Positions 1-52,319 of a DNA stretch of 52,319 nucleotides are shown one piece after another. The stretch comes from an uncultured Oceanisphaera sp. (lineage in GTDB: Bacteria; Pseudomonadota; Gammaproteobacteria; Enterobacterales; Aeromonadaceae), in assembly GCF_947495715.1 (NCBI RefSeq), contig NZ_CANLZU010000024.1, positions 1-52,319 of the forward strand, in the 5' to 3' direction. Made by a program: the position numbers and the translations under genes. The notes under the pieces were generated by a model, which saw nothing but the letters and a program-made list of their open reading frames with translations, had not been told where the DNA came from and searched no databases. Each line of letters opens with the position of its first letter. Positions within the stretch are counted from its first letter, which is position 1.

Positions 1-59
<59 letters not shown>

Positions 60-111
60 TCCATGACTTACGCTTTTACTACTCTGGTATTACTGTACTG
101 CTTGCTCAAGT

Positions 112-188
<77 letters not shown>

Positions 189-241
189 TCCATGACTTAC
201 GCTTTTTACTACTTCTGGTCTTGCTGTACTGCTTGCTGAGT

Positions 242-318
242 TGGTTGCGGGAGCCGGATTTGAACCGACGACCTTCGGGTTATGAGCCCAACGAGCTACC
301 AGACTGCTCCATCCCGCG
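242..318 (-). tRNA. tRNA-fMet(CAT), initiator, variant copy
   Basis: This is the first-transcribed copy of the array. It is identical to the next copy except for one C-to-T change in the tRNA strand near the top of the anticodon stem (position 28 by E. coli numbering). That turns a C:G pair into U:G and leaves the three diagnostic G:C pairs intact, so it should be functional. CCA is encoded. Confidence 0.96.
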
Positions 319-332
319 TCCTCAGGCTGCGT

Positions 333-361
333 ATACTAGTGATCCACATCACCGAATGCAA
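333..361 (-). promoter_or_regulatory. Predicted promoter of the tRNA-fMet array
   Basis: On the minus strand a TTGCAT -35 (356-361) is separated by 17 bp from a TAGTAT -10 (333-338). A GC-rich discriminator follows, and the first tRNA begins about 15 bp downstream. The same TAGTAT -10 and GC-rich discriminator occur before the tRNA-Val array at the other edge, as expected for stringently controlled stable-RNA promoters. Confidence 0.5.
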
Positions 362-437
362 GGGCGTTGCCAGAACTTTGTTTTGTCTGCTGAATAATGC
401 CGCAAGCTGCCGATATTGCGTGCAATAAGCGGCAATT

Positions 438-467
438 CTTACAGACCGGCGGCGGTTCAGGTATAAT
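438..467 (+). promoter_or_regulatory. Predicted promoter of rlmL
   Basis: A perfect TATAAT lies at 462-467. A CTTACA -35-like hexamer is 18 bp upstream at 438-443. The rlmL ATG follows about 30 bp after the -10. Confidence 0.55.
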
Positions 468-497
468 GCGGCCCTCTTTTATTTGAAAAGCCTGACT

Positions 498-2597
498 ATG
501 CTGCCGTTTTTTGCTACCTGCCCCAAGGGCCTGGAATCCTTACTCACCGAAGAACTGAAAAACCTGGGCGCCACCTCGCTTCAGGAAACCGTGGCCGGTG
601 TGGCCTTCAAGGGTGAACTGGCCACCGCTTACCGTGCCTGCATGTGGTCCCGACTGGCGTCGCGTATCATGCTGCAACTGGCCGACTTCACCATGCGTGA
701 TGATATGGACCTTTATCTGGGCGCGGCCAATATCGAGTGGGAGCAGCATATTCAACCAGGGCAGACCTTTGCCGTGGACTTTTCTGGCGGTAATGATGCC
801 ATCACCAATACCCAGTACGGGGCGCTCAAGATCAAGGACGCCATCGTCGACCGGCTGACCAAGCGCTGGGGCGAGCGACCGAACGTGGACAAGCGCACGC
901 CGGACATTCGTATTCTGGCGCACCTCAAGCGTAATCAACTCAGCATTACCCTGGACTTGTCCGGCCCGGCGCTGCACCAACGGGGCTACCGCCAACAGGC
1001 GGGTGAAGCCCCCCTGAAGGAAAACCTGGCCGCGGCCATTCTGCTGCGCAGTGGCTGGAATATTACCAAGCCGTTGGTCGACCCCATGTGTGGTTCCGGT
1101 ACCTTATTAATAGAAGCGGCCTTGATGGCGGCCGATCAGGCGCCGGGCCTGTTGCGGGTGCGTTTCGGCTTCATGGCCTGGAGCGGTCACGATCGCGCCC
1201 TGTGGCAGGAGATCAGCGCCGAGGCCACGGTACGTGCGACCCGGGGTATGAAACAGGCCAACACCCGGCTTTATGGTTTCGACCAGGACAAGCGGGTACT
1301 GGCCTTCGCCCAGGAAAATGCCGAGTCTGCCGGCGTCGCCGGGCTTATCCGTTTTGCCCAGGGCAGCGTCACCAGCCTGATCAACCCCGCCGCCGAGCCC
1401 GGCTGGTTGATCTCCAACCCGCCTTACGGTGAACGCCTGAGCGAGTTTCCGTCTTTGCTGGGGCTGCATCAGCAGCTGGGCGACACCCTGCGCGATCAGT
1501 TCAAGGGCTGGCACGTCAGCCTGATTTCCAGCTCGCCCGAGCTGCTCAGCTGCCTGCGTCTGCGCCACGAAAAAATCTACAAGCTGTTCAACGGCGCCCT
1601 GGCCTGTGAACTGCGTAACTATCAAATTGCCGAAGATGCCCGGGCGGCACGCCCGCTGGCGGAAGACTTTGCCAACCGCCTGGCCAAGAACATCAAGGCG
1701 TTGGAGAAATGGGCCCGTAACGAGCAGATTGACTGCTACCGACTCTATGATGCCGACTTGCCGGAATACAACGCCGCCATCGACCGTTATCAGGACTATA
1801 TCGTCATTCAGGAATACGCGGCACCGAAAACCATTCCCGAGTACAAGGCCCGTGGTCGTTTCTACGATCTGGTGCAGGCGACCATGGCGGTTACCGGCGT
1901 ACAGGGCAGCAAGGTGATACTGAAAGTCCGTTCGCGCCAGCAGGGCAGGGAACAGTATGAAAAGCTGGATCGTCGCGATCAGTGGCTGGAAGTGCAGGAG
2001 CACAACGCCCGCCTGTTGGTCAACCTGTACGATTATCTCGACACCGGCCTGTTTCTGGATCACAGACCCATCCGCAAACAATTGGGCGAACTGGCCAGGG
2101 GCAAGGATTTTCTCAATCTGTTTGCCTACACCGGCACCGCCTCCGTGCATGCCGGCCTGGGCGGCGCCAAATCCACCACCACCGTCGACATGTCCAGAAC
2201 CTATCTGGGCTGGGCCGAGCGCAACATGCAGCTCAACGGTCTGACCGGTCGTCGCCACCAGTTTGTGCAGGCCGACTGCCTGAACTGGTTGAGCAAGCCG
2301 GGTGACGATTACGACCTGATCTTCGTCGATCCGCCGACTTTCTCCAATTCCAAGCGAATGGAAGATGCCTTCGACGTGCAGCGTGACCATATCGAGTTGT
2401 TGCGGTTGCTGAGTAATCGACTGCGCCCGGATGGCCTGCTGATTTTTTCCAACAACAAGCGTCATTTCAAAATGGACATGGCCGGGCTGGAAGAATTGGG
2501 CCTGGTGGCCAAAGACATTACCAAGGCCAGCCTGCCGAAAGATTTCGCCCGTAATCCGCACATTCATAACTGCTGGGAAATTCGCCGGAGCCGATGA
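498..2597 (+). CDS. rlmL: 23S rRNA (guanine-N2/N7) methyltransferase RlmKL
   Basis: This is a bifunctional 23S rRNA methyltransferase; in E. coli the N-terminal half makes m2G2445 and the C-terminal half m7G2069. At 699 aa it is about the length of the E. coli protein (702). The order is a THUMP region in the first ~160 residues, a methyltransferase with NPPYGERL typical of base N-methyltransferases, and a second Rossmann methyltransferase with NLFAYTGTASV and DPPTFSNSKR. ATG 498 was chosen because MLPFFATCPKGLESL aligns with the E. coli start; an in-frame TTG at 483 is an unlikely alternative. It overlaps the next gene by 4 nt and heads a three-gene unit with uup. Confidence 0.96.
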   Translation: MLPFFATCPKGLESLLTEELKNLGATSLQETVAGVAFKGELATAYRACMWSRLASRIMLQLADFTMRDDMDLYLGAANIEWEQHIQPGQTFAVDFSGGNDAITNTQYGALKIKDAIVDRLTKRWGERPNVDKRTPDIRILAHLKRNQLSITLDLSGPALHQRGYRQQAGEAPLKENLAAAILLRSGWNITKPLVDPMCGSGTLLIEAALMAADQAPGLLRVRFGFMAWSGHDRALWQEISAEATVRATRGMKQANTRLYGFDQDKRVLAFAQENAESAGVAGLIRFAQGSVTSLINPAAEPGWLISNPPYGERLSEFPSLLGLHQQLGDTLRDQFKGWHVSLISSSPELLSCLRLRHEKIYKLFNGALACELRNYQIAEDARAARPLAEDFANRLAKNIKALEKWARNEQIDCYRLYDADLPEYNAAIDRYQDYIVIQEYAAPKTIPEYKARGRFYDLVQATMAVTGVQGSKVILKVRSRQQGREQYEKLDRRDQWLEVQEHNARLLVNLYDYLDTGLFLDHRPIRKQLGELARGKDFLNLFAYTGTASVHAGLGGAKSTTTVDMSRTYLGWAERNMQLNGLTGRRHQFVQADCLNWLSKPGDDYDLIFVDPPTFSNSKRMEDAFDVQRDHIELLRLLSNRLRPDGLLIFSNNKRHFKMDMAGLEELGLVAKDITKASLPKDFARNPHIHNCWEIRRSR

Positions 2598-2830
2598 TGA
2601 GCCTGACGCTGTTTTCTACCGATGGTTGCCACCTGTGCGAACAGGCCTGGGCACTGCTTGAGCAGTGCGGCCTGGCTGGTGACACAGAGCAACAAGATAT
2701 TATCAACAATGAGCAATGGCTGGCCGCTTACGCGGTACGGATTCCGGTTTTGCGCCGCCAAGATGGCGCCGAGCTGGACTGGCCCTTTAGCGCCGCCGAT
2801 ATTATTGCCTTTAACCGAGTGACTTCATGA
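2594..2830 (+). CDS. Glutaredoxin-family protein
   Basis: This small (78 aa) thioredoxin-fold protein has the N-terminal pattern LTLFSTDGCHLCEQA, a CxxC site expected to act in thiol-disulfide exchange. The C-terminal IPVLRR and LDWPF segments match the cis-Pro strand and later region of the DUF836 (glutaredoxin-like) family. Its specific partner is unknown. Both ends overlap neighbours by ATGA (rlmL stop and uup start), so the three genes are probably translationally coupled. A second ATG at 2597 is an equally possible start. A gene of this family between rlmL and uup is seen in several marine gammaproteobacteria (family knowledge). Confidence 0.88.
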   Translation: MMSLTLFSTDGCHLCEQAWALLEQCGLAGDTEQQDIINNEQWLAAYAVRIPVLRRQDGAELDWPFSAADIIAFNRVTS

Positions 2831-4752
2831 GTTTGTTAACCCTGCAAAACGCCCAGTTGGCGTTTGGTGATGCCCCGTTACTGGACGGGCTGGAATTCAA
2901 TATACTGGCCGGAGAACGGGTCTGTATCGTGGGCCGTAATGGTGCCGGCAAGTCGACCCTGATGAAGGTGATTGCCGGCGAACTGCAGCTTGACGACGGC
3001 CGTCGTCAGCTGCAGCAGAACATCAATATCGCCCGACTCGAGCAGGATCCCCCCAAGGTCGCCGACGATCAAACCGTGTTCGACTATGTGGCCGGTGGTC
3101 TTGCCGAGATGGGGGCCTTGCTGGCCAAGTATCATCATCAGCTGGATCTGGTGTGTCACGACACCTCGGAAAAAGCCATGAACGAGCTGATGCGGCTGCA
3201 AGAGCAGGTAGAGCATGCCAATGGCTGGCAGTTTGACACCCGTATCAATCAGAGCCTGACCCTGCTCGGCCTGAACGGTGATACCCGGCTGAACGACCTG
3301 TCGGGCGGCTGGTTGCGCAAGGTGGCCCTGGCCCGTGCACTCACCAACGATCCGGACATTCTGCTGCTGGACGAACCGACCAACCACCTGGATATCGACG
3401 CCATTGCCTGGCTGGAAAGCTTTCTGGTGGACTTCAGGGGCGCCATCGTCTTCGTCAGCCACGATCGTGCCTTTATTCGCAAGATGGCCACCCGCATCGT
3501 GGATCTGGATCGCGGCCTGCTGTCCAGCTGGCCCGGCAACTATGACGACTACCTGGTCAGCAAGGAAGAAGCGCTGCGGGTAGAAGCCGAGCAGAATGCG
3601 CTGTTCGACAAGCGTCTGGCGCAGGAAGAAGCCTGGATCCGCCAGGGTGTCAAGGCGCGCCGCACCCGTAACGAAGGTCGGGTTCGTGCCCTCAAGGCAT
3701 TACGTAATGAGCGCAGTCAGCGTCGTGAAAGCGTCGGCAAGGTCAGCGTGACCCTGGACGATGTGCGTCGTTCCGGCAAAATCGTGTTCGAGGCCGAGAA
3801 CATCGACTTCGCCTACGAAGGTAAACCGTTGCTCAAGAACTTTTCAACTCTGGTGCAGCGCGGCGACAAAATTGCCCTGGTGGGCCCCAACGGTTGCGGC
3901 AAGAGTACCCTCATCAAGTTGCTGTTGGGTAAACTGGAAGCTCAGCATGGCACTCTGAAGTGTGGCACCAAGCTGGACGTGGCCTATTTCGATCAGTATC
4001 GGGAACAGCTGGATCCCGAGCGCACCGTGATGGACAACCTGGCCGAAGGCAAGCAGGAAGTGGAAGTCAATGGTCGCAGCCGCCACGTGCTCGGCTACCT
4101 GCAGGATTTTCTGTTCGAGCCCAAGCGCGCCCGTACCCCGGTGAAAGCGCTGTCGGGCGGCGAGAAAAACCGCCTGCTGCTGGCTCGCTTGTTCCTCAAG
4201 CCCAGCAACCTGCTGGTGCTCGATGAGCCAACCAACGATCTGGACGTCGAAACCCTGGAGCTGCTCGAAGAGTTGCTCGCCGATTACAAAGGCACCCTGC
4301 TGCTGGTCAGCCACGATCGGGACTTTATCGATAACACCGCCACCCATTGCTGGTTGTTTGAAGGCGAGGGCAAGGTCAGCGAGTTTGTCGGTGGCTATCA
4401 GGACATGCAGCATCAGTTGTCCTATCAGACCGAGGTGGCGGTAGCGAAAGAAAAAGCCGCCAAGCCGGCAGCCAAGCCCGACAACAAAGCTGACAACAAG
4501 GCCGAGAACAAACCCAGGCCGGGCAAGAAGCTGTCGTACAAACTGCAGCAAGAGCTGAATGGTTTGCCGTTGCAGCTGGAACAGCTGGAGCAGAAGATAA
4601 CGTCATTGCAGCAAACGGTCAATGCGCCGGACTTTTTCAGCCAGCCCGAAGCGCAGACGCAGTCGACCCTGCAGCAACTGGCCGATACGGAAGCCGAGCT
4701 GGAAGTGGCCTTCGCCCGATGGGAAGAGCTGGAAGCCATGTCCGCCGGTTAA
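2827..4752 (+). CDS. uup: ABC-F ATPase Uup
   Basis: Uup is a cytoplasmic ABC-F protein without membrane domains, linked to ribosome function and to suppression of transposon excision in E. coli. Two nucleotide-binding domains are visible: Walker A GRNGAGKST near residue 37 and GPNGCGKST near 351, signatures LSGGWLRK and LSGGEKNR, and Walker B LLLDEPTNHLD and LVLDEPTNDLD. The inter-domain linker is Arg-rich. A Lys/Ala-rich tether leads to a C-terminal coiled coil (about 560-640), the DNA-binding arm typical of Uup. At 641 aa it is full length. It is the last gene of the rlmL unit and is followed by a hairpin terminator. Confidence 0.95.
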   Translation: MSLLTLQNAQLAFGDAPLLDGLEFNILAGERVCIVGRNGAGKSTLMKVIAGELQLDDGRRQLQQNINIARLEQDPPKVADDQTVFDYVAGGLAEMGALLAKYHHQLDLVCHDTSEKAMNELMRLQEQVEHANGWQFDTRINQSLTLLGLNGDTRLNDLSGGWLRKVALARALTNDPDILLLDEPTNHLDIDAIAWLESFLVDFRGAIVFVSHDRAFIRKMATRIVDLDRGLLSSWPGNYDDYLVSKEEALRVEAEQNALFDKRLAQEEAWIRQGVKARRTRNEGRVRALKALRNERSQRRESVGKVSVTLDDVRRSGKIVFEAENIDFAYEGKPLLKNFSTLVQRGDKIALVGPNGCGKSTLIKLLLGKLEAQHGTLKCGTKLDVAYFDQYREQLDPERTVMDNLAEGKQEVEVNGRSRHVLGYLQDFLFEPKRARTPVKALSGGEKNRLLLARLFLKPSNLLVLDEPTNDLDVETLELLEELLADYKGTLLLVSHDRDFIDNTATHCWLFEGEGKVSEFVGGYQDMQHQLSYQTEVAVAKEKAAKPAAKPDNKADNKAENKPRPGKKLSYKLQQELNGLPLQLEQLEQKITSLQQTVNAPDFFSQPEAQTQSTLQQLADTEAELEVAFARWEELEAMSAG

Positions 4753-4780
4753 GCCGCCGACATCACGCTTCTTTACTTTC

Positions 4781-4806
4781 AAGATGCCCGCCGATGCGGG
4801 CATCTT
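4781..4806 (+). terminator. Hairpin terminator after uup
   Basis: A perfect 11-bp stem AAGATGCCCGC / GCGGGCATCTT with a 4-nt CGAT loop lies 28 bp after the uup stop. The trailing U-tract is weak. Confidence 0.7.
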
Positions 4807-5286
4807 GCTATTCCGCGCAATAACTATGGTTCCGTCGTCATTCCCAACTCATACCAATCTGGAAAACTAACTGATCTACTTGGCTGCTAGGTAAAGGTCG
4901 AACGAAGGGTTCACTCCCCCGACACGCTGAACCGCATCCCTGCGACGCTCAGCACATGACGTCCTGTCATGTGATGGTCGCTGGAGTAAAACCCTTCATC
5001 CTCCCCAATGCTGCGGAGTCGCCTGTGCTGCCTCTGATCTCGGTTTTGAAAATGATCAGATGTTTATTCAAATTGCTATGAGATTGCCGGAGTGAAGTAA
5101 CTCACATTTCACAGCTTTGATTTTCTCGGCCTTCATTAAAATGTCATAAATATCAGTTGTTAATCTCGAAACCACACTTTTGGTTAAAAATTAGTCTTGA
5201 TCTCGGGCCCTAATTCCCTTATTGATAAGGGGCGGCGGTGGTAACGCTGCCGTGCACTTTTTGTTGATTATACGAGGGTTATACCT
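4807..5286. other. 480-bp non-coding region upstream of rmf
   Basis: No convincing coding sequence was found. The left part holds a strongly folded element (4904-4997, listed separately). The right part (about 5040-5220) is AT-rich and must contain the rmf promoter. A TTGATC hexamer at 5197-5202 is a possible -35, but no good -10 stands 16-18 bp downstream, so no promoter is called. Confidence 0.6.
4904..4997. repeat. Nested palindromic element (MITE- or RNA-like)
   Basis: Three nested helices can be traced. The outer is GAAGGGTT (4904-4911) with AACCCTTC (4990-4997), continued by ACTCC (4913-4917) with GGAGT (4983-4987). The middle is GCGAC (4942-4946) with GTCGC (4977-4981). The inner is CACATGAC (4953-4960) with GTCATGTG (4966-4973) around a GTCCT loop. 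The whole 94-bp unit folds almost end to end, as expected of a miniature palindromic repeat or a structured leader RNA. No second copy was seen in this window. Confidence 0.6.
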
Positions 5287-5463
5287 ATGAAGAGACAAAA
5301 ACGTGACCGTCTGGAAAGAGCACGTACCCGCGGTTATCAGGCTGGCGTCAGTGGTCGAGCAAAAGAGCAATGCCCCTATAATGATTTCGATGCCAAGGGA
5401 CACTGGCTGGGGGGTTGGCGAGATGCCATGGAAGACAAGGGCTCGGGCCTCTTCATAAAATAA
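5287..5463 (+). CDS. rmf: Ribosome modulation factor RMF
   Basis: RMF binds the 30S subunit in stationary phase and promotes 100S ribosome dimers (hibernation). The 58-aa protein begins MKRQKRDRLERARTRGYQAG and contains the conserved CPY and WLGGWRDAM motifs of E. coli RMF (55 aa). A GAGGG ribosome-binding site sits 8 nt before the ATG. It is monocistronic, with a bidirectional terminator shared with the convergent fabA, as in E. coli, where rmf and fabA are also adjacent. In E. coli it is induced by ppGpp and slow growth; this could not be confirmed from promoter sequence here. The C-terminus is slightly longer than in E. coli. Confidence 0.96.
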   Translation: MKRQKRDRLERARTRGYQAGVSGRAKEQCPYNDFDAKGHWLGGWRDAMEDKGSGLFIK

Positions 5464-5485
5464 AGATATTACCGTTTCAACAAAA

Positions 5486-5509
5486 AAGGCCCCGACATGT
5501 CGGGGCCTT
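5486..5509. terminator. Bidirectional terminator between rmf and fabA
   Basis: A perfect 24-nt palindrome with AAGGCCCCGACA and its complement, preceded by A6 and followed by a T-rich run, stands between the convergent rmf and fabA stops. It can terminate both transcripts. Confidence 0.88.
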
Positions 5510-5529
5510 AATATTTTCACTCTTCTCTA

Positions 5530-6060
5530 TCAGAAGCTGGACGTATCGGTAAAGAGACCGACTTTCAGATCTTTTGCTTCATAGATCACGCGGCCGTCGA
5601 CTTCAACGATACCATCGGCGATGCCCATGACCAGCTTGCGCCAGATCACCCGCTTGAGGGTGATTTTATAGGTGACTTTCTTGGCGGTCGGCAGGATCTG
5701 ACCGGTGAACTTCACTTCACCCACACCCAGAGCACGGCCCTTGCCGGGGCCGCCTTTCCAGCCCAGGAAAAAACCGACCAGCTGCCACATGGCATCCAGG
5801 CCCAGACAACCGGGCATGACCGGGTCACCGGGGAAGTGGCAATCGAAGAACCACAGATCCGGATTGATATCCAGCTCGGCGATGATCTCGCCCTTGCCGT
5901 GTTCGCCGCCATCGTCGTTGATGCGCATGATGCGATCCATCATCAGCATGTTGGGGGCCGGCAACTGGCTGTTGCCCGGGCCGAATAATTCACCCTGGCT
6001 ACAGGCCAGCAATTCTTCTCTGGTAAAGGAATGTTTACCCAGTTCTTTTTGTGAAGACAT
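5530..6060 (-). CDS. fabA: 3-hydroxydecanoyl-ACP dehydratase/isomerase FabA
   Basis: FabA dehydrates 3-hydroxydecanoyl-ACP and isomerises trans-2- to cis-3-decenoyl-ACP, the entry point of anaerobic unsaturated fatty acid synthesis (with FabB). The 176-aa hot-dog-fold protein is near the usual 171-172 aa. It carries the catalytic motif [20 protein letters not shown], with the active-site His at 75 and Asp at 89. It is transcribed alone, convergent to rmf, with a FadR-type and a FabR-type site upstream, as in E. coli. These predict activation by FadR and repression by FabR when unsaturated acyl chains are abundant. Confidence 0.97.
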
Positions 6061-6110
6061 TTCACTATTCCGTTTTGTTCAGGCCAAGGCCTGGATTGCA
6101 AATTGGCGCC

Positions 6111-6132
6111 ACTTTAGCGAACAGTTGTTCGC
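6111..6132 (-). promoter_or_regulatory. fabA core promoter with FabR-type operator
   Basis: A perfect palindrome GCGAACA-GT-TGTTCGC occupies 6117-6132. It agrees with FabR/DesT-family operators (AGCGnACA..TGTnCGCT) from family knowledge. A candidate -10, TAAAGT on the minus strand, is at 6111-6116 and touches the operator. Bound repressor would thus cover the core promoter, as at E. coli fabA. Confidence 0.75.
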
Positions 6133-6134
6133 CA

Positions 6135-6151
6135 GACAAGTCCGATCACTT
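6135..6151 (-). promoter_or_regulatory. FadR-type binding site upstream of fabA
   Basis: On the minus strand the 17-mer AAGTGATCGGACTTGTC closely matches, from memory, the FadR operator of E. coli fabA (AACTGATCGGACTTGTT). It lies immediately upstream of the FabR-type palindrome, about 35 bp before the candidate -10. That position suits an activator. Confidence 0.7.
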
Positions 6152-6164
6152 CAGTCTGATTACT

Positions 6165-8120
6165 TCAGCGTCGGAACAGGCGCCGTAAAAAGCCGGTTTC
6201 CACAGTATGGCCGTTAAGTTCATCGAGGCGGTCACGAATGCGGCCGAACAGCGTATCCGGTTGCTCGACATCGCCGGCCACGCTGCCGGTGAGCAGCTCG
6301 ATGGCCTGCTCGACATGGGCGACGGGATAAATATGAAACTGGCCGGCTTCGATGGCGGCACTGACCTCATCCGACAGGTTGAGCTGCAGCCGGTTGCTGG
6401 CCGGCAGCAAGACCCCCTGCTTGCCGGTGAGTCCCTGAATTTTGCACAGCCGGAAAAAGCCTTCTATTTTCTCGTTTACTCCGCCCACCGGTTGCACATG
6501 ACCAAACTGATCCACGGCGCCGGTTACTGCAAAGTGCTGATAAATAGGCTCTTTGGCCAGGGCCGAGAGCAGGGCACACAGGCCGGTGAGCGAGGCGCTG
6601 TCGCCGTCTATCTCGTGATAGGACTGTTCGAACACCAGGTTGGCGGACAGGGGGGAAGGATGCTCGGCCCCGAACAGGTTGGCCAGATAGCCATGGATGA
6701 TCATCATCGCCTTGGCATGAATATGACCGGCCAGATCGGCCTTGCGCTCTATATCCACCACGTCGCCATCGCCCAGGTGCACGGTGGCGGTGAGTCGTAC
6801 CGGTTCGCCGAAGTCGTACGGGTGGCCGGTGATCTGTATGACCGACAGGCCATTGATTTGGCCAACGATCTTGCCGCTGGTCTGCAGCAGGTACTGGCCG
6901 TCACGCACGCCCAGATCCGATTGTTCCACCAGAAAGCTCAGGCGGTGATCCTGCTCTTGCTGAGCCAGCACCACATGGGCTTCGGTAATCAGTTCGCTCT
7001 GCTCGCGCCGGGCGATGACGTCCGACAATTGCATCATGGCCACCAGCTGGGATTCGACCAGAGATAACCGGTGCTGGTGTTCGGTCAGCCGGCATCCATA
7101 GCCGCACAGACGCAGTATGGCGCCGGTGTCCATGTCCAGCAGCTGGTGTTTCTGGCGCAGGTGAGACAGAAAGCCGAGGTAAGAGGGGAGATCATCGCGT
7201 ACATCCCATTCGGGAATAATGTCGGCCCGCAAAAACGCCAGGGTATCCAGCTCCCGGTCGAGCAGGTAGAGCTCGGCCACCGACAGTCGATCGCCGACCA
7301 GGATCAGATGAATATCCAGCGGCGGTGGCTCGGGCTGAAAGTAGAACGAAGTCATTTCTGCCGCCCGACTCCATTCTACCTGACGGGCGGCGAGGGCATG
7401 CTTGAGCCGAAACCAGAGGTTGGGCTGATCGAGCAACTCTTCAATCGGTACTATCAGGTAACCGCCGTTGGCCTGATGGATCAGGCCCGGCTCCAGCAGA
7501 TGATGGTGACTGAACACAGATCCCTGCTCGGTTTGAAAGTGGATGGCACCAAACAGCTGCTCGGGGGTGAACTGACGGGCATAAACAATGGGGATGGTAT
7601 TGTCGTGCCGGTGCACCATCAGGTTGATCAATACGGGGTGGCTAAAGCCCTGACCGGCGGCCACATGCTGCGACAGCAATGACAGATAGTCGGCAACTTT
7701 TTCGTCGTTGCCCTGCTTTTTCAGGATCCGCTGCACCACGTGCTCGGCTTCCAGGTGGCGGGACGACAGTTCCAGCAACTGGCCGACCAGTTCACAGAAC
7801 TCGAGGCCGGTGCCGGCTTTCAACCGTAACCAGATGGGTTTTTGAGGATGATTCAGGTTTTCGGCGTAGCAGAGGTCAAACAGGTCTGCATGCTTGGCAT
7901 GCTTTCTGACCAGATCCTGCACCAGCTCTTCATAATCGGTACCCGGAAATCCGTTGAGTAACAGCACCGGATTGACCGCGTTCAGTTCCGACAGGGTGGC
8001 GAAGGCGGAATCTACCCGGGCCTGCAGCGCGCTGAACGGCCGCGAGGGCACATCGTTCAGGGTGGAGAGTTCGGGTAGTGTAAAGACGGGGTTCAGTTCG
8101 ACGTGACTCAGTGGCTGCAC
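6165..8120 (-). CDS. lonH: Lon-like protease LonH (YcbZ family)
   Basis: This 651-aa protein has a C-terminal S16 (Lon) peptidase domain. The catalytic Ser lies in DGDSASLTG (about residue 508) and the Lys in GGVNEKIEG (about 551), the 43-residue spacing of the Lon dyad. The N-terminal AAA-like region is degenerate: where a P-loop would be it reads LLLNGFPGTDYEEL, with no GK[ST], so ATP hydrolysis there is doubtful. This matches E. coli YcbZ, which is also next to fabA. A GTG start at 8120 is used; the Shine-Dalgarno match is weak. The role is unknown beyond probable proteolysis. Confidence 0.85.
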   Translation of the reverse strand: MQPLSHVELNPVFTLPELSTLNDVPSRPFSALQARVDSAFATLSELNAVNPVLLLNGFPGTDYEELVQDLVRKHAKHADLFDLCYAENLNHPQKPIWLRLKAGTGLEFCELVGQLLELSSRHLEAEHVVQRILKKQGNDEKVADYLSLLSQHVAAGQGFSHPVLINLMVHRHDNTIPIVYARQFTPEQLFGAIHFQTEQGSVFSHHHLLEPGLIHQANGGYLIVPIEELLDQPNLWFRLKHALAARQVEWSRAAEMTSFYFQPEPPPLDIHLILVGDRLSVAELYLLDRELDTLAFLRADIIPEWDVRDDLPSYLGFLSHLRQKHQLLDMDTGAILRLCGYGCRLTEHQHRLSLVESQLVAMMQLSDVIARREQSELITEAHVVLAQQEQDHRLSFLVEQSDLGVRDGQYLLQTSGKIVGQINGLSVIQITGHPYDFGEPVRLTATVHLGDGDVVDIERKADLAGHIHAKAMMIIHGYLANLFGAEHPSPLSANLVFEQSYHEIDGDSASLTGLCALLSALAKEPIYQHFAVTGAVDQFGHVQPVGGVNEKIEGFFRLCKIQGLTGKQGVLLPASNRLQLNLSDEVSAAIEAGQFHIYPVAHVEQAIELLTGSVAGDVEQPDTLFGRIRDRLDELNGHTVETGFLRRLFRR

Positions 8121-8321
8121 TCAAAAACTCATCAACATTGGTAAATTGCCGTCAGTATACTGCAGCCACGCCCGGGGTCGACAGCGCTATGGTCAATATG
8201 CGCTAAAAAGCGCGTTTTCATGGCCGTTTGCCGGCGTAATTGCCGGTAATTTAATCATTGATGGGATGATACGCCACGGCGCTCCGGACTGCGGTAAAGG
8301 ATACGGCGCCGCCTGTTTTGC

Positions 8322-9053
8322 TCAGCGGGCCCGTCGGCGGCGGTATGGTGCCAGCTCCACCACGTTATTGCACACCGGCTGATCCGGATACGGGCAGGGA
8401 AAGTCACCCACCCGGGTGTCGGGGTAGCTGGTGGCCGCCAGGCCCGAGCCAAAACGAAACAGGGCATCGTCCAGCAAGCGTATCATGGGCCGAAACGCCT
8501 TGGTGCGTTGGCCCCCTACGGTTTTGTACAGCTGGTTGATGTGCATGCCCAGGCCATAACAGTGATTGTCGTCCAGGTATTCCATGCCCTCGTGTGCCAG
8601 GGTCTGTTGCACCCATTGCCCCGCATCGGCGATATGGCCGTTGATACTGAGGTCGGTGTTGTTGACCCAGCGGGTGTGACAGGCCTGACCTGCAAAACAA
8701 TCTGCCATCAGTGGCAGCTCGTCGTCGTTGATGGCCCCGCTGTTCAGCGCCAGGTGCAAGGCTTCGTTGCCCCAGCGTTCCAGCAGCACCTTTTCCAGCT
8801 CGACCTGGGTTGGCGGCCGGGTAAAAGGCAGCAGAATGGCATAGCGGCTATAGGCTTCTACCGCGATAACCGTATGGTAGCGAGCCCCGCGCTTGTTGCC
8901 GTGCTCCAGCACATGACATTGCCAGGCGACCTGTGCAAAGCCGGTGCTCAGCGGTTGGGTACCGATGCGTTTGCCATCGGGGCTGGGCTGCCGAGGCAAG
9001 GTCAGTTGCATCCATTTGGTCAGGGCATTACTGGCCGAGATAATGATATCCAT
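8322..9053 (-). CDS. Uncharacterised protein (243 aa)
   Basis: I do not recognise this family with certainty. The protein is soluble, has no signal peptide, and is well coded at the local GC. Notable segments are TKWMQLTLPRQP near the N-terminus, a central His/Tyr-rich stretch HGNKRGARYHTVIAVEAYSR, several Cys and His residues (CFAGQACHTRW, DNHCYGLGMHINQLYK) and an Arg-rich tail. The KRIGTQPLSTGFAQVAWQCHV block and the even length suggest a conserved family rather than a chance reading frame. It stands alone between lonH and the chemoreceptor, with its own upstream region of about 360 bp. Confidence 0.7.
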   Translation of the reverse strand: MDIIISASNALTKWMQLTLPRQPSPDGKRIGTQPLSTGFAQVAWQCHVLEHGNKRGARYHTVIAVEAYSRYAILLPFTRPPTQVELEKVLLERWGNEALHLALNSGAINDDELPLMADCFAGQACHTRWVNNTDLSINGHIADAGQWVQQTLAHEGMEYLDDNHCYGLGMHINQLYKTVGGQRTKAFRPMIRLLDDALFRFGSGLAATSYPDTRVGDFPCPYPDQPVCNNVVELAPYRRRRAR

Positions 9054-9413
9054 GGTGTCTCTTGTTGCCGTTTGTTGCCCGGATCATAACCGAGGCTGCT
9101 GATTTTTTGTGGTAAAACTGTGATAATGCTCAAGTATATCGACTTTACTGTCGATATAACCTCGTTAGTCAGGCTGTTTTTATTGCATTTTAACGCCGAT
9201 ATAACAAGCCGTATGGAACAAACTTCTGGACAGATGGATCGCCAAGTGTACCTCCGTGATTTTATCCTGCCTGTAGTATCTTTATTGTAGGTTTATGGCC
9301 CTGTATGAGCGCTGTCATGCCGCAAGCTGATGTTTTCATTCAGCCATCAGTCGTGCGTGTTTTTCGTACTTCATGCTGACCATTTACCTCTGCTTTTTGA
9401 GTAAGGTAGTGAT
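9054..9413. other. 360-bp non-coding region
   Basis: This divergent spacer lies between the uncharacterised gene (minus) and the chemoreceptor (plus). It contains the 9-6-9 inverted repeat at 9135-9158, an extended -10-like TGTGATAAT near 9119, and a plain Shine-Dalgarno (AAGG) before the chemoreceptor start. A GCCGATAT box at 9195 resembles a sigma-28 -10 but has no matching TAAA at the right distance. Confidence 0.55.
9135..9158. repeat. Inverted repeat TATATCGAC-N6-GTCGATATA
   Basis: Perfect 9-bp arms flank a TTTACT spacer. The position in a divergent intergenic region suggests a dimeric regulator's operator. No T-tract follows, so it is not a terminator. Confidence 0.6.
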
Positions 9414-10970
9414 ATGAGAGAAAATCTCCCCGTGACCAACCGAGAGAGAATGTTTAACAACGGTGAAAAACTGATTACCGTGACCGACAAAAACGGCAAT
9501 ATCACCGAATGTAACGACGCCTTTGTTGAGATGAGCGGCTTTGCCAGGGATGAGTTACTGGGCCAGCCCCACAACATAGTGCGGCACCCTGACATGCCGG
9601 TACAGGCCTTTGAGATGATGTGGACGCATCTGTTGGCCGGTAAACCCTGGATGGGGTTGGTCAAGAACCGGTGCAAGAATGGGGACTATTACTGGGTGGA
9701 TGCCTATGTAACCCCGATGACCCACAATGGCCACATTATCGGCTACGAGTCGGTGCGCTCCCGCCCCCGGAAAGAGGACGTTGCCCGCGCCGAGCGTCTT
9801 TATGCCAACATACGAAATAATAAACCAACCACCCCTCGACTGAATATCGCATCAGAAAACCTGTTTCTGCTGCTGGCGCTGACAAGCTGGGCCGGACTGC
9901 TGCTATATGGTCATACCATGCTGGCGCATGGGTGGCTGTTGGCCGGTGTGCTCGGTTATGCCGGTTGGGTAACACTGGCCAGAAAGTCTACGGTCGCGTC
10001 ATTGAATGCGCTGTTGAAAAATGCCTTTTCACATGATCTGGCGGTACAAAGTTATACCGATGACAACATGGAAACCGGCCGGTTGAAAGTTGCCATTCTC
10101 AGTCAGACATCACACCTGGGTACCGTGATCACCCGCATTGAAAATGCCGCAACCAATGTCGCCCGCGAGACCGACACCGGTCTTGAACTGACGCAGGTGA
10201 CCAGCTCGGAAATAGAACGCCAGCAGGCGGAGACCCTGCAGGTAGCCACGGCGATGAATGAAATGACCTCGACCATTGCCGAGGTGTCTCGCCATGTCAA
10301 TGAAACCGCCGCGTCGGCCGAGATGGCCAATGAGCTGGTCAACAAGGGCACCGGCCTGGCCGAGGTCACCAAGAAGTCGATAGAAACATTGCGTGATACG
10401 GTAGCGGAAATCAGTCATTCGGTATCTGCGGTGTCGGAGCAGACCGCCAACATTGCCAGCGCAGCCCAGATGATTGAACAGATTGCCGATCAAACCAACC
10501 TGCTGGCGCTGAATGCGGCCATTGAAGCGGCCAGAGCCGGTGAGCAGGGGCGTGGCTTTGCGGTGGTGGCGGAAGAGGTGCGAAATCTGGCCAAACGTAC
10601 CCAGGAGTCCACCCGGGAAATCTACGCCATTATCAAGGAGCTGACGACGCGGGCCGACAATGCGGTGAATGTGGCCAATCATGGGGCCACCAATGCCGAA
10701 CTGGGACTGGAGCGGGTCATCGAAAGCGGTGTCATGCTGAACGGTATTTCGGATGCGGTCGGTAATATTGCCGATATGTCGACCCAGATGGCGGCGGCGG
10801 TAGAAGAGCAGGCCCATGTGTCGGAAGACATCAATCGCCAGGTGGTCAATATCTCCGGCCTGGCCGACTCCAGTGCCGACAGTGCCGTTAATGCCTCGCA
10901 ATCCATTACCTACCTGAAGTCAATCTCGGGTGAGCTACAGGAGCTGGTCACCCGATTCAAACCGGCATAA
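9414..10970 (+). CDS. Methyl-accepting chemotaxis protein with PAS domain (Aer type)
   Basis: This 518-aa chemoreceptor is expected to signal through CheW/CheA. An N-terminal PAS domain (about 20-125) has [20 protein letters not shown] and NIVRHPDMP, characteristic of Aer-like redox or oxygen sensors that bind FAD. One hydrophobic hairpin (about 145-190) anchors it in the membrane with the PAS domain in the cytoplasm. A coiled-coil signalling domain follows, with the hairpin tip [20 protein letters not shown] and [13 protein letters not shown]. There is no long periplasmic domain. Whether FAD is bound cannot be read from sequence alone. AAGGTAG precedes the ATG, and a terminator follows. Confidence 0.92.
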
Positions 10971-11005
10971 GGGGCGGCACAGCCTCTCCTGTTGATGAGC
11001 GACAG

Positions 11006-11047
11006 ACAGGCTTCGGCGGGTTCACCGTTCGAAGCCTGTTTCTTTTT
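11006..11047 (+). terminator. Terminator after the chemoreceptor gene
   Basis: The stem ACAGGCTTCG / CGAAGCCTGT (10 bp) encloses a 14-nt loop that itself can pair CGG with CCG. It is followed by TTCTTTTT. Confidence 0.8.
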
Positions 11048-11143
11048 GGCGTGCCTGTATGTAAAAACCTGTTCTTTTCCTCGATAATCTCCGCTCATAT
11101 CATTCGCCTTGATGATGCGTGTTAATGATTTCCAAGAGGTATC

Positions 11144-11734
11144 ATGAAAGTGACCAGTGCACTGGGTACCTGTCTCAGACAGGCCACCCGCGATGCTCAT
11201 CATCGTCTGGACAGCCATTCGGTGTTACGTCCGCTTGTCAGCTCCGGGCTGACAAGCGAAGATTACCTACAGGCATTGCTGGCGCTCTATTCCGCTCAGT
11301 GCCGGCTGGAAGAAGCCATCGCCCGCGGCTTGCACCATCTGCAGTTGGACTATCCGCTGCAGCCCCGAGTCCCGGCGCTGACAGACGATCTGACCGCCAT
11401 GAATCAGCCGTTGCCAATTATCGATAAAACGCCAATGCTAACGGTTTGTCGGCCCGGGCAGCTCATCGGGTTACTGTATGTACTGGAAGGAGCCCGGCTC
11501 GGCAGCCGGGTTATCGCCCGCAACGTTCATCGCAGCCTGGGCGACCGGGTGCCGAGTGGTTATTTTTCCATTGCAGAGGAAGCGGAGAGCTGGAGTGCCT
11601 TCTGGCCGTTTGCCGAACGGCATTGTCCCGATGCCGAGCAGCCGGCTGCAATGACGGCGGCCGATGCCGCGTTTCAATTGTTCCTGTCAGGTCTCGATGA
11701 ATATCAGGCAGCAGCGAGTCCCGGTTGTGCCTGA
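11144..11734 (+). CDS. bphO: Biliverdin-producing heme oxygenase (BphO type)
   Basis: The 196-aa protein matches the bacterial heme oxygenase fold. It has an N-terminal RQATRDAHHRLD with the proximal His (about 19-20) and a distal helix YVLEGARLGSRVI with the Gly-rich bend over heme. It would cleave heme to biliverdin IX-alpha, CO and iron. The next gene, overlapping by 38 nt, is a bacteriophytochrome, so its job is almost certainly to supply the chromophore. AAGAGGT precedes the ATG. No promoter was identified with confidence in the 90 bp after the preceding terminator. Confidence 0.92.
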   Translation: MKVTSALGTCLRQATRDAHHRLDSHSVLRPLVSSGLTSEDYLQALLALYSAQCRLEEAIARGLHHLQLDYPLQPRVPALTDDLTAMNQPLPIIDKTPMLTVCRPGQLIGLLYVLEGARLGSRVIARNVHRSLGDRVPSGYFSIAEEAESWSAFWPFAERHCPDAEQPAAMTAADAAFQLFLSGLDEYQAAASPGCA

Positions 11735-13850
11735 TGCCGAAGATATCCCTTTAACTGGAAATGATACCGTGCCTCCCAAGACAACTCCTGAACTGACTGC
11801 GCTACAGGCGCAGTGCAACCGTGAAGCGGTACATGCCCCCGGCGCCATTCAGCCTGCCGGTTGCCTGCTGAGTCTTGATCATGAACTCGCGGTTATTGTG
11901 CAGATTAGCGCCAATATCGAACAGGTGTTGGGGATCAGTGTATCGCAAGCCTTGCAGGCAACACCCTCGCAGCTACTCGGCGCCAGGTTGATCAATCGGC
12001 TGCGGCAGGAGCTGCAGCAAAGGGAGCGACTGCCCGGCACCCTGACTATCCACCGACAGATTAATGGCTGTCGTTGTCGTTTCCGGCTCATCGCCTATCG
12101 TCATCGCCAGCGGGTACTGATAGAGCTGGAGCGGGTAGGTGGTATGACAGAGCAGCGTTTGCTGCCGGCGGTGAATGAATGGCTGACTCGAATCGCCGGT
12201 GCCGAGACTGAGGATACACTGCTGCAGTTGCTGGTAGAGGCCGTTCGCTCACTGACTGGTCATGACAGAGTCATGGTGTACCGGTTTGATGCCGACTGGC
12301 ACGGTACCGTGGTTGCCGAAAGCCGCAGTGAACAGGCGTCCGGCTACCTTGGCCATTCGTTTCCGGCCAGCGATATACCGCCACAGGTGCGCGGCCTTTA
12401 TCTGATCAACCCGGTGCGCAGCATTCCCGATGCCACCGTGGCGGCGGTGCCGCTGGTGCCGGCGGTGGATCCCGAGTACCCGGAGCCGCTGGACTTGTCT
12501 CCGGGTGTGCTGCGGGCGGTGTCGCCCAGGCATCTGGATTATATGTGCAACATGGGCGTACAGGCGGCATTGTCTGTGGCTATTCAGGGTGACAGCGGCC
12601 TCTGGGGGCTGCTTGCCTGTCATGGCCTGGCGCCGACGTCTTTGTCGCCACTGGTGCGTGACGCGGTTTACACCCTGGTGCAGATGACGACCCAGCGGCT
12701 GTTTCTGCTCAAGTCCCGGGATGAAACGGCGTACCTGCGACGGGTTCAGGAATGTCGCGAGCTCTTGGGTGAGGCTCAGACAGGGTTTCAGGAACCCGGG
12801 GAGCTGTTGCAGCACCGGAGCAAGGAATGGCTGGACGTGTTCAATGCCGGCGGGGTGGCGCTGATCCATAACGGGCGGATATGCAGCTCGGGTCAGGTGC
12901 CGTCAAAAGACGAATTGTCGAGAGTGGGAGCCTGGCTGAATGCGCATCATCAGGGAAGCGGGGTATGGTGCAGTCAGCATCTGGCCTCGACGCCGCTGAG
13001 TGACGTATGCGGACGGCCGGAATATGCCGGCTTGTTGGCGGTACCGCTCCCCGTGGATGCGAAACAGCGAGACTGGTTGTTGTTGTTCCGCGCCGAACGA
13101 CTGAAAAGCTATCGCTGGGCCGGGCGGCTGGAGGCCATGTCGCAGATGGAAGATGGTCAGCGGATTCTGTCACCGCAGCGCTCCTTTGAAACCTGGGTAG
13201 AGGAGGTGCACGAGCAGAGCGATCCCTGGTTACCGCGGGAGCAACGGGCGGCACTGGATATCGGCGAAGATGTCACCGTGGCGATTCTGGTCAAGGCTAT
13301 CAGTGATCTCAATAACCGACTGACTCAGGTCAACCGGCGCCTGGAAGGGATCGCCACCACGGATGCACTCACCCGGGTCTGGAATCGTTATCGTATCGAA
13401 CAGGCGATTGAGACCGATATCGGTCTGGCGGTACGTCTGGGGCAGCCATTGGCGTTGCTGATGCTGGATGTGGACTTTTTCAAGCGCATCAATGATCGAC
13501 ACGGGCACGAGACGGGCGATGCGGTACTGGCTACCCTGGCAGAGGTCATCACCAGGACGCTGAGAGACAATGACTGTCTGGGGCGCTGGGGAGGGGAGGA
13601 GTTTGTGATTCTGGCATCGGGTTGTGGCCTGGATGACGGAAAAGCGCTGGCCGAACGCATCAGACAAGCGGTCGGTGCAACCGACTTCGGCGCCGCGGGT
13701 CGGGTGACCATCAGCCTGGGGGTCAGTCAATGGCGCCCCGGAGACGACCGCAAGAGCCTGGTGGAGCGGGCCGATACGGCCATGTATGCCGCCAAGCAGA
13801 CCGGGCGAAACCGGGTCATGACCGAAGATGATCAGGGGAGCATCCCGTAG
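11697..13850 (+). CDS. bphP: Bacteriophytochrome with GGDEF output domain
   Basis: This 717-aa red/far-red photoreceptor is fused to a diguanylate cyclase. The order is PAS (about 35-130), GAF (about 150-320), PHY (about 330-525) and GGDEF (about 550-710). The chromophore Cys is present at residue 40 in QAQCNREAVHAPG. The GAF domain has FPASDIPPQVRGLY (Asp 226) and His 279 (SPRHLDYM) and 309 (LACHG). The catalytic loop reads GGEEF, an active variant, with an RxxD inhibitory site (RDND) five residues before it. The PHY tongue is unusual: PQRSF replaces PRxSF. ATG 11697 gives a 38-nt overlap with bphO and an AGG ribosome-binding site. c-di-GMP synthesis should be light-controlled. Confidence 0.93.
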   Translation: MNIRQQRVPVVPDAEDIPLTGNDTVPPKTTPELTALQAQCNREAVHAPGAIQPAGCLLSLDHELAVIVQISANIEQVLGISVSQALQATPSQLLGARLINRLRQELQQRERLPGTLTIHRQINGCRCRFRLIAYRHRQRVLIELERVGGMTEQRLLPAVNEWLTRIAGAETEDTLLQLLVEAVRSLTGHDRVMVYRFDADWHGTVVAESRSEQASGYLGHSFPASDIPPQVRGLYLINPVRSIPDATVAAVPLVPAVDPEYPEPLDLSPGVLRAVSPRHLDYMCNMGVQAALSVAIQGDSGLWGLLACHGLAPTSLSPLVRDAVYTLVQMTTQRLFLLKSRDETAYLRRVQECRELLGEAQTGFQEPGELLQHRSKEWLDVFNAGGVALIHNGRICSSGQVPSKDELSRVGAWLNAHHQGSGVWCSQHLASTPLSDVCGRPEYAGLLAVPLPVDAKQRDWLLLFRAERLKSYRWAGRLEAMSQMEDGQRILSPQRSFETWVEEVHEQSDPWLPREQRAALDIGEDVTVAILVKAISDLNNRLTQVNRRLEGIATTDALTRVWNRYRIEQAIETDIGLAVRLGQPLALLMLDVDFFKRINDRHGHETGDAVLATLAEVITRTLRDNDCLGRWGGEEFVILASGCGLDDGKALAERIRQAVGATDFGAAGRVTISLGVSQWRPGDDRKSLVERADTAMYAAKQTGRNRVMTEDDQGSIP

Positions 13851-14023
13851 CTGCCGTTTTAGCTGGCAGGCTCTGCGAAGCAGGGCAATACAAACCACGC
13901 CGGGTGATGAGTCTGGCGTTCTATTTGTTTATACCCCGTCGTCTGCCGACTTGCGCCGAATGAATTGGCGCCTACGGGATCTTCAATTCAAGGTCTGACC
14001 CTTCAACATCAGCGTCCAATGTT

Positions 14024-14971
14024 TTATAGACCAAACACCAGCGCCTTGAGTCCGGCCTCCGGGTCTATGTCGGCAAACTCGGGCGGGTTGTCCAGTCGCT
14101 CGACAAAGTGCAAGGCTGGCGCCTGCTCGGCCATGTTATCGATCAGAAACCGGCTGGGCACATTCGGGTCGTTGACACAGGCCAGCACCTGACCGTTTTC
14201 ACTCAGCAGCTCGGGCAGGCGGCGCAGTATCTTGTGATAGTCCTGGGTCAGGGCAAAGCTGCCCTTCTGGAATGACGGCGGATCTATGATGATCAGATCA
14301 TAGGGTCCCAGTTTGCGCACCTTGCCCCAGGACTTGAACAGCTCATGACCGAGAAAGGCCACCTTGCCCAGATCGTGCCGGTTGAGCCGGTGATTGTCCC
14401 GGCCTCGGCTGAGTGCCGCCCGGGCCATGTCCAGATTGACCACCTGCTCGGCGCCGCCTTCGATGGCCGCCACCGAAAAGCCGCAGGTATAGGCAAACAG
14501 ATTCAGTATCCGCAAGCCCCGCGCCTGTTGCCGCACCCAGCGGCGACCGAGCCGCATATCGAGAAACAGCCCGTGATTCTGATTACGGCCCAGCTCCAGC
14601 TGATAGTGCAGGCCCTGCTCGCGCACTCGGGGGCGTGGCTCCAGCGTTCCCCATAATACTTCTACCGGCGCCCCTTCCCGGCTGCGGTGTTGCAGCACCA
14701 ATGCGCGGGCACCGCTCTGTTGCCAGGCGTCCTGTTCGGTCAGACTGTGCAGCAGGGTGTTAAGCTCGGTCAGAAACTCGCTTGTTGGCTCCTTGAACAA
14801 GGACACCAGCAACTGCCCATCCAGCCAGTCGGCGGTGAGCTGCTCCAGCCCCGGCCAGCAGCGGCCCCGGCCATGAAACAGCCGCCGAATCTCATCGGGG
14901 TGTTCATCTTGGGCCTGTTCGAAGGCGGCACACAGTTGGCGATAAAAAACGGGCAGGGCGTAGGTATCCAT
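14024..14971 (-). CDS. Class I SAM-dependent methyltransferase (RlmI/RlmK-like)
   Basis: This 315-aa protein has the Rossmann methyltransferase features of the rRNA cytosine/guanine methyltransferase group: SAM-binding LRILNLFAYTCGFSVAA, an acidic residue in VVNLDMA, and the catalytic-loop motif IIIDPPSFQKGSF. It resembles the C-terminal half of RlmKL in this same window (FAYTGTAS, DPPTFSNSKR) and lacks an obvious PUA domain. The substrate is probably RNA, but the exact base is not identifiable. ATG 14971. It is transcribed alone, with the next gene on the same strand about 190 bp upstream. Confidence 0.85.
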   Translation of the reverse strand: MDTYALPVFYRQLCAAFEQAQDEHPDEIRRLFHGRGRCWPGLEQLTADWLDGQLLVSLFKEPTSEFLTELNTLLHSLTEQDAWQQSGARALVLQHRSREGAPVEVLWGTLEPRPRVREQGLHYQLELGRNQNHGLFLDMRLGRRWVRQQARGLRILNLFAYTCGFSVAAIEGGAEQVVNLDMARAALSRGRDNHRLNRHDLGKVAFLGHELFKSWGKVRKLGPYDLIIIDPPSFQKGSFALTQDYHKILRRLPELLSENGQVLACVNDPNVPSRFLIDNMAEQAPALHFVERLDNPPEFADIDPEAGLKALVFGL

Positions 14972-15159
14972 GGGGTTCTCGGCTGGTGAAACAGGGGCGC
15001 TATTCTAGCGGCCGCTTCCTGATTAGACCACCGCCGCCGTACTGGCGGCGCCGGTAGAGGTAAATCTACTGATACCCATCGCATTTGTCCTCCTTGATGC
15101 CCCGGCGTCTCCTGTTCGCATTGCCTGCGGATAACTCGGTGTTCCAGAAATTATTCTGC

Positions 15160-15963
15160 CTATGTCAGGGCACAGCAGGGGCTGGCGCCAACGGGCAGAT
15201 GAGTGTGCCAGGCCGAGGAGATGGGCTGATAGGTCTGGCGGCTGGCGCCGATCACCGCCTCGATATTGATGGCGTTGCCTGCCTGTCGGATGGCACTGCT
15301 CAACGCCGCCTGCATCAGCCCGGGGGTAATGGGGCTGCGCCGATGCATCACGAAAGGTGGAGTGGGCGCCTCTGTGCTGTTGCCGATGATGCTGATGCCG
15401 CGGCTGTCCAGCAAGGGCCAGCTGTGGGCATCGATCGCCGCCACATCGGCGCTACCGTTACGCAGATATTCCAGGCTGCTTGCATGGCTGCCGCTGATCA
15501 TGACCTGATCGCAGTCTATTCCGTTGGTCGTTGTCCATTCAAACAGGGCGGCACAGCCGGAGCGGGAGCTGGCGGAATTGATGACGAAGCGGCTCGGGCG
15601 GTGAAGGTCATGCCGCCTGAACGGTTTATGGCTGGCGCTGACGATATAGCTGAAATACTGCCCCGGAGTGCAGTCGAGATCGCCGAATACCGGGCGGGCG
15701 ATGGGCACCAGCTCCCGTGCCTGAGGGGTAAACAGGTCCGGCCCGCAACACTGGCTGAGTAGCAAACCCGGGTGGCTCCACTGTTCGATGAGCGGAGTGT
15801 GACGATTCAGTCTGTCTGGTAACGGCAAGCGATCGGTATTCACACGCTGCAGATCCTTGTTCAACTCGTGGCTCAACTTATGGCTCAATACGGACCAGAA
15901 CGCATCCAGCCGTGGCCGCAACACGGGCAAATCATACCAGGGTAAACTCGCGATCAGTCGCAC
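15160..15963 (-). CDS. PhnD-like substrate-binding domain protein
   Basis: The 267-aa protein resembles the PhnD/phosphonate-binding family of type 2 periplasmic binding folds. It has an opening IASLPWYDLPVLRPRLD, the YFSYIVSASH strand, FVINSASSRSGCAALF, and the ligand-loop pattern GSHASSLEYLRNGSADVAAIDA. There is no signal peptide, so the mature fold would be cytoplasmic unless an upstream start was missed. No transporter permease or ATPase is nearby, so it is probably not a classic ABC transporter component. The start is GTG 15963 with AAGGAAA 8 nt before it. The ligand is unknown. Confidence 0.78.
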   Translation of the reverse strand: MRLIASLPWYDLPVLRPRLDAFWSVLSHKLSHELNKDLQRVNTDRLPLPDRLNRHTPLIEQWSHPGLLLSQCCGPDLFTPQARELVPIARPVFGDLDCTPGQYFSYIVSASHKPFRRHDLHRPSRFVINSASSRSGCAALFEWTTTNGIDCDQVMISGSHASSLEYLRNGSADVAAIDAHSWPLLDSRGISIIGNSTEAPTPPFVMHRRSPITPGLMQAALSSAIRQAGNAINIEAVIGASRQTYQPISSAWHTHLPVGASPCCALT

Positions 15964-15990
15964 GTGATGGTTTCCTTGTATATCGAAGAT

Positions 15991-17226
15991 TCAACGTGAC
16001 GATTTGAACTGCCTGATGCTGCGCTTGCCGGCGCTGCGGCGATTGGCCTGTTTGTCTCGGGGCGGACGCTTGCGCTCGCCACTGGCGGCCTGATCCGTGA
16101 CCGGGAAGCCGTCCAGCGCCTGCAGCGGCAACTCGGATCCGGTCAGCGTACGTATCGCCGCCAGCGCTTCAGCCTCGGCGTGGCATGCCAGCGAAATGGC
16201 CAGGCCACTGCGACCGGCGCGGGCGGTACGGCCTACTCGATGTATATAGACGGGGGCGCTGGTGGGCAGATCCAGGTTGAAGACCACCGGCAGCGCGGTG
16301 ACATCGATACCCCGGGCCAGCAGATCGGTCGCCACCAGCACCCGCAAGCGGCCGTCTTTAAACGCGGCCAGGGTTTGTTCCCGCACTTGCTGATCCTTGT
16401 CGCCGTGCAGCGCCGCGGCCTGAATACCGGCCTTGTTCAGCTTCTTGGCCAGGGCATCGGCGCTGTCGCGTGCATTGATGAACACCAGTACCTGCGACCA
16501 GGCATGTTGTTTGAGCAGGGCAATCAGCGCCTGCGCCTTGCTGCCCTTGTTGACCAGATAACAACGCTCTTCCATCTCAGTGACCAGGCTATTGCCGGCA
16601 TGGGCTTCGAGTCGAGCGGGGTTAGTAAGCAAATGGGTCGCGATATCATCCAGCTCGGCGGGCAGGGTTGCCGAAAACAGCAGAGTCTGCCGCTGCGCGG
16701 GCAGCCTGGCCAATATTTTCTGAATATCCGGCCAGAAGCCCATTTCCAGCAGGCGGTCGGCTTCGTCCAGCACCAGCTGTGTAATGGTATCCGGGCTAAG
16801 CAGTTGTTGTTCCAGTAAGTCCAGCAAGCGACCGGGTGTTGCTACCAGCAGTTGCGGGCCAGTCGCCAGCGCGGCCAGTTGCTGCTCTTGTTCCACTCCA
16901 CCACAAAGCGTCACTATGCCGATATTCATGGCCTGAGCAAGCGGCTGTAACACCATACTGATTTGCGTTGCCAGCTCGCGTGTGGGCACCAGTACCAATG
17001 CCTGGGGTTGAGTCTGCTCTTGCTGTTGCTTTGTTTGCTGTAATATCTGTAATAAAGGCAAACCAAAGGCGAGGGTTTTGCCACTGCCGGTCTGGGCCAG
17101 CGCGAGCACATCCTGTCCGGTCAGGATCACCGGAATGGCCAATTGTTGAATGCGGGTTGGCTGCTGATAATGGCTCGGCAAGGCGGCCTGCAGATCAGGA
17201 TGAAGCTTTAGCTCGGAAAAAGTCAT
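15991..17226 (-). CDS. DEAD-box ATP-dependent RNA helicase
   Basis: This 411-aa helicase carries the Q motif (F-SELKLHPDLQAALPSHY...PTRIQ), motif I AQTGSGKT, Ia PTRELATQ, II VLDEADRLLEMGF, III SATLP, IV VLVFINARD and VI HRVGRTARAGRSG. A basic tail (KRPPRDKQANRRSAGKRSIRQ) is typical of RhlE/SrmB-type enzymes that bind structured RNA. RhlE-like is the closest guess, but paralogues are hard to separate. ATG 17226 (MTFSELKLH) fits the family; the in-frame extension upstream of it is non-homologous. It probably functions in ribosome assembly or RNA turnover. The gene stands alone. Confidence 0.9.
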   Translation of the reverse strand: MTFSELKLHPDLQAALPSHYQQPTRIQQLAIPVILTGQDVLALAQTGSGKTLAFGLPLLQILQQTKQQQEQTQPQALVLVPTRELATQISMVLQPLAQAMNIGIVTLCGGVEQEQQLAALATGPQLLVATPGRLLDLLEQQLLSPDTITQLVLDEADRLLEMGFWPDIQKILARLPAQRQTLLFSATLPAELDDIATHLLTNPARLEAHAGNSLVTEMEERCYLVNKGSKAQALIALLKQHAWSQVLVFINARDSADALAKKLNKAGIQAAALHGDKDQQVREQTLAAFKDGRLRVLVATDLLARGIDVTALPVVFNLDLPTSAPVYIHRVGRTARAGRSGLAISLACHAEAEALAAIRTLTGSELPLQALDGFPVTDQAASGERKRPPRDKQANRRSAGKRSIRQFKSSR

Positions 17227-17488
17227 GGCAATACCAACAGAGAGAGTGGAGCGAAAGTCTAAACAGCGAACGCGGACAAGTAAACGGCCTTGATTAAGGG
17301 CATGTAAGTAGCACAAAAATCTGCATCGCCGAGTATACCCCCGGGATAATTGCAGACCATGCAGAATAAAATGCTGACACATGACTGATTTGACGGGCAA
17401 GGAGGCCAACCCGGCATTAACCTCCCTGCGTGAGCTCAGATAAAAGGTGGAGCAAAAGCGCTGCTTGCGCTTCATCTTGCTGTTCGAA

Positions 17489-17788
17489 TCACGCCAGCTT
17501 GTTCTGCACGCTGGTCACCTTGTCTGCCATGGTCTGTGCTCTGTCTATTCGGGTCCCGAGCTTCATGTGGCTGGTAATACGCACCGCGCCGGCGGCATGA
17601 AGCTCCTCGTGACAGCGTTTTACCGCCGCCATTACCTCTTCCCATTCACCTTCTACATTGGTGCCGTAGCCATGCATGCTGTGGGTGAGGCCTGCCTGTT
17701 CAAAAATTTTCTGGCACATGGCCACATAAGGTGACACCGAGGTGCCCACGCCGCCGGGCGATACCATGATATCCATCAGTACATACAT
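17489..17788 (-). CDS. MTH1187-family thiamine-binding protein (DUF77)
   Basis: The 99-aa protein belongs to the ferredoxin-like YkoF/MTH1187 family. It has the N-terminal strand MDIMVSPGGVGTSVSPYVA, the central HSMHGYGTNVEGEWEEV and a terminal KLGTRIDRAQTMADKV helix. Family members bind thiamine or hydroxymethylpyrimidine-like ligands as oligomers. ATG 17788 was chosen for its GAGGA ribosome-binding site; Met at codons 5 and 8 are alternatives. No TPP riboswitch was recognised upstream. It is divergent from the sensor gene to the right. Confidence 0.85.
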   Translation of the reverse strand: MYVLMDIMVSPGGVGTSVSPYVAMCQKIFEQAGLTHSMHGYGTNVEGEWEEVMAAVKRCHEELHAAGAVRITSHMKLGTRIDRAQTMADKVTSVQNKLA

Positions 17789-18188
17789 CCCTATTGTCCT
17801 CGTTGGTTGCTGATGACGCTTATCTTCAACCCGGGCACTGCGATGGCACAAGGACCAGTCTGCCGTTTTATAATGGCCACATATGATGAGCCAAGGCACC
17901 GGCGCAACGAGTAACGAAAACATAATAATTATGCCAACATGAAAATTTGATCGTAAAGCATATAATGGCAACATGCGATGTGATATGAATTGGATGAGTC
18001 AAAATGCAATATTTTTAATGCCTGGTAACAACAATAAAAGCGTAATTAGGATAGAATCCCTGTCCAACAATGTTGTGCTCTTTGGTTACACGCACAAAAA
18101 AATAAAAAACAACACAATCAAGCGCGATGACCACGCCTTGGGAGCGGTGCTAGTGACAAAATACGGATTCGGCCGGAAGCGTCCGGTT
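17789..18188. other. 400-bp AT-rich divergent region
   Basis: This region separates the thiamine-binding protein gene (minus) from the GGDEF sensor (plus). It contains the 13-bp motif ATTATGCCAACAT at 17928-17940, which recurs elsewhere in the window, and a perfect TATAAT at 17961-17966. No good -35 stands 17 bp before it; the recurring motif occupies that position, so activator dependence is possible. The reading frame is open across 17973-18188 but composition is AT-rich and unlike coding sequence; I treat it as leader. Confidence 0.5.
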
Positions 18189-19601
18189 ATGTCAGGACTA
18201 CTGGGTCTTATATCTCATGGACAGCAACTTGTACTGTTACTGTTGTTATTGAGCGGTACGACGGCAGCACAGCCGACGGAACGACCGGTATTTGTTTATG
18301 CACTCAATCAGCAGTCACTTCCATTCGAAGCAAACAGCATTACCAATCGGGCCATCGGCTTTAATATTGACCTCATGCGTGACATTGCCGACACCATGAA
18401 CTTTGCAGTGGAATTCAGGGCCATGCCGCTGGCGCAGGTACTGCAACAGCTACAGACGGGTGAGGTCGATATGGCCACCATTATTTCGTCACCGGAACGT
18501 GACGCCCTGTTTGATTTTGCCAAACCACATCATCTCTCGCCGGTGGTGATGATCGTCAGAGACGATAACGCCGAGATCTATCGCCTCGAAGATTTGCAGA
18601 ACAAGGAGGTCGTTGCCATAAAAGGGGGCTTTGCCCATCGCCATCTACTGGCCGGTCAGCGCAACCTGGTCACGGTGGCAGATATAAAAACCGGCTTAAC
18701 GCAGCTTTCGGCGGGCCATCACGATGCCATGCTGACCTTGCAAAGCATCGCACTGTATCAAATTCAGCAGCATAAACTGACCAACATGGTGATTACCGGC
18801 TCGGTTGGCTCTGCCCATGCCTACAGCTTTGCAGTGACCAAAGGTAACCGGGCATTGCTGGCGCAGATTAACGAGGGTATGAGCATACTGCGGCGTAATG
18901 GAACCTTTCAGCAATTGCATGAAAAATGGCTGGGAGGAGGGCGAACCGTCGAGCAGGAAAAACAGGCATTGATCGTTTTTTTCATCATTACCCTGCTTAT
19001 TATCCTGATATTGGGGCTGGTGCTTTGGAAATGGAAAACCGAAGAAACCCGGGAGCAACTCGAACGGGCCCACCACGATGCACTGACCGGCTTGCCGGCG
19101 CGTGCCCTGCTGATGGACAGGCTGGAGCATGCGCTGAGCCATACAAGACGTACTGGAGCTTCGATGGCGGTGCTGTTTATTGATCTGGACGGTTTTAAAT
19201 CAGTCAATGACACTCTGGGGCATGCCGCCGGCGATCTCTTGCTGCAAATGGTGGCCAAACGGCTGTTGTATTGTATGCGTGAAGAAGACACGGTAGCCCG
19301 GTTCGGCGGGGACGAGTTCGTGATTGTGCTGGAGAATATTGATCATGTCGGTGATATCGACATGATTGCCGATCGCATACTGGAGACGTTGCAACAACCG
19401 TTTACCGTCGTTGGCCAGCAGGTGTGCATCAGTGGCAGCCTGGGTGTCAGTCTGTATCCCCAGAATGGCACCAATGCCGATAGCCTGTTACGACACGCCG
19501 ATGAAGCCATGTATCAGGCCAAGAAGCCGCTTTTGACAGAAGCCGATCGCAACGGGCGTGGCGAGGAGGGCGGCATCATAAATCAGCACGATAGTATTTG
19601 A
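18189..19601 (+). CDS. Periplasmic binding domain-GGDEF diguanylate cyclase
   Basis: From ATG 18189 the protein is 470 aa: a signal peptide with a Leu-rich core, an SBP_bac_3 domain (about 35-255) with GFNIDLMRDIADTMNF and MATIISSPERDALFDFAKP, one transmembrane helix (about 260-283) and a cytoplasmic GGDEF domain. The GGDEF domain has intact RFGGDEFVIV and an RxxD site (REED) five residues before it. Binding of an amino acid or similar small ligand in the periplasm would therefore control c-di-GMP synthesis. A GTG at 18153 with GGAG 8 nt upstream is a serious alternative start, adding 12 residues. The csp promoter -35 overlaps its stop codon. Confidence 0.9.
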   Translation: MSGLLGLISHGQQLVLLLLLLSGTTAAQPTERPVFVYALNQQSLPFEANSITNRAIGFNIDLMRDIADTMNFAVEFRAMPLAQVLQQLQTGEVDMATIISSPERDALFDFAKPHHLSPVVMIVRDDNAEIYRLEDLQNKEVVAIKGGFAHRHLLAGQRNLVTVADIKTGLTQLSAGHHDAMLTLQSIALYQIQQHKLTNMVITGSVGSAHAYSFAVTKGNRALLAQINEGMSILRRNGTFQQLHEKWLGGGRTVEQEKQALIVFFIITLLIILILGLVLWKWKTEETREQLERAHHDALTGLPARALLMDRLEHALSHTRRTGASMAVLFIDLDGFKSVNDTLGHAAGDLLLQMVAKRLLYCMREEDTVARFGGDEFVIVLENIDHVGDIDMIADRILETLQQPFTVVGQQVCISGSLGVSLYPQNGTNADSLLRHADEAMYQAKKPLLTEADRNGRGEEGGIINQHDSI

Positions 19602-19626
19602 CGTCACCCCCTGGCCCGCGTAGAGT
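19598..19626 (+). promoter_or_regulatory. Predicted promoter of the cold-shock gene
   Basis: TTGACG (19598-19603), a 17-bp spacer and TAGAGT (19621-19626) give a plausible sigma-70 promoter. Transcription would begin near 19632, leaving an untranslated leader of about 136 nt, typical of cspA-type mRNAs. No clear cold-box was found. Confidence 0.6.
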
Positions 19627-19768
19627 GCGCTCCAGCATAGAGTTTCAAGTTAGCGCGGCCTTTGTATATTGTTTGTTCCTTACGGCACTACAGTCACCAA
19701 ACTTCCTTTCTTTGATATTTGTTGCATTTTTCGAGCATAAGCTCTCACTAAAATAAAGGTAAGATAAA

Positions 19769-19972
19769 ATGGCTAACGGTACCGTTAAGTGGTTCAACGA
19801 AGCAAAAGGTTTTGGTTTTATTACTCCTGCTGATGGCGGCAAGGATTTGTTCGCGCATTTCTCCGAAATCGTCGGCAGCGGCTTTAAGACTCTGGCAGAA
19901 GGCCAGGCAGTATCCTACACCGCTACCGAAGGTGCCAAGGGTCCTCAGGCTTCACAGATTCAGGCTCTGTAA
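19769..19972 (+). CDS. Cold-shock family protein (CspA/CspD type)
   Basis: This 67-aa single cold-shock domain binds single-stranded RNA and DNA. The RNP1 motif KGFGFI and an RNP2 motif LFAHF (variant of VFVHF) are present, preceded by [16 protein letters not shown] lies before the ATG. The long leader suggests post-transcriptional control of the kind seen in cspA. Which of the several paralogues this is cannot be told, so no symbol is given. A strong intrinsic terminator follows. Confidence 0.96.
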
Positions 19973-19996
19973 TTACCCTTCGGTAATTCAAGACCT

Positions 19997-20023
19997 AAAA
20001 AACCCGCTTCGGCGGGTTTTTTT
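19997..20023 (+). terminator. Terminator after the cold-shock gene
   Basis: AAAAAA-CCCGC-TTCG-GCGGG-TTTTTTT: a GC stem with a stable tetraloop flanked by A and T runs. Confidence 0.95.
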
Positions 20024-20161
20024 GTGTTTAAAGCCATGCCGGATCAGGCAGTCTTGCCTCTTTTCGAGCACCGAGTTGTTTGCAGGTCGTTCCACTGGCA
20101 ACTTATCAGCATAGAAGAAGCTGTAGCTGGCGCCAGATAATGTGAGCCATCCATTAACATT

Positions 20162-20179
20162 ATATTATGCCAACATACA
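20162..20179 (+). repeat. 18-bp repeat ATATTATGCCAACATACA, copy 1
   Basis: The same 18 bp occurs inverted at 48758-48775, and its 13-bp core at 17928-17940. This copy sits in the non-coding stretch between the cold-shock terminator and the YgjP-like fragment. Confidence 0.75.
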
Positions 20180-20231
20180 TGGTTGTATCAATAAAACCTC
20201 TCACATCAGAAACATCGCAAGGGTCGAACGT

Positions 20232-20390
20232 CTACACCATAATAGGCGGGCGGCCGGTTACCCATAATGCCTGATCCAGCATGGCGTCCAGCCTGCGGAC
20301 AAACACATCCCTGGCCTTGTGCCGGTACCAGTCATTCAGCAAAGTCTGTACCTTATCGGGATTTTGCTCGCGTACCTTAAGCGGTAAGGA
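20232..20390 (-). pseudogene. Fragment of a YgjP-like metallohydrolase gene
   Basis: The translated segment LPLKVREQNPDKVQTLL through DWYRHKARDVF, RRLDAMLDQALWVTGRPP matches the middle of the M48-like YgjP/SprT-related family (pattern LPL..R..NP..VQ.LL..WYR..AR..F..RL). It ends at a stop just before the point where family members carry the HExxH-type region, and no N-terminal half is found upstream. Only about 50 residues remain, so this is a decayed remnant. Family identification is from memory. Confidence 0.65.
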
Positions 20391-20424
20391 TATGAAACAG
20401 ATAGAAAAAGGCTTCAATAGTTAC

Positions 20425-20898
20425 TTAACTGAGGTCAGTAGTATCAGCTCCCAAAATGTTATTAATTTCTTCGATATGCATTTTTAGCTTGCTCAAGCAA
20501 GTACTGGTATCTTGATCAGCCATCTCATTGCCTTCTAACAGGACATAGCGGCCTTGATCCAAACCTGCAATATGTGAGAAATAAAAGGCATCCTTCCAGA
20601 ACTTACAAGGTACCGGCTCGGTGTTCAGGTGCTCCTGGCACAGCTGTTGATCCTTAACATAGGCCAGAACCGCCAGCGCCTTGTGTTTGTAAACTTTAAC
20701 TGAAACACCTTCAGGCCAGTGCTTTAACCTGATGTCGAGATCGCACTTAATGTCGGCGTTTTCTTTCTTTACGTAAACTTTTTTTACTTCAAATGAGCCT
20801 CGCCATTGCGAGAATATATCGCCAGAAAAAATTTGGTGCTCGATATCATTAAATTTTTCTTCAATTTTCTGAGTGATGACATTGATATTATCTGACAT
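20425..20898 (-). CDS. Uncharacterised protein (157 aa)
   Basis: I do not recognise this gene. It encodes a soluble 157-aa protein of mixed charge, with no signal peptide or membrane segment. Features are an N-terminal amphipathic KIEEKFNDIEHQIFSG, a Lys-rich VKKVYVKKENADIK strand region, GLDQGRYVLLEG and a C-terminal helix. Base composition is clearly more AT-rich than the core genes, suggesting acquisition. It ends 35 bp before the YgjP-like fragment on the same strand. Upstream, TTAACTGT and ACAGTTTAA (about 20920-20950) form an imperfect inverted repeat that could be its operator. Confidence 0.6.
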   Translation of the reverse strand: MSDNINVITQKIEEKFNDIEHQIFSGDIFSQWRGSFEVKKVYVKKENADIKCDLDIRLKHWPEGVSVKVYKHKALAVLAYVKDQQLCQEHLNTEPVPCKFWKDAFYFSHIAGLDQGRYVLLEGNEMADQDTSTCLSKLKMHIEEINNILGADTTDLS

Positions 20899-21172
20899 GA
20901 GGGTTGTGACCTTGATTCTGTTGGGTTAACTGTTTTTAACGACAGTTTAATGCCGGTATGCTACTGGGAGTACCGAGTCGTGTAAAGTTGTTGCGTTTTT
21001 TTTGTTATGAGTATTTTTTATTTTTTGATAAGTTTATTTTTCACATAACGCTATTTGCCAGCATAGCTGCTGGATTGGCCGTATTATTTGCCTTTACTCG
21101 GAATTACTGTGATATGGCGCCGGTTGATTTTGCTGTATGATGCCCGGTTTTTCATGAGGGTGGTAACAGACA

Positions 21173-22384
21173 GTGCAGCGCTCTATTTTTACTGAACATA
21201 ATTATCTGACCTATTTGTGTGGCAGTATCTTTTCCACTCAGGGTCTTTGGATTCAACGCATGACACTGGGCTGGATGATGTGGGATCTGACTCATTCAGA
21301 AAGCTGGTTGGGAATGCTGGCCTTTTTAATGTTTTTCCCGACTATTTTGGTCGGGCCATTGTTTGGAGCAATGGTGGATCGTATTAACCGTCGTCAGGCG
21401 GCCGTCGTCACCAGTATTTTACTTGGGCTATTATCGCTGTTATTGGCCTGGTTGGTGTGGCAACAGTTAGTGAATGCGCTGATGCTGTTGTTGTTTGCTC
21501 TTGGGATCGGCGTCGCCAATAGTGCCTATCAGTCGATACGGCTGTCTTTAGTACCAGAATTGGTCAGTGCCGAAAACATGCCTAAGGCCGTGGCCATTAA
21601 TGCAATTTTATACAATACTTCACGTTTTATTGGGCCGGTTATTGCAGGGCTGCTAATTAAATATCAGGGCAATGCCACCGCGCTGGCGGTAGTTGCTACC
21701 TGTTATGTACCACTAACTATTGTATTATTATTATTGAAACTCGATAACTGCCAGCGAGTATCAAAGGCACAGAAATTGACCTTTTTCATGGATATAAAGG
21801 CCGGATTTTATTATGCCCTGAGTTCAGCTCTGATCCTTCGCTTATTAATGCTGATTGCGGCTTCGGCGATGTTAGGTCGGGGCTTGCTGGAAATTTTGCC
21901 CGCAGCGGTTGAGGTACTCTACGATAGGGGAGTGGAAGCCTTAGCCTGGCTTAATTCAGCAGCGGGGATAGGTGCGATTATTGCGGGTTTACTGCTGTCA
22001 TTCTTTAGTGCCGATCGCTTATTTCCGGCGATGCGTCTGGGGGCTATTTCTTCAGGTTTATTGTTGGTGCTGTTCAGTTATACCAATAGTTTTGAACTAG
22101 GGTTGCTCATTGTGGGGGGCTTAAGTTTTTGTGCCACAGTTTGTGCTGTAGGCACTCAATCACTTATTCAGGTTTCAGTGGCAAGTGGATTTAGAGGCCG
22201 GGTTATGAGCCTGTGGGGAGCGATTAATGTTGGCGGTGGTGCATTGGGTGGTTTGTTATTCGGTGTGCTGACCGAATTTATGGGTTATTCATTTACGCTG
22301 ATCACTGTCGGACTATGCTGTGTTATTATTTCCCACATTGTCACTCGTCGTATTGCCTTGCCCGAAGAGCTAAAATCGGCATAA
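21173..22384 (+). CDS. MFS transporter (EntS/MFS_3-like exporter)
   Basis: The 403-aa protein has about 11-12 hydrophobic helices and the MFS A-motif variant GPLFGAMVDRINRRQ between helices 2 and 3. RFIGPVIAGLLI (helix 5 region) and a second-half GFRGRVMSLWGAINVGGG match the MFS_3 group, which includes the enterobactin exporter EntS. The substrate is unknown; no siderophore genes are nearby. GTG 21173 is used, with GAGGG about 12 nt upstream, a long spacing. AT-rich composition sets it apart from the surrounding core genome. An inverted repeat follows the stop directly. Confidence 0.85.
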   Translation: MQRSIFTEHNYLTYLCGSIFSTQGLWIQRMTLGWMMWDLTHSESWLGMLAFLMFFPTILVGPLFGAMVDRINRRQAAVVTSILLGLLSLLLAWLVWQQLVNALMLLLFALGIGVANSAYQSIRLSLVPELVSAENMPKAVAINAILYNTSRFIGPVIAGLLIKYQGNATALAVVATCYVPLTIVLLLLKLDNCQRVSKAQKLTFFMDIKAGFYYALSSALILRLLMLIAASAMLGRGLLEILPAAVEVLYDRGVEALAWLNSAAGIGAIIAGLLLSFFSADRLFPAMRLGAISSGLLLVLFSYTNSFELGLLIVGGLSFCATVCAVGTQSLIQVSVASGFRGRVMSLWGAINVGGGALGGLLFGVLTEFMGYSFTLITVGLCCVIISHIVTRRIALPEELKSA

Positions 22385-22593
22385 CAGTAAGCAAATGCTT
22401 ACTATTATGCCAAATATCAAGAATCTTAAAATAGGTTGGCGTTGGAACGCGAAGGTAAAAGTTTCTATCCGACGTTTACCTTCCCGATCCCGTCGCCCTG
22501 ACTAGGGTGCGTTCTCAATTATGCCAGCCAGATAACTGCTGATACGAGACTCAACATCGATTGGTAGTTTTTCACCCGCCGTTCGACCATGAG
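22385..22593. other. Non-coding stretch with two inverted repeats
   Basis: AGTAAGCA / TGCTTACT with a 2-nt spacer (22386-22403) directly follows the MFS stop but lacks a T-run. GAAGGTAAA (22451-22459) pairs with TTTACCTTC (22475-22483) around 15 nt. Two ATTATGCC octamers (22404, 22518) also occur. Nothing codes convincingly here; it may be insertion-sequence debris. Confidence 0.5.
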
Positions 22594-22914
22594 TTATTCA
22601 AAATCAGCATCTTCTGATAACGATTCCATTATTTTGAGCCAGGCTCCTTTGTGCGACCAACGGCTATAACGAACGTAAACACGGTGCCAATTGCCATAAA
22701 ACTCGGGTAAGTCCCGCCAAGGAGAGCCGGTTCGAACAATCCAGAGTACTGCCTCGACGAACTTGCGATTCATGGGATAAGTCTCGTCAAACATGGATTG
22801 TGAATGGCATTCGATACCCCAAAGGACTTGTTTGCTAACTGCTGCCAGTGAGCTCAAGGGCAGGGGATTGATGTAAATCCAAGGCTTGGCCTTTGCTGAG
22901 TTGGTATCCATCAA
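22594..22914 (-). pseudogene. Truncated IS5-family transposase (DUF4096 part)
   Basis: NRKFVEAVLWIVRTGSPWRDLP, FYGNWHRVYVRYSRWSHKGAW and a terminal SEDADFE match the N-terminal DUF4096 domain of two-frame IS5-family transposases. The catalytic DDE part that normally follows in the next frame is absent: downstream sequence reads into an unrelated short frame. The N-terminal 40 residues also look non-homologous. Neither terminal inverted repeat was identified. It is a dead fragment. Confidence 0.75.
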
Positions 22915-23262
22915 ATGGCGATAATGATCTTGTGTCTGGAGTCATACTGCGTCCAGCATCATGAATGGAGCTTTCAGAACAGTCTTCCATAATGAAGCAA
23001 GCTTGCTACCAGGCGGCCACAGCTTGGAACTAGTGTTCGCATAGCCACTGATCAGTCTGACAATACGGAAACTACTGCGTTATGGTAAATAGAGGGTGCC
23101 GGTATAACACGCCAGGGCCCGAAGGGCCTGGTCTAGCGGTTGAGTGCTAATAAAAAGAGAAACCCACATCAGCCAGCTACATGAGCATGGCCTTAGGCGG
23201 TTATGAGCATCTGGCGCCATAACCGCCGAGATGATTTCCAAAGCTTAATCATCGGAGCCGCA
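22915..23262. other. Non-coding stretch with hairpins
   Basis: No coding region is supported. CCAGGGCCC-GAA-GGGCCTGG (23112-23131) forms a GC hairpin without a T-run. GGCGGTTAT (23196-23204) and ATAACCGCC (23219-23227) form a 9-bp inverted repeat with a 14-nt loop. The second repeat precedes the start of the next ORF and could be its operator. Confidence 0.5.
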
Positions 23263-23634
23263 ATGAATGTATGGCTGAATACCGACTGTCCGGCACTGAT
23301 GATGTTGTCAGCCGAAACAGAGCGACCAGAGCAACAGGCATGGATCTGGTGGCCACGTGCATTATCCGATCAAAACGTTGAGCAAGAACCGAGGATGCTG
23401 TCGGCATTAGCCCGTGATGATGTGGACTGGCAGTCGAGCAACCGGATCTTGCTGGAGAATGAAGACTTCCGGGATTTCATCTCTGAAACGACACAAGCTA
23501 TTGCGCCGACGGGCCGCCGGAACAACTGGCGGCCCGTTTTTTATATCTGGTACCGGCAATCTTGCGCAGCAGATCAGGGGCAGGTGACTGGATGGTGGAT
23601 CTCATGGCTTTGTAAAAATCTCACTTTTAACTGA
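23263..23634 (+). CDS. Uncharacterised ORF with terminator inside its 3' part
   Basis: I do not recognise this 123-aa product. The start at 23263 has GGAG 6 nt upstream; an earlier in-frame ATG at 23203 lies inside an inverted repeat and is less likely. The first ~80 residues (NVWLNTDCPALMMLSAE to FRDFISETT) look like a normal acidic soluble protein. A strong intrinsic terminator at 23509-23542 lies inside the reading frame, so the last ~40 residues, Trp-rich and unlike the rest, are probably read-through of a mutated stop or a fusion to non-coding DNA. It is likely a damaged gene. Confidence 0.4.
   Translation: MNVWLNTDCPALMMLSAETERPEQQAWIWWPRALSDQNVEQEPRMLSALARDDVDWQSSNRILLENEDFRDFISETTQAIAPTGRRNNWRPVFYIWYRQSCAADQGQVTGWWISWLCKNLTFN
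23509..23542 (+). terminator. Strong intrinsic terminator left of dif
   Basis: ACGGGCCGCC and GGCGGCCCGT form a perfect 10-bp stem with a 9-nt loop, followed by TTTTTT. It lies within the preceding ORF and about 140 bp from dif. Confidence 0.9.
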
Positions 23635-23678
23635 AACCCACACAACACAGACCTGAAGTTCAGAGATTCATAAACCTT

Positions 23679-23706
23679 ATTTAACATAATATACATTATG
23701 CGAAGT
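23679..23706 (-). other. dif: dif, chromosome dimer resolution site (XerC/XerD)
   Basis: Read on the minus strand the 28-mer is ACTTCGCATAA-TGTATA-TTATGTTAAAT. Compared with E. coli dif (GGTGCGCATAA-TGTATA-TTATGTTAAAT) the XerD arm and central hexamer are identical and the XerC arm matches 8 of 11, for 25 of 28 overall. XerCD recombine here, under FtsK control, to resolve chromosome dimers. The site marks the replication terminus. It lies between a terminator and the 3' end of a tyrosine recombinase gene. KOPS octamers on both sides point towards it. Confidence 0.96.
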
Positions 23707-23752
23707 TATGATTATGCCGGGAAAGGGCCGCTTCAGGGCCCGGCGTCTTCGT

Positions 23753-25039
23753 TCATGTATCAAGCCTGTCCAGTCGCTTACCGGCGGCGCTTTCATGGCG
23801 TTCCACCTTGCCGGTGTGCAGATATTGCGAGGTGGTGTCTATGCTGTCGTGACCGGCGTCGGCCTGCACATGAGACAAGGGTCGGCCGTTATAGTTGATG
23901 TCGTGAGTAATGCCGGTGTGGCGAATACTGTGTACGGTCAGGCTACGCATTTCACTGGCGTCCTGCTCAAAACCGTCTTCGGCGGCGGCATCGGCGGCGG
24001 CGGCCATAAGTTCGTTGAGCAGGTCGCGCAGTTGGCGTATGCCGAGGTTGGCGTTAAGCAGACCCTGATCCCGCCCCCGACCGGCGGCCCTGTGGCGCAC
24101 AAACAGCGGCGTGGCGTCGTTGGGTGCCGGCAAAGGCGACAGCTTGAGATAACGGCGATAACACTGCAGCGCTTCCAGCAGTTCGCGGGATACGGCCACG
24201 GTGCGTTTTTTGCCGCCTTTGCTGACCGGAATATGAAAGCTCCAGATCCCGCTGTGACCGTCGCGGCGAAACTGGCTCATCACCGGCGAAAAACCGGGCC
24301 TTGCCGCGACTTCCGAGATACGCAGGTAGCAGCCGTACATCAGGGAGATCAAAAACAGGGAACGCTGGTGCCGCTCGGGCGCTTGTTCTGCCAGCAGACG
24401 CGCGGTACTCATCACATAGGACCATTGCAGATCGCTGAATACCCGCACTTCGTCTTCGTCACCCAGGCCCGCCACCACCACGGGGCTGGAGCCGAAACGG
24501 CTGTGACGCATCCACATCACGGCCGGGTTTCGCTCGGTGACTTCTTCGTTGATCAGGTAGCCATAGAAGGAAGACAGGATGGCCATCTTGGTTTTCAGCG
24601 CCTTGTCGCTCAACCGGTATGGCTGCTCGATACCGTCGACTTTTTTACCCAGGAATGGCCGCCACTGCAGGTTGGGCTGGCGTTCGCCCCAGTCCTTGTT
24701 CAGTACAAACTGGGCCACGTTACGGTAGGCAATCAATGCCGTCGGTGGCGCCAGGCAATACTCCACGTAACGGTTAATGCCCCGACGGTTCAATTCGATG
24801 GGCGAAACCTGCTCGACGTCGAAGCACCAGTGTAAAAAGGTGGTCAGCTCGCTGCGGTAGGTCTTGTAATTGTTCTCGTTGAAGCGGCTTTCCAGCAGCC
24901 AGTCCATGGCATGCTCATAAATAAAGGCGGCATCGGGTACCGCATTCAGGGTGATATCGGCAATATGCTGGTTAACGACGCTGTTGCCCTCTTCGAGAAA
25001 CTGGGGGGCATCAAACAGCGGTAATACGGGGGCATTCAT
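23753..25039 (-). CDS. Tyrosine recombinase adjacent to dif
   Basis: The 428-aa protein has a SAM-like core-binding domain (about 40-170) and a catalytic domain (about 200-415). All catalytic residues are visible: Arg 240 (YLRISEV), Lys in SKGGKKRT (274-278), His 370 and Arg 373 (HSIRHTG), His 397 (AGHDSID) and nucleophile Tyr 406 (TSQYLH). It is longer than XerC/XerD (about 300 aa) and is not either of them. GC content matches the core genome and no excisionase, phage or cargo genes accompany it. It ends 47 bp from dif; its upstream region holds a perfect 15-6-15 palindrome. The start at 25039 (MNAPVLPLFDAPQ) is the best family-like Met. Confidence 0.9.
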   Translation of the reverse strand: MNAPVLPLFDAPQFLEEGNSVVNQHIADITLNAVPDAAFIYEHAMDWLLESRFNENNYKTYRSELTTFLHWCFDVEQVSPIELNRRGINRYVEYCLAPPTALIAYRNVAQFVLNKDWGERQPNLQWRPFLGKKVDGIEQPYRLSDKALKTKMAILSSFYGYLINEEVTERNPAVMWMRHSRFGSSPVVVAGLGDEDEVRVFSDLQWSYVMSTARLLAEQAPERHQRSLFLISLMYGCYLRISEVAARPGFSPVMSQFRRDGHSGIWSFHIPVSKGGKKRTVAVSRELLEALQCYRRYLKLSPLPAPNDATPLFVRHRAAGRGRDQGLLNANLGIRQLRDLLNELMAAAADAAAEDGFEQDASEMRSLTVHSIRHTGITHDINYNGRPLSHVQADAGHDSIDTTSQYLHTGKVERHESAAGKRLDRLDT

Positions 25040-25095
25040 AGGACTGATGATTCCGAGGTCGGCTGTATGGATGCACAGTGTAACGTATTCATAAA

Positions 25096-25131
25096 GACTA
25101 ATGCCGATAAATACAGTTATCGGCATTAGTC
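25096..25131. repeat. Perfect 15-6-15 palindrome, candidate recombinase core site
   Basis: GACTAATGCCGATAA (25096-25110), spacer ATACAG (25111-25116) and TTATCGGCATTAGTC (25117-25131). The arms are perfectly complementary. The inner ATAA-N6-TTAT and the 6-bp spacer reproduce the layout of dif, and the spacer shares ATACA with dif read on the plus strand. It stands between the recombinase (minus) and the hydrolase gene (plus), so an operator role for either gene is an alternative. It has no T-run, so it is not a terminator. Confidence 0.75.
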
Positions 25132-25196
25132 ACTCTCTCCATGCCAACCATCACTTGTTCTATGCTTATGCATCAGTCACAACCCGGACAGACATT

Positions 25197-25979
25197 ATGA
25201 ACAGATACGGCTTGATGGTGGCCGCGCTACTGGGGTTTTCGACTCAGGCGGCGGTGGTTAGTGAATCGGTGAGTTATCGGGTCGATGGTCAGGAATTCAA
25301 GGGCTATCTGACGTTTGATGACAGTCAGACCTCCCCGCGGCCCGGTGTACTGGTGGTGCATGAATGGTGGGGACTGAATGACTATATTCGTGGTCGTGCC
25401 GAGATGCTGGCCGAACTCGGCTATGTTGCCCTGGCACTGGACATGTACGGTGACGGCAAAGAAGCCTCACACCCTGCCGAGGCCGGTGAATTCGCCAAGG
25501 CATCACTGGCTTCCCTCCCCCTGGCCGAGCGTCGTTTCAACGCGGCCCGCGAACAACTGGCCCGGCATCCGCGGGTGGCCAGCAGTCCTATTGCCGCCAT
25601 TGGTTACTGTTATGGCGGTGGCGTGGTATTGCACATGGCGCGTAATGGTGCGCCTCTGGCGGCGGTCGCCAGTTTTCATGGATCCCTGACGCCCAGGGCC
25701 AATCCCCTGCCCGCGAATAGCAAGACGCGTATTGCGGTGTTCAATGGTGCCGCGGATCCGCTGGTTCCCGCCGATCAGGTCGCCGCCTTTCAACAGGAAA
25801 TGGAAACGGCCGGCGCCGATTATCTGCTGGTGAATTATCCCGGTGCCCTGCACGCCTTTACCAACCCGGACGCCGATCGGGTGGCGGCCGAGTTCAAGAT
25901 GCCGGTGGGCTATGATCAGGCGGCCGATCTGGACTCATGGAGCCAACTGCAGACGTTTCTGCAAGAGACGTTTGAGTAA
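25197..25979 (+). CDS. Dienelactone hydrolase family protein, exported
   Basis: The 260-aa alpha/beta hydrolase begins with a short signal peptide (NRYGLMVAALLGFSTQAAV). The Cys-Asp-His triad of the family is present: nucleophile Cys in GYCYGGG, Asp in GAADPLV and His in ALHAFTN. HEWWGLNDYIRGRAEML is the usual oxyanion-side block. Such enzymes hydrolyse lactones or small esters; this one would act in the periplasm and its substrate is unknown. The 33-residue extension to an upstream ATG crosses the palindrome and is rejected. It is convergent with the next gene, 9 bp away. Confidence 0.9.
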   Translation: MNRYGLMVAALLGFSTQAAVVSESVSYRVDGQEFKGYLTFDDSQTSPRPGVLVVHEWWGLNDYIRGRAEMLAELGYVALALDMYGDGKEASHPAEAGEFAKASLASLPLAERRFNAAREQLARHPRVASSPIAAIGYCYGGGVVLHMARNGAPLAAVASFHGSLTPRANPLPANSKTRIAVFNGAADPLVPADQVAAFQQEMETAGADYLLVNYPGALHAFTNPDADRVAAEFKMPVGYDQAADLDSWSQLQTFLQETFE

Positions 25980-25988
25980 TGGAGGTGT

Positions 25989-26459
25989 TCAGCGTTCGAC
26001 CTCAAACAGGAACTTGAGCTGGCGTGATTCGCCATTTTGTTCGACATCCAGTACCCAGGCCCACACCATGCTGCGCTCGGTACAGGCTCCTACCAGAGCT
26101 TGTCCCTGCCAGTGACCCGGCGTGCTTTCGCTGACCAGCGCCGGTAGCGTACCCATGTACATACTTTCTCCTTCCAGACGGCTGCGGGTGACCTTGACGT
26201 TGGGGTCGGACAGGGTCACTTCAAGCTGAAACGGGGCTTCCGGTTGCAATTGATCGGCCTGCAACTGTGCTTCGGCCCACAAATCCTGCAACTCAACCCG
26301 GCACTTTTTGTGAGATATATCACAAAAATCAGTATTACCTTTCTCTAATGCGGTGCCGTCATCGTCGTTAAAGTAGGTTCGAAGCCAGAATGCACTCGAT
26401 AAAATCCCCAATACCAGCAGTATTTGCACCAGTTTGGGGCCTGTCAGTCGATCTCTCAT
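25989..26459 (-). CDS. Membrane-anchored uncharacterised protein next to ccoN
   Basis: The 156-aa protein has an N-terminal transmembrane anchor (LVQILLVLGILSSAFWL), then a periplasmic domain with two Cys in FCDISHKKCRVEL. A later Cys in ALVGACTER precedes the C-terminal strand ESRQLKFLFEVE. The pattern resembles small periplasmic proteins seen next to cbb3 oxidase operons in related gammaproteobacteria. A metal-handling or assembly role is only inference from the paired Cys/His and the neighbourhood. It is divergent from ccoN and shares the region with the FNR box. A CRP-like palindrome lies inside the coding sequence. Confidence 0.75.
   Translation of the reverse strand: MRDRLTGPKLVQILLVLGILSSAFWLRTYFNDDDGTALEKGNTDFCDISHKKCRVELQDLWAEAQLQADQLQPEAPFQLEVTLSDPNVKVTRSRLEGESMYMGTLPALVSESTPGHWQGQALVGACTERSMVWAWVLDVEQNGESRQLKFLFEVER
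26305..26328. promoter_or_regulatory. CRP-like palindrome inside a coding sequence
   Basis: TTTTTGTGA-GATATA-TCACAAAAA has perfect 9-bp arms and the TGTGA-N6-TCACA core of CRP sites. It encodes the FCDISHKK segment of the minus-strand gene, so protein constraint may explain it. It is about 150 bp inside that gene and about 460 bp from the ccoN start. Confidence 0.45.
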
Positions 26460-26500
26460 GCCAATTCAGTTCCTGTATCGCACACAATTGACTCCCATCT

Positions 26501-26514
26501 TTGATCTTGATCAA
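26501..26514. promoter_or_regulatory. Perfect FNR box upstream of ccoNOQP
   Basis: TTGAT-CTTG-ATCAA matches the FNR consensus at all ten conserved positions. If the CATATT at 26556-26561 is the -10, the box centres near -61, the class I activation position. This predicts induction of the oxidase operon when oxygen falls. The fnr gene itself lies 8 kb downstream. The remaining ccoN leader to 26767 shows no other strong signal. Confidence 0.88.
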
Positions 26515-26767
26515 GGTAGTTTTTTTATGCGTTATGGGGTTGGTTAAGTGGTAATCATATTACTGTTTATACTGTTATTTTTGCAGCCACTCATTTATCA
26601 TCGCCCTGTGTATTCAGTATTCCCGATTTGCTTTGTTAGCATCATGTTAACGAAGCCGTTCAGGTACCTGATACCGAAATGAAAAACGGTTGTCTTCAAT
26701 CCTTCCTACGTGATCACCCTGGGTGAGCGCAAACCTGAATAACAGCAGTGGAAGCGGAACTATAACG

Positions 26768-28192
<1,425 letters not shown>

Positions 28193-28204
28193 GGAGACTT
28201 GTGA

Positions 28205-28822
28205 ATGAAGAACCCAAACAATCGTCACGAGTTGGTTGAAACCAATACCACCTGGTTGGTGATATTCACGATTATTGCCATCAGCTTCGGTGGCCTGGTA
28301 GAAATTGTGCCGCTGTTTTTTCAGCAGCAGACCAATGAACCGGTTGAGGGCCTGCGCCCTTATACCGCGCTGGAAATGGAAGGCCGTGATATCTACATCC
28401 GTGACGGATGTCATGTGTGTCACAGTCAGATGATCCGTCCCTTCCGTGCCGAAACCGAACGCTATGGTAACTATTCCGTGGCCGGTGAAAGCGTGTGGGA
28501 GCACCCCTTCCTGTGGGGTTCCAAGCGTACCGGTCCGGATCTGGCGCGCGTAGGCGGTCGTTACTCCGACGAGTGGCACCGTGTGCATCTGCTCAACCCG
28601 CGTAACGTGGTGCCCGAGTCAAACATGCCTGCCTTCCCCTGGTTGGAAGAGAACACACTGGACGGCAAGGATACGGCGGCCAAACTGGCTCTGTTCCGGG
28701 ACAGCTTCGGTGTTCCCTATACCGACGCCGATATTGCCGGTGCCGAGGCGGCGGTGAAGGGCAAAACCGAAATGGATGCCATCATCGCTTATCTGCAGTC
28801 TTTGGGCCACGCCCTTAAATAA
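28205..28822 (+). CDS. ccoO: cbb3-type oxidase subunit II CcoO (mono-heme c)
   Basis: This membrane-anchored c-type cytochrome of 205 aa has one N-terminal helix ([23 protein letters not shown]) and a periplasmic domain. The single heme site is [16 protein letters not shown], and Met residues further on ([10 protein letters not shown]) supply the distal ligand. It passes electrons from CcoP to CcoN. It starts 12 bp after ccoN with AAGGAGA as ribosome-binding site. Length and motif order are standard. Confidence 0.97.
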
Positions 28823-28834
28823 CCGGAGTCGATT

Positions 28835-29053
28835 ATGGATTTCAGTACCCTGGAAGCGCTCAAGCCAACGCTGATCAGTTATCAGACTTTGGTATTGATG
28901 GTGATGTTTATTGGCCTGGTCTGGTGGGCCTACGGTAAGCGACGCAAAGACAAGTTCGATGCAATAGCCAACTCTATTTTTGATGATGAAAACCAGGCGA
29001 GCGGAACGCCTTCGGGGACTGAGCAGGATCGCGCAGGAGCTAATAAAAAATGA
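28835..29053 (+). CDS. ccoQ: cbb3-type oxidase small subunit CcoQ
   Basis: This 72-aa single-helix protein (SYQTLVLMVMFIGLVWWAY) is followed by basic residues and FDAIANSIFDDE, the hallmark of CcoQ/FixQ. It stabilises the interaction of CcoP with the core complex. It overlaps ccoP by ATGA. The hydrophilic tail after residue 50 is longer than in many homologues. Confidence 0.93.
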   Translation: MDFSTLEALKPTLISYQTLVLMVMFIGLVWWAYGKRRKDKFDAIANSIFDDENQASGTPSGTEQDRAGANKK

Positions 29054-30024
29054 GTACTTTTCTGAGTGTGTTTGTCACCATCATCAGCCTGGGGACCATT
29101 TTTGGTTGTCTGGCCCTGTTGGTCTGGTGTTCTCGCGACAAAATGGGGATGGAAGAAGGTGCACCTACCGGCCATACCTATGACGGCATTACCGAACTGA
29201 ACAACCCGCTGCCCAAGTGGTGGTCGTATCTGTTCGTGTTCATGTCGGTGTTTGCGCTGTTCTATCTGGCGTTGTATCCGGGTCTGGGTAACTTCAAGGG
29301 CCTGCTGGGCTGGCAGAGTTCCAACCAGGACGTACGTTCGCTGGAAGAATATCGCGCCGCTTCAACCGAAGCGCGTGAAGAAGGCAAGCTGGTGCAGTAC
29401 GAGCGGGAAATGGTCAAGGCCGATGAGGTGTTTGGCGCCAAGTTCCGTGAGCTGACCTATGAAGCCGACGGTAATACCTATCGTGCCATTGCCGACATCG
29501 CCATGGACGAAGATGCCACCAAGGTGGGCCAGCGTCTGTTTTTGCAGAACTGTGCCCAGTGTCATGGCTCGGATGCCCGCGGTGCTCGCGGCTTCCCCAA
29601 CCTGACCGATGCCGACTGGCTGTATGGCGGTTCGCCCGAGCAAATCAAAGCAACCCTGCTCCATGGCCGTAAAGCAGCCATGCCGGCCTGGGGTGCCAGC
29701 CTCGGCGAAGACGGCGTGCGTGAAGTGACCTCCTATGTACTGAGCCTGTCCGGCCGCAAGGTTGACCCGGTAGAAGCACAGAAAGGCGAAGCCCGCTTTG
29801 CCATGTGTGCCGCCTGTCATGGTATGGACGGCAAGGGTAACCAGGCCGTGGGTGCGCCCAACCTGACCGATGGTATCTGGCTCTATGGTGGCTCTCGCGC
29901 CGCGGTAGCAGACAGCGTGCGCAACGGCCGTGCCGGCGTCATGCCTGCCTGGAAAGACATTCTGGGCGAAGACAAGGTTCATCTGCTTTCCGCATATGTT
30001 TACAGTCTGAACAACAGTAAATAA
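29050..30024 (+). CDS. ccoP: cbb3-type oxidase subunit III CcoP (di-heme c)
   Basis: The 324-aa subunit has two N-terminal hydrophobic helices (about 5-28 and 57-78), as in the long gammaproteobacterial CcoP. Two cytochrome c domains follow, with heme sites NCAQCHGSD and MCAACHGMD, each with a downstream MPAW axial Met. It accepts electrons from soluble cytochromes and donates them to CcoO. It is the last gene before a strong terminator, so the maturation genes that follow have a separate promoter or rely on read-through. Confidence 0.97.
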   Translation: MSTFLSVFVTIISLGTIFGCLALLVWCSRDKMGMEEGAPTGHTYDGITELNNPLPKWWSYLFVFMSVFALFYLALYPGLGNFKGLLGWQSSNQDVRSLEEYRAASTEAREEGKLVQYEREMVKADEVFGAKFRELTYEADGNTYRAIADIAMDEDATKVGQRLFLQNCAQCHGSDARGARGFPNLTDADWLYGGSPEQIKATLLHGRKAAMPAWGASLGEDGVREVTSYVLSLSGRKVDPVEAQKGEARFAMCAACHGMDGKGNQAVGAPNLTDGIWLYGGSRAAVADSVRNGRAGVMPAWKDILGEDKVHLLSAYVYSLNNSK

Positions 30025-30043
30025 GGCCCACCGGGCTTTGGTG

Positions 30044-30070
30044 AAAAAGCCCCGCTGGTCGGGGCTTTTT
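30044..30070 (+). terminator. Terminator after ccoP
   Basis: AAAAAGCCCCG-CTGGT-CGGGGCTTTTT: an 11-bp stem, 5-nt loop and a long T-run. Confidence 0.95.
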
Positions 30071-30081
30071 TTTGTTATATT

Positions 30082-30347
30082 AGGGCCTGTTGATCTTTCG
30101 AGATGATTTTTGCAGCAGTTTGTGGGGGCTTGATACAAGGCAGCGCTTATGCCGTGTAGTCACTCTACATAAATAAGCGATAACGCAGTAGCAAGACCCC
30201 ACAAGCGCTGCCCTGCGGGTTCGGCTAAACACGTTTTTCTCTTTGTTGAGAGGGCTTTGCTTAGAATGACTAGGCTACACCTCTCTCGCCGCGATAAAAA
30301 CGCGTTTAACTCGAACAAAATTTCATCGCGAAAGGTCAACAGACCCT
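30082..30347. mobile_element. MITE-like element, 266 bp
   Basis: The left end AGGGCCTGTTGATCTTTCG (30082-30100) is the inverted complement of the right end CGAAAGGTCAACAGACCCT (30329-30347) at 17 of 19 positions. The similarity extends inwards about 15 bp (GATGA-TTTTTGC against GATGAAATTTTGTT). ATT directly abuts both ends, a possible 3-bp target duplication. There is no transposase; no ORF of note is inside. It fills the gap between the ccoP terminator and ccoH, so it may have inserted between the two operon halves. Confidence 0.75.
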
Positions 30348-30379
30348 ATTCACCGCTTTTTTTGTCGTAGGAATTGGTT

Positions 30380-30865
30380 ATGCAACGTCCCTGGTATCAG
30401 CAGTTCTGGCCCTGGTTTCTTATCGTGTTGCCGCTGTGTGCGGTGGCGGCCAGCCTTTATACCTTTCACCTGGCCAGCTCCGGGGCCGACAGCATGGTGG
30501 TCGATGACTACTACAAAAAAGGCCGGGCCATCAACAAGGACATCAGCGAGCTGAACAAGGCCGCCGAGCTGAAGCTGATAGCCGAACTGCGCTATCAGAA
30601 TGATGAGCTGATACTCAAGATGGAAGGCCGGCACAATAGCGGAGAGGCGGTGAGAGTGAACTTCAACCACCCTACCCTTGCCAAGCAGGATCAACAGATA
30701 CTGATGACCAGTGATGCGAATGGTGTCTATCGCGCACGCTTGGAACAGCCCTTGATGAAAGGTCAGTGGAACCTGCAGATTGAAGCCTTCGATGGTCACT
30801 GGCGCATGCAAAAGCGCATCGTTCTGCCGATCGCCAATCGGCTGCTCATTCGCGCCGGGAGCTGA
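30380..30865 (+). CDS. ccoH: cbb3 oxidase assembly protein CcoH (FixH family)
   Basis: The 161-aa protein has one N-terminal transmembrane helix (WFLIVLPLCAVAASLYTFHLA), the FixH motif MVVDDYYKKGRAIN just after it, and a periplasmic Ig-like domain. FixH is needed for stable assembly of the oxidase. AGGA lies 7 nt before ATG 30380. It is followed closely by ccoI. There is no ccoG between ccoP and ccoH, as in Vibrio and Shewanella clusters (recalled, not checked). Confidence 0.92.
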   Translation: MQRPWYQQFWPWFLIVLPLCAVAASLYTFHLASSGADSMVVDDYYKKGRAINKDISELNKAAELKLIAELRYQNDELILKMEGRHNSGEAVRVNFNHPTLAKQDQQILMTSDANGVYRARLEQPLMKGQWNLQIEAFDGHWRMQKRIVLPIANRLLIRAGS

Positions 30866-30867
30866 GT

Positions 30868-33237
30868 GTGGACGGCTGCTTTCACTGCGGTGAGGCCATT
30901 CCCACCGGCAGACCCCATCAACTGGCGCTGGAAGGGGTCAACCACCACTTCTGTTGCCCCGGCTGCCTGGCGGTGGCCGACACCATTATCGAATGCGGTC
31001 TGGGCAGCTATTATCAGCACCGTTCCGCCCTCGCCCCCAAGGCCGATGCGGTTCCCGATGAGCTGAAACAGCTGCAGCATTATGATCTGACCGAAATACA
31101 GCAAGACTTCGTCAGCAATAAAGACAACCTCAAAGAAGTACAGCTCTCCATTTCGGGCCTGAGTTGTGCCGCTTGTGCCTGGCTGATCGAGCGTCATCTG
31201 GCACGGGTGCCGGGGGTGGCGCTGATTCAGGTTAATACCACCACAGAGCGGGCCCGCTTGCGCTGGCATGATGAACAGGTGCCCCTGAGCCGGTTGTTGG
31301 CCGCCTTTGCCGATATCGGCTATCAGGCGCGGCCTTTTCAGCCCCATCAGCAAGAGCAGGCCTACAACCGGGAAGTGAAGTCGTATCTGCTGCGCATGGG
31401 CGTGGCAGGCATCGCCAGCATGCAGGTGATGATGGTGGCATTGGCGCTGTATGAAGATCTGTTTCCGGGCACCGATGCGGATCTGGTCGAATACTTTCGC
31501 TGGATAAGCCTGTGGCTGTCGATTCCGGTGATGAGCTATTCCGCCCTGCCCTTTTATCGCAATGCCTGGCGTGGCCTTAAAAACCGGGCGCTGAATATGG
31601 ACTTGCCGGTGTCGCTGGCGATGGTATTTGCCTTTGTCGCCTCCGTCTATGCCACCGTTACCCAGACCGGTGATGTCTATTACGAATGTGTGTCCATGTT
31701 TGCCTTTCTGTTGCTGACCGGCCGTTTTCTGGAAATACGCGCCAAACGCCGGGCCTCGGAAACCACCGCCAACCTCACCTTGCTGGTGCCCATGCTGGCC
31801 CGGGTAGAAACCGATAACGGCGAGCAGGAAGTCGCCGCCAAAACCCTGCAGCCGGGCCAGATTGTGCTGGTGGCCCCGGGCAGCCAGATTCCGGCCGATG
31901 CCGAAATACTCGGCGGCAGTACCAGCGTGAATGAGTCGATGCTGACCGGTGAGCACCTGCCGGTAACCCGGCATCAGGGCGATACGGTCTTTGCCGGCAC
32001 CACCAACGTGGAGTCGCCGTTGCGGCTGCGCGTATTGCGCTCGCTGGACGAGGCCCGGGTATCGGAAATTCTGCGCGCCCAGGACGACGCCCTGGCGGAA
32101 AAGCCCAAGGTGGCGCTGATTGCCGATCAGCTGTCGCGCTATTTTGTCGCGGCCTTGTTGCTGGTTACCCTGGCCACCTATCTGGTCTGGCTGCAGCTCG
32201 ATGCCGACAAGGCGTTCTGGGTCATGTTGTCGGTGCTGGTGGCGACCTGTCCCTGTGCCTTGTCGCTGGCAACCCCCACCGCCTTGACCGTGGCGACGTC
32301 ACGGCTGAGTCGTTCGGGCGTACTGGTGCGCCGTTCCCACGTGCTGGATACCCTGCCCAAGGTCAACCGAATGGTGTTCGATAAAACCGGCACCCTGACC
32401 CGGGGCGAGGTCGCCGTTACCTCTGTAACCCTGCTCGCCGAGCTGAACGAAGCGCAGGTGCTGGCGCTGGCCGCCGCGCTGGAAGCCCAGTCGGAGCATC
32501 CCATTGCCCGAGCCTTTGCCCCTTTTGGTGAGCAGGCGTTGATGGTGACCGAGCGGGAAAACCGGGTCGGCCGCGGCATCTGTGGCCAGGTAAAGGGCAC
32601 TCGCTGGCGTTTGGGCAGTGGCGCCTGGCTGGCACCGGAGAATCAGGATGCCGAACTCTGCGTTTATCTGGCCAATGAGCAGGGGCTGGTGGCACGTTTC
32701 GAGTTGACCGACCCGCTGCGTGAAGAAGCCGGTGCCTTGATTGATGAATGCCGGGCGCTCGGCATTGCGACCACCATTCTGACCGGCGACAGCTCCGGTC
32801 AGGCCGAGCAGGTCGCCAAGCGGCTTGGGGCCGACAAGCTGGTCAAACATGCCAGCCCCGATGACAAGCTGGCCTATCTGCGCCGCTGCGACCAGGCCGG
32901 TGATATCTGCCTGATGGTCGGTGATGGCATCAATGATGCGCCGGTACTGGCCGGGGCACATGTGTCGTTTGCCATGGCCGGCGGCACCGATATCGCCAAA
33001 AACAGTGCCGATGCCCTGCTGCTGTCGGACGATCTGCGGCGCATTCTGATTGCCCGTCATATTTCCGCCCGTTGCCGGCGGGTGATCAAACAAAACTTCA
33101 GCTGGGCGCTGGGTTATAACCTGGTGGTGCTGCCGCTGGCGGCCATGGGCCAGGTGTCGCCCTGGTTTGCCATGGTCGGCATGTCGGCCAGCTCGCTGAT
33201 TGTGATGACCAATTCACTGAGACTGTCACGCTTATGA
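30868..33237 (+). CDS. ccoI: Copper-exporting P-type ATPase for oxidase maturation CcoI
   Basis: The 789-aa P1B-ATPase supplies copper to cbb3 oxidase. The N-terminus has the FixI-type zinc or metal finger CFHCGEAIP and FCCPGCLAV, then an HMA-like domain with GLSCAACAWL. Eight membrane helices include the ion-path CPC motif (ATCPCALSLATP). TGEHLP (actuator), DKTGTLT (phosphorylated Asp) and GDGINDAP (hinge) complete it. It begins with GTG 30868, 2 bp after ccoH, and overlaps ccoS by ATGA. Length and order are typical of CcoI/FixI. Confidence 0.96.
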   Translation: MDGCFHCGEAIPTGRPHQLALEGVNHHFCCPGCLAVADTIIECGLGSYYQHRSALAPKADAVPDELKQLQHYDLTEIQQDFVSNKDNLKEVQLSISGLSCAACAWLIERHLARVPGVALIQVNTTTERARLRWHDEQVPLSRLLAAFADIGYQARPFQPHQQEQAYNREVKSYLLRMGVAGIASMQVMMVALALYEDLFPGTDADLVEYFRWISLWLSIPVMSYSALPFYRNAWRGLKNRALNMDLPVSLAMVFAFVASVYATVTQTGDVYYECVSMFAFLLLTGRFLEIRAKRRASETTANLTLLVPMLARVETDNGEQEVAAKTLQPGQIVLVAPGSQIPADAEILGGSTSVNESMLTGEHLPVTRHQGDTVFAGTTNVESPLRLRVLRSLDEARVSEILRAQDDALAEKPKVALIADQLSRYFVAALLLVTLATYLVWLQLDADKAFWVMLSVLVATCPCALSLATPTALTVATSRLSRSGVLVRRSHVLDTLPKVNRMVFDKTGTLTRGEVAVTSVTLLAELNEAQVLALAAALEAQSEHPIARAFAPFGEQALMVTERENRVGRGICGQVKGTRWRLGSGAWLAPENQDAELCVYLANEQGLVARFELTDPLREEAGALIDECRALGIATTILTGDSSGQAEQVAKRLGADKLVKHASPDDKLAYLRRCDQAGDICLMVGDGINDAPVLAGAHVSFAMAGGTDIAKNSADALLLSDDLRRILIARHISARCRRVIKQNFSWALGYNLVVLPLAAMGQVSPWFAMVGMSASSLIVMTNSLRLSRL

Positions 33238-33479
33238 ACGATATCGAAGTCTGGTACCTGATGATCCCCATCGCCATGGTGTTTGTCGCCATCGCTATCG
33301 CGGTGTTTTTCTGGTCGGTAAAAAGCGACCAGTTTGAAGACCTGGATCGCCATGGCAGCAATATCCTGTTTGATGATGACGACACCGCCCATCGTCGAGC
33401 ACAAGGTAACCAACCACAGGATCAACAAGCACAACCGCACGCGAATCAACAGAAGGATCCGCATGACCACTCAGCTTGA
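33234..33479 (+). CDS. ccoS: cbb3-type oxidase assembly protein CcoS
   Basis: This 81-aa protein has one hydrophobic helix (YLMIPIAMVFVAIAIAVFFW) followed by the CcoS signature KSDQFEDLDRHGSNILFDDD. CcoS is required for cofactor insertion into CcoN. The Gln/His-rich tail (AQPHANQQKDPHDH) exceeds the usual length. It overlaps ccoI by 4 nt and the next gene by 17 nt, implying coupled translation. Confidence 0.94.
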   Translation: MNDIEVWYLMIPIAMVFVAIAIAVFFWSVKSDQFEDLDRHGSNILFDDDDTAHRRAQGNQPQDQQAQPHANQQKDPHDHSA

Positions 33480-34146
33480 TGCCTGGGCGGCCTTGTTGAT
33501 CGGCCTGTTGGGCGCCGGTCATTGCATTGCCATGTGCGGCGGTGTGGCGGCGGCCTTTTCCATGGCCATTCCTGCCAGCCAGCGCCGCTGGAATTGGGTG
33601 TACCTGCTTAGCTACAATGCCGGGCGAATCGTCAGTTACAGCCTGGCCGGCGCCCTGGTCGGCGGCGTGTTCGCCAGTCTGGCGGACGTCAGCCTGGGCA
33701 AGCAGGGGCTGGTATTGCTACGCGTGCTGGCCGGGGTGATGACCATATTGCTTGGCCTGTATCTGGCACGCTGGTGGTTTGTGTTGTTGCGGCTGGAAAA
33801 ACTCGGCAATGGCCTCTGGCGCCACCTCAAACCCCTGGCCGGACGCTTTGTGCCATTCAGGCATCCGCTGGCGGCTCTGCCCTTCGGCATGATCTGGGGC
33901 TGGCTACCCTGTGGTCTGGTTTATTCGGCACTGACCTGGAGTGCGGTGGCTGGCGGCGCGCTGGAAGGTGCCCGGGTGATGGCGCTGTTTGGCATCGGCA
34001 CCCTGCCCACCCTGCTGGCATTAGGCGGCCTGGCCGGCCAGTTGCGCCATTGGCTCAATCATCCCGGCTTTCGCCAGGCTTCTGGTATCTTGTTGATTTC
34101 TTATGGTTTATTCACGCTTTATCAGGCTTTTTCGCTGTTTTACTAA
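33463..34146 (+). CDS. Sulfite exporter TauE/SafE family protein
   Basis: This 227-aa integral membrane protein has about six helices. The first helix carries a GAGHCIAMCGGVAAAF motif with a His and Cys pair, and a later helix WGWLPCGLVYSALTWS has a third Cys. That arrangement is typical of the DsbD-transmembrane/TauE-like (UPF0126-type) proteins found after ccoS in Vibrio and Shewanella. A copper or heme redox role in oxidase biogenesis has been suggested for relatives; sulfite export is only the family label. ATG 33463 follows AAGGA. The gene is the last of the ccoHIS unit. Confidence 0.88.
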   Translation: MTTQLDAWAALLIGLLGAGHCIAMCGGVAAAFSMAIPASQRRWNWVYLLSYNAGRIVSYSLAGALVGGVFASLADVSLGKQGLVLLRVLAGVMTILLGLYLARWWFVLLRLEKLGNGLWRHLKPLAGRFVPFRHPLAALPFGMIWGWLPCGLVYSALTWSAVAGGALEGARVMALFGIGTLPTLLALGGLAGQLRHWLNHPGFRQASGILLISYGLFTLYQAFSLFY

Positions 34147-34168
34147 ACTATTATGCCCCGATTATTAA

Positions 34169-34197
34169 TGCTATGATTACGTATTGATACCACTAAA
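34169..34197 (+). promoter_or_regulatory. fnr promoter with FNR-like half-site
   Basis: TG-C-TATGAT (34169-34177) is an extended -10, putting transcription start near 34184. TTGAT-ACCA-CTAAA (34184-34197) keeps one perfect FNR half and 3 of 5 in the other. Lying over the start site, it would suit negative autoregulation. Confidence 0.5.
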
Positions 34198-34207
34198 GTA
34201 TTGAGCT

Positions 34208-34954
34208 ATGGGAAATCAGACAAAAACAATTAAAACTGCCGCGAGCAGTTGTGCCATCCACTGCCAGGATTGCAGCATCAGCCAGTTGTGCATACCGCTC
34301 GGGCTCAATTCCGATGAGCTGGACGAGCTGGACAACATCATAGAACGCAAGAAGCCGATTCAGAAAAGCCAGGAATTGTTCAAGGCCGGGGAAGAGCTGA
34401 AGGCGCTTTATGCTATCCGTGCCGGCTCCATCAAGTCCTATACCATTACCGAACAGGGTGATGAGCAGATCACCGGCTTTCATCTGGCCGGCGATCTTAT
34501 CGGCTTCGACGCCATCAATACCGGTAGTCACCCTTCTTTTGCCCAGGCGCTTGAAACCTCCATGGTCTGCGAAATCCCCTATGAGGTGCTGGACGACCTG
34601 TCGGGCAAGTTGCCCCGCTTGCGACAGCAAATCATGCGGTTGATGAGCAACGAAATCAACGGCGACCAGCAGATGATACTGCTGCTGTCCAAGAAAACCG
34701 CCGAAGAACGACTGGCCGCTTTTCTGCATGGTCTGTCGAGCCGCTTTTCCCAGCGCGGCTTTTCTGCCCGTGAGTTTCGTCTCACCATGACCCGGGGCGA
34801 TATCGGTAATTATCTGGGACTGACGGTCGAAACCGTCAGTCGCCTGCTTGGCCGTTTTCAGAAAAACAACCTCATCGAGGTGGACGGCAAATATATTCGC
34901 ATTCTGGATCTACCGGCGTTGGCCCAGCTGGCTGGCGCCCCCACTCCGACCTGA
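34208..34954 (+). CDS. fnr: Oxygen-sensing transcription regulator FNR (EtrA)
   Basis: The 248-aa CRP/FNR-family regulator holds a [4Fe-4S] cluster that makes it active without oxygen. The ligand Cys are all present: [16 protein letters not shown] at the N-terminus (Cys 17, 21, 24 and 30, of which three plus one are used in FNR) and the central Cys in SMVCEIPY. The HTH helix reads [15 protein letters not shown], with the E..SR residues that recognise TTGAT. A perfect site is seen before ccoN. It sits downstream of the oxidase maturation genes and upstream of uspE, the order seen in Shewanella and Vibrio. Confidence 0.96.
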
Positions 34955-34981
34955 TTCTTACTTTCATGAAAGGGACGCTTT

Positions 34982-35893
34982 ATGATCAAGTATCAACACA
35001 TTCTGGTGGTCATGGATCCGGTGGCAGAAAACCAGCCGGCCCTGCATCGCGCCGTGTCTGTTGCCGCCCTGCAGGAGCAGGCCGGCATTACCCTGTTTTT
35101 GCCCATCTACGACTTTTCCTATGAAATGACCTCCATGCTGTCCAGCACCGAGCGGGACGAAATGCGTGAGGGAGTGGTTCAGGGCCGGGAAGAGTGGCTG
35201 AAAACCCTGCTTACTCCCTATGAAGACAGCAAGATTAATTTTGATATCAAGGTGGTATGGCACAGCCGCCCCTTTGAAGCCATTATTCAGCAGGTACAGG
35301 ATGGCGAGCATGATCTGGTGGTGAAGAGCACCCACAAGCACGCCATGATCCAGTCCTTTATTTTTACCCCCACCGACTGGCATCTGTTGCGCAAGTGCCC
35401 CTGCCCGGTATTGCTGGTCAAGGAACGAGACTGGCCCATGGGCGGCAATGTGCTGGCGGCCGTCAACTGCTGTAGCGACGATAAGGATCAGGAAGCACTG
35501 AACAACAAGATTATCGGCGTCAGTGCGCAAGTAGCCGAGTTGCTGTCGGCAAGTCTGCATCTGGTCAACGCCTACCCGATAACCCCGACCAACATGGCGC
35601 TGGAGCTGCCCGACTTCGATCCTCAGGTTTATAATGCCGCGGTGAAGAAGCACCATGAGCGTGCTCTGTATGAGTATGCGGTGCGCTTCGATCTGGAAGC
35701 CAGTGCCTTGCATCTGGAAGAAGGACTGGCAGAAGAGGTTATTCCGAACTGTGCCGACGAGACCAACGCCAGCCTGGTGATTCTGGGATCGGTGGGGCGC
35801 ACCGGCCTGTCTGCCGCTTTGCTCGGCAATACCGCCGAGCATGTGATCGACAAACTCAGCTGTGACGTACTGGTGCTGCGGCCCGATGCCTGA
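34982..35893 (+). CDS. uspE: Universal stress protein UspE
   Basis: The 303-aa protein consists of two tandem Usp domains. The first opens with YQHILVVMDPVAENQPAL and the second with LAAVNCCSDDKDQEAL. The C-terminal ATP-loop-like GSVGRTGLSAALLGNTAEHV is intact. UspE is the two-domain universal stress protein linked to oxidative stress and motility in E. coli, where it also follows fnr. It starts 27 bp after fnr, so the two are probably co-transcribed. Confidence 0.95.
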   Translation: MIKYQHILVVMDPVAENQPALHRAVSVAALQEQAGITLFLPIYDFSYEMTSMLSSTERDEMREGVVQGREEWLKTLLTPYEDSKINFDIKVVWHSRPFEAIIQQVQDGEHDLVVKSTHKHAMIQSFIFTPTDWHLLRKCPCPVLLVKERDWPMGGNVLAAVNCCSDDKDQEALNNKIIGVSAQVAELLSASLHLVNAYPITPTNMALELPDFDPQVYNAAVKKHHERALYEYAVRFDLEASALHLEEGLAEEVIPNCADETNASLVILGSVGRTGLSAALLGNTAEHVIDKLSCDVLVLRPDA

Positions 35894-35899
35894 TCTGGC

Positions 35900-35937
35900 G
35901 ACTGGCGCCTTGCCCTTGAGGCGCCAGTCACTATAAT
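35900..35937 (+). promoter_or_regulatory. Hairpin and TATAAT between uspE and ttcA
   Basis: GACTGGCGCC (35900-35909) and GGCGCCAGTC (35920-35929) form a perfect 10-bp hairpin. It has no T-run; instead a TATAAT -10 follows at 35932-35937. The hairpin may end uspE transcription weakly while the hexamer starts ttcA; no proper -35 was seen at 17 bp. Confidence 0.5.
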
Positions 35938-35964
35938 AGCCCCAGTTTTTTTGCCGGGGTTACC

Positions 35965-36933
35965 ATGACCGAACAAGCCACTTCCGAACCAATCAATGCG
36001 GCTCACACAGAGTCAGTTCAAACTGCCAAGCAGGTATACAACTTCAACAAGCTGTACAAGCGACTGCGCCGAAATGTGGGCGAAGCCATTGCCGATTTCA
36101 ACATGATTGAAGACGGTGATCGGGTCATGGTGTGTCTGTCCGGTGGCAAGGACAGTTATGCCATGCTTGATATTCTGCTCAACATGAAAGCCCATGCGCC
36201 GATCCATTTCGACATTATCGCGGTGAACCTGGATCAGAAACAACCGGGCTTTCCCGAGCATGTGCTGCCCGCCTACCTGGATGAACTGGGGGTGGAATAC
36301 AGAATAGTGGAAGAAGACACCTACTCCATCGTGATGGACAAGGTGCCGGAAGGAAAAACCACCTGCTCGCTGTGCTCCCGGCTACGCCGGGGTATTCTGT
36401 ATCGCACCGCCACCGAACTGGGGGCCACCAAAATTGCGCTTGGCCATCACCGAGACGACATTCTCGAAACCCTGTTGCTGAACATGTTCTATGGCGGCAC
36501 CATGAAGTCGATGCCGCCCAAGCTGGTCAGCGATAACGGCAAGCATGTGGTGATCCGCCCGTTGGCTTACTGTAAAGAAAAAGATCTGGTGCGCTTTGCC
36601 GAGGCGAAAGCATTCCCGATCATTCCCTGTAATCTGTGTGGCTCGCAGGAAAACCTGCAACGCCAGGCCATCAAGAACATGCTGCAGGATTGGGACAAAC
36701 GCTTCCCCGGCCGTATCGAAAGCATGTTCCGTTCGCTGCAGAATCTGGTGCCCTCTCATCTGCTGGATCATCAGCAGTTTGACTTCAAGAGCATCAACAG
36801 CGATTCGGGCGTAATCGACGGCGGCGACATCGGTTTCGACAAGCCGGAGGTGGCGCCGCGTTTTATCGATGCAGACGAGGAAGACACCGCGTCGGCACCG
36901 GGCGAGCGGCTCGATATCATCGAAGTGAAATAA
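35965..36933 (+). CDS. ttcA: tRNA 2-thiocytidine biosynthesis protein TtcA
   Basis: TtcA makes 2-thiocytidine at position 32 of certain tRNAs using an Fe-S cluster and ATP. The 322-aa protein has the PP-loop [15 protein letters not shown] and two CxxC pairs, [10 protein letters not shown] and [10 protein letters not shown], that bind the cluster. The central [19 protein letters not shown] block is diagnostic. The usual length is 310-320 aa. In E. coli it also lies near uspE and fnr. It is followed by a strong terminator. Confidence 0.97.
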
Positions 36934-36952
36934 CGATTTAATATGAAGTAAC

Positions 36953-36978
36953 AAAAAAGGCGCTACGGCGCCTTTTTT
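36953..36978 (+). terminator. Terminator after ttcA
   Basis: AAAAAAGGCGC-TACG-GCGCCTTTTTT: a perfect 11-bp stem, tetraloop and T6. Confidence 0.95.
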
Positions 36979-37176
36979 ATTGGTGATGCTGAACGGTAAG
37001 AGCAGGGTTTTATCCTGCCAGGTCTCTTATTTTACCGAGGCTATATTTTAGCGTGCAGATACTTATGTCGCCATAATGTAAAAGCCGGATTAACCTGCTG
37101 CTGCATGTCTTTTTGTAACCAGTGAGTTGGATCACTACAACGACCTGAGCCCCCCTCACCTTCTGCTACTCACGGT

Positions 37177-37788
37177 TTAAAACCAGGGCGTGATCCGTAC
37201 TGCCGGCAAGGACAGGCTGCGCTCGCCAGCCAGTTCGGCCTTGTTCAACTGTTGCTGTTCCAGGCCGTTCAGGCGTTGCCCCGGCTCGGCCGTATGCAGC
37301 TTGATGCCCTGCAGTTCCGGCACAAAGTATCTTCCCGGCCAACCGGCCATCTTCTGCAGCAGACGATACATTTCATCTTCTACCTGGCGCAGTTGTGCCA
37401 TGGACACCTCGCCACCGGCCAGGTTTGCCTGAATCTGAATGGAGATATCACACTGTGCGGTATCGGTGACTTCGAGTTCAACCAGCGCCTTGTCCAGATC
37501 CAGTTGCTTGTCGTAGGGCAGTACAAACTGGCCGTGGGGAAGTACCTTGACTTCACTCTTGAGGGTGTCGTCCACCCGAACCATGCCGCTTTCTATGTTA
37601 CAGAGCCCCTGCCCGTCGGCGCGACTCAGATAAAAACCGAGCTCGGCGTGCTCCACCTTGGCCTTTTCTACCTTGGCCATGTATTTGTAAAACCCGCTGT
37701 AACCGAGGCTCAACGGTGTCGCCTGCGCCGTCGTCGTGATAATGGTGGCAGTCAGGGCCAGCGTGGTAATGATAAAAGAGAACTTCAT
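37177..37788 (-). CDS. Exported DUF2987-like protein
   Basis: The 203-aa protein has a signal peptide (KFSFIITTLALTATIITTTAQA) and a mature domain beginning LSLGYSGFYKYM. Two Cys (GLCNIE and AQCDIS) could form a disulfide. The YSGFY...A.VEHAE..FYL pattern resembles the DUF2987 proteins of Vibrio and Shewanella; this assignment is from memory. No function is known. It overlaps the upstream membrane protein gene by ATGA, so the two probably work in the same envelope process. Confidence 0.75.
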   Translation of the reverse strand: MKFSFIITTLALTATIITTTAQATPLSLGYSGFYKYMAKVEKAKVEHAELGFYLSRADGQGLCNIESGMVRVDDTLKSEVKVLPHGQFVLPYDKQLDLDKALVELEVTDTAQCDISIQIQANLAGGEVSMAQLRQVEDEMYRLLQKMAGWPGRYFVPELQGIKLHTAEPGQRLNGLEQQQLNKAELAGERSLSLPAVRITPWF

Positions 37789-38540
37789 GCGTCAAAACGA
37801 TCCTTGGGGGTATGAAAAGAAGGAGCCTGGCTATCCGGTAACCCTTCAACGCCACAGACTTCCCGGTAGAGAATGCCTTTCACCACGATATACAAGGGGG
37901 CGACCCAGATCAGACCGATGCCGAAGGTCAATACCGCGCCCATGAACAGTAACATCATCATCAAATGGATAGACAGCAGTACCAGCCACTGGCGGGCAAA
38001 CAGCCGCAGCGAGGTGGTAATGGCCTGTACCGGACTCAAGCCCTTTTCCAGGATCAACGGAAAGGTGAACATCAGCGCCACGCTCAGGATCAGCGTCGGC
38101 AGCATCGACAGCATGGGCGGCAGTCCCAGGCTCTGCCCCAGAGGCAGAAACAGGCTGCTGATAATACCCATGATCATACTGGCCAGGGCCAGGGGCAACA
38201 GATAGCGGAAGTAGTCGAAGATCTGATTCGGGCGTATGGGTCTGTCGACGGATCTGTGCACGCCCATCATGTCCAGGCCACCACTCATCGGCGCCATGAT
38301 CATCGAAATCAGCAAGCCCAGCAGGCTCAGACTCCATGAGGTTTCTTCGCCCTCGCCGCTTACCGTTACCAGTAACTGGTTCAACAGCAGCCAGCAGCCG
38401 ACCACACCGACGGTGGCCAGCAGTATCGGCATCTTGGCGCTCTGAATACGCTGCCAGGCCTCCTGAAAAATAGCCTTGGGAGTCAGCGTAAAGCCCTGCT
38501 CCAGCGATTGTTGCAGCCGGGCAAATCGTGGTTCGTTCAT
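37785..38540 (-). CDS. Multi-pass inner membrane protein, uncharacterised
   Basis: This 251-aa protein has about six hydrophobic helices after an N-terminal cytoplasmic segment (RFARLQQSLEQGFTLTPKAIFQEAW). The pattern of paired helices with GLSPVQAITTSLRLFARQW between them resembles the DUF2189/BPSS1780 or YciC-like membrane families, but I cannot fix it. ATG 38540 starts the family-like segment MNEPRFARLQQ; longer reading into the upstream non-coding DNA is unlikely. It is co-transcribed with the exported protein downstream (4-nt overlap). Confidence 0.75.
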   Translation of the reverse strand: MNEPRFARLQQSLEQGFTLTPKAIFQEAWQRIQSAKMPILLATVGVVGCWLLLNQLLVTVSGEGEETSWSLSLLGLLISMIMAPMSGGLDMMGVHRSVDRPIRPNQIFDYFRYLLPLALASMIMGIISSLFLPLGQSLGLPPMLSMLPTLILSVALMFTFPLILEKGLSPVQAITTSLRLFARQWLVLLSIHLMMMLLFMGAVLTFGIGLIWVAPLYIVVKGILYREVCGVEGLPDSQAPSFHTPKDRFDA

Positions 38541-38635
38541 AATGCGGTCTCTTACTTGAAGTGGTGCCATTATAACGAAGTAAGCAGGCCGAGGCAGTAG
38601 CGCCAAGCCATTATTAAAAATGGGGAATCCGCTAA

Positions 38636-38670
38636 ATATAAAAATCCCGCTGAGCGCGGGATTTTTATAT
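38636..38670. terminator. Terminator downstream of cobB
   Basis: ATATAAAAATCCCGC and GCGGGATTTTTATAT form a 15-bp stem with a 5-nt loop. Symmetric A and T runs let it work in either direction; it follows the cobB stop on the minus strand. Confidence 0.9.
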
Positions 38671-38747
38671 TGCTGATTTTTGTGATCATTCCCATCAGGC
38701 CGGGTTAGGTGCCCAACAGGTCTTCTCCGGGGGAGAATCTACCCTGG

Positions 38748-39464
38748 CTACTTTTGGGCACCGAGCAGTTCGTCCACATACTCGGCCACTTTCCGGGTAG
38801 CCGGTCCGTAGCGGTGCTCGTCAAAATGATTGTTGACCTGGCTGGGCTCCAGATTGATCTCTATGGTGTGGGCGTTATGCATCGCCGCTTCATGCACCAG
38901 ACCGGCGGCGGGATAAACATTGCCGGAGGTGCCGATGGCGATAAACAAGCTGGCCTCGCTCAGGGCATGGTAAATGCGATCCAGCAACAGCGGCATCTCG
39001 CCAAACCACACCACATGCGGCCGCAGCGGCTCGGGAAACTGGCAGCAGTGGCACAGATCCGTGGTGTGTAACGGCCCCGTCCAGTCGATGGTCTGATTGG
39101 AGTGTGGGCAACGGGCCTTGAGCAACTCGCCATGCATGTGCAATACGGTGTTGCTGCCGGCTCTTTCGTGCAGGTCATCGATATTCTGGGTGACCACGGT
39201 AACTTGTCCCGGCCATTCGGCTTCCAATCTGGCCAGGGCAAAATGAGCGGCATTGGGGTTGACGGTCTGCAACAGCGTTCTGCGGGCATTGTAAAAACGA
39301 TGCACCAGCTCGGGATCACGCTGGTAGCCTTCGGGAGTAGCGACATCCTCGATGTGATGTTCTTCCCACAGGCCGTCACTGGCTCTGAACGTTCTGATGC
39401 CTGACTCGGCCGAGATGCCGGCACCGGTGAGAATAACGATATTGCCTTTGTGCACTGTCCGCAT
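38748..39464 (-). CDS. cobB: NAD-dependent protein deacylase CobB (sirtuin)
   Basis: The 238-aa sirtuin removes acetyl and succinyl groups from lysines, using NAD. It has [17 protein letters not shown], the catalytic [12 protein letters not shown] and HMHGELLK with the active-site His, a zinc-site-like CHCC, and [14 protein letters not shown]. It is very close to E. coli CobB, short form. Start 39464 gives the short form; further in-frame sequence upstream lacks similarity. The ribosome-binding site (AAGG close to the ATG) is poorly spaced. Confidence 0.95.
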
Positions 39465-39556
39465 ACCTTCGCTTGATGATCCTGTGCCTAGGCTAACAGC
39501 ATAAGCTCCCGTCGGCCAATGCGGCCTTAGTCTAAAATTCGGCAGCAGAGACAAAA

Positions 39557-39579
39557 AAGCCAGGCTCTCGGCCTGGCTT
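39557..39579 (-). terminator. Terminator after ihfA
   Basis: On the minus strand AAGCCAGGC-CGAGA-GCCTGGCTT is followed by TTTT. It lies 6 bp beyond the ihfA stop and ends the pheST-ihfA transcript. Confidence 0.92.
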
Positions 39580-39584
39580 GGTTC

Positions 39585-39890
39585 TTATTCTGAATCGTCG
39601 AGCTGTGGTACGGTTTCTACCCTGGCCTTGAGCTTCTGACCGGGCCGAAAGGTCACTACCCGCCGGGCCGAGATGGGAATGTCTTCTCCGGTTTTGGGAT
39701 TGCGTCCGGGACGCTCACCCTTGTTGCGCAACTCGAAGTTGCCGAAACCGGAAATCTTGACCTGTTCACCTTGTTCCAGAGCAGCGCGAATCTCTTCGAA
39801 AAACGCCTCCACCATGTCTTTGGCATCACGCTTGGTCATGCCAAGTTCGGTGAACAGATGCTCTGCTATGTCGGCCTTGGTTAACGCCAT
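39585..39890 (-). CDS. ihfA: Integration host factor subunit alpha
   Basis: IHF-alpha pairs with IHF-beta to bend DNA at specific sites in replication, recombination and transcription. At 101 aa it is near the usual 98-100. The beta-arm tip [16 protein letters not shown] with the intercalating Pro is intact, as is [12 protein letters not shown]. It begins 1 bp after the pheT stop, the classic pheST-ihfA (himA) arrangement, so it is translated from the synthetase transcript. Confidence 0.97.
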
Positions 39891-39891
39891 A

Positions 39892-42279
39892 TCAATCCCT
39901 CAAGGAAGCACTAAACTCGTCGGAAAGTGCCGAGACAATTCGCGCCACGGTATCGGCAATTTCCTTTTCTTCCAAAGTCCTGTGGGTATCCTGCAACACC
40001 AAGCTGAGCGCCAGGCTCTTCTTGTCGTCGGCAATGCCCTGCCCTTGGTATACATCAAACAAGTTTAATCCAACCAATTGATCTCCGCCAACTTTCCTAA
40101 CTAAATCAAGGATATCGCCGGCGGCTACCGATTGATCGACCACCAGCGCCAAATCACGGCGGTTGGCGGGGAAGCGAGACACCTCTACCGCTTCCGGCAC
40201 CCGGCGTCCGGTGAGTGCCGAAAGTTCGATTTCAAATACATAGGCTTGTGACTTCAGACCCAGCTTGCGCAGCAGACTGGGGTGCACGGCACCGAGCAGA
40301 CCGACCTGACGGCCCTGTTGCAGCAATGCCGCCGACTGGCCCGGGTGCAGGGCACCGGTATCGGTACGGGCAAAGGAGAAGCTCGACTCATTGGCACTCA
40401 GGGCCAACAGGCTTTCGACATCGCCCTTGAGGTCGAAGAAGTCCACGCCCTTGCCGGCCATGTCCCAGTGCTCGTCGACCACCGGGCCCAGCAAGAGACC
40501 GGCCAGCACCGGAGTCTGACGCACGCCGTTTTCTGCCTGCTGGTCCGGCACAAAGGTCAGGCCCTGCTCAAACAGACGCAGCCGTGATTGCTGACGGTTC
40601 TGGTTGTAAACCGCCGCCTGGATCAGCCCGGTCCACAGCGAGACCCGCATGGCGGACATGTCGGCGGCGATGGGATTGGGCAATATCATGGTGTCGACGC
40701 CCGGGAACAGATGCTGCTGCTGAGCGGGATCCACGAAACTGTAGGTAATGGCTTCCTGATAACCCAGGTCGACCAGCGCATCTTTCAGTCGGTTCAGGGG
40801 CAGTCTGGCTTCCTGATGGCGAGACATGGTCAGGCCGGCCACCGGGGCCACATCGGGAATATTGTTGTAGCCGTAGATACGGGCCACTTCTTCCACCAGA
40901 TCTTCTTCGATGCCGATGTCGAAACGATAGCTCGGTACCACTACCTGCCAGCCATCGGCGGTAGTGGTGACATCCAGGCCCAGACGAGCCAGCATGTCGG
41001 TCACCTGAGCGGCGTCGATGTCGATACCGATCAGGCGATTCAGCCTGGCATGTCGCAGGGTGACGGTATTGGCCTGAGGCAGTTCCGACTCGGCTGCGGC
41101 TTCCACTATCGGGCCGGCTTCGCCGCCACAGATGTCCAGCAACAGCGCCGTCGCCCGCTCCATCACCTTGTGCTGCAGCCGGTAGTCGACGCCACGTTCG
41201 AAACGGTGGGATGAGTCGGTATGCAAGCCATAGCTGCGTGCACGACCGGTAATGGCCAGCGGGCTGAAGAAGGCACACTCCAGCAGTACGTCTTGGGTGT
41301 TTTCGGTCACGCCGGTGGCTTCACCGCCGAAGATGCCGGCCATGGCAATCGCCTGCTGTTGGTCGGCAATTACCAGGGTATCGCTGTTCAGGCTGACGGT
41401 GTTGCCGTCGAGCAGGGTCAGTTTTTCGTCCTGCTCTGCCATGCGTACGCTAACGGTACCGTTAAGGGTCGCCAGGTCGAAGGCATGCATCGGCTGGCCC
41501 CACTCCAGCAGCACGAAGTTGGTGATGTCTACCACCGGATCTATGCTGCGAATGCCGCTGCGGCGCAGTTTTTCCTGCATCCACATGGGGGTGCTGGCCT
41601 TGACATCGATATTCTTGACCACGCGACCGAGGTAACGAGGACAGGCCGCCGGGGCGTTCAGTTCGATACTGACCTGGTCATCGATGGTGGCGGTGACCGC
41701 CGGGATCTCGGGCCAGTTCACATCCTGCTGATTCAGTACGCCCACTTCCCGAGCCAGACCGGCCATGCTCAGGCAGTCGGCGCGGTTGGGGGTCAGGTCC
41801 ACTTCGATGGTGACATCGTTCAGGGACAGATATTCACGCACCGGAGTACCCACGGGGGCATCAGCCGGCAGTTCGATGATGCCGCTGGAGTCCAGCTCGA
41901 TGCCCAGCTCGCCGTAAGAGCACAGCATGCCGTGGGACGGTTGGCCGCGCAGCTTGGCTTTCTTGATCTTGAAGTCACCGGGCAGCACGGCACCGACCAC
42001 CGCCACCGCCACTTTCAGGCCCTGACGACAGTTGGGCGCGCCACAGACGATGTCGAGCAGCTCGTCACCGCCGACGTTGATTTTGGTCACCCGCAGCTTG
42101 TCCGCATCCGGGTGCTGGCCACATTCAACCACTTCACCCACTATGACCTGGCTGAAGTCGCCGGCAACCGGCTCTATGCCATCCACTTCCAGCCCGGCCA
42201 TGGTAATTTGCTCGGCAAGAGCCTCGGCGTTGAGGCCGGTGTTGACCCATTCATCCAGCCATGATTTTGAAAATTTCAT
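39892..42279 (-). CDS. pheT: Phenylalanyl-tRNA synthetase beta subunit
   Basis: The 795-aa beta subunit of the (alpha-beta)2 enzyme has the EMAP-like tRNA-binding domain near residue 40-150 ([24 protein letters not shown]), the B3/B4 editing region, the B5 domain and a C-terminal anticodon-binding domain ([15 protein letters not shown]). The length equals the E. coli protein. It follows pheS by 15 bp and precedes ihfA by 1 bp. Confidence 0.97.
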
Positions 42280-42294
42280 TATTGCTCCTGCCGC

Positions 42295-43415
<1,121 letters not shown>

Positions 43416-43433
43416 ATTTATCGTCTAAGCGAC

Positions 43434-43790
43434 TTAAACCAGGGCTTCTTTTGCTTTGGCAACCAAAGCGGTGAAGGTGGTTTTGTCGTGTACGGCGATG
43501 TCAGCCAGGATCTTGCGATCGATTTCAACAGAGGCTTTTTTCAGGCCATTGATGAAGCGGCTGTATGACAGACCGTTCTGACGGCTTGCCGCGTTGATAC
43601 GGGCAATCCACAGCTGACGGAACTGACGTTTTTTCTGACGACGGTCACGGTAAGCATATTGACCGGCTTTGGTTACTGCCTGTACCGCTACGCGATAGAC
43701 GCGTGAACGAGCACCGTAATAACCTTTGGCCTGTTTCAGTACTTTCTTGTGACGAGCGCGTGCAGTCACACCACGTTTAACTCTTGGCAT
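43434..43790 (-). CDS. rplT: 50S ribosomal protein L20
   Basis: L20 (118 aa, the usual length) is needed for early 50S assembly. The basic N-terminus [27 protein letters not shown] and [20 protein letters not shown] are canonical. In E. coli L20 represses translation of the rpmI-rplT mRNA; the gene arrangement here is the same. It begins 14 bp after rpmI. Confidence 0.98.
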
Positions 43791-43804
43791 TATTCACTAT
43801 CCTC

Positions 43805-43999
43805 TTAAGCAGTCGGCAACATGGATTTGATCTGGGCAACGTCAGACGCCGCTACCAGACACTTACCGCGCAGCTGACGCTTACGCTTGGTGCTTTTCTT
43901 GGTGAGGATGTGACGCAGGTGGGCTTGCTTGCGCTTAAAGCCACTCGCTGTTTTCTTAAAGCGCTTTGCAGCGCCTTTGTTTGACTTCATCTTCGGCAT
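43805..43999 (-). CDS. rpmI: 50S ribosomal protein L35
   Basis: The 64-aa very basic protein starts [17 protein letters not shown] and contains [11 protein letters not shown], as in all bacterial L35. It lies 75 bp after infC. A short GC hairpin (AGCCGG/CCGGCT) occurs in that gap and may belong to the autoregulatory leader known from E. coli. Confidence 0.98.
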
Positions 44000-44074
44000 A
44001 ACAACTCCGCATTGTTAATAACAACAAACAGACAAGGCGAGCCGGATAACCATTACCCGGCTACTTGTAAAACC

Positions 44075-44617
44075 TTACTGTTTTTTCTTCGGGGCAAGCA
44101 CCATGACGGCCTGACGCCCTTCCAGCTTGGGAAAGGCCTCGACCACGGCCAATTCGTCCAGATCCGTTTTGATACGGTTGAGCAAATCGAAACCGAGCTC
44201 CTGGTGCGCCATTTCACGACCGCGAAAACGCAGCGTGACCTTGGCTTTGTTGCCCTCTTCTAAAAAGCGAACCAGGTTGCGTAGTTTTACCTGGTAGTCG
44301 CCATCATCGGTACCGGGTCGGAACTTGATTTCCTTGACCTGGATTTGTTTCTGCTTTTTCTTTTGTTCCTTGGTCGCCTTGCTCTTCTCGTAGAGGAACT
44401 TGCCGTAGTCCATCAGGCGGCAGACGGGCGGCTCGGCATTGGGACTGATTTCCACCAGGTCTACACCTGCAGTGGCTGCAGTTTCGAGAGCCTCAGCAAT
44501 GGAGACCACACCCATGGGTTCGCCTTCCAGGCCGACTAATCGAACTTCTGGCAGTCGGATTTCTTCATTCAGTCGATTGCGAGGAGCTGGTTTGCTCCCT
44601 CTTTTAGCGCCTTTTAT
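44075..44617 (-). CDS. infC: Translation initiation factor IF-3, starting at AUA
   Basis: From 44617 the frame gives 180 aa, the exact length of E. coli IF-3. The reading [43 protein letters not shown] is colinear with E. coli from residue 2 on. The codon at the position of the E. coli AUU start is ATA (44617-44615). GGAGG stands 7 nt upstream. The first ATG (44515) would remove the conserved N-terminal domain start, so it is rejected. The ATA shares three bases with the thrS stop. Non-AUG starts let IF-3 repress its own synthesis. Confidence 0.93.
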
Positions 44618-46548
44618 AACCTATCCTCCACTGTTTTCTTACCGCGAGTATGGATCTCCTGCTGTATCAGCGAGGTCAGCTCTTCTACGTTGAAGACGCC
44701 TAGATCCTGTCCTTTCCGGGTACGAACCGCTACTTTGCCGGCTTCGACTTCTTTGTCGCCGCAAACCAGCATGAAAGGTACCCGCTTCAGGGTATGCTCG
44801 CGGATTTTAAAGCCTATCTTCTCATTTCTCAAGTCCGCTTTGGCCCGAATGCCAACATTATTCAGGCTGTTAGCCAGATTGAGAGCGTAATCGGCCTGAT
44901 TATCGGTAATGTTGAGCACTACTACCTGATTGGGAGCCAGCCAGGTCGGAAACAGACCGGCGTACTCTTCGATCAGAATACCGATAAAGCGCTCGATTGA
45001 CCCTAGGATAGCACGATGAATCATCACCGGCACGTGACGTTCGTTGTCTTCGCCCACATAGCTGGCTCCCAGACGGCCCGGAAGCGCGAAATCGAGCTGA
45101 ACGGTGCCACATTGCCAGGCCCGGTTCAGACAGTCATGCAGGGTGAATTCGATTTTGGGACCGTAGAAAGCGCCCTCGCCCGGCTGCAGATCATACTCGA
45201 TACCGGCGGCCTTGAGCGCCTGCTCCAGTGCCAGTTCGGCCTGATCCCAGACTTCGTCACTGCCGATACGCTGTTCGGGACGAGTCGAGAGCTTGACCGC
45301 GATGTTGCTGAAACCGAAGGTTTCGTAAGTGTCGTAGACCATCTGAATACAGGCGGACACCTCCTGCTGAATTTGCGCTTCGGTACAGAAGATATGAGCG
45401 TCGTCCTGGGTAAAGCCCCGCACCCGCATCAGGCCGTGCAGGGCGCCGCTCGGCTCGTTACGATGGCAGCAGCCAAATTCGGCCATGCGTAGCGGTAAAT
45501 CGCGGTAGGACTTCAGGCCCTGATTGAAGATCTGCACGTGACCCGGGCAGTTCATCGGCTTGATGGCATAGTCCCGGCTTTCGGAATGGGTCGTGAACAT
45601 ATGATCCGCGTACTTGTCCCAGTGGCCGGATTTTTCCCACAGCACCCGATCCATCATGAAGGGACCCTTCACTTCTTCGTACTGATATTCACGCAGCTTG
45701 TCGCGTACAAACTGTTCCAGCTCGCGGAAGATGGTCCAGCCGTCGTTGTGCCAGAACACCATGCCCGGCGCTTCTTCCTGCATGTGATAGAGATCGAGCT
45801 GCTTGCCTATTTTACGGTGATCCCGCTTGGCGGCCTCTTCCAGCTGCAACAGATATCCCTTGAGTGCCTTCTTGTCGGCCCAGGCGGTACCGTAGATGCG
45901 TTGCAGCATCTTGTTCTTGGCGTCGCCGCGCCAGTAGGCACCGGAGACCTTCTGCAGCTTGAAGTGCTGGCAGAAGCGCATGTTGGGCACGTGAGGACCA
46001 CGACACATGTCGACATATTCGTCGTGGTGATAAAGGCCGGGGCTGTCGTCCTGGCTGACATTCTGCTCAAGAATTTCAATCTTGTAAGGTTCATGTCGCG
46101 CGGCAAAGGTGTCTCGCGCTTCCTGCCAGCTGACCTTTTTCTTGATGACGGCATACTCGGTCTTGGCCAGTTGCAGCATGCGGGCTTCGAGCTTCTCGAT
46201 GTCTTCTTCGGTCAATACGTGGTCGAGGTCGACGTCGTAATAAAAGCCGTTGTCTATCACCGGACCTATCGCCATCTTGGTCTGCGGCCACAGCTGCTTG
46301 ATGGCATGACCCAGCAAGTGGGCACAGGAATGACGGAGAATATCCAGACCATCCTGATCCTTGGCGGTAATGATGGCCAGTTTGGCGTCGTTGGTTATCA
46401 GCTCACAGGCGTCTACCAACTGACCGTCGATACGCCCGGCGATACAGGCCTTGGCCAGGCCGGGGCCGATATCCTGGGCCACCTCGAGTACGGAAACGGC
46501 TTGTTCGAAATGGCGTTGGCTGCCATCGGGAAGAGTAATTGTCGGCAT
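44614..46548 (-). CDS. thrS: Threonyl-tRNA synthetase
   Basis: The 644-aa class II synthetase has an N-terminal TGS domain ([15 protein letters not shown]), the N2 editing domain with [11 protein letters not shown], the catalytic core with [10 protein letters not shown] (zinc Cys), [13 protein letters not shown], and [17 protein letters not shown] (motif 3). The C-terminal anticodon domain ends [14 protein letters not shown] lies before the ATG. The 3' end contains the infC Shine-Dalgarno and overlaps its start. In E. coli thrS represses its own translation by binding a tRNA-like leader; I could not fold such a leader here. Confidence 0.98.
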
Positions 46549-46883
46549 GAAATGTCCTTAACAGTGGTGCACCCTACCAAAGCGCACATGTAGTGTATGA
46601 AAATGAACCTATTTAATGAAAAGCTTCACGACTGCATCAACCATCTGGCGTACTCTGCCAGTCCGGCGCGCCCGGGGATGCGAACACAGCCCGGCGGCAC
46701 AGGTTGAAAGCCACAGACCTTAGCAGAATTGCTCTTTTTCTGCCATGACCGCACCATTATTACGCTGCCCTGCCCCGTGTGATGATCTTCACTTACTGTT
46801 CGGCCTGGATTTTTATCCCGGTTGACTTGGGTGCCTGGGTCCTGGCCTATACTGTGGGCAAACCCAGCCCCGGCGGAGGTATT
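46549..46883. other. Divergent thrS / fructosamine kinase region
   Basis: This 335-bp spacer holds the thrS leader on the minus strand and the kinase promoter on the plus strand. A TATACT hexamer lies near 46849 with TTGACT 20 bp upstream, a spacing too long for a good promoter. No structured thrS operator could be identified by eye. No coding region is supported. Confidence 0.5.
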
Positions 46884-47747
46884 ATGTGGCAGGTGATCGC
46901 GCATCAGATTGCAGAAGCAACCGGCAAAGATTTTATCATTTGCGAGAAAACGCCGCTCTCCGGTGGCGATATTCATCAGGCGTTCCGGATTTCGGACGGC
47001 CGGCACAGTTATTTCGTCAAGCTGAACGACAAGGAACGGGTGGATATGTTTCGAGGCGAGTGGAACGGCCTGGACCATTTACGACGCAGCCAGACGGTGA
47101 CCATTCCTCGGCCTGTCTGCAGTGGTACCACCGCCGCCACCAGTTTTCTGGTGCTGGAATACCTGTCTTTCGGTGATGCGGAGGAAGAAGACTGGTATAT
47201 GTTCGGCCGTCAGTTGGCGCAGCTGCATCAGAGCCAGCATCAGCCGATGTACGGTTGGGATGAAGACAACTTTCTCGGTTTGTCGGTACAACCCAATAGC
47301 TGGCACAAAAAATGGGCCATGTTCTTTGCCGAACAACGCATCGGTTGGCAGTTGAAGTTGCTGGAAGAGAAGAATATCCGGCTGGGAGACATTGAAGAAA
47401 TCATCGGCGGCATCAAGTTGCATCTCATCCATCACCAGCCCCGGGCTTCACTGCTGCATGGCGATCTCTGGCGGGGCAATGTCGCCTTTTGCGATCACGT
47501 GGGGGTGGTGTTTGATCCGGCAAGCTATTTTGGTGACCGAGAAACCGATATTGCCATGACAGAGCTGTTTGGCCAGTTCCCTCAGGTCTTTTATCAAGGC
47601 TACAATAGAGTCTGGCCGCTGGAAGCGGGTTACAGGGAGCGGCGAGATATTTACAATCTCTACCATTTGCTTAACCATGTTAATCATTTCGGCGAGCCAT
47701 ATCTCGCTCAGGCCAAAGACAGCCTGTATCGTATTATTGCCAGTTAG
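46884..47747 (+). CDS. Fructosamine kinase family protein (YniA-like)
   Basis: This 287-aa small-molecule kinase has the aminoglycoside phosphotransferase-like fold. Seen are SGGDIHQAFRI (Gly-rich loop), YFVKLND (ATP Lys), LLHGDLWRGN (catalytic loop with Asp) and VVFDPASYFGDRETDIAM (metal-binding D-P-A). The family phosphorylates fructosamines or ribulosamines formed by protein glycation. GGCGGAGG precedes ATG 46884; longer upstream sequence in frame is not homologous. In E. coli yniA is also near thrS. The pteridine reductase gene follows 8 bp downstream. Confidence 0.92.
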   Translation: MWQVIAHQIAEATGKDFIICEKTPLSGGDIHQAFRISDGRHSYFVKLNDKERVDMFRGEWNGLDHLRRSQTVTIPRPVCSGTTAATSFLVLEYLSFGDAEEEDWYMFGRQLAQLHQSQHQPMYGWDEDNFLGLSVQPNSWHKKWAMFFAEQRIGWQLKLLEEKNIRLGDIEEIIGGIKLHLIHHQPRASLLHGDLWRGNVAFCDHVGVVFDPASYFGDRETDIAMTELFGQFPQVFYQGYNRVWPLEAGYRERRDIYNLYHLLNHVNHFGEPYLAQAKDSLYRIIAS

Positions 47748-47755
47748 GAGACGCT

Positions 47756-48502
47756 ATGCCGCAACCTGTGGTGTTGATCACCGGTGCCGCCAAACGCATT
47801 GGTGCCGAAATAAGCCGCCATTTGCATCAGCAGGGATATCGACTGGTGCTGCATTATCACCGTAGTGAGGCGCCGGCCACCGCCCTGATGCAGGAACTGA
47901 ACAGTAAGCGCCCAGACAGCGTTTGTCTGTTATGCCAGGACTTGACCCGACTCGATGAATTGAGCGGCATGGCCGACCGAGCCTTGAACTGCTTCGGCCG
48001 CCTCGATGGTTTGATCAACAATGCCTCCAGCTTTTACCCCACCCCTTTCGGTGAAGGTACACCGGCACAATGGCTGGATTTGTCGGCTACCAATGCTGCC
48101 GCCCCTTACTTTTTGAGTCAGGCATTGGTACCGGCATTGAGAGACAGCCGGGGCTCTATCATTAATATGGTGGATATTCATGCAGAAAAAGGGCTGAAAG
48201 ATCATCTGTTATACACCATGGCGAAAAATGCCCTCGCCACTCTGACTCGGGGACTGGCGGAAGAGCTGGCTCCCTTGATTCGGGTCAACGGCATCGCACC
48301 CGGGGCCATTATCTGGCCGGCTCATGCCTTGACCGAGCAACAGAAACAGCAAGTATTGGCATCCATTCCGATGGCTCGACTGGGTGAGCCTAGCGAAATT
48401 GCCGAGACGGTCGCCTTTCTGTTGGCGGGACCGCGTTACCTGACCGGGCAGATTATCGCCCTCGATGGCGGACGTTCCAGCCGAGGATTAGCCGAAGCCT
48501 GA
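47756..48502 (+). CDS. Pteridine reductase (SDR family, FolM/PTR1-like)
   Basis: The 248-aa short-chain dehydrogenase has the cofactor motif LITGAAKRIG, the T-G-x3-R-I-G pattern typical of pteridine reductases. The NNASSFYPTP segment, a catalytic Tyr-x3-Lys (YTMAKNAL) and the C-terminal YLTGQIIALDGG are all present. It probably reduces dihydrobiopterin or dihydromonapterin with NADPH. It starts 8 bp after the kinase gene with AGGAG, so both are in one transcript with the CPXCG protein. Confidence 0.88.
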   Translation: MPQPVVLITGAAKRIGAEISRHLHQQGYRLVLHYHRSEAPATALMQELNSKRPDSVCLLCQDLTRLDELSGMADRALNCFGRLDGLINNASSFYPTPFGEGTPAQWLDLSATNAAAPYFLSQALVPALRDSRGSIINMVDIHAEKGLKDHLLYTMAKNALATLTRGLAEELAPLIRVNGIAPGAIIWPAHALTEQQKQQVLASIPMARLGEPSEIAETVAFLLAGPRYLTGQIIALDGGRSSRGLAEA

Positions 48503-48529
48503 ATTGAAACCGACATAAGGAAATACCCG

Positions 48530-48733
48530 ATGCGAGACTATTTTGAGCAAAACATCCTCTGCCCTCACTGTGGTCATCATACTCGCATCGTGGTTGATGC
48601 GTCCGAAGGCGATCAGGATTACTACGAAGACTGCATGGCGTGTTGTAACGCCATGCACATTGTTGTTAAACGTAATGAATTAAGCGATAACGTTGAGCTT
48701 AGCGTTGATGCCGATGATGAGCAGTATTTCTGA
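48530..48733 (+). CDS. CPXCG motif-containing cysteine-rich protein
   Basis: This 67-aa acidic protein has two metal-binding pairs, CPHCG (residues 11-15) and CMACC (35-39), typical of the CPXCG family (zinc-ribbon-like). AAGGAAA precedes the ATG. It lies 27 bp after the pteridine reductase gene. Function is unknown. Confidence 0.9.
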   Translation: MRDYFEQNILCPHCGHHTRIVVDASEGDQDYYEDCMACCNAMHIVVKRNELSDNVELSVDADDEQYF

Positions 48734-48757
48734 CCATGTCTTGATTAGGTAACACAT

Positions 48758-48775
48758 TGTATGTTGGCATAATAT
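48758..48775 (-). repeat. 18-bp repeat ATATTATGCCAACATACA, copy 2
   Basis: This is the inverted second copy of the repeat at 20162-20179, identical over 18 bp. It touches the last base of the ribE stop codon in the space between two convergent genes. Confidence 0.75.
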
Positions 48776-49380
48776 TAACGCGTTGCCATCACCCGCTCTA
48801 CCGTATCCACAATCGCCTGAGTTTGCGGATCAATCTCTATATTAATCAACCAGCCCGGCTCTATATGGCCCAGATTGGTACGCGCCAGGGTTTCCGGTAT
48901 CAAATGCACCGCAAAGCGGTCTGTTCGCACTTCTCCCAATGTCAGGCTGATACCGTCGATGCCGATATACCCCTTGGTAAAAACGTATTTGGCAAGGGAG
49001 GCCGGCAGCGCAAACCACAAGGTGGTATTGGTTGGTGTCACGAGCCGCTCCAACAGCTCACTCTGTGCCATGATATGGCCGGACATCGCATGGCCGCCTA
49101 TCTCGTCACCAAAGCGTGCCGCTCGTTCCAGGTTGATGCTGTCCCCCACGTTTAACCGACCCAGATTGGTCACCCGCAGGGTTTCCTGCATTAGATCAAA
49201 CGCAATGCAGTCACCATCAATGGCGGTCACCGTCAGGCAACAACCGTTGTGAGCCACAGAGGCACCGAGCTCCAGCCCCGCCAGCATGGTCGGTGGCAGT
49301 TGAACAAGGTGGGTGCGAAAGTCCTGTTTTTCTATGATATCAAGCAGTGTGCCCTGCCCTTGTACTATTCCGGTAAACAT
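48775..49380 (-). CDS. ribE: Riboflavin synthase alpha chain
   Basis: The 201-aa enzyme dismutates two 6,7-dimethyl-8-ribityllumazine molecules to riboflavin. Two lumazine-binding domains are seen: the first with MFTGIVQGQG and ASVAHNGCCLTV, the second with MSGHIMAQSE and GYIGIDGISLTLG. It is monocistronic and divergent from mdtK, the arrangement of ribC and mdtK in E. coli. No FMN riboswitch was recognised upstream; the leader contains an imperfect hairpin. Confidence 0.96.
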   Translation of the reverse strand: MFTGIVQGQGTLLDIIEKQDFRTHLVQLPPTMLAGLELGASVAHNGCCLTVTAIDGDCIAFDLMQETLRVTNLGRLNVGDSINLERAARFGDEIGGHAMSGHIMAQSELLERLVTPTNTTLWFALPASLAKYVFTKGYIGIDGISLTLGEVRTDRFAVHLIPETLARTNLGHIEPGWLINIEIDPQTQAIVDTVERVMATR

Positions 49381-49414
49381 GGTTTTTTCCAGCTAAATCG
49401 TCAGTTGAAGATAG

Positions 49415-49447
49415 TGGGAATATGCCTTCATCAAGGTTATATTCCCA
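49415..49447. repeat. Extended hairpin between ribE and mdtK
   Basis: TGGGAATAT (49415-49423) pairs with ATATTCCCA (49439-49447), and inside it CCTT-CATC-AAGG continues the stem. No T-run follows. It lies in the divergent region within 35-70 bp of the ribE start and could be an operator or leader structure. Confidence 0.65.
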
Positions 49448-49540
49448 GGCATTGTCGATATTCCATCTACTTTCCACTCTTTATCGGTTGGCGAACCCCG
49501 CTTTCGACAGCCTAATCCCCTTACAGCAAGCGAGAACACC

Positions 49541-50929
49541 ATGGCCATAAAGCCTTATATTGCCGAAATTCCCCGTTTGTTACGACTGTGCGGTCCCATC
49601 ATGGTGGCGCAAGTCGCCCAGACCACCATGAGCTTTGTCGATACCCTGATGGCCGGTCAGGTCAGTGCCACCGATCTGGCCGCGGTGGCGGTGGCCACCA
49701 GTTTCTGGCTGCCGCTGATCCTGCTGGTACAGGGCGTGATCATGGCGTTGACGCCCATTATATCGCAATTAAATGGCGCTCGTCGTCATGGTGAGGTCGC
49801 CGGGGCCGTGCATCAGGGGTTCTGGCTGACCATACTGGTAACAATACCGGCCATGCTGGCACTGTATTATTCGCCTCAAGCCCTGCACTGGATGGATGTG
49901 GAGCCACTGCTGGCCGAAAAAACCACCGGTTACCTGCACGGCATTCTGTGGGGCATGCCCGGCTATGCGCTGTATCAGGTATTGCGTAACTTCAGCGAGG
50001 GGCTGTCGCATACTCTGCCTACCATGGTCATCGGCTTTATCGGCCTGGCGATTAACGTGCCGGCCAATTATATCCTGATTCACGGCAAACTGGGCATGCC
50101 GGCCCTGGGCGGCGTAGGCTGTGGTTATGCCTCGGCGCTGGTATTCTGGGCCATGCTGGTGGCCATGGTCATCTATACCCGCCGCTCTCCCCTGTTGCAC
50201 TCGTTTAACGTCTTTACGCGCTTGAGTTCCCCCGACTGGCCCCGGATTGGTCGCCTGTTTCGCCTGGGATTTCCCATCGCCATGGCCATTTTTTGCGAAG
50301 TGACGCTGTTCACCGTGGTGGCGTTATTGTTGGCACCGTTCGGCTCCGAGGTGGTGGCCGGCCATCAAATTGCCATCAACTTCTCCAGCATGATTTTCAT
50401 GATTCCTCTGAGTCTGGGCATGGCCATGACCATCCGCGTGGGTCATAGCCTGGGTGAAAACAAGGCAGAGCAGGCCAGAATGATCAGCATTGCCGGTATC
50501 GTATTTGGTTGTCTCGTGGCGATACTGACCGCCTTGATGACCGTATGGGGCCGCCACTGGATTGGTGCCCTCTATACCGACAACACTGCCGTGCTGGATC
50601 TTGCCGCCGGCTTGTTGTTGCTGGCCTCTTTTTACCAGATTTCCGACTCGGCCCAGGTAATTGCTGCCGCCGCCCTGCGTGGCTACAAGGATACCCAGAC
50701 CATTTTTTACATAACTTTTGTGGCCTATTGGCTATGCGGCCTGCCGGCGGGCATGGTGCTGGGCCTGACCGACTGGCTGGTGCCGGCCATGGGGCCACAC
50801 GGTTTCTGGATTGGTTTTCTGATAGGCTTATCGGTAGCGGCACTCATGCTGATATGGAGACTACGGGTTATTTATGTACGGGTCGAACATCGTCATCGCG
50901 CTGGCTTGCCTCTGGTTGACGGCCTGTAG
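49541..50929 (+). CDS. mdtK: MATE family multidrug efflux transporter MdtK (NorM)
   Basis: The 462-aa protein has 12 hydrophobic helices in two similar halves, each opening with the family motif: LCGPIMVAQVAQTTMSFVDTLMAG in the first half and LGFPIAMAIFCEVTLF in the second. It exports cationic drugs and dyes in exchange for sodium or protons. Neighbour ribE confirms the E. coli mdtK context. ATG 49541 is 29 nt into the usual leader. Its 3' end overlaps the lipoprotein gene by 56 nt. Confidence 0.95.
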   Translation: MAIKPYIAEIPRLLRLCGPIMVAQVAQTTMSFVDTLMAGQVSATDLAAVAVATSFWLPLILLVQGVIMALTPIISQLNGARRHGEVAGAVHQGFWLTILVTIPAMLALYYSPQALHWMDVEPLLAEKTTGYLHGILWGMPGYALYQVLRNFSEGLSHTLPTMVIGFIGLAINVPANYILIHGKLGMPALGGVGCGYASALVFWAMLVAMVIYTRRSPLLHSFNVFTRLSSPDWPRIGRLFRLGFPIAMAIFCEVTLFTVVALLLAPFGSEVVAGHQIAINFSSMIFMIPLSLGMAMTIRVGHSLGENKAEQARMISIAGIVFGCLVAILTALMTVWGRHWIGALYTDNTAVLDLAAGLLLLASFYQISDSAQVIAAAALRGYKDTQTIFYITFVAYWLCGLPAGMVLGLTDWLVPAMGPHGFWIGFLIGLSVAALMLIWRLRVIYVRVEHRHRAGLPLVDGL

Positions 50930-51908
50930 CCCGGCCAATGAACTGGAAGCGCACTTTCAGACTTATCTGAAGCGGGTTGCTCATGTACTGGAGGTGGAAG
51001 AGCCCACCTTGAGTCAGGCGTCGGCCTTGCCGCCGTTACCCCCTCAGCGGGAGTTACAACAACAGCAGCCCAGGATCAGCACCGGGCTGCTTGACGCCCT
51101 CAAGCTGGGCCGGTGCGGCTTGCTGACGCTGGTCGGTGAACACAACAGCCCGGTCGGCAAGAGCCAGACCGCCGCCGTTCAGCTGCTTTATCATCTGCGG
51201 TTTCAACAAGGCCTGCAACGTTGTCTGGCCAATACCGAGGATGCGGAATTAACCGACTGGCTGCACCAGATAGCCGCCCAAAAGTCACCCTTGTTACCCG
51301 GTTATCACTGGAACATGATGGTGGCGGAGCCGGATATTCGCGCGGCTCTCACCCCTCGCCTGCGAACTCTGGCCTTTGAACAGCAAGATGGCTACCAGGA
51401 AACGGTCAATGCCTTCAGCCTGTTCGAGCGGCTGCAGTTACAGGCCAAAGGTCAGTCCAGCGTGATGATGCTGACCCCAAAGGAGTTAAACCAGGCACTG
51501 AGTGGGCTTTATCGCAATGACTATCTCGGTCGACTGTTTTACTCCCTGCACAGCGCCGCTCACTACCTCGAGCAGAGTCTGGCTTTTCTGCGACAACTGG
51601 AACAACTTGACTGCCGGCGAGGTGGCAAAGTCCGAGCCGAACGGTTGCGCAATGCCATGCAACGTTATTATATCGACGGTATTCAGCGTTATTTCGGCCA
51701 AATTGACCGACAGTTTGCACAGCTGGCTCCCTTGCTGCAAAGCACACTGTACCCGCCTTCGGCCAGGCAAGCGCAGATGACGCTGTATCGCACCCAGTTT
51801 GGTAAAGGACTGAACAGCGAAATCTATCGTCGCTATCGAACCCTGACCCTGGAGCACGCCCGGCTATGGCAGCGCTTTCTTGAACGGTGCGATATTTCAC
51901 CGACTTGA
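50874..51908 (+). CDS. DUF3080 family lipoprotein
   Basis: This 344-aa protein starts with a lipoprotein signal peptide ending in LTACS (lipobox, Cys 18) and is otherwise helical and rich in Leu and Gln. The block RCGLLTLVGEHNSPVGK and QLLYHLRFQQGLQRCL are typical of DUF3080, a gammaproteobacterial family of unknown function that often follows mdtK in Vibrio relatives (from memory). It overlaps mdtK by 56 nt in another frame. No good ribosome-binding site is seen, so coupling to mdtK translation is likely. Confidence 0.85.
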   Translation: MYGSNIVIALACLWLTACSPANELEAHFQTYLKRVAHVLEVEEPTLSQASALPPLPPQRELQQQQPRISTGLLDALKLGRCGLLTLVGEHNSPVGKSQTAAVQLLYHLRFQQGLQRCLANTEDAELTDWLHQIAAQKSPLLPGYHWNMMVAEPDIRAALTPRLRTLAFEQQDGYQETVNAFSLFERLQLQAKGQSSVMMLTPKELNQALSGLYRNDYLGRLFYSLHSAAHYLEQSLAFLRQLEQLDCRRGGKVRAERLRNAMQRYYIDGIQRYFGQIDRQFAQLAPLLQSTLYPPSARQAQMTLYRTQFGKGLNSEIYRRYRTLTLEHARLWQRFLERCDISPT

Positions 51909-51948
51909 GCAATAGTTCCTCATCCGCTTGTTCAATAAGAAAAAAGGC

Positions 51949-51977
51949 TTGCCCCGCCCACGGCCCTTGGCTAGTAT
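51949..51977 (+). promoter_or_regulatory. Predicted promoter of the tRNA-Val array
   Basis: TTGCCC (51949-51954), a 17-bp spacer and TAGTAT (51972-51977), then the GC-rich discriminator ACCGCTCGC. An A-rich tract just upstream could act as UP element. Confidence 0.6.
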
Positions 51978-51999
51978 ACCGCTCGCTTCAAGACAGTAT

Positions 52000-52076
52000 G
52001 CGTCCTTAGCTCAGTTGGTTAGAGCACTACCTTGACATGGTAGGGGTCGGTGGTTCGAATCCACTAGGACGCACCA
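52000..52076 (+). tRNA. tRNA-Val(GAC)
   Basis: This 77-nt tRNA has encoded CCA, acceptor GCGTCCT/AGGACGC and anticodon loop TTGACAT, giving GAC. It differs from the next copies at one D-loop base (T for C). Confidence 0.97.
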
Positions 52077-52123
52077 CTTCATTGTGGCTACATCGTGAGA
52101 TAACACGTTAACATCAACACTCT

Positions 52124-52200
52124 GCGTCCTTAGCTCAGCTGGTTAGAGCACTACCTTGACATGGTAGGGGTCGGTGGTTCGAATCCACTAGGACGCACCA
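52124..52200 (+). tRNA. tRNA-Val(GAC), copy 2
   Basis: This is a 77-nt tandem copy 124 bp after the first; the 47-bp spacers on either side differ at four positions. CCA is encoded. Confidence 0.97.
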
Positions 52201-52247
52201 CTTCATTGTGGATACATCGTGAGACAACACGTTAACACCAATACTCT

Positions 52248-52319
52248 GCGTCCTTAGCTCAGCTGGTTAGAGCACTACCTTGACATGGTAGGGGTCGGTG
52301 GTTCGAATCCACTAGGACG
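52248..52319 (+). tRNA. tRNA-Val(GAC), copy 3, cut by window end
   Basis: The first 72 nt of a third copy are identical to copy 2. The last bases of the acceptor arm with CCA fall outside the window. Confidence 0.95.

Follow-up and report, generated by a model that had tools for sequence, protein, structure and literature searches.

A tyrosine recombinase gene (TR) and a perfect dif-like palindrome (S28) lying beside the dif site of an uncultured Oceanisphaera sp. probably constitute a single-recombinase, dif-type module for the resolution of chromosome dimers, coexisting with XerCD/dif in this genome and having replaced XerCD/dif elsewhere. The stretch of DNA analysed, referred to below as the window, is 52,319 nucleotides long, and its features are collected in Table 1. 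The reading is carried by the gene and the site themselves, their conservation and position, the catalytic residues of TR, purifying selection on the gene and the persistence of the pair in genomes in which XerC, XerD and dif were not detected.

In the proposed mechanism, each of the two identical 11-bp S28 arms would be bound by a TR monomer, the two S28 copies of a chromosome dimer would come together at the septum, and the dimer would then be resolved by strand exchange within the 6-bp centre, one S28 being expected per chromosome, at the terminus. XerS/difSL, XerH/difH and XerL/dif likewise resolve dimers by means of one recombinase. In the window's genome such a pair would act as a back-up or accessory system beside XerCD/dif, and in several relatives from other families it would apparently be the sole system left.

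Table 1. Positions of the features discussed in the text, numbered from the first letter of the window.
Feature	Position	Strand	Description
Non-coding motif	23612..23638	-	GGTTTCAGTTAAAAGTGAGATTTTTAC; on the other side of dif from TR
dif site of the XerCD system	23679..23706	-	ACTTCGCATAATGTATATTATGTTAAAT; 25/28 vs E. coli dif
TR, tyrosine recombinase gene	23753..25039	-	428 aa; PF00589, 40.3 bits (longer ORF)
S28, perfect 11-6-11 palindrome	25100..25127		AATGCCGATAA-ATACAG-TTATCGGCATT; candidate TR recombination site
Divergent dienelactone-hydrolase-type gene	25197..25979	+	PF01738; putative start

The dif site and the replication terminus

The first-pass annotation had described a near-perfect dif site, with the XerD arm and the central hexamer fully intact, and concluded that the window spans the chromosome terminus. 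The site was recovered at the same coordinates and on the same strand, with the same number of identical bases and with both parts intact, in a comparison with E. coli dif. No dif matches appeared in 100 shuffles of the window, and a search of the own genome (3,645,871 bases in 82 contigs) for a better dif elsewhere revealed no second match with up to three mismatches. A dif-like site, single in each genome, was present in 66 of the 75 genomes of the window's family.

Eighteen of the 19 copies of GGGNAGGG, the KOPS motif, in the window were directed toward dif (p = 3.8e-5), with six on the plus and one on the minus strand to the left of dif and none on the plus and 12 on the minus strand to the right. 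The switch of strand fell between 22858 and 25513, with a single exception at 14672. The cumulative GC skew, which had been expected to reach its extremum at dif, peaked within the window at about 34 kb, some 10 kb off the site, which is compatible with a terminus here and is not sharp. In the single-contig chromosome of a relative from the same genus (G051), 20-kb samples showed positive skew in 10 of 10 cases before dif and negative skew in 9 of 10 after it, the switch being located between 1.48–1.50 and 1.53–1.55 Mb and dif at 1,514,580. The own genome encodes XerD (394.4 bits to the XerD model, above the cut-off of 329.6) and a second protein with 280.3 bits, assigned as XerC-type from its score with the same XerD model, as well as two other integrase-type proteins away from the window's dif. 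The KOPS switch, the sole dif match of the genome, the presence of XerD and the XerC-type protein and the skew switch at dif in the relative bear out the placement of the window at the terminus. These data support the view of the window's dif as a normal XerCD-type site of 28 bp (XerC arm, 6 bp, XerD arm), ordinary as such. With XerD, a XerC-type protein and dif all present, dimer resolution in this genome therefore need not involve TR.

Two further features were noticed on the non-TR side of dif. The non-coding motif of Table 1 was considered as an insertion-sequence end and dropped, the own genome giving one match at up to three mismatches; a similar sequence, judged by eye, adjoins dif in five other loci (L108, L109, L110, L114 and L116). 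Between 18000 and 23500 the GC content goes down to 0.445 versus about 0.57, and this region holds an MFS transporter, an IS5-type transposase fragment (22594–22914) and unnamed ORFs.

A tyrosine recombinase gene linked to dif

The unusual part of the window, overlooked by the first-pass annotation, is an additional, conserved tyrosine recombinase that adjoins dif and is accompanied by a dif-like palindrome of its own. The 3' end of TR lies 46 bp from dif, and its probable start was put at the Met codon at 25039 because the longer ORF, extending to 25126, runs through S28. Residues R240, K274/K277, H370–R373, H397 and Y406 are present and invariant in 13 aligned sequences; they correspond to the catalytic R, K, H-x-x-R, H and Y of the family. 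Judged by these residues, TR has the complete catalytic set of one tyrosine recombinase, as expected of a single-recombinase Xer system. The longer ORF stayed far below the equivalog cut-offs of both XerC (52.6 vs 335.15 bits) and XerD (46.3 vs 329.6 bits), and TR fell outside the XerC/XerD rows of the tree with a support of 100/100. TR is 94% identical to the window's protein in O. arctica, 91% in O. psychrotolerans and 95% in O. litoralis. The dN/dS values relative to the window were 0.04–0.06 in three Oceanisphaera and 0.09–0.14 in five other relatives, the pair with O. pacifica being saturated, and point to strong purifying selection on TR. The AlphaFold model was of moderate confidence (mean pLDDT 75.4, pTM 0.52); its top Foldseek matches were Cre, XerA, IntI and XerH, with low whole-chain TM-scores (TMq about 0.2–0.3). 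With one query sequence, the PDB sequence search returned solely IntI4 (E 0.0032), and a XerH chain was absent from the matches at E 0.01.

TR was found in 68 of the 75 genomes of the window's family (E 1e-10), including one 71-residue match and one gene split in two, and in 76 of the 295 genomes of the order (E 1e-20). Among the matches listed, TR and dif shared one contig in 72 genomes, a count that omits 13 genomes in which the two are on separate contigs, five with TR and no dif match and those for which no place of dif was listed. In the window's family dif was located 3' of TR in 55 of 55 cases, 24 of them with a distance of up to 250 bp and 52 with one of up to 30 kb; TR is therefore regarded as a resident neighbour of dif and not as a passing integrase. 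Outside this family, among the matches listed, dif was 3' of TR in 11 of 17 genomes and 5' in the remaining 6. By eye, dif was 3' of TR in all 11 genomes of the Shewanella-like family (f6) that have the two on the same contig, at most 250 bp away in six, and lay 0.3–1 kb 5' of the distant TRs of G309 and four genomes of family f17. Where marker genes were seen, ccoN was on the TR arm and the thiamine-binding, lonH and fabA genes on the opposite one, the exception being a Ferrimonas locus (L106) with TR on the lonH side. In one relative (L157, genome G192) TR is spread over two reading frames, and the intact dif lies about 13 kb from a damaged dif-like site.

Phage and plasmid data bear on an alternative explanation, according to which a mobile element targeting the dif region supplied TR as its integrase, or the fossil of one, and S28 as its attachment site. 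The dif region is indeed a phage hot spot. In G010, a filamentous phage and a transposase occupy the interval between TR and dif, the phage genes being of the Zot-family, DUF2523, RstA-like replication and repressor kinds; a dif-like sequence follows right after TR, and an S28 belonging to the phage is located 745 bp from dif. In G037, S28 is found in tandem 7,726-bp copies, about 46 bp from a dif-like junction (att), and the element found in G055 has no S28. In one phage type S28 is placed between the rep and repressor genes. The scan of viral contigs revealed 65 stretches with S28, among which 33 had this rep type and 26 the host-type TR; a loosely defined dif-like site was present within 1.5 kb in 28 of the 65, the remaining ones including pieces of long contigs in which S28 possibly occurs by chance. 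Six of the 65, all predicted viral records (L291, L305, L308, L321, L322 and L325), start no more than 5 bp from S28 and include the host-type TR, and their ends may therefore reflect S28 repeats and not true phage ends. TR as a phage gene was a rejected candidate, with one weak match among 50,697 phage records.

Plasmid records matching TR numbered 1381; among the matches listed, 25 of 40 represented one Tn4401-type match (27.6%, E 6e-8), and identities above 35% were confined to Vibrio, Photobacterium, Shewanella and a chromosome-sized Aeromonas record. Around TR on eight fetched plasmid stretches, the best match to dif had 16 of 24 bases. The Shewanella baltica plasmid pSbal01 (L189) has ccoN, TR and S28 close together, as if a piece of the terminus had moved to a plasmid.

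The phages between TR and dif, the six viral records starting at S28 and the S. baltica plasmid would all suit a mobile-element integrase. On the other hand, TR holds a constant place relative to dif throughout the family, its dN/dS is low, and a chromosome lacking matches at the XerC/XerD level retains it close to the skew switch (described below). The perfect S28 is single in most genomes searched (see below), the own genome included, and TR is found in most of the family, unlike an integrative element with sporadic presence and two bounding att copies; moreover, the phage junctions observed have att sites resembling dif. Such an origin of the pair is therefore considered unlikely.

The S28 palindrome

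S28 is situated in the gap between TR and the divergent gene (25040–25196), upstream of TR. Its perfect arms reach 13 bp (25098–25129, CTAATGCCGATAA-ATACAG-TTATCGGCATTAG), and the inner 28 bp share the 11-6-11 geometry of dif. The own genome contains one perfect S28 and a one-mismatch copy on contig 17. A copy with all 18 tested arm bases was detected in 41 of 43 genomes from four families, own genome included, with the reversed-pattern control giving matches in 3 of 43. Thirty-eight of the 41 had a single copy and three (G059, G070 and G300) had two; the misses were G053, with an arm one base short, and G063, which has no TR. Five of the searched genomes carry an additional copy with one mismatch. 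With up to two mismatches allowed, S28 was matched in 69 of the 75 family genomes and the reversed control in 7 of 75, some of the two-mismatch matches recurring far from dif and looking unrelated.

In the 62 genomes with both sites in the fetched piece, the distance between S28 and dif was at most 2.2 kb in 60, the exceptions being G055 (8.9 kb) and G044 (7.9 kb). Eight fetched pieces had dif and no S28, and seven of these came from the distant TR group. The arms are fixed and the centres vary, with 30 different ones after strand collapsing (phage copies counted), as would be expected of a recombination core. Of 1200 random 230-bp pieces drawn from the same loci, with S28 allowed among them, 23 contained a perfect 10-6-10 palindrome. 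S28 has the features of a single-recombinase site: a palindrome of about 28 bp with a 6-bp centre, at the terminus and linked to the recombinase gene.

The position of S28 also invites a regulatory explanation. In the simple layout it is found roughly 60–130 bp upstream of TR, and in one phage type between rep and repressor; these promoter-like spots count against the recombination-site reading and, together with the free centre, which also suits a dimeric regulator, would fit an operator or hairpin through which TR and phage genes are regulated. TR would then be a resident recombinase with its true site elsewhere, perhaps at dif. In the 67 genomes mapped, however, S28 was upstream of TR only in 30, between TR and dif only in 23, in both places in seven and in neither in seven, so S28 tracks dif more than it tracks the TR promoter. 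In L121, the upstream copy has decayed (three mismatches) and the perfect one lies between TR and dif, and in G301 a perfect related site is located 56 bp from dif with TR on another contig. A single host copy, which is not a regulon, and a geometry identical to that of dif also make a purely regulatory palindrome improbable, and S28 is better read as the putative site of TR.

If TR recombines S28, a phage that introduced another S28 of matching centre and orientation would leave TR flanked by direct repeats and liable to be deleted. Two changes that were observed, the decay of one copy and a differing centre, would each prevent this.

Among the 20 genomes in the genus group of the window, nine have dif in the flipped orientation relative to TR, with the arm genes keeping their sides where seen. 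The relatives with inverted dif are L111, L113, L114, L115, L118, L119, L120, L121 and G059, together with L143 outside the family. Inversion by flanking S28 copies was considered and rejected: S28 was found beyond dif solely in G031, G074 (one mismatch) and G127 (two mismatches), and S28 copies therefore do not explain the dif inversions.

Loss of XerCD/dif and relation to known Xer systems

Among 36 distant or plasmid loci inspected, G143 had no TR match and 35 had a TR with 26–52% identity. An upstream palindrome with a 6-bp centre and 0–1 mismatch was present in 18 of the 35, with arms TCCGTATAA, (G/T)TCCGATAT, GTCCGATAC, GTCCAATAC or GTCTAATAC; related arms include GTCCGATAT, and those of G326 are common to a 610-kb Alteromonas plasmid. 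Four loci had other palindromes (G309, G321, G275 and G327). No palindrome or an unrelated one was found at 13 of the 35 loci (G301, G161, G222, G146, G148, G163, V. hepatarius and six plasmids), including Vibrio and Photobacterium plasmids with 49–52% TR identity; the G161 site appeared in the site-pattern search described below. The TR site and the TR protein change together.

In families f7, f8 and f17, dif was missing in 10 of 20 genomes with TR versus 4 of 35 without it (p = 0.003), a comparison of families picked after the pattern had been seen and of kin that are not independent. Across all 295 genomes of the order, the absence of dif was no commoner with TR (11/76) than without it (39/219). 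A shorter dif pattern gave no matches in the ten dif-less genomes with TR, apart from a three-mismatch match in G256, where the control was equal. The XerD model was then applied to 28 chosen genomes: 16 scored above 329.6 (367–399 bits), each with a second match of 270–296 bits, and the 12 under the cut-off comprised the ten dif-less genomes with TR, which belong to three other families, and two TR-less ones (G143 and G292). In the ten, the best match reached 79.8–205.7 bits, and G161 retains a broken XerD remnant. All ten had the TR site beside TR, eight of them perfect and two with one mismatch, as judged by a pattern drawn from these same genomes, with the reversed control matching in 6 of 30 when one mismatch was allowed; a further copy, with one mismatch, is present in G090. 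Among TR-less genomes, 2 of 14 had a one-mismatch match to the site elsewhere.

The single-contig genome G201, without dif and without a match at the XerC/XerD level, has TR and its palindrome at 2.136 Mb. Of the GC-skew samples of this chromosome, the 10 taken up to 2.145 Mb are all positive and the 10 beyond it all negative, placing TR about 9 kb from the sign change. In the TR tree, which has several long branches and unsure deep joins, the dif-less genomes are spread over three or more parts, in one of which their sisters carry dif. To judge by the XerD model, the ten genomes have no Xer system other than TR and its site, unlike the window's genome. That TR is an accessory of XerCD at dif, an activator or a guard against phages, and not a second resolution system is very improbable: the proximity of S28 to dif and its presence in dif-integrating phages, in G037 so close to att, would agree with it, but TR and a site are retained in genomes in which dif, XerC and XerD went undetected.

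G143 and G292 have no dif, no XerC/XerD-level matches and no TR, and therefore the loss occurs without TR too. In the single-contig chromosome of G143 (3,348,343 bases), a weak Xer-like match of 125 bits (L285, G143:C1:1666802-1667614) is located almost at half length and is perhaps yet another substitute; no convincing palindrome was found near this gene.

A wider reading, for and against which the arguments seem to us evenly balanced, is that TR/S28 represents an undescribed gammaproteobacterial type of dimer resolution, perhaps shared with large plasmids. It would work in tandem with XerCD/dif in the Oceanisphaera–Aeromonas group, the Shewanella-like family and other families, and would have supplanted XerC, XerD and dif at least twice among other marine-type lineages; filamentous phages that integrate at dif would carry its site in order to keep a working copy by dif or to use TR. 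No description of TR or S28 was found among the papers listed by searches of the open-licence literature. One of the S28 arms occurs as text in 237 papers, with nothing relevant among the 15 matches listed (titles and starts of abstracts).

Among known systems, the filamentous phages integrated at dif (IMEX) resemble those found between TR and dif here in their dif-like att sites, and the one annotated phage has an RstA-like rep and Zot-family genes. The difference is that several phages here additionally bear the S28 of the host, the G055 element being one without it. Because several carry S28, dif-integrating filamentous phages are worth a second look.

The XerCD/dif system of gammaproteobacteria shares with TR/S28 a 28-bp 11-6-11 site at the terminus, whereas TR would act alone, on a site that is fully symmetric. 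XerH/difH and XerS/difSL are similar in having one Xer-like recombinase and a terminus site linked to or near its gene (PMC2731167), but TR coexists with XerCD/dif in the window. XerL/dif of Legionellales is likewise a single-recombinase system, with a site of perfectly symmetric 10-bp arms; the likeness to TR is drawn from the published description of XerL (PMC9765430). That paper reports XerL/dif where XerCD was thought to be missing, a mobile element using its site and an orthologue search naming a Legionellales database (PMC9765430). Carnoy and Roten left open how dimers are resolved in large-genome proteobacteria without dif/Xer, e.g., Colwellia psychrerythraea, and whether another recombination system stands in (PMC2731167). 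TR with its site is a concrete, testable candidate for this role in the relatives analysed here that lack XerCD, and the window's group illustrates the state in which both systems are present side by side.
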